From the NCBI GenBank assembly GCA_030595835.1, contig JAUVLG010000023.1, positions 1 through 35,566 on the forward strand: a stretch of 35,566 bases of DNA. Direction: 5' to 3'. The translations under genes were made by a program, and so were the position numbers. Shown here one piece after another: positions 1 to 35,566 of the stretch. Position 1 is the stretch's first letter. Each line of letters opens with the position of its first letter. The stretch comes from Candidatus Eiseniibacteriota bacterium (lineage in GTDB: Bacteria; Joyebacterota; Joyebacteria; Joyebacterales; Joyebacteraceae). The notes beneath the pieces are model-generated. The model saw only the letters and a list, made by a program, of their open reading frames with translations, did no database searches and was not told where the DNA came from.

Positions 1-621
1 ACCAAGGTCGTCGAGCGCGGCGGGATAGGTGGCGTCATCATCAACACGGCGGGCGTCGGCCTGATCGCGGCTGGAACAGACGTGTCCGGGGACCGCGCGC
101 GGCCGGGAGATACCGTGATCGTCTCCGGTACGATAGGAGACCACGAGACGGCGATACTCGTGGCTCGTGAGGGGCTTCGACTCGAGCAGACCATTGAGAG
201 CGACTGCGCGCCGCTGGACGGGCTCGTAGCAGCGGTGCTTGCGGCGTGTCCGGACGTCCACGTCATGCGCGACCCGACCCGCGGGGGCCTGGGGACGACT
301 CTGAACGAGATAGCGTCCCGCTCAAACGTGAGGATCACGATCGATGAGTCCGCCCTGCCGCTCGACGCACGGGTCCGTTCCGTGTGTGATATTCTGGGGT
401 TCGATCCCATCTACATGGCGAACGAGGGGAAGATGATCGCGGTCGCTCCGTCCTCTTCGGCGGACGCCGTCCTCGAGGCCATGAGAAATGACCCGCTAGG
501 CCGCGACGCGGCCGTCATCGGCGCCGTGTCCGAGGGCGGAGGCGTCAGGCTGCGTACAGTGATCGGGGGGGAGCGCCCCGTCGTCATGCTCGAGGGCGTC
601 CAACTGCCCAGAATCTGCTGA
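1..621 (+). CDS. hypE: Hydrogenase maturation protein HypE, 3' part (partial at window start)
   Basis: HypE dehydrates the carbamoyl group delivered by HypF to a thiocyanate on its own C-terminal cysteine, supplying the CN ligands of the [NiFe]-hydrogenase active site. The frame is open from base 1 and 206 residues are visible; the N-terminal third of the protein lies before the window. Visible hallmarks are the AIRS/PurM-type segments RPGDTVIVSG and VMRDPTRGGLGTTLNEIA, the segment MANEGKM, and the terminal LPRIC with cysteine as the very last residue, which is the modified residue in the family. The GTG at 82 is an internal valine, not a start. hypA follows after 10 bases, so the two are probably co-transcribed and hypC/hypD may lie upstream. 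Identification is firm. Confidence 0.96.
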   Translation, partial: TKVVERGGIGGVIINTAGVGLIAAGTDVSGDRARPGDTVIVSGTIGDHETAILVAREGLRLEQTIESDCAPLDGLVAAVLAACPDVHVMRDPTRGGLGTTLNEIASRSNVRITIDESALPLDARVRSVCDILGFDPIYMANEGKMIAVAPSSSADAVLEAMRNDPLGRDAAVIGAVSEGGGVRLRTVIGGERPVVMLEGVQLPRIC

Positions 622-631
622 GGAGTATCGA

Positions 632-976
632 TTGCACGAACTGTCCATCTGTCAGAGCATGCTGAAGATCGTCGACTCGACGATGGAGCAGCACGAGGGT
701 GCTACGCTCCTGAAGATATTCCTGGACATCGGGCGCGGATCGACCATCGAGCCCATTCTCCTGAGCGAGGCATTCGACGTGATTACGTCGGGCGGTCCCT
801 ACGAGGGCACGGAGCTCGTGATCAACGACATCCCAATCTCGGGGCGGTGCCGCGACTGCGGCAGAGACTTCACGTATGAAGAGCTCGCGGTCGGGTGCCC
901 CAAGTGCGGCTCGACCAACATAGAGATCACGGCCGGGCTCGAGTTGGACATCAAGGCCCTGGAGGTCGACGACTGA
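632..976 (+). CDS. hypA: Hydrogenase nickel insertion protein HypA
   Basis: HypA is a nickel metallochaperone that works with HypB to load Ni into the hydrogenase large subunit. The 114-aa product starts with MHEL; the amino-terminal Met-His-Glu is the family nickel site. A structural zinc site is formed by C73, C76, C89 and C92 (CRDC and CPKC). The length is typical of the family. The start is a TTG at 632 preceded by AGGAG at 621-625, and it is the only start that places His at position 2. It follows hypE by 10 bases and precedes hypB by 115 bases, which include a small hairpin. Confidence 0.96.
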   Translation: MHELSICQSMLKIVDSTMEQHEGATLLKIFLDIGRGSTIEPILLSEAFDVITSGGPYEGTELVINDIPISGRCRDCGRDFTYEELAVGCPKCGSTNIEITAGLELDIKALEVDD

Positions 977-984
977 TTCACGCG

Positions 985-1000
985 CCGCCTGTCGAGGCGG
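985..1000 (+). other. Small hairpin between hypA and hypB
   Basis: Bases 985-990 (CCGCCT) pair with 995-1000 (AGGCGG) around a GTCG tetraloop, and CAC at 979-981 can add pairs with GTG downstream. There is no T-run after it, so it is not a standard intrinsic terminator. It may be an mRNA processing or stability element within the hyp transcript. The 115-base gap that holds it contains no other recognisable feature apart from the purine-rich RBS region just before hypB. Confidence 0.35.
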
Positions 1001-1091
1001 GTGTGCCCCGAACGCGCGCGGCGCCCCCGGGTGTCCTCGGACGCGGCAGGCCACGGCACTGAACGCGGGAACGAGCAGAGAGGGAAACGGA

Positions 1092-1760
1092 ATGAGCCGA
1101 GTAGAGATCGAGAAGAAGATCCAGAGCGAGAACGACCGACTGGCGATTGAGAACCGTAAGGTGTTCGCTGAAGCGGGCGTGCTCGTGCTTAACATCATCA
1201 GTTCGCCGGGCTCCGGTAAGACGACGCTCCTGGAGGCGACGCTGGACAGGCTCGCGGACAAGATGAACGTGGTCGTGATCGAGGGGGACGTGAGCACCGA
1301 GCGGGACATGGACCGTGTGCGAGCGCATGGCGCATCGGGTATTCAGATAAACACCGGCGGTGGCTGCCATCTCTCGGCCAAGATGGTAGGCGCGGTTCTG
1401 GGTCAGCTCGACCTCGGTTCCGCGGAGCTCGTGTTCATCGAGAACGTGGGCAACCTCATCTGCCCGTCCACGTACGACCTGGGCGAGGACATCCGCATGG
1501 TCCTCCTCTCGACGACTGAGGGCGACGACAAGCCAATGAAGTACCCGTCGATCTTCCACGAGGCCAGCGTCGCCGTCCTCAACAAGATCGACCTCCTCCC
1601 GCACCTGACGTACGACGTTGAGAAGGTGAAGAAGGAGATTCGTGTGCTCAACCCGGACAGCGAAATACTGGAGCTGTCCGCCACGACCGGTGAGGGGGTG
1701 GACGCGTGGGTCGAGTGGATCCTGGTGAAGCTCCGTGAGAAGAAGAGCACACAGACTTAG
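1092..1760 (+). CDS. hypB: Hydrogenase nickel incorporation GTPase HypB
   Basis: HypB is a SIMIBI-class GTPase that drives nickel delivery with HypA. The 222-aa product has a P-loop SPGSGKTT at residues 38-45, an IEGD segment near 63-66, the metal-site residues C92-H93 (GGGCHL) and C124 (ENVGNLIC), and NKID at 164-167 for guanine recognition. It lacks both the N-terminal CxxCGC nickel site of the E. coli protein and a histidine-rich stretch, so it is the minimal form. The ATG is preceded by a purine-rich AGAGAGGGAAACGG segment. resB starts 9 bases after the stop. Confidence 0.96.
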   Translation: MSRVEIEKKIQSENDRLAIENRKVFAEAGVLVLNIISSPGSGKTTLLEATLDRLADKMNVVVIEGDVSTERDMDRVRAHGASGIQINTGGGCHLSAKMVGAVLGQLDLGSAELVFIENVGNLICPSTYDLGEDIRMVLLSTTEGDDKPMKYPSIFHEASVAVLNKIDLLPHLTYDVEKVKKEIRVLNPDSEILELSATTGEGVDAWVEWILVKLREKKSTQT

Positions 1761-1769
1761 GGGGACTCT

Positions 1770-2909
1770 TTGACGCTCTGGTTGCTGGTGGTGGCCGTGA
1801 TTGTTCCGACCGTCTTCCTGAAGAAGTTCCGCAGGTGGCTGTCCTCTATGACAGGCGCGGTGTGGATCCTCGTGGGCCTGACTGTCATGTCGCTCCTTGG
1901 CGTCATGATCGGCCAGAACCTGTCTCCGGATGCGTACACCCACCGCTACGGGCAGGTGGTCGGATCGTTCGTCTACCGCTCGGGTCTGTCCGACATCTTC
2001 ACCTCGTGGTATTTCCTTCTCCTTGTTGCCGTGCTCGCCGCGTCTCTCGTCGCGTGTTCGTTCGGTAGGCTGAGGAAGTTGGCCGCCGCGCGTGGCGCTG
2101 GCCGGGCGTCCAGGGCCGGGTCACTCCTTCTCCACCTATCCATGGTCGTGATACTGGCTGGCGGCGCAGTGACGGCGGTCTTCGGCTTCCGATACCCGGC
2201 GCCCGTGTATCTGTCCGCGGGGGATGAGATGGAGGTTCCGGAAGGTGGCTTCACGATTCGCGTGGACGCGGCGAGTACCGAGTTCAGCGACGAGGGCGTG
2301 ATCGCCGACTACTTCTCAGACGTCGTTGTGATCGAGGACGGAGAGGAGATCCTCTCGCATCGTATAGAGGTCAACAGCCCCCTCGTCCACAACGGAGTCG
2401 GTCTCTACCAACACGAGATGCTTCCGTCTGCGACCTCGGTTTTGGAAGTGGTGTTTGGGATCGTCGTCCTGACGGAGGACGGCGAACTACCTTTAGCGAC
2501 GATCGCGGTTCCGTTCAACGAGGAGTTCGAGCTGCCGGGCACAGACATCACCCTCAAAGTGCTGGAATTCCTCGCGGACTTCACCTACGATATCGAAAGT
2601 CGAACCGCCTCGCTGATCTCCCTGAGTCACCGGAACCCGGCGGTTCTGGTTCGGATATCCGAGGCCGGCAGCGTCATCGGCGACAGGTGGATCTTCGCGG
2701 ACGTGCAGACCCACCGCGATGACACGGGTCTCCCGTGCCGGCTCTTCCTGTTCGACTATCTGCCGGACTACGAGAGAGGACTCACGAGATTCGAGCTCTC
2801 CCGTCAGCCCGGGACGCCGCTTCTCTTCATCGGGTTCGCCGCGATGTCCCTGGGACTTTGCCTCACATTCTGGACGAGGACGGGACGCCCCTCTACTCCG
2901 CGGAGGTGA
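1770..2909 (+). CDS. resB: Cytochrome c biogenesis protein ResB (Ccs1/CcsB type)
   Basis: ResB is one of the two membrane proteins of System II cytochrome c maturation; with CcsA it moves heme across the membrane and attaches it to apocytochromes. The 379-aa protein has membrane segments near residues 1-20, 30-50, 75-95 and 115-140, a long extracytoplasmic beta-rich part (about 145-350), and a last membrane segment LLFIGFAAMSLGLCLTFW near the C-terminus. Family signatures are GQNLSP after the second helix, SWYFLLLVAVLAASLVAC, and LLLHLSMVVILAGG. The start is the TTG at 1770. The C-terminus (RTGRPSTPRR) is positively charged and cytoplasmic. The next gene, ccsA, starts 5 bases after the stop. 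Confidence 0.9.
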   Translation: MTLWLLVVAVIVPTVFLKKFRRWLSSMTGAVWILVGLTVMSLLGVMIGQNLSPDAYTHRYGQVVGSFVYRSGLSDIFTSWYFLLLVAVLAASLVACSFGRLRKLAAARGAGRASRAGSLLLHLSMVVILAGGAVTAVFGFRYPAPVYLSAGDEMEVPEGGFTIRVDAASTEFSDEGVIADYFSDVVVIEDGEEILSHRIEVNSPLVHNGVGLYQHEMLPSATSVLEVVFGIVVLTEDGELPLATIAVPFNEEFELPGTDITLKVLEFLADFTYDIESRTASLISLSHRNPAVLVRISEAGSVIGDRWIFADVQTHRDDTGLPCRLFLFDYLPDYERGLTRFELSRQPGTPLLFIGFAAMSLGLCLTFWTRTGRPSTPRR

Positions 2910-2914
2910 ACGAA

Positions 2915-3721
2915 ATGCAGGGCGGAACGGACATGCTTTTCTTCTGGGTGGCGCTCTGGTGCTACCTGGCGGCAACTGTGGGTGCGTCGGTCTACGCGGG
3001 CACGCGGAAGGACGGCGTCAGGACCATCGTCTTCTTCGTCACGCTCCTGGGGTTCGCCTCCAACACGGGCGCGCTCGTCATGCGTTCGGTGTTGTCGGGG
3101 CACCCGCCGGTGACGAACCTCTTCGAGTACCTGTCCTTCTTCGCGTGGGCCATCGTGCTCGGGTTCCTCATTATCTGGCGGAAGAAGGGCCTCGAGCTTC
3201 TGACCGCTTTTGCGTCGACCGTCGCCTTTGCCATGATGGCCATGGCCTCGCTCTTTCCGACGGACGTCTCCAGGCAGCTCATTCCGGCGCTCCAGAGCTA
3301 CTGGTTGTGGATACACGTTTCAATGGCGATCATGGCGGAGGCGGCGTTCGCCGTGGCGTTCGTCGCGTCCCTGATGTGTATCATGGGAGATAGACGAGGC
3401 CACACCCGATTGCCGAACCGCAACCTGCTGGACTCGATCGCGTACCGAGCGATAGGCATCGGATTCCCGCTTTTCACAGTCGGTGCCCTCTTCGCGGGCG
3501 CCGTGTGGGCTCAGAGAGCCTGGGGCACTCCGTGGTCCTGGGACCCGAAAGAGACGAGTTCACTCATCGTCTGGCTCGTCTACGCCATCTACCTCCACGT
3601 CCGCAGGACGAGGAAGGGTAGTATTGCGCTGACCTCGGGCCTGTCGGTTCTGGGGTTCACACTGACGATTCTGACGATACTCGGGAGCAAGTTCCTCGGG
3701 GGTCTTCACTCCTACGGCTAG
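2915..3721 (+). CDS. ccsA: Cytochrome c biogenesis protein CcsA (ResC-like)
   Basis: CcsA is the heme-handling partner of ResB. The protein is hydrophobic with about eight membrane segments and contains the WWD-type motif in the form WGTPWSWDPKE, where the family usually reads W.wWDPKE. Conserved histidines suited to heme ligation occur in SGHPPVTNLFEY, in WIHVSMAIMAE and in the C-terminal GLHSYG. The start chosen is the ATG at 2915, giving 268 aa, because GGAGG lies at 2902-2906 with an 8-base gap. A longer open frame reaching back to 2735 only overlaps resB. The GTG at 2906 is in frame but overlaps the RBS. Confidence 0.93.
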   Translation: MQGGTDMLFFWVALWCYLAATVGASVYAGTRKDGVRTIVFFVTLLGFASNTGALVMRSVLSGHPPVTNLFEYLSFFAWAIVLGFLIIWRKKGLELLTAFASTVAFAMMAMASLFPTDVSRQLIPALQSYWLWIHVSMAIMAEAAFAVAFVASLMCIMGDRRGHTRLPNRNLLDSIAYRAIGIGFPLFTVGALFAGAVWAQRAWGTPWSWDPKETSSLIVWLVYAIYLHVRRTRKGSIALTSGLSVLGFTLTILTILGSKFLGGLHSYG

Positions 3722-3737
3722 GCGCAGCGGAGACGGG

Positions 3738-4169
3738 TTGAAGAGAAGCACTGAACTGACACTGAGGTCGTGGATACTCGTCGCCGGCTATCTGGCGCTG
3801 ATATTCGGAGTCTCCTCGATCCCGCAGAGCCAGCTGAGTCACGCCATTTTCAGGGTGTCTGACAAGCTGGCGCATCTGGCTGAGTACTCGGGCTTCGGTC
3901 TGCTTCTTACTTTCGCGGCCCGTGGTTCCCTCCGCCGTACGCGGCGATGGTTGCTGATGGTGATCGTGGTGCTCGTCGGCGCGGGGGTCGGTGCGCTGGA
4001 CGAGATCTATCAGATGACGGTGCCCGGGCGAGACAGCGAGCTGCTCGACTGGGTCGCCGACGTGGCTGGCGTCCTGGTCGGAACCTGCATCGCCATGGCG
4101 CTTGGCAGCTGGATGACGCGGCGCGCCGCCGCGGCCGGCAAACCCGGACACGACAGACAGGTGACGTAG
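3738..4169 (+). CDS. VanZ-family membrane protein
   Basis: A 143-aa protein with four predicted membrane segments (about 9-27, 47-62, 70-90, 118-137). It carries the VanZ-like conserved residues DKLAHLAEY near 38-46 and DEIYQMTVPGR....DWVADVAGV in the second half. VanZ of the vancomycin cluster gives low-level teicoplanin resistance, but most family members have no known function. The acidic/histidine motif faces the membrane and suggests binding of a polar or lipid-linked ligand. The TTG start at 3738 is weakly supported. It sits between ccsA (16 bases) and hisS (2 bases), so it is probably co-transcribed with both. No antibiotic-resistance role should be assumed. Confidence 0.85.
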   Translation: MKRSTELTLRSWILVAGYLALIFGVSSIPQSQLSHAIFRVSDKLAHLAEYSGFGLLLTFAARGSLRRTRRWLLMVIVVLVGAGVGALDEIYQMTVPGRDSELLDWVADVAGVLVGTCIAMALGSWMTRRAAAAGKPGHDRQVT

Positions 4170-4171
4170 AC

Positions 4172-5452
4172 ATGGCATACAAGGCACCACGCGGCACGCG
4201 CGATGTACTCCCCGACGAATCATGGAAGTGGCAGCGCATCGAACGGGTCTTCAGGGCGACGGCGGACCGGTTCGGCTATCGCGAGATCCGTCTGCCGGTC
4301 TTCGAGGAGACGGAGCTCTTCGCGCGCGGCATCGGAGACGCCACGGACATCGTCCGGAAGGAAATGTACACGTTCACCGACCGCAAGGGTCGCAGTCTCA
4401 CGCTACGTCCGGAGGGCACAGCTGGCACGGTGCGCTCGTTCATCGAACACAACATGGGACGTGGCGCACGCCTCACGAAGCTCTACTACTTCTGCCCGAT
4501 GTTCCGCTACGAGCGACCACAGGCCGGACGCTATCGCCAGTTCTGGCAGTGGGGTCTCGAGGCGATCGGTTCCATGAACCCCGCCGTCGATGCGGAGATA
4601 ATCCACTTCTCGGTCGATCTGTTCGAGAGCCTGGGGCTGGCGGGGGCCGAGGCACGCGTGAACAGCGCCGGGTGCCCGACGTGCACGCCGGCCTACAACG
4701 AACTGCTGAGGGAAAGACTGGGGGGGAAGCTCGACCAGTTCTGCGACGACTGCAAGGTGAGATACGAGCGCAACCCGCGTCGCATGTTTGATTGCAAGAA
4801 CGAGCACTGCCTGGAGCTACTGGAGGACGCCCCTTCGATCCTGGAGTCGCTCTGCGAGGAATGCGCCGAGCACTTCGCGAGCGTCAGGAAGCACCTCGAG
4901 CGGATGTCCGTCAGGTTCGTCGTCGATTCGTCGATGGCGCGCGGACTCGACTACTACACGAAGACGGTCTTCGAGGTTCACCACGAGGGCCTGGGCGCAC
5001 AGAGCGCGCTCTGCGGAGGGGGACGGTACGATGCCCTCGTCGAGGAGCTGGGCGGCGCGCCTACGCCCGCGTGCGGCGTATCGTCTGGGGTGGAGAGGCT
5101 CATCACCGCGCTCACGGACACGGGTGTCATGACCGGCACTGAACCTGGCCCTTCCGTCTACGTCGCTTCCCTGGGAAGCGAAGCTGCCCTCGCGGCTGCT
5201 GCGGTAATCGCGGAGCTGCGCAAGTCGATCTCGGTTGAGACCGACTATCAGAGTCGAAGTCTGAAGGCGCAGATGAAAGAGGCCGGCAAGCTTGGCGCCG
5301 GCCACGTCGTTATCATCGGTGAGGACGAGGTCGCGCGCGGTGTCGCCGTGGTCAAGAACATGACGACCGGCGAACAGAACGAGGTGGCGGCGGACGAAGT
5401 GGTCGCGGCGCTCCTGGTCGAGCGTCTCGCCTCCACGCAGAGTGACAAGTAG
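4172..5452 (+). CDS. hisS: Histidyl-tRNA synthetase
   Basis: A class II synthetase charging tRNA-His. The protein is 426 aa, a normal length. Family motifs in order are YKAPRGTRDVLP at the start, the motif 2 region MFRYERPQAGRYRQFWQWG, the HisA-1 motif RGLDYYTKTVFE, the HisA-2 segment ALCGGGRYD, a GVERL motif 3, and a C-terminal anticodon-binding domain from about residue 330. The ATG at 4172 is chosen because MAYKAPRGTRD matches the family N-terminus and AGGTGA lies 7 bases upstream; the open frame upstream of it is only overlap with the VanZ gene. It is paired with aspS, a common neighbourhood in bacteria. Confidence 0.97.
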   Translation: MAYKAPRGTRDVLPDESWKWQRIERVFRATADRFGYREIRLPVFEETELFARGIGDATDIVRKEMYTFTDRKGRSLTLRPEGTAGTVRSFIEHNMGRGARLTKLYYFCPMFRYERPQAGRYRQFWQWGLEAIGSMNPAVDAEIIHFSVDLFESLGLAGAEARVNSAGCPTCTPAYNELLRERLGGKLDQFCDDCKVRYERNPRRMFDCKNEHCLELLEDAPSILESLCEECAEHFASVRKHLERMSVRFVVDSSMARGLDYYTKTVFEVHHEGLGAQSALCGGGRYDALVEELGGAPTPACGVSSGVERLITALTDTGVMTGTEPGPSVYVASLGSEAALAAAAVIAELRKSISVETDYQSRSLKAQMKEAGKLGAGHVVIIGEDEVARGVAVVKNMTTGEQNEVAADEVVAALLVERLASTQSDK

Positions 5453-5534
5453 CACCGGAGTGCAGCCGGGAGCCGAGAGCTTCCGAGAGACATGGCGTTA
5501 AGACATCGGAACATCACTGGGGATGGACTCTGCA

Positions 5535-7328
5535 ATGAAACTGAAACAGATGGGAACGCTTCGGCGGACACACAACTGCGGCGCGCTGCGGAAGGAAGAC
5601 GCGGGAAACCAGGCCGTGTTGATGGGATGGGTCCACCACCGTCGGGACCTGGGCGGTCTCTTCTTTATCGATCTCAGAGACAGGTACGGCACGACTCAGG
5701 TGGTCTTCCGCCCGGACGACAATCAGGAGCTGCACGCGAAGGCCGGGGAACTCGGAGCGGAGTACGTCATAGCCGTTCGCGGCGAGGTGTCCACGCGCCC
5801 CGAGGGCACGACCAACCCGGACCTGCCCACGGGCGAGGTCGAGCTGATCGCGCGCGAGCTTCTTGTCCTGAACGCGTCTCTCACGCCACCCTTCGTCCTC
5901 GAGGAGCCGCTGCAGGCGAGCGACGAACTGCGTCTGGAGTATCGCTATCTTGACCTCCGCCGTCCCCACATGCAGCGGTTGATCGAGGCGCGCCACGTGG
6001 CGGCGCAGACCACACGCGCCTACCTTACGGAGCAGGGATTTCTCGAGATAGAGACGCCCCTTCTTGCCAAGAAGACACCGGAGGGCGCCCGCGACTTCAT
6101 CGTCCCGTCGCGCATCCAGCCCGGCAAGGTCTACGCGCTGCCGCAGTCGCCGCAGCTCTACAAGCAGATACTGATGGTGGGCGGGTGCGACCGCTACTTC
6201 CAGGTCGCGCGTTGCCTGCGGGACGAGGATCTGCGGGCGGACCGTCAGCTCGAGCACACGCAGATCGATTTCGAGATGAGCTTCGTGACCGAGGACGACG
6301 TCTTCGGCGTCGCGGAAGGGCTGATGCAGTCGATATGGAGAGCCGTGCGCGGTGATGAGCTGACGATTCCATTCCCGAGGCTTGCGTACCGGGACGCGAT
6401 GCTCCGCTACGGAAGCGACAAGCCGGACGTGCGGTTCGGGATGGAGATAGTTGACCTGACCGACGCGGTTCGCGAGTCCGAGTTCAGGGTCTTCCGATCG
6501 ACCATCGAGGGCGGTGGCGTGGTGCGCTGTCTGAACGCATCGGGCTGCGCCGTGTGGTCCCGCAAGGACATCGACACAAAAGAGGAGCTGGCGAAAAAGT
6601 GGGGCGCGAAAGGTCTGGCCTGGACGAAGGTCGAGGGCGGGGAGTTCAAGGGTGGGATAAGTAAGTTCCTATCCGAGAATGAAGCCGCCGCGATCACCGA
6701 GAAGGCCGAGGCCACCGACGGCGACATCCTCCTCTTCGTCGCGGACAAGGAGGCTACTGTTGCCCGCGTCCTCGGGAATCTCAGAATAGCTCTCCGGGAC
6801 GAGCTCTCGCTCGTGTCGGCGGACGACTTCGCGTTCACGTGGATCACGGAGTTCCCGCTCTTCGCACAGAACGAGGAGACCGGCGCCTGGGAGGCGGAGC
6901 ATCACCTGTTCTCGATGCCCAGGGAGCAAGACCTCGAGTTCCTCGAGACGGACCCGGGCAGGGTGCTCGGCAGGCTCTACGATCTCGTGTGTAACGGCTT
7001 TGAGCTGGCGTCGGGCTCCATCCGAATCCACCGGCGCGACATCCAGGAGCGGGTGATGAAGGTCGTCGGGATCTCGGCGGCCGACGCCGACAGGCGTTTC
7101 GGTTTCCTCCTGAAGGCGTTCGAATACGGAGCACCGCCGCACGGCGGGCTGGCGCCGGGTCTGGACAGGATCATCATGCTGCTGACAGGCGAAGACGGTA
7201 TCCGTGACACCATCGCCTTCCCGAAGACGTACCGCGGCTTGTCCCTCATGGACGGCTCCCCCTCCGAGGCGGAGCCGGAGGTGTTGGATGAGCTGAGAAT
7301 CAGGATAGTCGAGCCGAAGAAAGTCTGA
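5535..7328 (+). CDS. aspS: Aspartyl-tRNA synthetase (bacterial type)
   Basis: A class II synthetase of about 597 aa with an N-terminal OB anticodon domain, a catalytic core, an inserted GAD domain and motif 3 (GLAPGLDRIIMLLTG). Motif 2 reads RCLRDEDLRADRQLEHTQIDFEMSF, where E. coli has RQPEFTQLD. The ATG at 5535 is favoured because GGGGATGG lies 8 bases upstream. The in-frame ATG at 5523 sits directly against this G-run, and another ATG at 5550 also fits. Residues linked in other bacteria to Asp/Asn tRNA discrimination are mixed: Leu39 after HRRD matches the discriminating E. coli type, while the RPEG segment resembles the non-discriminating Pseudomonas type. This comparison is from memory. 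Confidence 0.97.
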   Translation: MKLKQMGTLRRTHNCGALRKEDAGNQAVLMGWVHHRRDLGGLFFIDLRDRYGTTQVVFRPDDNQELHAKAGELGAEYVIAVRGEVSTRPEGTTNPDLPTGEVELIARELLVLNASLTPPFVLEEPLQASDELRLEYRYLDLRRPHMQRLIEARHVAAQTTRAYLTEQGFLEIETPLLAKKTPEGARDFIVPSRIQPGKVYALPQSPQLYKQILMVGGCDRYFQVARCLRDEDLRADRQLEHTQIDFEMSFVTEDDVFGVAEGLMQSIWRAVRGDELTIPFPRLAYRDAMLRYGSDKPDVRFGMEIVDLTDAVRESEFRVFRSTIEGGGVVRCLNASGCAVWSRKDIDTKEELAKKWGAKGLAWTKVEGGEFKGGISKFLSENEAAAITEKAEATDGDILLFVADKEATVARVLGNLRIALRDELSLVSADDFAFTWITEFPLFAQNEETGAWEAEHHLFSMPREQDLEFLETDPGRVLGRLYDLVCNGFELASGSIRIHRRDIQERVMKVVGISAADADRRFGFLLKAFEYGAPPHGGLAPGLDRIIMLLTGEDGIRDTIAFPKTYRGLSLMDGSPSEAEPEVLDELRIRIVEPKKV

Positions 7329-7350
7329 GAAATTACTGACGCTAGGTCAG

Positions 7351-7388
7351 AGACGGCGACCTCAGATGGTCGCCGTCTGCCTGTTCTG
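7351..7388 (+). terminator. Hairpin terminator after aspS
   Basis: An 11-bp perfect stem, AGACGGCGACC at 7351-7361 and GGTCGCCGTCT at 7368-7378, around a six-base loop. The following bases (GCCTGTTCTGG) are only moderately T-rich. It lies 22 bases after the aspS stop and before the next promoter, which fits termination of the hisS-aspS transcript. Confidence 0.65.
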
Positions 7389-7467
7389 GCCCGCAATCTG
7401 CACCCTTGGAGCGGTGCAAGCTGTGTGCGTAACGGTGCTAACCTCGCACTGGCTCGGCGAATGGGGC

Positions 7468-7497
7468 TTGACACCGCTTCCTCAGCTCTGATATTGT
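7468..7497 (+). promoter_or_regulatory. Sigma70-like promoter for the lipoprotein pair
   Basis: TTGACA at 7468-7473 and TATTGT at 7492-7497 with an 18-base spacer. It lies after the aspS terminator and 87 bases before the first lipoprotein gene. The -35 is a perfect consensus and the -10 matches at four of six positions. The start of transcription would fall near 7504. Apart from this promoter and the neighbouring hairpins, the 255-base gap holds nothing recognisable. Confidence 0.65.
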
Positions 7498-7528
7498 ATG
7501 AGGTAGACGAAGGGGTCTGTTCGGGTTT

Positions 7529-7546
7529 CGCCCCCAGAGGGGGGCG
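7529..7546 (+). other. GC hairpin in the 5' UTR of the lipoprotein operon
   Basis: CGCCCCC at 7529-7535 pairs with GGGGGCG at 7540-7546 around AGAG. It lies about 25 bases into the predicted transcript and 38 bases before the start codon. It may stabilise the 5' end of a lipoprotein mRNA; the position far from the RBS argues against direct occlusion. Confidence 0.4.
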
Positions 7547-7583
7547 ACGCTAATATTGGTATGTTGGAAGGGGGTGCCAACTG

Positions 7584-7877
7584 ATGGCAGGCAAGACCAT
7601 GAGGTACATCGCTTTCGCGGCGTTACTTCTCGTCCTGGGCGTTGCCCTGACAGGGTGCGGCCCAAAGCCGCCGTGTGAGGGAGCTGACGTGACGTCGGTT
7701 CGGTCGGCGCAGGACGAATGTGCGGCGGCGGGCGACGAGCTGGACGAGGCTCGTGATACGAGAGCGGGTCTGGAGGCGGAGGTTGCTTCCACCAAGGCGG
7801 AGATCGCGGGTCTCGAGGGTCAGCCTTCCGATCTCGCCCGGCGTCTTCACGAACTTGAGAAGGGCAGCGGACGCTAG
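7584..7877 (+). CDS. Small coiled-coil lipoprotein
   Basis: A 97-aa protein with a type II signal peptide ending in the lipobox LTGC (lipidated cysteine at about residue 25), then a short linker with further cysteines, then a heptad-like charged helix (DELDEARDTRAGLEAEVASTKAEIAGLE) to the end. This architecture recalls Lpp-like or tether-type lipoproteins, but no family is recognised. It shares its organisation (lipobox, Cys-containing linker, coiled coil) with the next protein and is separated from it by 38 bases, so the two likely act together at the envelope. The ATG has a G-rich region (GGAAGGGGG) upstream. A structural role in the outer envelope is an inference. Confidence 0.75.
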   Translation: MAGKTMRYIAFAALLLVLGVALTGCGPKPPCEGADVTSVRSAQDECAAAGDELDEARDTRAGLEAEVASTKAEIAGLEGQPSDLARRLHELEKGSGR

Positions 7878-7915
7878 TCGGCCGCGCTACGACGAAGAAA
7901 GGAGAGAGACCAAGA

Positions 7916-8611
7916 ATGCTGCATAGACTGATTGTCGCACTGGTCCTCCTCGTCGCCGTCGCGCTCGTGACCGGCTGCGCGCCGCAGATCACGAGGACGG
8001 CCGATCCGAGCGGGGGCGATTTCTACACCGAAGAGGAGTACCAGAAGCTCAAGAAGGACCAGCGTGAGGCGTACTGCGGGGATCTGCTCGTCGCGTACGG
8101 CGAGGCGCAGGACTGCGTGGACGATGCGAAGGCCGACCTGGCGAGAGAGTCTGAGGCGCTCGGTGACCTCGGAGACGCGCTCGCCGGGCTCACACCACAG
8201 CTCATGAGTCTCCGGAGCGAGGTCGCGGCTCTCAAGGGTCAGATCGCGTACTTCGAGGGGCTTCCGCGGATGTACATGGTCGAGAAGGGGGATTTCCTCT
8301 ACAAGATATCAGGTATGGAGGAGGTCTACGCCGATCCACTCAAGTGGAAGAGGATCTGGCGGGCGAACAAGGACGTCCTGGAGACGTTCTCCGATCCCAA
8401 CCTGATCTATCCCGACTGGGAACTCATTATCCCACGGGACTGGCCACACAGCTACACGGTCAAGGAGGGCGAAAGCCTCTGGATGATCGCCAAGCGCTGG
8501 GAGATCTACGGGGACGGGCGGATGTGGACGGACATCCAGGAGGCGAACACCGACATCCTCAGCGACCCGAACATGATCAGGCCGGGTCAGACTCTGACGA
8601 TCCCGCGCTAG
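7916..8611 (+). CDS. LysM-domain lipoprotein
   Basis: A 231-aa protein with a type II signal peptide and lipobox VTGC, a coiled-coil stretch (about residues 60-110) and two LysM domains: MYMVEKGDFLYKISG...LIIPR (about 118-165) and SYTVKEGESLWMIAKRW...LTIPR (about 168-231). LysM modules bind the glycan strands of peptidoglycan. A lipid anchor plus LysM suggests a protein that links the outer membrane to the cell wall or positions a wall enzyme; no catalytic domain is present. The RBS is AAAGGAGAG just upstream of the ATG. A strong terminator follows. Confidence 0.88.
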   Translation: MLHRLIVALVLLVAVALVTGCAPQITRTADPSGGDFYTEEEYQKLKKDQREAYCGDLLVAYGEAQDCVDDAKADLARESEALGDLGDALAGLTPQLMSLRSEVAALKGQIAYFEGLPRMYMVEKGDFLYKISGMEEVYADPLKWKRIWRANKDVLETFSDPNLIYPDWELIIPRDWPHSYTVKEGESLWMIAKRWEIYGDGRMWTDIQEANTDILSDPNMIRPGQTLTIPR

Positions 8612-8721
8612 AGAGCGTGGTGATGCTGGTTGGCTCGAGCTCGTCCAGGTGGTAGATACTGGAGGGGTCCGGGGAACCGACGGGGAGAGTCTTTCAGAGG
8701 CTGGATTCTTGCATATGACAT

Positions 8722-8769
8722 CGGGCTCTTGGTTCCTGGGTTCCCAGACGAACCAAGAGCCCGCTTTTT
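8722..8769 (+). terminator. Strong intrinsic terminator after the LysM gene
   Basis: A 14-bp perfect stem (8722-8735 with 8750-8763). Its inner loop can also pair (CTGGG/CCCAG), and it is followed by CTTTTTG at 8764-8770. This is a textbook Rho-independent terminator. It ends only 27 bases before the phoH start codon. Confidence 0.92.
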
Positions 8770-8796
8770 GGGCGCGGCCTTAGGGAGTGATGCAAC

Positions 8797-9774
8797 GTGA
8801 CGCACAAGGTCTCAGTCGAGGACATAGATTCCGTCCATCTGTACGGACGGAACGACGTCAATCTCCGATTGGTCCAGGACTCGTTTGATGTGAAGGTGGC
8901 TGTACGTGGTGGAGAGATAACCATCGTCGGTGACGACGACGACGAGGCCACCAAGGCGGAGAAGGTCCTGACCGAGATGGCGAACCTCGTGCGCCGTGGA
9001 CGTACCGTGAGGCGCGAGGACGTGTCGTACGCGATTCGCATGGTGCAGGCGGACCACGCGGAGGAGCTGACGCAGTTCTACGCCACGGGGACTCGTCTGA
9101 AGGGACTGAAGAAGCCCGTCGAGCCGAAGACGGTCGGCCAGAAGAAGTACGTCGAGGCGATGCTGAAGCACGACATCGTCGTCGCCATCGGCCCGGCTGG
9201 GACCGGCAAGACGTATCTCGCTGTCGCCATGGCGGTGGCGGCGCTCAGGCAGAAGGAGGTCGAGCGTATTGTGCTGGTGCGGCCGGCCGTCGAAGCCGGC
9301 GAGAGCTTGGGCTACTTGCCGGGTGACTTCCAGGAGAAGATCGCACCGTATCTTCGGCCGCTCTACGACGCCCTGCGCGATATGATGGACCCGGAGCGCG
9401 TCAGGAGACTCACTGAGATTGGTACGATCGAGGTCATCCCTCTGGCCTACATGAGGGGTCGCACCCTGAATGATGCGTTCGTCATCCTCGACGAGGCGCA
9501 GAACAGCACGATGCCTCAGATGAAGATGTTCCTGACCAGGCTTGGGTTCAGTTCGCGCGCCGTCGTCACAGGCGACATCACGCAGATCGACTTGACCAGC
9601 AGGAAGCTGTCGGGCCTCGTCAGAATCCAGGAGATACTGACGGACATCAAGGGAATCGAGTTCGTCTACCTGAACGAGAGCGACGTCGTGAGGCACAGAC
9701 TTGTGCGAGAAGTTATCAAGGCGTTCGAGCGCTACGCCAGAGCCAGAGAAGAGCGGGCACAGGAGGACGACTGA
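8797..9774 (+). CDS. phoH: PhoH-like ATPase (YbeZ family)
   Basis: A cytoplasmic P-loop ATPase of 325 aa. It has an N-terminal KH-like/PhoH accessory part with basic TVRREDV, a Walker A GPAGTGKTY at 132-140 and a Walker B VILDEAQN at 229-236, followed by TGDITQIDL, the typical sensor segment. PhoH proteins are RNA-associated ATPases that act with YbeY in ribosome and rRNA quality control. The start is the GTG at 8797 with a GGGAG-type RBS. It overlaps the next gene by one base (TGATG). Only 27 bases separate it from the upstream terminator and no clear promoter is visible there. Confidence 0.95.
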   Translation: MTHKVSVEDIDSVHLYGRNDVNLRLVQDSFDVKVAVRGGEITIVGDDDDEATKAEKVLTEMANLVRRGRTVRREDVSYAIRMVQADHAEELTQFYATGTRLKGLKKPVEPKTVGQKKYVEAMLKHDIVVAIGPAGTGKTYLAVAMAVAALRQKEVERIVLVRPAVEAGESLGYLPGDFQEKIAPYLRPLYDALRDMMDPERVRRLTEIGTIEVIPLAYMRGRTLNDAFVILDEAQNSTMPQMKMFLTRLGFSSRAVVTGDITQIDLTSRKLSGLVRIQEILTDIKGIEFVYLNESDVVRHRLVREVIKAFERYARAREERAQEDD

Positions 9775-12185
9775 TGGCCGCGTTCTTTAGTCGAAAGAAA
9801 GACGCCGGCGCCAGAGCGGACCGCGTGTCTCTCGCGAGCGAAGGGCAGGAGGATCGCGCCGTGTTCGCGGCGTGCCGATCGAAGATCCTTCTCTGGGTGG
9901 CCATGGTTGCCGTGTTCATCGTTCTGCTTGAGATCATCTTCCCGGCGGCCGTTCCGGGGAGTGGTGTCGAGCTGTCTATTGGACAGATCGCCCGTGAGGA
10001 GATAGTAGCGCCATTCGACTTCGATGTTCTCAAGTCCGCGGACGAGTTTCGTGACGAGCAAGAGCTTGCAGCAAGAGGCGTCGTCCCCGTGTATGAATTC
10101 GACGAGGGCGTACAGGTCGAACAGCGCCGTCGCTTCGGGGAGTTCTTGTCGAGAGCCTACGGCGTTCGCGGCGGCCCGGAGTCGATCAGGCAGAAACAGG
10201 ACATGCTGGGTCAGCTCGGGGTGGCCCTGTCCGAGACGACGCGACAGATACTCGCTGATCCCGCCCGAGCGGTCGGCGTGGAGGACAACGCGCGCGAGGT
10301 TCTGAACGCTCTCTATGAGAGAGGGATCCTGAGAGCCTGCGGTGATCCTCCGTCGCCCGAGCAGACCGTCATGCTGATCAGGGGTGATTCGGAGAGCCTG
10401 GTGCGGATTCGAGACCTCCTGCCGTACGAAGGTATCGAGGAGGTCGTGAGGCGCGAGGGGCAGCGGACGCTTTCGGATCGCAGTGAGGCGCTGGCCGTGC
10501 GTGAGATAGTCTCGCCGTTCATCCGGGGCAACATCGTTCTCGACCTGGACAGAACCGAGCGAAGGAGACAGGAGGCCGGGGACGCGGTAAGCGAGTACAC
10601 CGGGCGCGATCTCAAGAAGGACGAGGTCATCCTTCAGCGCGGCGAGAGAGTCACGCAGGAGCACGTGACCATCGTTAGATCGATGGGTATCAAGCGCAAC
10701 GAGCTTCTTCAGTTGGAGGCCGGCGCGACGCGCTTCTTCCCATCTTTTGGTAGAATTCTGGAAGCGCTCCTGCTGCTCAGCGTGTTGGCCATCTATCTGA
10801 GCGTCAGGCGCGCCGCCGTGCTCTTCGACAACCGCTTCCGGTTGCTCTTCATGGTGTTGGTCGTGATCGTAATGGCGGGGGCCGCCGCGGTGCGCGGTGT
10901 GCCGGGGATGTCGGAGTACCTCGTTCCCATAGCCGTTCTTGCGATGCTGGCGTCGATGCTGTTCAATTTCGAAGTGGCGGTAATCTCCACCGTCGTCGTC
11001 GTGCTCCTGGCGAGCGTATACACGGGGTTCGGCTTCCCGTTCATACTCGTCTCGCTCGTCGCCGGCACGGTCGCGGCGCATTCCGTCAGGCGCGTGAGGC
11101 ACCGCGAGGATTTCTATCTTTCCGGTATCAGGGTCGTCGTCGCCTATGCCATTGCCATCTTCGTGGCCGACATCTCGAATGCCGACGTCGGCATGGCGAC
11201 ACTGACGCGCTGCGGATGGGGTGGGCTCAACGCGATCGTCAGCATGGGTATTGTCATGGTGACGTTGCCTCTCTTCGAGCGCGGATTCAGGGTGACGACC
11301 GACATAACACTGCTCGAACTCGCCGATATGAACAGGCCGCTTCTCCGGAAGATGGCGATGTCCTCTCCCGGCACCTACCATCACAGTATCGTCGTCGGGA
11401 ACCTGTCGGAGGCGGCGGCGAAGGCAATCGGCGCCAACGGGCTTCTGGCCCGCGTAGCGTCCTACTACCACGACATCGGAAAGCTGGTCGCCCCGGGCTA
11501 CTTCGTCGAGAACCAGCAGGGACTGGAGCCCGACGACAGCAAACACACCGGACTCAAGCCCAAGGTCTCGAGTCTGGTCATCCGCGCACACGTCAAGGAC
11601 GGTGTCGAGCTCGCCGCGAAGGAAGGACTGCCGAAGCCGATTGTTGACGTCATTCGTGAGCACCACGGGACCAGCGTGATGGAGTACTTCTACAACAGGG
11701 CGCTCGAAGACGCGGACAATCCGGACGAGATAGGCAGGGGCGACTACAGCTACCCCGGGCCAAGACCGCGCAGCAAGGAGTCGGCCATCATCGCGCTGGC
11801 CGATACGATCGAGGCGCGCATCCGGTCGATCGGCGACTCGATCACTCCGAAGCGAATAGAGGCGGAGATCGATGAAGTGATCGAAAAGCGGTGGCACGAT
11901 CATCAGCTGGACGACGCCGAGCTAACGCTCTCCGATTTGCGCAAGATACGGGAGGCCTTCTTCCGCGTCCTCGCTGGGATGTATCATCAGCGCATTCGCT
12001 ACCCCGATCAGGACAACGGCGGATCTCCGGATAACGGCCCGGGTGGGGATGAGCCATCTGGGGATGAGCCATCTGGGCAGGAGCCGGCGGGGGAGGAGCT
12101 GCCTGGGAAGGAGCCGGCGGGGGATGAGCCGTCGGGAACGCGGCCGCCCGGGGATGAGCCGGCCGGGAGTGGGAATGTCGCTTAG
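9774..12185 (+). CDS. pgpH: 7TM-HD family phosphohydrolase (PgpH/YqfF-like c-di-AMP phosphodiesterase)
   Basis: An 803-aa membrane protein. After one N-terminal helix (about 40-60) there is a large extracytoplasmic 7TMR-HDED-type domain (about 70-310), a seven-helix block (about 325-500) and a cytoplasmic HD domain. Metal-binding residues are visible in the HHS motif near residue 535 and in H566-D567 (YYHDIGKL), with a third histidine motif in REHHGTS. In Listeria PgpH the HD domain cleaves cyclic di-AMP. The last 45 residues are a Gly-Asp-Glu-Pro-Ser low-complexity tail encoded by a 15-bp tandem repeat and absent from typical family members. It overlaps phoH by 1 base and ybeY by 11 bases. 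Confidence 0.93.
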   Translation: MAAFFSRKKDAGARADRVSLASEGQEDRAVFAACRSKILLWVAMVAVFIVLLEIIFPAAVPGSGVELSIGQIAREEIVAPFDFDVLKSADEFRDEQELAARGVVPVYEFDEGVQVEQRRRFGEFLSRAYGVRGGPESIRQKQDMLGQLGVALSETTRQILADPARAVGVEDNAREVLNALYERGILRACGDPPSPEQTVMLIRGDSESLVRIRDLLPYEGIEEVVRREGQRTLSDRSEALAVREIVSPFIRGNIVLDLDRTERRRQEAGDAVSEYTGRDLKKDEVILQRGERVTQEHVTIVRSMGIKRNELLQLEAGATRFFPSFGRILEALLLLSVLAIYLSVRRAAVLFDNRFRLLFMVLVVIVMAGAAAVRGVPGMSEYLVPIAVLAMLASMLFNFEVAVISTVVVVLLASVYTGFGFPFILVSLVAGTVAAHSVRRVRHREDFYLSGIRVVVAYAIAIFVADISNADVGMATLTRCGWGGLNAIVSMGIVMVTLPLFERGFRVTTDITLLELADMNRPLLRKMAMSSPGTYHHSIVVGNLSEAAAKAIGANGLLARVASYYHDIGKLVAPGYFVENQQGLEPDDSKHTGLKPKVSSLVIRAHVKDGVELAAKEGLPKPIVDVIREHHGTSVMEYFYNRALEDADNPDEIGRGDYSYPGPRPRSKESAIIALADTIEARIRSIGDSITPKRIEAEIDEVIEKRWHDHQLDDAELTLSDLRKIREAFFRVLAGMYHQRIRYPDQDNGGSPDNGPGGDEPSGDEPSGQEPAGEELPGKEPAGDEPSGTRPPGDEPAGSGNVA
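12045..12164 (+). repeat. 15-bp tandem repeat (8 units) at the pgpH/ybeY junction
   Basis: Eight imperfect 15-bp units head to tail; the first two are identical (GGGGATGAGCCATCT) and the others vary at a few positions. In the pgpH frame the units encode GDEPS/GQEPA-type pentapeptides. In the ybeY frame the array is also open, and several units carry an ATG behind a G-run. It is an in-frame minisatellite whose copy number can change without breaking either reading frame. Confidence 0.9.
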
Positions 12186-12636
12186 AATAGAGAACAGGCA
12201 GCGAGTGCTCAAACTGGACACACCCGACATCAGGCGTCTGGTCGGTCTCATTCTGGACGACCACGGCAGCAGCGACGCCGATCTCACCATCGTGTTCGCC
12301 CGTGACGGTTTCGTCAGGGAGCTCAACGCCTCATATCGTGACATCGACCGCACGACCGACGTCCTGGCCTTTGCCACGTGCGACGGAGAGCCTCCCGGTG
12401 TCACGGGAGATCCCGAGGAGATCGAGCACGTCCTCGGGGACGTAGTTATCTCGACGGATAGAGCGATCGCGCAGGCGCCACGTTACAGGCGAACGCCCGA
12501 GCGCGAGATCCTCAAGCTTGTGGCTCACGGCGTGCTGCATCTCGTGGGGCACGACCACGCTACGTCTAGTGAGCGCACGAAGATGAGGAACCTGGAGAAC
12601 AGGTACCTCCGCACCCTCTCGAAGAACAGACAATGA
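12175..12636 (+). CDS. ybeY: Endoribonuclease YbeY
   Basis: A single-strand endoribonuclease for 16S rRNA 3'-end maturation and ribosome quality control. The protein is 153 aa. The zinc site is the family motif HGVLHLVGHDH (three histidines in HxxxHxxxxxH), and the upstream core LNASYRDIDRTTDVLAF is also diagnostic. The start is placed at the ATG at 12175 (MSLRIENRQ), giving the normal length. The frame stays open further upstream through the 15-bp repeat with several ATG or GTG codons, so an N-terminally extended form cannot be excluded. It overlaps pgpH by 11 bases and the next gene by 4 (ATGA). Confidence 0.95.
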   Translation: MSLRIENRQRVLKLDTPDIRRLVGLILDDHGSSDADLTIVFARDGFVRELNASYRDIDRTTDVLAFATCDGEPPGVTGDPEEIEHVLGDVVISTDRAIAQAPRYRRTPEREILKLVAHGVLHLVGHDHATSSERTKMRNLENRYLRTLSKNRQ

Positions 12637-13910
12637 ACTATCTGCTCCCAGCGGGCATCGGATTCGCAGCACTCCTCTACCTCTCGGGCTTCTTCTCGGG
12701 TTCCGAGACGGCCTTCTTTTCCCTTTCTAAGCTCGACCTCGGTGAGATGTTGCCAGGAAGCCGCGTCCGGCGGCTGATGGACAAGCCGGAGAGGCTGCTC
12801 ATAGCTATCCTGGTTGGGAACACGCTCGTTAACGTCGCCGCCGCTTCGCTGGGAGCACTGGCGGCACTGGCGGTGAGCCGCGCCCACGACTACCCGGAGG
12901 GACTGACCATTGCCCTTGAAGTGGGTGTGGTCACGTTCGTGCTCCTGGTGGTCGGCGAGGTCGCTCCCAAGATGTACGCGATGCAGCGGAACATCGCCGT
13001 CGCCCGCAGGAACGCGGGTTTCCTGTCCGTCGTCATGAACGTGCTGCGGCCGGTCGTCAGCGCTCTGGACGTGCTGGCCGGGAAGCTCGGCGGATCTGCG
13101 GCGGGCGAGGAGCGCCCGTTCGTGACTGCCGAGGAGCTCCGCACCATCGTTGCCCTGAGCGAGGAGCGCGGAACGCTGGAGGAAGACGAGCGCGACATGA
13201 TCGACAGCGTGATGGAGTTCGGCGACACGGTCGTCAGAGAGCTGATGATCCCGCGCGTGGACATGGAGTGTTTTGACAACGCGGTGACGGTTGGAGCGGC
13301 CACCGACGGCGTTAAGGAGCTGGGCTTCGCCCGCGTCCCGGTCTACGAAGGAGACATCGACCACATTATTGGGATCCTCTATGCGAAAGACCTGCTGAAG
13401 TTCGACACGGAGACGGACCGCGATCTGCCTATCATCAATATCCTGCGTCCACCTCTCTTCACGCCCGAGAGCAAGAACGCCGGCGAGCTCCTGCGAGAGC
13501 TGCAGCGCAGGCGCACGCACATTGCGATCGTCGTCGACGAGTACGGTGGGACGGCGGGGCTGGTAACGCTCGAGGATCTGATCGAGGAGATAGTCGGCGA
13601 GATACAAGACGAGCACGACCAGGAGGAGAAGCCGCTCCTGACGATCGTCGACAAGCGCACGCTCATCGCGGACGGCATCGTCCGGCTGGACGAACTCGCC
13701 GAGAGCATGGAGCTCACGTTCGAGGGAGAGGGAGTCGAGACGCTGGGTGGCTACCTGATGGAAGCTTTTGGGCGCATTCCGTCCGAGGGCGAGCAGCTCG
13801 AGCGCGACGGCGCCGAGTTTACGATCGAGTCCGTGGTTGAGCAGCGAGTCACCCGCGTCCGCGTCGTGAGAGTCAACCACGACGAATCCGAAGAGTCGGA
13901 GGGTAACTAG
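12633..13910 (+). CDS. CorC/HlyC-type CBS membrane protein, copy 1
   Basis: A 425-aa member of the CNNM/CorC superfamily: a DUF21 membrane domain (about residues 1-190, opening with the [16 protein letters not shown] signature), a CBS pair (about 205-335, including [11 protein letters not shown] and [28 protein letters not shown]), and a C-terminal CorC_HlyC domain (about 345-415). Bacterial CorC/CNNM proteins export Mg2+ or modulate its transport; older names as hemolysins are misleading. In E. coli a CBS protein, YbeX, follows ybeZ-ybeY, so this location is expected. It overlaps ybeY by 4 bases and the next paralog by 1. Confidence 0.92.
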
Positions 13911-15187
13911 TGCTGGTCGTCCTGCTCATAGTTCTCGGGTTCGCCATGTCCGCCTTCTTCTCGGGGGTGGAGACCGCGCTGGTCTCCATCAACTGGATCA
14001 GGCTGGACCACTGGCTCGAAAAGGGGCGCGGGAGCGCCAAGGTGCTCGAGCGCTTCGTTGCCGACCCGCACCGAATGCTGGGAACGACCCTCGTAGGAAA
14101 TAACATCGCGGTCGTCATGACGTCCTCGCTCGTCTCGTGGCGGCTCGCCGATGTCTTCCAAAACTGGTCGAGCGGGCTCGTTGGATTGGTCTCGATACTC
14201 ATCGTCACACCCGCGCTTCTCGTTTTCGGTGAGATAATTCCCAAGGTCATCGGGCGGCGGCACAGCGACGCGATCACACTGAAGGTCGTCCACCCGCTAC
14301 GCATGTTCTACTACCTGCTCTCACCCCTCATCCTCGTGACGACGGGGATGGCCGGCGTCATGCTCAGGCCGTTTGGCATCAGGGCGCAGGAATGGCGCAG
14401 CCGGTTGACGAAGGACCAGCTTCGCCTGTTGCTCACGAGCGAAGGGGAGCGCGCGGGCGCCGTCGACGAACAGGAGACCAGACTGATATCCGGGATCTTC
14501 GAGTTCGGCGAGACGACGATCGGCGAGGTGATGGTCCCGAGGACCGATATCGTCGGGGTCTCACCCGACTCGACCGTGGGGGAGGCCGTCGAGCTGGTGC
14601 GCGCCCACGGCTACTCGCGACTCCCGGTGCTGTCCCCCGACCGAGACCACATCGAGGGTATGGTGCACTCACGAGACCTCCTGGGCATGCCGAGGGACAC
14701 GGGGATAGCGGATCTGGTGCGTGCCGTGCCCTACATGCCCGAGACCAAGACGTGCGACGATCTGTTCCGGGAGCTCCAGGCCAGGCGACAGCACATGGTC
14801 GCGGTCGCGGACGAACACGGTAGTCTCGCCGGCATCGTCACGCTCGAGGATCTGCTCGAAGAGCTGGTTGGGGAGATCGAGGACGAGTACGACGTGCGTA
14901 AGTCGCTCATTCAGAAGATAGACGACGACCTGTTCATGGTGGACGGCAGGACGGAGATCGATGCACTCGAGGACGCGCTCGGCGTCGATCTGCCTGAGGG
15001 TGACTACAACACGGTCGCGGGATTCGTCATCAAGATGCTGGGGAAGATACCGGAGCAGGGAGACGAGGCCGTTGTTGTTGGTCTGGAATTCCGAGTGATA
15101 TCCGCTACCCCGACCAGGGTCGGGAAGATACGTGTGAGGAACAGATGGACGAAACCAAGAGAGACACCGGCGGATCCGAGACAGTAG
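13910..15187 (+). CDS. CorC/HlyC-type CBS membrane protein, copy 2
   Basis: A paralog of the preceding protein with the same length (425 aa) and order: DUF21 (about 1-190, SAFFSGVETALVSINW), a CBS pair (about 200-335, VMVPRTDIVGVSPD and VADEHGSLAGIVTLEDLLEELVGEIEDEYD), and a CorC_HlyC domain (about 345-415). The two copies are clearly diverged, so the duplication is old. The start is a GTG at 13910 whose G is the last base of the upstream TAG. Mg2+ or other divalent-cation efflux or regulation is the likely role. Its 3' end overlaps the DUF502 gene by 43 bases. Confidence 0.92.
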   Translation: MLVVLLIVLGFAMSAFFSGVETALVSINWIRLDHWLEKGRGSAKVLERFVADPHRMLGTTLVGNNIAVVMTSSLVSWRLADVFQNWSSGLVGLVSILIVTPALLVFGEIIPKVIGRRHSDAITLKVVHPLRMFYYLLSPLILVTTGMAGVMLRPFGIRAQEWRSRLTKDQLRLLLTSEGERAGAVDEQETRLISGIFEFGETTIGEVMVPRTDIVGVSPDSTVGEAVELVRAHGYSRLPVLSPDRDHIEGMVHSRDLLGMPRDTGIADLVRAVPYMPETKTCDDLFRELQARRQHMVAVADEHGSLAGIVTLEDLLEELVGEIEDEYDVRKSLIQKIDDDLFMVDGRTEIDALEDALGVDLPEGDYNTVAGFVIKMLGKIPEQGDEAVVVGLEFRVISATPTRVGKIRVRNRWTKPRETPADPRQ

Positions 15188-15819
15188 GAGCCACGCCGGT
15201 CCCCGCTCCTGCTCCGCGCGCCGGCGCGGCGAGGGTGCTCCGACGCTACCTCTTCACCGGACTCCTCGTGCTTCTGCCGGTCGTCGTGACGGTGGCCGTG
15301 TTGTGGAGGCTCTTCTTCGCGCTCGACGACATTCTCGGGCGATTCGTCGAGACGTATATCGGCAGATCGCTGCCTGGTGTTGGGCTCGTGGCGCTTGTCG
15401 CACTCATCCTGGGCATAGGCGCCGTCGCGAGCAACTTCCTCGGCAAGCGGGTGATACGGGTCGGAGAACGGATCGTGGCTCGTGTGCCACTCATGGGATG
15501 GATCCACAGGACGACCAAGCAGATTTTCTCCACGATCCTCGAAGAGCGCGGCCAGAGCTTTCGCAAGGTAGTGCTCGTCAGCTATCCCCAGAAGGGCACC
15601 TACAGCGTTGCGTTCGTCACGTCGGAGTCGCCAACGTCGGTTGAGGGCTCACTGGGCAAGGGCTTTGTTACGGTGTTTCTTCCCACGACGCCCAACCCGA
15701 CTTCCGGCTTCCTTCTCGTCGTGCCCGCGGAAGAGGTCATTCCCATGAACCTGTCGGTCGACGAGGGCCTCAGACTCGTGATATCGGCGGGAGCACTGTC
15801 AGAGAACGGCGACAGCTAG
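15145..15819 (+). CDS. DUF502 family membrane protein
   Basis: A 224-aa protein: a Pro/Ala-rich N-terminus, two membrane segments (about 34-56 and 74-94), then the family core beginning GERIVARVPLMGWIHRTTKQIFSTI and a C-terminal part including GFVTVFLPTTPNPTSGFLLVVP. DUF502 proteins are widespread inner-membrane proteins of unknown function. The ATG at 15145 gives an unusually long 43-base overlap with the preceding CorC gene. A later start would cut into the Pro/Ala-rich leader only, so the true N-terminus is uncertain. Translational coupling with the cation genes is likely. Confidence 0.87.
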   Translation: MDETKRDTGGSETVGATPVPAPAPRAGAARVLRRYLFTGLLVLLPVVVTVAVLWRLFFALDDILGRFVETYIGRSLPGVGLVALVALILGIGAVASNFLGKRVIRVGERIVARVPLMGWIHRTTKQIFSTILEERGQSFRKVVLVSYPQKGTYSVAFVTSESPTSVEGSLGKGFVTVFLPTTPNPTSGFLLVVPAEEVIPMNLSVDEGLRLVISAGALSENGDS

Positions 15820-15905
15820 CACGGTGGCGCGGCGTTACCCCCTGCGGTGTTGCGCCCGGGGCACGCCACACTCGCCGAACGCAGAGCAACAAGGACTTGA
15901 GATCA

Positions 15906-17249
15906 GTGGAACGCTACGACCAGAGAATCGCCATCGATACCCTGAGCTCTCCTGAGTCGATCGCGGCCGCGCTGTCCGGGCTTCACCCGGCGGACGTGGC
16001 CGACGCGCTCGGTCGTGCCGGCGTCGACGGAGAGATTCTGACGAGGATCCTGGCCGAGCTCGACACGGAGCTCGCCGCCGAAGTCGTCATCAACCTGGAC
16101 GACCACACACTCGAGGATGTTCTCGATGTTCTTGAACCTCCCGAGATCGCTCAGATAACGAGCGAGCTCGAGTCGGACGATGCGGCCGATGTCGTGGGGC
16201 TTCTGGACGAGGACAAGAAGGCCCACGTCCTCTCACAGCTCGACTCGGACGACCGCAAGGCCGTGGAGGATCTCCTCCAGTACACGGACGAATCCGCGGG
16301 CGGTATCATGGCGTCCGAGCTCGTCTACGTCAACAGCGAGGCGTCGGTAGACGACGCCATCTCGTTGATCAGACTCGCCGCGGACGAGGTCGAGGAGATC
16401 CACAACGTTTACATCACAGACAGGGCGCGGAAGCTCATCGGCGTGCTCCCTCTCGGGACCTTGCTGCTCGCCCGCAAGGGAACACGCGTCGCGGAGATCA
16501 TGGAGCCGGACGTCGTCTTCGTCTCCGCCGAGACGGATCAGGAAGACGTCGCCAAGGTCTTCATGAAGTACGACCTCGTGGCGATTCCGGTGGTGGACGG
16601 CGAAGGGATACTGGTCGGGCGCATCACGGTCGATGACATTATGGATGTCATCCGTGACGAGGCCGACGAAGACATCACGCTCATGGCGGGAACCAGGGAC
16701 GAGGAGATCCACGAGGACTCCACGCTCAAGGTCTCGTGGATACGCCTTCCGTGGCTCGTGATCGGCGCGCTCGGAGGACTGGCCTCGGCCTCGGTCATGA
16801 GTCTCTACAGTTTCTCGCTTGAGAAGGTTCTCGCGCTCGCGTTCTTCATTCCCGTCATCACCGCGATGGGTGGCAACGTCGGGCTTCAGACCTCGACCAT
16901 CATTGTGCGCGGAATGAACGCGGATGGGTGGCTCGAGAGCGACGTCAGGTCTCGACTGCTGCGCGAGTGGAGGATCGCCATCACGAATGCCGTCGTGCTT
17001 GGTGTTGCGGTCTTCCTGATCGTCGGCCTGTGGCTCACGGACTGGGTGCTGGCCGCCATCGTCGGCGGTGCGCTGGGCACCGTGATAGTCGTCGCGGCGA
17101 CCCTCGGGACGATCATGCCGTTCACGCTGCGCCGGCTGGGGGTCGACCCGGCAGTGGCGCAGGGTCCGTTCGTTACAACACTGAACGACGTCATCGGTAT
17201 TCTCATCTACCTCGGACTGGCGACGCTGTTCCTCGACATGCTGAGCTAG
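15906..17249 (+). CDS. mgtE: Magnesium transporter MgtE
   Basis: A Mg2+ channel/transporter of 447 aa. The N-terminal superhelical MgtE_N domain (about 1-130) contains LDSDDRKAVEDLLQYTDESAGGIM, the hallmark junction into the CBS pair (about 135-255). A connecting helix and five membrane segments (about 280-447) follow, with the pore signature GGNVGLQTSTIIVRG. CBS and N domains close the pore at high Mg2+. The GTG at 15906 is preferred because AAGGA lies 10 bases upstream; the TTG at 15897 sits almost on that RBS and would add three residues. It follows DUF502 by 86 bases without a visible promoter. Confidence 0.96.
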   Translation: MERYDQRIAIDTLSSPESIAAALSGLHPADVADALGRAGVDGEILTRILAELDTELAAEVVINLDDHTLEDVLDVLEPPEIAQITSELESDDAADVVGLLDEDKKAHVLSQLDSDDRKAVEDLLQYTDESAGGIMASELVYVNSEASVDDAISLIRLAADEVEEIHNVYITDRARKLIGVLPLGTLLLARKGTRVAEIMEPDVVFVSAETDQEDVAKVFMKYDLVAIPVVDGEGILVGRITVDDIMDVIRDEADEDITLMAGTRDEEIHEDSTLKVSWIRLPWLVIGALGGLASASVMSLYSFSLEKVLALAFFIPVITAMGGNVGLQTSTIIVRGMNADGWLESDVRSRLLREWRIAITNAVVLGVAVFLIVGLWLTDWVLAAIVGGALGTVIVVAATLGTIMPFTLRRLGVDPAVAQGPFVTTLNDVIGILIYLGLATLFLDMLS

Positions 17250-17257
17250 GGGGGCGC

Positions 17258-17346
17258 GGGCCGGCGGCGGCATCCCCGCCGGGCTCAGACACGCGGCGCG
17301 GCAACCCGCGCCTAAACTCGCCGGACGGGGATGCCGCCGCCGGCCC
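17258..17346 (+). repeat. 21-bp perfect inverted repeat between mgtE and recO
   Basis: Arms 17258-17278 and 17326-17346 are exact reverse complements. The 47-base interior contains a second hairpin, GGCGCGG at 17295-17301 and CCGCGCC at 17306-17312 with a CAAC loop. No T-run follows. It may be a bidirectional or factor-dependent terminator, an mRNA stabiliser, or a REP-like element. It lies 8 bases after the mgtE stop and 37 bases before the recO start. Confidence 0.8.
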
Positions 17347-17383
17347 CGACACTAGTCACAGGCCGCCACAGGAGGAGCGAGCG

Positions 17384-18236
17384 ATGGCGCTCGTCAAGTC
17401 GAGAGCGATCTCGCTCAAGAGCTACTGGCTGGGTGAGACGAGCAAGGTCGTCGTGTGCTATACTCGCGACTACGGCAAGGTCAGACTTGTCGCGAAGGGT
17501 GCGCGCAAGGGAGGCGGACGACTCGGGGCTGCCCTGGAACCGATGCATGTTTCCGGGGTGGTTTTCTACCTGAGGCAGGGGCGGGATCTCAGTCTCGTGT
17601 CGCAGGCCGAGATCGAGCGTCAGTGGCCCGAGCTGCGGCGAGACGTGGTCCGCATGGCCTACGCGGGGGCCACGCTCGAGCTCACGGACGCCCTGGTTTC
17701 GGAGCGGGAACCCGATCCCGAGTTCTTCGACCTCCTCGAAAAGACGCTCGGCAGGGCTGCGGGAGCGCCGCCGTCTTCGCTGGACGTGGTGCTCTGGAGC
17801 TTCGAGCTGTCGCTTGCGTCCGCGCTGGGCTACGCGCCGGAGCTAGTACGCTGCGTCGCCTGCGGAGGTCCGCTGGATGGGCGTGTGTCCTTTGCGGCCA
17901 GGCGGGGCGGCGTGATCTGTGACAACTGCCTGGCGGAAGAACCGGGCGCGCGACCACTCTCTGACTCCGCGGCGAAGCTCCTGGCTTCCATGTCTCCATC
18001 GGCCGGTGTGACTCGGCCGGAGCCTGGCAGCGGGGCGGCGGGATCCTCGACCGGAACATCAGCGGCGCTGACGGCGCAGGACGATGACATCTCAGTGGCC
18101 GTTCGCGATGAGGTGAGTGAGACACTGATGGGTTTTCTGGAAGAACACGCGGGGCGGGAACTCAGACTCAAATCGCTCGGGTTCCTCGCCCAGATACGAA
18201 GGACGGGACAACCTTCCGCACAATCGGAGCAGCAAC

Positions 18237-18247
<11 letters not shown>
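17384..18247 (+). CDS. recO: DNA repair protein RecO
   Basis: RecO loads RecA with RecR and anneals single-strand DNA in the RecFOR pathway. The protein is 287 aa: an N-terminal OB fold ([22 protein letters not shown]...), a helical middle, a four-cysteine zinc site (CVAC and CDNC), and a helical C-terminus ([11 protein letters not shown]-like). Between the zinc site and the last helices there is a Gly/Ser/Thr/Ala-rich insertion of about 30 residues. The start is the ATG at 17384 with GGAGG at 17371-17375; the open frame extending back into mgtE is not used. It overlaps glyQ by 11 bases, as in the widespread recO-glyQ-glyS cluster. Confidence 0.94.
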
Positions 18248-19198
<951 letters not shown>

Positions 19199-19199
<1 letters not shown>

Positions 19200-21277
19200 T
19201 GGCACGAGACCTTCTCTTCGAGATAGGGGTGGAGGAGATCCCCGCGTCCTACGTGCTCCCGGCGCTCGCGCAGCTTGCCGAGTCACTCGAGCGTGAGCTC
19301 ACGGGTGCGCGTCTCTCGTTCGAATGCACGCGCACGCTCGCGACGCCGCGTCGGATGACCGTCATCGTTAAGGGTGTCGCTGACGCCCAGACGCGTGAGA
19401 CACGGACCGTCACCGGGCCGCCCGCCAGAATCGCTTTCGGCGACGATGGCGCGCCCACGAAGGCGGCGACCGGGTTTGCGAGATCTCAGGGCGTTGATGT
19501 CGCCGCTCTCACTGTTGTGGGCGACTACGTCCAGGTTGAGGTCACTGACGGGGGAGGACCCGCCGCGAACGTGCTGCCCCGGCTCCTGGCCGCGGCAGTG
19601 GACACGCTGACCTTCCCGAAGACGATGAAGTGGGGGCCCGAGCGGCGCTTCGCGCGACCGATTCGGTGGCTGGTGGCGATGCTCGGCAACGAGGTTGTAG
19701 ACCTTACGTATGCAGGTGTCCGGGCGGGAAATGTCACGCGGGGGCTGCGCGTCTGGTCGCCGGGGCCGCACGAGGTGGCGGGCGCGGACGCGTACGAGGA
19801 GCTGCTGCGTGACAGCTACGTCATCGCCGACCACGAGAAGAGAAGGGACACGATCGCGAACGAAGCTCTGCGTGTCGCCGGCGAGTGTGGAGGCAGACTC
19901 GTGGAGGACCCCGATCTGCTGGAGGAGGTGACGTTTCTCACCGAGTACCCGACCATCTACGCCGGCCGCTTCGACGAGCGCTTCCTGAAGCTCCCAAGAG
20001 ACGTGGTCGTCGCGGCGATGAAGGGCCATCAGAGGTATTTCGCGGTCGAGTCAGATGATGGGACGCTTCTGCCGTACTTCTTGTGTGTGGTCAATGCTCC
20101 CAAGGACAATCATGACATCATCCGTAGGGGCAACGAGCGCGTGCTCGAGTCGAGACTGGACGACGCCGAGTTCTACTGGCAGGAGGACACCGGGAGCTCA
20201 CTCGAGAGCAAGGTCGAGAGGCTCAAGGATGTCGTGTGGCTGGAGGGGGTCGGGTCACTCTACGAGAAGACCGAGCGACTGGAGTCACTCGCGGCGTATG
20301 TCGCCGGAGTCGTAGCACCCGATGCGCTCGACACGGCGGTCCGGGCCGCCCGGTTGGCGAAGGCCGACCTGGTGACCGAGATGGTCAGGGACGGGAAGGA
20401 GTTCACGGAGCTGCAGGGCATCATGGGGCGGGAGTACGCCCTGAAGTCCAGCGAGCCTCGCGAGGTTGCGTCCGCCATCTACGAGCACTACCTGCCCAGG
20501 TTCGCCGGGGACGTCCTGCCGGAGACGCCGGCTGGGACCATCCTGGGCATTGCAGACAAGATCGACTCGATAGTCGGCTGCTTCTCGGTAGGTTTGATAC
20601 CGACAGGCTCTCAAGATCCATATGCCCTGCGACGTCAGGCCATCGGGCTCGTCAGAATAGTAGATGAGGGTGGACTGCCACTCTCGCTGGGCGAATTGGT
20701 CCGGACGGCCGGAGCTGGCTACGGCGTGAAAGATCGCGCGCTTGAGGAACTGGTCGAGAGCGTGCTCTCATTCATAAGGCTCAGGGCGAGGACGCTCTTC
20801 ATCGACGCCGGGCACGCCTACGACTTGGTCGACGCGGTACTGGAAGCGTCGTTCGATTCACTCCTGGGTGTCAGACCACGGCTGACGGCGCTCACGCACT
20901 TCAGAGCGGAGGATGATTTCGAGGGTCTGGTCATTGGCGCCAGGCGCGCGATGAATATCCTCAAGGGGCAGACGCCGGGCGGCTTCGACCCGGGAGCCCT
21001 GGTTGAGCCGGCCTCGCAGGCCCTGAACGAGATGAGAGAAGCGGTCGCGGCGGGCGTCGACTCGGCGATGGCCGGGGGAGATTTCGATTCCGCGGTCCGG
21101 GAACTGCTGAGACTGAGGAAGCCGATCGACTCGTTCTTCGATGACGTGATGGTCATGGTGGACGACCCGAAGCTCAAGGAGGCCAGGCTTGGTCTTCTTG
21201 GGGAAGTGAAGCGACTCTTCATGCGCGTGGCCGATTTCTCCAGGGTTGTGCTCAAGGGAGAAGAGCGGGAGGAATAG
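19199..21277 (+). CDS. glyS: Glycyl-tRNA synthetase beta subunit
   Basis: The beta subunit, which binds tRNA-Gly. The protein is 692 aa, the usual length. It opens with LLFEIGVEEIPASYVLPAL, contains PKTMKWG....FARPIRWLVAML and the HD-like region typical of the subunit, and ends in an anticodon-binding helical domain (KPIDSFFDDVMVMVDD). Start coupling with glyQ (TGATGG) favours equal synthesis. A purine-rich GGGAGGA at its 3' end (21267-21273) acts as RBS for the next gene, which starts 5 bases after the stop, so the phosphohydrolase array seems to belong to the same transcript. Confidence 0.97.
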
Positions 21278-21282
21278 CAGCG

Positions 21283-22659
21283 TTGGCATCAGCGAATCGA
21301 TACGCGACTCAGGCTGCGGGTGCGCTGCCCGAGTCGCCGAGCACGCCGGGGCGGATGACGAGCCGCGCGTTCCGGGTGGGCGCGACGGTTCTACTGTTCT
21401 CCGTGGCGCTGGCGGCGCTCTTCGTCGGGGGCTGCGGCACCGCTCCCGACACCAAGATAGTCATCATCGGAATTGATGGCATGGACTGGTCACTGGCCGA
21501 CCCGCTCATCGAGCAAGGGAAGATGCCGAACCTGGCACGCATTGTCAGCGAGGGCACCCGCGCGGAGCTGCACTCTCTCATGCCACTGCAGAAGTCGCCC
21601 ACCATCTGGACGACGATAGCCACGGGGAAGGGGCCGCGGAAGCACGGCATCAGCGACTTCGTTCGTGGAACCGATGAGCAGCCGCTCTTCAACTCGACCG
21701 GCTGGCGGGCCAGGAGCATATGGGACATCCTCGGGGACAGAGGGTACACGGTCGGTGTCCTGGGTTGGCTGATGACCTGGCCTGTCCAGGAGGTCAACGG
21801 CTACTGCGTGACCGACCGCATCGTGTATACGCCGGAGGACGGCTACAGCGGCATCCCGCATCTGACCTACCCCGCTGAGCTGGAAGAGGAGCTTGCTCCT
21901 CTCCGCGTGTCCTCCGTGGCCACCACCATGGACGACATCGCCGACCTGATGACCGGCGATATCTGGAGGGGCGGGGAAGAGGCCGTCACGTGGGGCGGAG
22001 TGCTCGGTATACGCAGCATCCACGCGAACGACCAGAGCATCCTCAGGATATCGGAGCACCTCCTGAAGTCCCGCGAGCAGCCAGATTTCTACGCGGTCTA
22101 CTTCCTCGGACTGGACCGCTGCTGTCACGCATTCTGGGGACCCATGAGGCCCTACACGGTGGATATCAAGATGGACGAGGGATACAACGCGGCCTTTGAG
22201 AACGCGATCCCCCGGTACTACGAGCGGGTGGATCTGCTCATCGGAGAAGTGCTCGATTCGATCGAGGAGAACTCCACCGTGATCGTGTGCTCCGACCACG
22301 GCTTCCGCGGACCACTCCGGACCAAGGAGGGTCTAAAGCTCGGCATCTCCATGCACCGGGAGCTGGGTGTCCTCGCGGCCATGGGGCCCGGGGTCCGGCG
22401 GGGCGGCACGCTCGCTAATGCAAACGTCCTGGATCTGACGCCGACGATCCTGGCACTCCTGGGCGAGCCCGTGGGGCGCGACATGGACGGCTTCGTCCTG
22501 ACCAACCTGATCGACGAGGGCCATCTGGCCGACCATCCCGTTACATACGTGGACACGTACGAGAGGGACGACGAACCCGAGCAGTCCGAGGAGCCCATCG
22601 AGTCGGCGCTCGATGACGCGATCAGGGAAGAGCTGCGTTCGCTGGGCTACATCGAATAG
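21283..22659 (+). CDS. Secreted alkaline-phosphatase-superfamily phosphohydrolase, array copy 1 (lipoprotein)
   Basis: A lipoprotein of the type I phosphodiesterase/nucleotide pyrophosphatase group (COG3379-like). The two-metal residues are complete: first Asp D65 in IGIDGMDW, the nucleophile position S105 in KSPTIWTTIATGK, H121 in KHGIS, an Asp and His in GLDRCCHAFW, Asp-His in CSDHGF, and a last His in SMHRELG. The lipobox is VGGC with cysteine 51. Two starts are possible: TTG 21283 has the better RBS (GGGAGGA) but gives an odd 24-residue leader, while ATG 21355 gives a normal signal peptide with cysteine at 27. The tail ends in an acidic stretch and LRSLGYIE. The substrate is unknown. Confidence 0.85.
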   Translation: MASANRYATQAAGALPESPSTPGRMTSRAFRVGATVLLFSVALAALFVGGCGTAPDTKIVIIGIDGMDWSLADPLIEQGKMPNLARIVSEGTRAELHSLMPLQKSPTIWTTIATGKGPRKHGISDFVRGTDEQPLFNSTGWRARSIWDILGDRGYTVGVLGWLMTWPVQEVNGYCVTDRIVYTPEDGYSGIPHLTYPAELEEELAPLRVSSVATTMDDIADLMTGDIWRGGEEAVTWGGVLGIRSIHANDQSILRISEHLLKSREQPDFYAVYFLGLDRCCHAFWGPMRPYTVDIKMDEGYNAAFENAIPRYYERVDLLIGEVLDSIEENSTVIVCSDHGFRGPLRTKEGLKLGISMHRELGVLAAMGPGVRRGGTLANANVLDLTPTILALLGEPVGRDMDGFVLTNLIDEGHLADHPVTYVDTYERDDEPEQSEEPIESALDDAIREELRSLGYIE

Positions 22660-22668
22660 GGACGACGC

Positions 22669-23931
22669 ATGAATCTGCAGCGAAGACACGTTCGGTTGTT
22701 CGCGGCCGTGCTGACGGCCGCTCTCATTGCGGGAGTCGTCGCAGGCTGTGGTCAGCGCGGACCGGAAACCGGCGGACGAATCCTCCTGATCGGTATCGAC
22801 TCGGCCGACTGGGACATCATCGGTCCGCTCGTGGAGGAGGAGAAGCTCCCGAACCTGACCGCCCTCGTAGAATCGGGTGTGTCGTGTGACCTTCACTCGC
22901 TCGAGCCCAAGCAGAAGTCCCCCACCATCTGGGCGACGATAGCGACCGGGAAGCTGCCAGATAAACACGGCATCACCGATTTCATGGACCCGCTCACCAA
23001 GAAGATCCTGACGAGCAACGTCCGGACGGCGCGGACCTTCTGGGATATCATCGGCGAGCGCGGCATGACCGTGACCGTCATCGGGTGGCTGGTCAGCTGG
23101 CCGGCCGAGGTCGTCAACGGGTACATGGTCACTGACTACTTCCGCTACTCGCCTAAGCCCGATCGCCCGCTGCCCAAGCACCTGACATATCCCGACGATC
23201 TCCGGGACGAGGTCGAGCTTCTGCGCGTGGTCAGCGAGGACATCACCGAGGAAGATCTGGATCGGTTCATAGATCTTGATGCGGCCATGACCGCCGATGA
23301 AGCGCAGCGGCTTCCGATCGAGCAGATGTTTGTGGAGATGCGGGGGATGAGCGAACTCGAGCAGCTCGCGAACTCCCTGCGTGATATCCTGGCCGGAGAC
23401 CGGACGTTCCTATCGGTTGCTCGGCATCTGATGCGGAACCGCCCGACCGACGTGTCCATCGTGTACCTCCGGGGTGTCGATTCCGCGAGCCACAAGTTCT
23501 GGGCGGCCGCGCACCCCGGTGAAGTGGGCTTCGCGGTGTCGCGGACCGAGTCCAGGGTGTTCGGCTCCACGGTAGCGCGCTACTACGAGTACGCGGACGA
23601 GATGCTTGGCGTTCTCATTGACGAGTTCGGTGACGGCACGGTGATCGTGTGCTCCGACCACGGTTTCGAGGGGCCGAAGCCCGGGCAGACGCCCGGAGGG
23701 ATCAACGATCACGGCCCCATAGGTATCCTCGTGATGTCGGGCGACGCGTTCAAGAACGGCGTTCGGATTCCCGAGCGGAGCGTCCGCGACGTGACACCCA
23801 CGATCCTGGCACTGTGCGGCCTGCCGGTCGGTGACGATATGGACGGCTCCGTTATCGAGGACGCCTTCGAACCCGATTTCCTGCGGAGCCATCCCTTGAG
23901 ACGCGTGCCGACCTACGAACGTACCGAGTAG
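22669..23931 (+). CDS. Secreted alkaline-phosphatase-superfamily phosphohydrolase, array copy 2 (lipoprotein)
   Basis: A 420-aa paralog of the preceding protein with lipobox VAGC. Catalytic and metal residues appear intact: IGIDSADW, KSPTIWATIATGK with the nucleophile-position Ser, KHGIT, GVDSASHKFW, CSDHGF and NDHGPIG. A larger helical insert (about residues 185-250, ITEEDLDRFIDLDAAMTADEAQ...) sits between the two halves of the metal site and distinguishes it from copies 1, 3 and 5. It lacks the acidic LGYI-type tail and ends PTYERTE. The gap to copy 1 is 9 bases, so the two are co-transcribed. The specific inserts suggest different substrates among copies. Confidence 0.85.
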   Translation: MNLQRRHVRLFAAVLTAALIAGVVAGCGQRGPETGGRILLIGIDSADWDIIGPLVEEEKLPNLTALVESGVSCDLHSLEPKQKSPTIWATIATGKLPDKHGITDFMDPLTKKILTSNVRTARTFWDIIGERGMTVTVIGWLVSWPAEVVNGYMVTDYFRYSPKPDRPLPKHLTYPDDLRDEVELLRVVSEDITEEDLDRFIDLDAAMTADEAQRLPIEQMFVEMRGMSELEQLANSLRDILAGDRTFLSVARHLMRNRPTDVSIVYLRGVDSASHKFWAAAHPGEVGFAVSRTESRVFGSTVARYYEYADEMLGVLIDEFGDGTVIVCSDHGFEGPKPGQTPGGINDHGPIGILVMSGDAFKNGVRIPERSVRDVTPTILALCGLPVGDDMDGSVIEDAFEPDFLRSHPLRRVPTYERTE

Positions 23932-24000
23932 CGGCGCTGGTGCCGCGCCGAACACGGGCGGGCGAGGATCTTTCTGGCCCGCGAGGAGGACTACCGAACA

Positions 24001-25296
24001 ATGAAGAAGCTTTCTGCTGTTGCTCTCTTCTGTGCCGCGGCGCTGGTCGCGACCTCGTGCACGCGGCCGTCGATCGAGCCCGTCGAGAGGAAGATCATGG
24101 TCATCGGCATCGACGGCATGGAGTGGGACATCATGGGTCCGCTGCTGGAGGAGGGCCGGCTTCCGACCTTCGCCAGGGTTCTGTCCGAGGGCGCGTGGGG
24201 AGAGCTTCGTTCACTCGACGTCCTGGAGTCGCCCGTCATATGGACCAGCATCGCCACCGGGAAGCTCCCGGAGAAGCACGGCATCATGGGCTTCGCGAAG
24301 AAGCGACCGGCGGGCGGGCAGCTTGTCCCTGTGACATCCAACGTGCGGCGCGTCGAAGCCATCTGGGACATCCTCGGCAGCAAGGGTTGGAGCATCGGGA
24401 TAGTGGGTTGGCTCGCGACCTGGCCGGCTGCGCCTGTGAACGGCTACCTGGTGACGGACTACTTCAACTACGGATGGGCGCCCGAGCAGAACAGCGAGGA
24501 GGAGCGTGTGACCTTCCCGCCTGGGCTCGTCGCGGACATCGAGGACCTCAGGGTCCTTGCGGAAGATGTCGACGACGAGCGTGCGTCCGCACTCATCAAC
24601 GGAGCCGTGCCGGAGGATGGGGTTCTCCGGAAGAGGTTTGACTCACTCAAGGCCTGCATCGCAACTGATGAGACCAGCCATTCCGTGGCGCTCCGCCTGG
24701 CGGACCAGATGCCGGTCGACTTCTACGCTGTCTACCTCAAAGGGATCGACGGCGTGTGCCATCTCTATTGGGTAGACATGATGCCCGAGTCCGGTCCTCC
24801 CATCTCCGATGAGGAGGAGGCGATGTTCAGGGATGTGATCGCCCGCTACTACGAAGAAATGGACGGCGTCCTTGCGGGCTTCATCGAGATGGCCGACGAG
24901 AACACGACGGTGGTCCTGACGTCCGACCATGGGCACTCCGGGCCGAAACCCGCCGGCGACAGCTACCGCTGGGGAATAGCCATGCATGATCCCACGGGCG
25001 TGCTTGCGTTCTGGGGCAAGGACATCGCCGGGGGACAGGAACTGGCGGACGCGAGCGTGCTCGACATCACACCGACGATCCTCGCTCTCTGCGGATTGCC
25101 GGTGGCGGAAGACATGGACGGAAGCGTGCTGACTGAGGCGATCGATCGGGACTTCCTGAGGTCTCATCCCGTCCGGACCATAGAGACCTATGAGCCTGAG
25201 GGTGGGTCCGAGGGTGGCGATGACCGTGAGCCCATAGAATCGCCGATAGACGATGAAGTGCGTGAGCGCCTGCGGGCTTTGGGCTATATTGAGTAG
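24001..25296 (+). CDS. Secreted alkaline-phosphatase-superfamily phosphohydrolase, array copy 3 (lipoprotein)
   Basis: A 431-aa paralog with a short type II signal peptide (lipobox ATSC). Key residues are intact: IGIDGMEW, LESPVIWTSIATGK with the nucleophile-position Ser, KHGIM, GIDGVCHLYW, TSDHGHSG and AMHDPTG. The end is the acidic tail with LRALGYIE, shared with copies 1 and 5. The 69-base gap from copy 2 contains GC-rich inverted repeats and GAGGAGGA upstream of the ATG, but no clear promoter. It is the best-preserved canonical member of the array. Confidence 0.86.
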   Translation: MKKLSAVALFCAAALVATSCTRPSIEPVERKIMVIGIDGMEWDIMGPLLEEGRLPTFARVLSEGAWGELRSLDVLESPVIWTSIATGKLPEKHGIMGFAKKRPAGGQLVPVTSNVRRVEAIWDILGSKGWSIGIVGWLATWPAAPVNGYLVTDYFNYGWAPEQNSEEERVTFPPGLVADIEDLRVLAEDVDDERASALINGAVPEDGVLRKRFDSLKACIATDETSHSVALRLADQMPVDFYAVYLKGIDGVCHLYWVDMMPESGPPISDEEEAMFRDVIARYYEEMDGVLAGFIEMADENTTVVLTSDHGHSGPKPAGDSYRWGIAMHDPTGVLAFWGKDIAGGQELADASVLDITPTILALCGLPVAEDMDGSVLTEAIDRDFLRSHPVRTIETYEPEGGSEGGDDREPIESPIDDEVRERLRALGYIE

Positions 25297-25338
25297 TATC
25301 GCACCGATCCTGCGCATCACGTTCATGAAGGAGAACGC

Positions 25339-26577
25339 ATGAAAGTCGAGAAGATCCTGATTGCGCTCGTCATTGTCGTCCTTGCTGTTACGGCCATCAT
25401 CACAGTGGTCAAAGTGACGGGGGGAGAGGATGGACTTCCCGCCGTCGCCACCCCGGAGGCGAGTGACATGTCCCTCGTGGTGATTGGGATCCAGGGTCTC
25501 GAAGCCTCGATCGTTGAGAGGCTGACGGCCGACGGACGGCTGCCGAATCTGGCCCGGCTCATGGCCGGCGGCGCGACGGGCAGCTTCGAGACGTTGGGGC
25601 GACACGTGGATGCAAGAATCACCTGGACCTCTCTGGTAACCGGAATGCTCCCGGAGAACCAGGGCGTCGGTGGCAAGAAGCTGTCGCACAGGGGCGAGAT
25701 GGTGGACGCTCCGCTCGTGCCGAAGTCGCGCACGGTGGGCACCCTCTGGACCTTACTTGCGGACGCCGGCGAACCTTGCGGCGTACTCGGATGGCCCGGA
25801 ACATGGCCGGTCGAGGAAGTCGACGGCGTCATGGTGGGCCCGCACTCGACGTACGTTCTCGAGCGGAAGCACAGGGGCGCACAAACCGATGCCATCCACC
25901 CGCCCGCGCTGTACGAGCGACTCGATCCACTGATGCTCGACCAGACGAATTTCACCCGTCGTGACCTCTCTGGTCTCGTCAACCTCGACTCGGCGCTGGG
26001 TCTTGAATCCCTGATCGGCCAGAACTACATCGTGCTGGCCACCGCCTGCGCGGCCGACAGATCCATGGTGGACGTGGCCACGGCGCTCGCGACCGAAGGT
26101 AGCGTTCGCAATCTCTTCGTGTGTCTCGCGGGCACGGACGCGGTCAGCCAGCGCTTCTGGCACTACATGGAGACGGAGGCCATCGAAAGGCTGGAGGTCG
26201 GCGAGAGCGAGCGTCGCCTGCTCCAGGGTCAGATAGAGGCCCTCGGAGAGACCGTGGAGCGCTACTACGACCACGTTGACGAACTGGTCGAGGAGCTGGC
26301 CGGGTTCGCCAGCGACGGCGGCACGGTGGTCGTCATCACCGATCATGGCTACAGGGGCATACCCATCGATGCCGCCGGCATGCCCATGGTGGGTACCAAC
26401 ATGCACAGTGAGGACGGACTGTGGATCGCTTCCGGCCCGAGGGTGAAGGCGGGCGCGACCGCCAGCCACGGGAAGCTCATTGACGTCGCTCCGACCATCA
26501 TGGCCGCAGCCGGCGTTGAGGCGCCCGCGCAGCTCGACGGAGAAGCGCACGAAGAGATCATCGTACTCCGGAGGTGA
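25339..26577 (+). CDS. Degenerate alkaline-phosphatase-superfamily protein, array copy 4 (probable pseudoenzyme)
   Basis: A 412-aa paralog that aligns without gaps to copy 1 across the N-terminal active-site region but has lost key residues. The first metal Asp is Gln52 (IGIQGLEA), the nucleophile-position Ser is Ala92 (DARITWTSLVTG), the KHGI His is Gln108, and the His of the D..xH metal motif is Gln271 (GTDAVSQRFW). Asp-His in TDHGYRG and the last His in NMHSEDG remain. There is no lipobox; the N-terminus is a hydrophobic anchor or cleavable signal. It also lacks the LGYI tail. The reading frame is intact, so selection seems to keep the fold. The likely role is binding or regulation rather than hydrolysis. 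The RBS is AAGGAG. Confidence 0.85.
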   Translation: MKVEKILIALVIVVLAVTAIITVVKVTGGEDGLPAVATPEASDMSLVVIGIQGLEASIVERLTADGRLPNLARLMAGGATGSFETLGRHVDARITWTSLVTGMLPENQGVGGKKLSHRGEMVDAPLVPKSRTVGTLWTLLADAGEPCGVLGWPGTWPVEEVDGVMVGPHSTYVLERKHRGAQTDAIHPPALYERLDPLMLDQTNFTRRDLSGLVNLDSALGLESLIGQNYIVLATACAADRSMVDVATALATEGSVRNLFVCLAGTDAVSQRFWHYMETEAIERLEVGESERRLLQGQIEALGETVERYYDHVDELVEELAGFASDGGTVVVITDHGYRGIPIDAAGMPMVGTNMHSEDGLWIASGPRVKAGATASHGKLIDVAPTIMAAAGVEAPAQLDGEAHEEIIVLRR

Positions 26578-26612
26578 TTGACCCGCCCAGCGTTCACTGG
26601 AGGAAGGCACAC

Positions 26613-27968
26613 GTGCGAAGGACCATCACAATACTGGCAGTTGTCCTGGCGGTCATCGCCGCGGGCGTTGTGTTCCACGTTCGAAGGTCCGCTCCGTCGG
26701 GCGACGTTCGGATCACGGCGGCCCCCTCCAAAATCGTGATCGTTGGGATAGACGGCCTCGATTGGTCCCGTGTCAACCGCCTTGCCGATGAGGGACGCAT
26801 GCCGAACCTCGCGCGCATGAGGAGCGAGGGGGCATCGGGCATCCTCCACTCCATACGACCGTTCGTTTCGCCCACGATCTGGACCAGCATCGCTACGGGC
26901 AAGACCGAGGAGAAGCACGGCATCAGCGGGTTCCTCGTGAACGCAGCCAGTCGCGGCGATGCCTCTCCTACCACGAGCAACATGCGCAAGGTCAAGGCCG
27001 TGTGGCAGATCCTGTCTGCCGCCGAGTGGTCCGTGGGCGTCATCGGATGGCTCGTGACGTATCCTGCCGATGCCGTGAATGGGTATCTGATCTCGTCACA
27101 CGTGACGCTCGCTCTGTCGGCGAAGCTGGAGTTACGGGCACCCAACCAGACCGACGAATGGCTCAACGACGGAGTCTACCCCAGTGGCCTCTGGTCAGAG
27201 GTTGCGGACAATGTTTATCACGAGGAGGACGTCGGCGACTCCATCATCCAGTCGTTCATTGCGACCTCTCCGGATCGTGCCATGAAGGAGGAGAAGATCC
27301 GAACCTCCGGCCTGGCGAGGTTCTACGCGTCCGACATGACATCGCTCACTCTGGCGCGGCACTTCTTCAAGACGCAACCCGCGGATTTCAGCGCCGTCTA
27401 CTTCCGCGGCAGCGATATGACCAGTCACTTCTTCTGGCGATTCATGGAGCCGGAATCGTGGAAGAGAGAACTGTCGGCGGAGGCTGTCGAGACGTTCTCT
27501 CCCGTGGTCGAGCGTTACTACGCGCTCGCAGATTCGCTTCTTGGCGAGGTGCTCGAGCTGGTCGATAGCGACGCGATCGTGCTTCTCATCTCCGATCACG
27601 GGTTCGCCGGCCACAGGGGCTACCGAGGTTTCGAGGGCGATGTTGCGGTTGGTGTCGAGATGCACAGGGAAGACGGGATCCTCTTCGTCAACGGTCCGGG
27701 CATCAAGCGTGGCGAGCGCATAAAGGGCGCGAGCGTTCTGGATGTTACCCCGACCGTGCTCGCGCTGGCCGGCCTGCCGGTTGCCCGCGACATGGACGGA
27801 AGGCCGCTGACGGAGGCCATGAGCGGGGTCTTCCTTGAGAGGCATCCTGTCGTCTATATAGATAGCTACGAGGTTGGGGGTGCGCCTGACGGAGATCTCA
27901 CTCCCGTCGAGTCACCCATCGATGACGAGATAAAGGAGATGCTCAGGTCGCTCGGGTACATAGACTAG
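26613..27968 (+). CDS. Membrane-anchored alkaline-phosphatase-superfamily phosphohydrolase, array copy 5
   Basis: A 451-aa paralog with complete active-site residues (VGIDGLDW, VSPTIWTSIATGK, KHGIS, GSDMTSHFFW, ISDHGF, EMHREDG) and the acidic tail with LRSLGYID. It is anchored by an N-terminal membrane helix (TITILAVVLAVIAAGVVF) instead of a lipid. The GTG at 26613 is chosen because GGAGG lies at 26599-26603 with a 9-base gap; the open frame reaches back to a GTG at 26574 that overlaps the stop of copy 4. An extra segment (about residues 150-240) precedes the GSDMTSH motif. It closes the array; the glycosyltransferase-like gene follows after 49 bases. Confidence 0.85.
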   Translation: MRRTITILAVVLAVIAAGVVFHVRRSAPSGDVRITAAPSKIVIVGIDGLDWSRVNRLADEGRMPNLARMRSEGASGILHSIRPFVSPTIWTSIATGKTEEKHGISGFLVNAASRGDASPTTSNMRKVKAVWQILSAAEWSVGVIGWLVTYPADAVNGYLISSHVTLALSAKLELRAPNQTDEWLNDGVYPSGLWSEVADNVYHEEDVGDSIIQSFIATSPDRAMKEEKIRTSGLARFYASDMTSLTLARHFFKTQPADFSAVYFRGSDMTSHFFWRFMEPESWKRELSAEAVETFSPVVERYYALADSLLGEVLELVDSDAIVLLISDHGFAGHRGYRGFEGDVAVGVEMHREDGILFVNGPGIKRGERIKGASVLDVTPTVLALAGLPVARDMDGRPLTEAMSGVFLERHPVVYIDSYEVGGAPDGDLTPVESPIDDEIKEMLRSLGYID

Positions 27969-28017
27969 CTCGCATCCGTGCCGGCCCATACGTTGTCAGC
28001 CTCCCAGGGTGCTCTTC

Positions 28018-30492
28018 ATGACGCGCAAGTCCAGGAAATCCAACCCCCGCACCAAGCGCCCAACAGAGGTCTCTCGCGCTACCGGTGCCTCCGGGACATC
28101 CGACACGGCGACAGACGCGCCCGGCGCCCGTACGGGCATCCGCGGTCTGACCAGCAGGCCGTGGTTCTGGCCGGTGGTGATATTCGTCGTCGCCTTCCTT
28201 CTCAGGACCATCTACATCTCTCAGGTGAGGTACACGCCCTTCTTCCAGACGCTGGGCTTGGACGCGAAGTTCTACGACCAGTGGGCAAGGGACATTGCCG
28301 GCGGAACCGCCGAGCGCGGCGCATTCTTCATGACCCCGCTTTACTCGTACTTCCTGGCGACCGTGTACAGGCTGTTCGGCAGAGATCTTCTGCTCGTAAG
28401 GATGATCCAGGCCGGGCTGGGTGCGGGGACTGCGTCGCTCATCTACCTCGTGGGACGCGACGTTTTTGACAAGAGGGTCGGTCTGCTTGCCGGCCTGCTC
28501 ACCGCGAGCTACGGCGCTCTCATTTTCTACGATTGCTCCGTGCTGCTCACTCCGCTCCTCGTCTTCCTGAACGTGCTCGCCGTGTACCTGCTGCTCAGGG
28601 CCGATTCGTCCAGGAGGCCCATCTACTGTGTGGCCGCAGGCGCCGTCCTGGGTCTGGCCGCCGTAGGAAGGGCCGCAGCGCTCCTGTCGGCAGCCGCGGC
28701 CGTCCTCTGGATGTGGCACTCCGCACGGGCGGGCGCCGGGCGCAAGGCCACGGTGTCTTCCGATTCCGACGGCGGGCGAAGTCGCGGCGGCGAACGGTCG
28801 GCCAGGCGCCCCGCGGCGCTTCGGGGCGCGGCGCTCGTCGTCCTTGGGCTGGTGCTCGTGGTCGGTCCGGTGACGCTTCGAAACTACGTGGTGGAGCGCG
28901 ATTTCGTCCTGGTGACCTCGAACGGTGGCCTCAACTTCTTTATCGGCAACGGCGAGGGCGCGACCGGCGGCTACGCTAAGCCCGCGGGACTGGACATTGC
29001 CACCGACCTTTATGGAAAGGCGCTCGCGGAAGAGGCGCTCGGACGTGAGCTCAAACCCTCGGAGGTCTCCGACTACTGGTACGCCCGCGGTTGGGAGGAC
29101 ATAAGGACTCGCCCCGGGCAGTGGAGCAAGCTGATGGTTCGGAAGCTCGCGTTCGTCATGAGTTCTTACGAGCTGCCGCAGCTGGAGAACTACGACTTCC
29201 AGAAACGCTACTCGGCGCTCCTGGCACTGCCTCTCCCGGGGTTCGCCGTCCTTGCTCCTCTTGGACTTCTGGGGCTGGGTCTCACGTTCCGGCGGAGGCG
29301 GCCCAGGCTGTTGGCTCTGTACTTCTCCGTGTATCTGCTGTCGATCGTTGCCTTCTTCGTGGTGGCGAGGTACAGGCTACCCGTGGTACCCCTCCTGATC
29401 GTGCTGGCCTCCTATGCCGCCGTGGAGCTCGCCCGGCGGGTCCAGGCGCGGGAGTTCGCAGCGCTGGTGGTCCCGGTCGTGGCACTTGGGGTTCTCCTGT
29501 ATGTCGTCAATGCCAATCACTACGGTGTCAATCGGGAATCGGGGTTCGGTCAGCCGCACTTCCGATTGGGGATCATCTACTCGGAGCGAGGGATGACGGA
29601 GGAAGCCGTCGCCGAGTACGAGATGGCGATCAGGCTGGATCCGGAGTACCAGAAGAGCTACCTGAATCTAGGTTCAGTTCTCTCGGTGGCCGGGCGGACC
29701 GACGAGGCGATGGCGGCGTTCAGAAACGCGCTGAGGGTGAATCCGGGATACGTGGCTGCGCGGATCAACCTTGCCATGCTGCTTGAGCGGTCTGAGGACT
29801 ACGATCGTGCGCTTGCCCACGTGGACACGGTTCTGGGTTGGGACGGGCGAAATGCGACTGCTCTCAAGGAACGGGGTGTCATCCTCTATCGGGCCGGAAG
29901 TCCGGGCGAAGCGGAGGAATGGCTCACTGAGGCCCTGAGATGGGACACGACGGGCGCGGAGAGGGCCGAGATCGAGTTCTACCTGGCGCTGCTGGGTGGG
30001 GCGACGGGGCGAGAGATCCCGCCTGGCGCGGTCACCGCCATCGCGCGCGCCGATACACTGGCGCAGACCGGGCGCGTAGTCGAGGCCCTTGACGTTCTTG
30101 CGGAGGCCGGACGGCTTGCCCCCCACTCGGGCGAGCCGCTCAGACAGCAAGCGCTCCTCAAGCGGCACATGGGTCTTCTGGACGAGGCACTGGAGCTCAT
30201 GGTGGGGGCGCTACGCCTTGACCCGGTTCTTGACAGCGGTCACTACATGTACGGGGTCTTCCTCAACGAGGCCGGCCGCCACGACGAGGCCCTTCTCGAG
30301 TACGATGCCGAGCTCAGAATCCGTTCTGATTTCGCGCCGGCACATCTAAATCTCGCTCTGACCTACTATTTCCACGCGGGGAATCCGAATCTCGGGGCGT
30401 TCCACTACCGGCAGCATCTGGCCCTCGGCGGCGCACGGGTTGAGGCGCTGGAATCGCTCTTGAGAGATCTGGAATCATCGAATAGCCCTTAG
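28018..30492 (+). CDS. GT-C-like membrane glycosyltransferase with C-terminal TPR repeats
   Basis: An 824-aa protein. A basic Ser/Thr-rich N-terminus is followed by about 10 membrane helices (about residues 45-500). The first extracytoplasmic loop carries the acidic motif LGLDAKFYDQWARDIA, in the place where PMT/ArnT-type GT-C enzymes keep their catalytic Asp/Glu. About eight TPR units follow (about 510-815; for example YLNLGSVLSVAGRTDEAMAAFRNALRVNP). Such enzymes usually transfer sugars from polyprenyl-phosphate donors to surface targets. The start is the ATG at 28018, with AGGGTG 6 bases upstream; a GTG at 28009 is also in frame. The location after the phosphohydrolase array suggests shared envelope glycan or lipid chemistry, which is an inference. 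The acceptor is unknown. Confidence 0.8.
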   Translation: MTRKSRKSNPRTKRPTEVSRATGASGTSDTATDAPGARTGIRGLTSRPWFWPVVIFVVAFLLRTIYISQVRYTPFFQTLGLDAKFYDQWARDIAGGTAERGAFFMTPLYSYFLATVYRLFGRDLLLVRMIQAGLGAGTASLIYLVGRDVFDKRVGLLAGLLTASYGALIFYDCSVLLTPLLVFLNVLAVYLLLRADSSRRPIYCVAAGAVLGLAAVGRAAALLSAAAAVLWMWHSARAGAGRKATVSSDSDGGRSRGGERSARRPAALRGAALVVLGLVLVVGPVTLRNYVVERDFVLVTSNGGLNFFIGNGEGATGGYAKPAGLDIATDLYGKALAEEALGRELKPSEVSDYWYARGWEDIRTRPGQWSKLMVRKLAFVMSSYELPQLENYDFQKRYSALLALPLPGFAVLAPLGLLGLGLTFRRRRPRLLALYFSVYLLSIVAFFVVARYRLPVVPLLIVLASYAAVELARRVQAREFAALVVPVVALGVLLYVVNANHYGVNRESGFGQPHFRLGIIYSERGMTEEAVAEYEMAIRLDPEYQKSYLNLGSVLSVAGRTDEAMAAFRNALRVNPGYVAARINLAMLLERSEDYDRALAHVDTVLGWDGRNATALKERGVILYRAGSPGEAEEWLTEALRWDTTGAERAEIEFYLALLGGATGREIPPGAVTAIARADTLAQTGRVVEALDVLAEAGRLAPHSGEPLRQQALLKRHMGLLDEALELMVGALRLDPVLDSGHYMYGVFLNEAGRHDEALLEYDAELRIRSDFAPAHLNLALTYYFHAGNPNLGAFHYRQHLALGGARVEALESLLRDLESSNSP

Positions 30493-30522
30493 TGCGAGGC
30501 CTTCTTCTCTCCGTGATAGACG

Positions 30523-30551
30523 TTGACACGGGGCGTGCCAACTGGTATAAT
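30523..30551 (+). promoter_or_regulatory. Perfect consensus sigma70 promoter
   Basis: TTGACA at 30523-30528, a 17-base spacer and TATAAT at 30546-30551, with TG one base upstream of the -10 (extended -10). All twelve hexamer positions match consensus, which is rare for a natural promoter and implies strong constitutive initiation near 30558. It lies 31 bases after the glycosyltransferase stop and about 300 bases upstream of the next start codon. Confidence 0.88.
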
Positions 30552-30557
30552 CCTCAT

Positions 30558-30645
30558 CGAGTCGGGAAATATAGCGAGGGCGCTGGCGGGCCTTCAGTAC
30601 ACGTGCCCGTGCAAGATTGGCAGTCTTGTAAGCGGGTGTTTTTGT
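30558..30645 (+). ncRNA. Candidate small RNA or terminated leader (attenuator)
   Basis: Transcription from the consensus promoter would begin near 30558. At 30606-30636 the RNA folds into CCCG/CGGG plus TGCAAGA/TCTTGTA (one G-U pair, two-base AG bulge) around a seven-base loop, directly followed by TGTTTTT at 30637-30643. This is an intrinsic terminator about 85 bases from the start site. Either it ends an independent small RNA or it is a regulated terminator in the leader of the secreted-protein gene at 30850. No known riboswitch core or tRNA features were recognised. Confidence 0.45.
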
Positions 30646-30730
30646 ACCGTTTGCATGCATGGAATTCGTCGATGTTAACTGCACTTGGGATTGCGTGACG
30701 CTTCGACACAGCTGATCACTCGACAACGAT

Positions 30731-30755
30731 CACCCCGGCCGGCGCGCCGGCGGTG
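30731..30755 (+). other. GC hairpin in the leader of the 938-aa secreted protein gene
   Basis: CACC at 30731-30734 pairs with GGTG at 30752-30755. After a CCG bulge the near-palindrome GCCGG/CCGGC extends the stem with a CGCG loop. There is no T-run. The 30646-30849 stretch holds no other gene or second promoter that can be recognised; its last 20 bases provide the G-rich RBS. Confidence 0.4.
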
Positions 30756-30849
30756 TCGCCTTCACGCTTCGCGCGTGGTCGGGGAGTGAGACGCACAGAT
30801 AGTGAAGGTTGAGCAGGATTGCCTTCTGTTATGAGGGGGGATTTAGCGA

Positions 30850-33666
30850 ATGAAGAACACATTTCTGATTGCTGTGGCAATCGGGGCGGTGTTGGCGCTT
30901 ACCACCGGTGCCCCTGCTGTTGGCATCGGGACGGATCTCGTCAGCCGAGTTCCTTCGCCCGGCATGTCGCCCAGCGGCACGCAGCTCGAGGGCACGAGAC
31001 TGGAGACCCTGTGGATCTTCGATGCTAACTTCGAAGATGAGGTGGGAGACAACGCCGGATGGACAGCGTGGGACCGCAGCGGAACGCTCGCCAGTGTAAA
31101 CTTCTGGCATCACGACACGATCCGCATCAACGGCTACACGCATCTGGGCGCGAGCACCTGGTGGTGCGGCACGACCAATGAGTGCTGGCGGCAGGCTCGC
31201 GGCTACGCGAACGACTGGATGCAGATTCTCGAGCGGAACTTCACGGAGGCCAACGGTCTCACGGGAACTCTGACGTTCGAGTACGACCAGCGTTTCGCGA
31301 TGGAGAAGGACTACGACTACGGTTACGTCGATATCCGTTCCTCCGCGACAGCCGACACGTGGTACACGGTCAGCTCTATTACCAACCCCGGCTTTGCGGG
31401 TACGCCCGGCATCTCTCAGGACTGGAACAGCGTGCATCCGGCTGGCGGCGGGCACGTGGTCCTGGATATCACGACCGAGGCCATGGGTGTGAACTTCGAT
31501 CTGAGGTTCCGGTTCGAGTCGGACGGCGCGTACTCGTCTCAGGATGAGTACGACAACCCGAACGGCCACCCCGTTCTCGACGGTGCGTGGCAGCTGGACA
31601 ACATCACGCTTTACGACGACGGCGTGCCAATCTTCACCGATGACGCCGAGGGCGGCGACAACGGCTGGGTGCACGATGACGTCGCAGCGGCCGGCCAGAC
31701 AGGCTTGACGTTCTGGCGCGGTCAGTTCGGCATCGACTTCGTTACGGGACGCGACTTCACGTGCGACGATAGACCCGTCGGCAGCTGGATGTATGCCGCG
31801 GTCGACCCGTTCACGAGTCAGATGTTGGACGGTGAGTATGCATGGCTCGTCAGCCCGCCAATTGATGTCAGTGGTGCGGCCAAGCTCATCGGTCAGTGGG
31901 ACCAGTGGGTCGACCTGCCGAGGCCGACGAACGACATCTTCAACCTGTCGCTGGCTTCGAACGACCTGTATGCGTGCGTGACCGACCCTGCCGGCTTTGC
32001 TGATGAGAGCCCCGGCTGGTGGTATGGTGGTCCGTTCTGGGGCGTCTGGACCGATGACTGGGATGCCTTCGCTGGCAACGCCTGGCTGGCGATCCGGTGG
32101 GAGCTCCAGAATGACGATCCAGCGGAGGAGCCGCACATGGCCGGCATCTTCGTCAACCGCCAGAGGGTCGGTATCCCTTCGGGTGACGCGGGAACCACAT
32201 GGAACTACAGCGTCTGGAACAGGTTCTTCGACGTATTCCCGAACGAACTGGCGGCCGGGCAGCCCGATTCGGCAGTGATCAACGTCAAGGACGACGATGA
32301 TATCGCCGCACTGACACTGATCGCCGACAACGGCCTCACCCAGACCAGCTATGTCTGCCGACGCCAGGATCCGATGGGCAACGACTGGACCGTTCCGCCG
32401 CCCAGTGTTGAGATGATCGTGGGCTCCGAGATCCACTACTACTTCGAGGCGGAGGACGGCGTCGGTAACACGGCGACCTATCCCGGCAGCGCGCCGGAGG
32501 GCTACATCGAGTTCTCCATTCTTCCGATCAGCGCGAGCATCGGCGATCCGGGCCTGCTCCTGGTTGACAAGCACGGTCGTCGGACGCCTGGCGCGGAGCG
32601 CAACTACCGCCACACCTCGGAGTACTACTACCGCGAGATGCTCGGCATCCTCGGGTACGAGTGGGAGACGTTCGACGTGGAGGTTCCGTCGGGCAGCACG
32701 GACCAGTCCAACGGTCCGGACAGCTCCGGCTACAAGTACTCCGACACGCAGATCTGGTTCACGAACGAGTTCGACTCCTACACGATCAAGAAGCCGGATC
32801 AGGCCAACCTGATCGCGTGGCTGAACCAGGCCGGAGGGGGGAAGGACAGGAACCTTCTTATCACCGGTAATGACTGGAGCAAGGAGCTGATGCAGACGGG
32901 CATCGAGACCCTGAGCTTCTTCGACGTCTGGCTCGCATCCGACTACATCGCGAATGCGGTCGGTATCGTGACGGTGGACAGCGTGCCTGGTATCAAGGAT
33001 GTTCCTGGTGGCGCAACGTTCATGAGCCATGACGATGGCCAGGCCATTCTGCGAGGTGCATGTCCGCAGCTTCATTACTACGATGTCATCGACCCCGACG
33101 CCGGCATCCCGGGCGCCGAGGCGGCTGTGCAGTACGAGGCTCTTGACAGCTCGACGTACGGTGCGGGCACCGCGTACACACACCAGACTCTGGGCTACAA
33201 TACGGTCAGCCTCGGGTTCGGTCTGGAGTACTTCGCTGACGGCGTCGTAGGTGCTGGTGCTAGCAACTACACGGCCGAAGGGTACTTCCATGACGGCATC
33301 GAAGACAGAGTCAACATGATGGGCAACATCATGACCTACTTCAGTCAGACTCCGTCCGGTCCTGGTACGGGTGTCGAGGACGGCAGGAAGAACGAGCTGT
33401 CGCACGCGTATCCGAACCCGTTCAACCCGGTCACGAAGATCGCCTACAGCGTGAAGGAAGCCGGTCCGGTGACGATAGAGGTCTACAACGTCGCTGGTAA
33501 GGTCGTCCGCACGCTTCTGGACACCGAGGTTGACGCCGGTGCCCGGGGCTTCGTTGTCTGGAACGGCGCGAACAACGGTGGAGAGAGATGCGCGAGTGGC
33601 GTCTACTTCTACCGTATCAACGCTGCGGGCTTCTCGGAGTCCCGCAAGATGATCATGCTGAAGTAG
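30850..33666 (+). CDS. Large secreted protein with two jelly-roll-like modules and FlgD-Ig/T9SS-like C-terminal domain
   Basis: A 938-aa protein with an N-terminal Sec signal peptide (MKNTFLIAVAIGAVLALTTG). Two related modules each open with an F.D..E.G...GW pattern (about residues 57-260 and 262-430); the first contains a STWWCG motif. Next come a beta-sandwich region, an alpha/beta domain beginning GLLLVDKHGRRTPGAERNY (about 570-800), and a C-terminal domain (about 855-938) with YPNPFNPVTKIAYSV, VYNVAGKVVRTLL and ASGVYFYR, ending KMIMLK. That last domain resembles FlgD-Ig/type A sorting domains used for export or surface attachment. No HExxH or other catalytic motif was seen, so enzymatic function is not claimed. 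The start ATG has a GAGGGGGG RBS. Confidence 0.82.
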   Translation: MKNTFLIAVAIGAVLALTTGAPAVGIGTDLVSRVPSPGMSPSGTQLEGTRLETLWIFDANFEDEVGDNAGWTAWDRSGTLASVNFWHHDTIRINGYTHLGASTWWCGTTNECWRQARGYANDWMQILERNFTEANGLTGTLTFEYDQRFAMEKDYDYGYVDIRSSATADTWYTVSSITNPGFAGTPGISQDWNSVHPAGGGHVVLDITTEAMGVNFDLRFRFESDGAYSSQDEYDNPNGHPVLDGAWQLDNITLYDDGVPIFTDDAEGGDNGWVHDDVAAAGQTGLTFWRGQFGIDFVTGRDFTCDDRPVGSWMYAAVDPFTSQMLDGEYAWLVSPPIDVSGAAKLIGQWDQWVDLPRPTNDIFNLSLASNDLYACVTDPAGFADESPGWWYGGPFWGVWTDDWDAFAGNAWLAIRWELQNDDPAEEPHMAGIFVNRQRVGIPSGDAGTTWNYSVWNRFFDVFPNELAAGQPDSAVINVKDDDDIAALTLIADNGLTQTSYVCRRQDPMGNDWTVPPPSVEMIVGSEIHYYFEAEDGVGNTATYPGSAPEGYIEFSILPISASIGDPGLLLVDKHGRRTPGAERNYRHTSEYYYREMLGILGYEWETFDVEVPSGSTDQSNGPDSSGYKYSDTQIWFTNEFDSYTIKKPDQANLIAWLNQAGGGKDRNLLITGNDWSKELMQTGIETLSFFDVWLASDYIANAVGIVTVDSVPGIKDVPGGATFMSHDDGQAILRGACPQLHYYDVIDPDAGIPGAEAAVQYEALDSSTYGAGTAYTHQTLGYNTVSLGFGLEYFADGVVGAGASNYTAEGYFHDGIEDRVNMMGNIMTYFSQTPSGPGTGVEDGRKNELSHAYPNPFNPVTKIAYSVKEAGPVTIEVYNVAGKVVRTLLDTEVDAGARGFVVWNGANNGGERCASGVYFYRINAAGFSESRKMIMLK

Positions 33667-33699
33667 AGCCTGATCGTCCGGTTGTATGTAAGGTTGTGT

Positions 33700-33733
33700 G
33701 AGAGGGGGGCCTGCCAGGGTTCCCCTCTCTTCG
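33700..33733 (+). terminator. Hairpin terminator after the 938-aa gene
   Basis: GAGAGGGG at 33700-33707 pairs with CCCCTCTC at 33722-33729 around a 14-base loop, followed by TTCGTACC. The T-run is short, so efficiency is uncertain. It lies 33 bases after the stop. Confidence 0.6.
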
Positions 33734-34079
33734 TACCTCTCCGTTGCGCCGCGGGGACGTCGCCGCTACCCCACTCGTAGCTCGCCGTCGCCGCGCGTCG
33801 AGGCCCGCTCGCTCCACGCGAGCGCGTCCGGAACCCCCTGCCGTTCAACTTTTCCGCACGAATCGTGTCTGACTAAGATGAGTCGGGAAACAACGTGAGT
33901 ACCTTCGTGCGCACAACCCCGGAGTCCGTGCTTGGCCGCTCGTCTTGAGGCCGCATGTCACTTCCCCGGGCCGCGAACACTCCAGAGAGATGAGTGGCCC
34001 CCCGGCGAGGAAGAGACCAACAGCCTGAAGCACCAATGCATGAGTAGGATTACTCAACACATCACAGGGGGAACTAGTG
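33734..34079 (+). other. Intergenic leader region of the remnant gene
   Basis: No gene was recognised in these 346 bases. TAAGAT at 33874-33879 could be a weak -10, directly followed by GAGTCGGGAAA at 33880-33890, an 11-mer also present just downstream of the consensus promoter (30559-30569). A perfect hairpin TGAGTA/TACTCA with a GGAT loop lies at 34041-34056, shortly before the RBS AGGGGGA near 34065. The short open frames here look like chance. Confidence 0.4.
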
Positions 34080-34256
34080 ATGAGATCAAGACTTCTGATG
34101 ACGCTGCTCGACACGGACGTCGAGGCGGGTGCCGCCGGGTACGTTGTCTGGGACGGCAGAGCTGAATCCGGGGAGCAGTGCGCGAGCGGTGTCTACTTCT
34201 ACCGCATCGCCGCACCCGGCTTCACGACATCGCGCGAGATGATCATGCTTAAGTGA
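34080..34256 (+). pseudogene. 58-codon remnant of a secreted-protein gene (start plus C-terminal domain end only)
   Basis: The frame runs from ATG 34080 to TGA 34254-34256. After MRSRLLM the rest, TLLDTDVEAGAAGYVVW to SREMIMLK, matches the last 50 residues of the 938-aa protein (TLLDTEVDAGARGFVVW...CASGVYFYR...MIMLK). It has a proper RBS (AGGGGGA) and its own downstream terminator, but the signal-peptide hydrophobic core, all modules and the first half of the C-terminal domain (PNPFNP part) are absent. It is best explained as an in-frame internal deletion of a once large gene. A functional mini-protein is less likely because half a beta-sandwich should not fold. Confidence 0.72.
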
Positions 34257-34287
34257 CGGAGAACGATTGGGTGACAGGTCGGTTGTC

Positions 34288-34330
34288 GGGGGTACCCCGT
34301 GCGGGAGCATGGGGTACCCCCATGTGTTTG
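34288..34330 (+). terminator. Long hairpin terminator after the remnant gene
   Basis: GGGGGTACCCC at 34288-34298 and GGGGTACCCCC at 34311-34321 are perfect complements. The inner GTGC/GCAT pairs extend the stem to 15 bp with a GGGA (GNRA-type) loop. A moderately T-rich ATGTGTTTG follows. It separates the remnant from the last gene. Confidence 0.75.
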
Positions 34331-34536
34331 TGGGGAGCTGGGACGAGCGTTCCTCACCTCGTTTAAGCAAGTGTTAACGGGTGGCCAGAATTCATTGCGG
34401 CGGGCTAATTGCGTGACCAGAGAGGTGTTACGGGATTACGCTGAATGGTGCTCGGGCGGTGCACAGAGGGCCACCGCGAGTCGCAACCGCCGGAGTTCAG
34501 GGAAGTTGCGAGGGAGTACAGGGGGCGGGCTATATC
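34331..34536 (+). other. Intergenic region with two hairpins upstream of the last promoter
   Basis: No gene was recognised. At 34451-34480 CTC and GCGGTG pair with CACCGC and GAG (9 bp with a two-base bulge), and at 34481-34511 TCGCAAC pairs with GTTGCGA around a 17-base loop. The two hairpins lie side by side just upstream of the promoter at 34537. They could be the end of an unrecognised RNA or operator-like structures; nothing decides between these. Confidence 0.35.
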
Positions 34537-34565
34537 TTGACAAACACCCGGAATAGTAGTATGCT
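34537..34565 (+). promoter_or_regulatory. Sigma70-like promoter of the last secreted-protein gene
   Basis: TTGACA at 34537-34542, a 17-base spacer and TATGCT at 34560-34565. The -35 and spacing are ideal and the -10 matches four of six positions. Transcription would begin near 34572, giving a leader of about 246 bases before the ATG at 34818. Confidence 0.7.
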
Positions 34566-34571
34566 TGCTTT

Positions 34572-34817
34572 GTGGTTGGGAAGGCCGGGTGGCCTTCCCG
34601 GTTGAGTGATTGGAGGCGGTGAACGACTCGCCGCGGGCTATCTGCGAGCAACCCAGGGGAGGGGTGCCTATGTGGCAAAGCGATGCGGCCAGCGTGGACG
34701 GGTAGTCTCAGTGCCCAGCGAGGGCTGCGTCGGCAACGGGACCGCGGACTACGCGGAACCCGGGCAACCTGCAGGTAGTTGAGTGATTGTGGTGGACCTC
34801 TCAGAGGGAGGACAGGA
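34572..34817 (+). ncRNA. Long structured leader (candidate cis-regulatory RNA)
   Basis: About 246 untranslated bases. Visible structure: a perfect 9-bp hairpin at 34578-34599 (GGGAAGGCC/GGCCTTCCC); GGCG/CGCC at 34615-34632; CCGCG/CGCGG at 34742-34756 with loop GACTA, which can pair with TAGTC at 34703-34707 as a pseudoknot; and the palindrome ACCTGCAGGT at 34767-34776. The 12-mer GTTGAGTGATTG occurs twice, at 34601-34612 and 34778-34789, framing the structured core. No known riboswitch core was recognised. The RBS GGGAGGA lies 5 bases before the start codon. Confidence 0.4.
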
Positions 34818-35566
34818 ATGAAGAAGCTGTTTATTGTTCTGGCCATTATGGCGCTGTTCGCGGGCATGGCCACTGCGAAGCTCACCGTCGCTACGCCGAC
34901 GCATGAGCTCCAGAGCCCAAGCCGCACGAACGAGCTGTTCTGGTTTGATGACATGGAAGGCGACGTCAGCGGTTGGTCCAGCACGGACTTCAGCGCCGGC
35001 GCGGCCCCGCACTTCCACCAGGACACGTACATGGCCTATGAAGGCACGTACTCCTGGTGGTGCGGTAACTTCGACTATGATACCGATGGTGGTTACGGCA
35101 ACAGCTGGGATGACAGACTGATCATCCCGACGACCGACCTGACCACTGCGACGATGCCGATCCTGACCTACGCGTTCCGTCACGATTCGGAGGCTGGTTA
35201 CGATTACACGTACGTTCAGGCCGAGAGCCTGGGCGTATTCGTGGACCTGAACCGTGGCTACGACGGTGCGGCCGCGTGGACCGACATCGGTCTCTACGGC
35301 TTCCTCCTTGCCGCCTACGACAATCCGCTCAACGCGCGTTTCCGTTTCCTTTCGGACGGAGCCTGGTCGGATGAGGACGGTCTGTATGCGTCCGTCGGTG
35401 GTGGATTCGCCTGCGACATCGTCAAGGTCTTTGACTACTATACCGGCTACGTGTACTTCTTCGACAACGCTGATGACCAGGTCAACCTGATCCCGGCGGT
35501 CCCCGGCGCGGCCGGTGACTACTGGCATCTGATCGACAGGTGCTGCCCGGCGTACAGCGACCCGCA
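34818..35566 (+). CDS. Secreted protein related to the 938-aa protein (partial at window end)
   Basis: The first 249 residues of a protein that runs off the window. A Sec signal peptide (MKKLFIVLAIMALFAGMATA) is followed by a module starting LFWFDDMEGDVSGW with the YSWWCG motif and a later GYGNSWDD segment. This corresponds to LWIFDANFEDEVGDNAGW and STWWCG in the protein at 30850, so the two are paralogs. A second module appears to begin at YFFDNADDQV (about residue 213). The ATG has GGGAGGA 5 bases upstream. A C-terminal sorting-type domain would be expected beyond the window. Function is unknown; surface exposure or secretion is inferred. Confidence 0.82.
   Translation, partial: MKKLFIVLAIMALFAGMATAKLTVATPTHELQSPSRTNELFWFDDMEGDVSGWSSTDFSAGAAPHFHQDTYMAYEGTYSWWCGNFDYDTDGGYGNSWDDRLIIPTTDLTTATMPILTYAFRHDSEAGYDYTYVQAESLGVFVDLNRGYDGAAAWTDIGLYGFLLAAYDNPLNARFRFLSDGAWSDEDGLYASVGGGFACDIVKVFDYYTGYVYFFDNADDQVNLIPAVPGAAGDYWHLIDRCCPAYSDP

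Follow-up and report, generated by a model that had tools for sequence, protein, structure and literature searches.

What becomes of a phosphodiesterase-like protein that has lost its cutting residues and is kept beside copies that still have them? This question is raised by one gene in the stretch of DNA analysed here (the window; 35,566 bases), which is part of a 2.85-Mb draft genome. Judging from its relatives, the genome appears to group with Candidatus Effluviviacota, a phylum described from marine seeps (PMC11323493). The window contains a same-strand array of five open reading frames (ORFs) of the type I phosphodiesterase family PF01663, denoted c1 to c5. A preliminary description had claimed that four active-site residues are replaced in c4, and had suggested that this copy is probably retained for a non-catalytic function, perhaps as a partner of its neighbours that binds substrate or regulates them. 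The array and its borders are as follows.

18237..21277, + strand: glyQ and glyS (named from sequence), the conserved upstream border of the array
21283..22659, + strand: c1, catalytically intact paralog (by residues), with lipobox and LRSLGYIE tail; the true start is perhaps downstream of the TTG
22669..23931, + strand: c2, catalytically intact paralog (by residues), with lipobox and no tail
24001..25296, + strand: c3, catalytically intact paralog (by residues), with lipobox and LRALGYIE tail
25339..26577, + strand: c4, putative pseudoenzyme of the AP superfamily (PF01663, E=1.3e-12), 412 aa
26574..27968, + strand: c5, catalytically intact paralog (by residues), hydrophobic N-terminus without lipobox, LRSLGYID tail; start perhaps downstream
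28009..30492, + strand: PMT_2 (GT-C) membrane glycosyltransferase-like protein with TPR repeats, 827 aa, downstream of the array

The GTG start of c5 overlaps the c4 stop at 26574-26582, and GGAGGTGAT in those bases resembles a ribosome-binding site. Because GGAGGTGAT can also be read in this way, the true start of c5, and with it translational coupling of c4 and c5, is uncertain. Elsewhere in the window, two adjacent CNNM/CorC-like CBS-domain transporter genes (12633-15187) are followed by an mgtE-like gene (15897-17249), all named from sequence.

Active-site residues of c4

The c4 ORF begins with an ATG behind GAAGGAG and runs for 412 codons to a TGA with 0 internal stops; an intact frame of this length had been described. 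The PF01663 profile scored 48.4 bits against a curated cut-off of 23 and was the sole Pfam match at E 0.01. No NCBIfam model reached its cut-off, and a search of the PDB with the single c4 sequence returned nothing below E 0.049.

The replaced positions are encoded by CAG (Q52), GCA (A92), CAG (Q108), and CAG (Q271). In an alignment of the five copies (A1), they occupy the columns of the GIDG Asp, the SPTIW Ser, the KHG His, and the DxxxH His, where c1, c2, c3, and c5 retain Asp, Ser, His, and His, respectively. The alignment of c1 and c4, which share 28% identity, is free of gaps around the nucleophile. We then aligned a profile of c4 orthologs to the Xanthomonas enzyme XacNPP (2gsn) with HMMER. 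Position 52 was matched to the Asp of SIDGL, the nucleophile position to the Thr of LTFPNH, and Q108 to the second His of PDHHGI. The best PDB match of the profile was 7mw8 (XacNPP with Ala at that Thr; E 1.9e-5), and 2gsn was matched at E 1.1e-4. Q271 lies outside the HMMER alignment to XacNPP and is assigned from the gap-free DxxxH/DxxxQ spacing in A1. All four substitutions, the gap-free alignment near the active site, and the intact residues of the other four copies were therefore confirmed as first described. A different alignment could have placed other residues at these sites, but misalignment was ruled out for positions 52, 92, and 108 by the independent XacNPP profile. A migrated nucleophile was also rejected: positions 91, 92, 93, and 95 have no conserved hydroxyl residue, and W96 is invariant.

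Other metal ligands (D267, D335, H336, and H356) are kept in c4, a point on which the preliminary description had laid no stress. The site positions of c4, with the residues found in 19 ortholog rows, are as follows.

25492..25494, + strand: Q52, position of the first metal Asp (M2); Glu in 12/19, Gln in 6/19, Lys in 1/19
25612..25614, + strand: A92, nucleophile position, Ser in the neighbours; Ser/Thr in 0/19
25660..25662, + strand: Q108, position of the KHG His; Gln in 18/19
26137..26139, + strand: D267, M1 Asp, kept; Asp in 15/19
26149..26151, + strand: Q271, M1 His position; Gln in 19/19
26341..26346, + strand: D335-H336, M2 Asp and His of TDHG, kept; Asp in 17/19, His in 19/19
26404..26406, + strand: H356, M1 His, kept; His in 18/19

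The zinc ligands reported for NPP3 are D168, T206, D326, H330, D373, H374, and H483 (PMC6052110). Those reported for SPAP are Asp300, His304, and His491 at M1, and Asp49, Thr89, Asp345, and His346 at M2 (PMC3145672). Both enzymes have their Thr nucleophile at the place of A92 in c4 (PMC6052110, PMC3145672). Based on the order and spacing of these ligands, the residues lost from c4 are the nucleophile, one M1 His, and one M2 Asp. Instead of a Ser or Thr nucleophile on M2, all 19 orthologs carry A, P, M, G, Q, L, or V. To our knowledge, a nucleophile of the Ser/Thr type is general across the superfamily. The M1 set of Asp, His, and His is broken at its first His (Gln in every row), and the M2 set of Asp, Asp, and His at its first Asp (Q, E, or K in every row). 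By these residues, c4 lacks the defining features of an active PF01663 member.

Distribution of c4 and conservation of the array

We searched 61 genomes for c4 and found a strong match in all five genomes of the same genus (77-80% identity) and in all 14 of the same family, 13 of them at 45-52% identity. In genome G015, c4 was recovered as two pieces on two contigs, with 56% and 43% identity. A profile search of the phylum detected c4 in 20 out of 20 genomes, at the same place in the array.

The c4 copies and their neighbours (c1, c2, c3, c5, and a further intact copy, X) belong to the same family and the same operon-like array, and differ in their catalytic residues. The full set (D, S, H, D, H, D, H, H) was found in none of the 19 c4 copies covering all eight site positions, as compared with 76 of 77 rows of c1, c2, c3, X, and c5. 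The latter count covers array copies on the fetched stretches (the window and L038-L057), with three rows gapped at a key position set aside. Fragments shorter than 180 aa were left out of the array-copy alignment. Alignment A2 holds 19 of the 20 genomes, the split c4 of G015 being omitted, and alignments A3 (42 rows) and A4 (30 rows) hold a chosen part of the listed ORFs without L074. The loss of residues in c4 is more than chance. The lone exception among the 77 neighbouring rows is c1 of genome G006 (L043 12164-14422, - strand), an independent dead copy in which the Ser is replaced by V, the M1 Asp by L, and SDHG by SSVG; it has no LGYI tail.

The residues that replaced the nucleophile varied among orthologs (P in 8, A in 5, Q in 2, and M, G, L, and V in 1 each; n=19). 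At position 52, the six copies with Gln all come from the window's genus, while 12 of the 19 have Glu and one has Lys. The claimed change of the first Asp to Gln thus holds within the genus and fails for the family at large, and because it is genus-specific, what the whole family has lost is the nucleophile and the DxxxH His. Where position 52 is Glu (12 of 19 copies), some metal binding may survive. Orthologs with the intact D, S, and H residues were sought as counter-evidence and none was found among the 19. Frameshifts were likewise absent from the five same-genus orthologs, and the other orthologs read have 0 internal stops. A TGA flagged in the c4 of G019 is its terminal stop (ORF end 3066), and the c4 of G011 reaches the contig end at residue 390.

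The gene order is recO, glyQ, glyS, c1, c2, c3, (X), c4, c5, and the PMT_2-TPR gene as far as the contigs extend, with recO, glyQ, and glyS named from sequence across genomes. X is missing in the window's genus and in G006, G007, G012, and G015. We did not find c2 in G010, c3 in G011, or c5 in G013, G016, and G019; in these last three, c4 directly precedes the PMT_2-TPR gene. G012 has two c5 copies. The PMT_2-TPR gene adjoins the array in 19 of the 20 genomes. In G011, the array stops at the contig end after c4, and the PMT_2-TPR gene lies on another contig, with an extra PF01663 copy just before it. The c5 of G003 (L040 4036-5322, - strand) ends early, its C-terminal part and tail missing through a frameshift or an assembly error.

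Dead copies resembling c4 were also sought in another phylum. The c4 profile was matched at E<=1e-30 in 42 of 80 genomes from the phylum of G044, and the best ten loci of these were read (L089-L098). All ten were intact, with an LGYI or LGYV tail, and c4-like dead copies were rejected for these ten loci.

Selection and phylogeny

Within the genus, the dN/dS of c4 was 0.308 (bootstrap 0.254-0.373; 6 genomes), well below 1, and that of the other four copies was 0.153-0.246 (4 to 6 genomes). The c4 value is the highest of the five, and its interval overlaps only that of c1 (0.193-0.317). This suggests that some relaxation of c4 is possible. Over 28 genome pairs, the mean tree distance of c4 (1.47) was close to that of c1 (1.43) and c5 (1.56), with 1.06 for c2 and 1.21 for c3.

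We constructed quick or FastTree trees of the array copies. With the active-site columns masked, the c4 copies formed one clade with support 100 among the intact copies, both with 19 and with 11 c4 rows. The c4 stem was the longest of the array orthogroups, at 0.81 in the 19-row tree, from which rows shorter than 300 aa, including both G015 pieces, were omitted, and at 1.35 in the 11-row tree with outgroup, which covers 11 of the 20 genomes. The longest stem combined with a family divergence within the range of the neighbours is consistent with rapid early change that later gave way to constraint. Rooting of the 11-genome tree is weak since one of the three outgroup rows was placed inside the array copies, and its placement of X as the sister of c4 is also weak (support 84).

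Conservation within c4 was uneven. Mean column identity was 0.65 for the 75 positions that lie up to six residues from one of the eight site residues, and 0.51 for the other 290, among which the eight site residues themselves were counted. A difference of this size was matched by 3 of 364 circular shifts. This comparison covers c4 only.

Taken together, c4 is under selection, evolving faster than its neighbours yet far from neutrally. The intact frames, the dN/dS of 0.31, and a family-wide divergence within the range of the catalytic neighbours indicate that it is selected and not decaying. The proposed retention is thus supported, by the frames, by presence in 20 of 20 genomes, and by dN/dS.

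Predicted fold, likely membrane anchor, and tails

The structure of c4 was predicted with AlphaFold2 (pLDDT 91) and compared by VIA-align. Its model matched PafA with Z 25.1 (311 residues, 3.8 A) and the NPP entries among the matches listed with Z 22.4-23.9, at 13-18% sequence identity. By profile and modelled fold, c4 is an AP-superfamily member of the PF01663/NPP type. The c5 model (pLDDT 85.5) had its best Z, 28.2, to ENPP1. The NPP family (Xanthomonas NPP, ENPP1-7) resembles c4 in predicted fold, in site geometry, and in the profile alignment to XacNPP. However, its members have the Thr/Ser nucleophile and both M1 His residues, whereas c4 is without the nucleophile and one M1 His. They also have the first M2 acidic residue, which is missing from c4 in the window's genus.

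The c4 model begins with a putative anchor.

25342..25419, + strand: N-terminal hydrophobic helix of c4, residues 2-27, likely membrane anchor, with no lipobox Cys

All 20 readable c4 N-termini begin with a hydrophobic stretch, and none has a lipobox. Among c1, c2, c3, and X, the lipobox pattern was found in 51 of 58 readable rows and the remaining seven have a Cys there, so that these copies are probably mostly lipoproteins. The c5 copies were mixed (3/15 match). An LGYI-type C-terminal tail ends 13 of 14 c1, 17 of 17 c3, 11 of 11 X, and 14 of 15 c5 copies in the rows printed, and was found in 0 of 16 c2 and 0 of 20 c4 copies, two of the c4 rows being cut by contig ends. The LRSLGYI-type tail is very conserved on most catalytic copies, including the intact relatives from the other phylum (L089-L098).

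A second nucleophile-less paralog

A second PF01663 protein without the nucleophile, denoted psi2, was found outside the array.

G000:C156:8246-9538, - strand: psi2, second nucleophile-less PF01663 protein (L085 4241-5539; orthologs L104-L120)

In the window's genome, psi2 is flanked by etf genes and uvrA. Copies were detected in 17 of the 20 genomes, among them all 13 of the better ones. The nucleophile position is Pro in all 17. The second M2 Asp (of DHG) is lost in 17 of 17 and the M2 His in 16 of 17, while the first M2 Asp (17/17), the M1 Asp (17/17), and the M1 His (16/17) are kept. The N-terminus is hydrophobic in the five rows aligned. psi2 thus shares with c4 the phylum, the dead nucleophile position, and the hydrophobic N-terminus. 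It differs in its separate locus and in its lost metal ligands, which are nearly the reverse of those lost by c4. In a tree of 8 of the 20 genomes, with c1 of G006 and P0015 dropped, c4 and psi2 formed one clade (SH-aLRT 91) on stems of 0.89 and 1.84, respectively. This grouping may be due to long-branch attraction.

Two further PF01663 paralogs of the window's genome, both intact (L083 6592-10925), lie in a cluster of glycosyltransferase genes, along with a heptosyltransferase-family gene and a polysaccharide-synthesis-like gene just below the Pfam cut-off. One of these two paralogs lies behind an extra N-terminal stretch that looks membrane-spanning. A gene for LpxC is present in the same genome.

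Discussion

The loss of the cutting residues combined with retention in all relatives examined suggests that c4 now binds or regulates and no longer cuts. In the reading we favour, to which we give about an even chance, c4 is a selected, membrane-anchored, non-cleaving subunit for binding, delivery, scaffolding, or regulation in surface-glycan assembly. It would be a pseudoenzyme of the NPP branch, held in the inner membrane by its one N-terminal helix, with the globular domain in the periplasm. Its origin would be a single duplication of an intact array copy, older than the split of the phylum's sampled genomes. In the stem lineage it would have shed the nucleophile and the M1 His, with conservation since. 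The old pocket most likely still binds the phosphorylated substrate or product of the array, perhaps with a residual metal, and would not cleave it. That a nucleophile-less copy can serve as a binding protein is indicated by the T206A variant of NPP3, which binds AMPNPP, Ap4A, and UDPGlcNAc in crystals (PMC6052110). The candidate partners of c4 would be the PMT_2-TPR glycosyltransferase and the catalytic lipoproteins. A role in the assembly of envelope glycans is suggested by the paralogs among glycosyltransferase genes and by LpxC. The conserved neighbourhood may, however, reflect shared ancestry of the array instead of a physical complex.

Other explanations of c4 were weighed against this one. 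It could still be an enzyme with altered chemistry, its metal site remodelled and perhaps mononuclear, with water or another nucleophile activated there. A Glu near the metal is usual in LtaS, EptA, and MCR-1 (PMC7576196). In c4, the Glu or Gln at position 52 and D267, D335, H336, and H356 are largely retained, and conservation is higher around the site than in the rest of the protein. We take the Glu of the LtaS, EptA, and MCR-1 sites to stand at the same position as c4 position 52. Yet what replaces the nucleophile, a Thr in NPP3 and SPAP (PMC6052110, PMC3145672), is not conserved, none of the 19 orthologs has a hydroxyl residue there, and the M1 His is always Gln; we consider such an enzyme unlikely.

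We put at a similarly low level the probability that the selected role of c4, for example as a structural envelope protein, is unrelated to its neighbours, and that its position is a legacy of tandem duplication. Tandem duplication does account for the position, according to the trees, and c4 has neither the lipobox of c1, c2, c3, and X nor the LGYI tail of c1, c3, X, and c5. On the other hand, the position is kept in 20 of 20 genomes, while c2, c3, X, and c5 are each missing somewhere. Decay was ruled out by the frames, the retention, and dN/dS, and both a decaying pseudogene and an assembly artefact are, in our view, most improbable. Its dN/dS is the highest of the five copies, but it is well below 1; the orthologs read are free of internal stops at 77-80% identity in the genus and 44-52% in other genera, and the matches include isolates of several sampling series.

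The favoured reading, a non-cleaving subunit at the membrane, has a parallel in YejM/PbgA/LapC of enterobacteria, a membrane-anchored periplasmic domain of AP/sulfatase fold that regulates envelope glycolipid synthesis. YejM/PbgA has been described as an LPS-sensing pseudo-hydrolase whose target is the TPR protein LapB (PMC13125744, PMC9356133). Its status as a pseudoenzyme is disputed because Thr302 is kept and a Mg-dependent phosphatase activity has been reported (PMC7576196). YejM has an N-terminal membrane domain of five helices, whereas the c4 model has one helix. Unlike YejM, c4 matches the NPP-type family PF01663, adjoins catalytic paralogs, and has no residue resembling Thr302. YejM was not among the 50 structure matches listed for the c4 model. 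YejM/PbgA is the closest analogue of c4 in logic, not in family. In our searches of the open-licence literature, YejM/PbgA alone surfaced for pseudoenzymes of the superfamily, and only DNA primase work, by title, for COG3379; the remaining papers listed dealt with lignocellulose enzymes, by title, or with other enzyme families. The 2024 paper about the phylum (PMC11323493) has, by a term search of its main text, no word beginning with phosphatase or phosphodiesterase.

A broader and rather doubtful possibility is that envelope assembly is controlled by c4 and psi2, two conserved nucleophile-less membrane-anchored proteins, acting in the periplasm as receptors or carriers of phospho-glycans or phospholipids, and that YejM-like regulation arose independently in the NPP branch. 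Part of this reading is that the halves of the bimetal site given up by the two proteins are nearly opposite.

A dead copy is kept beside living paralogs in all 20 genomes sampled from the phylum, and a second dead paralog is found elsewhere. With their living paralogs, c4 and psi2 form natural matched pairs that may reveal what this fold does once cutting stops. The c4 family may thereby offer a handle on envelope assembly in uncultured bacteria.
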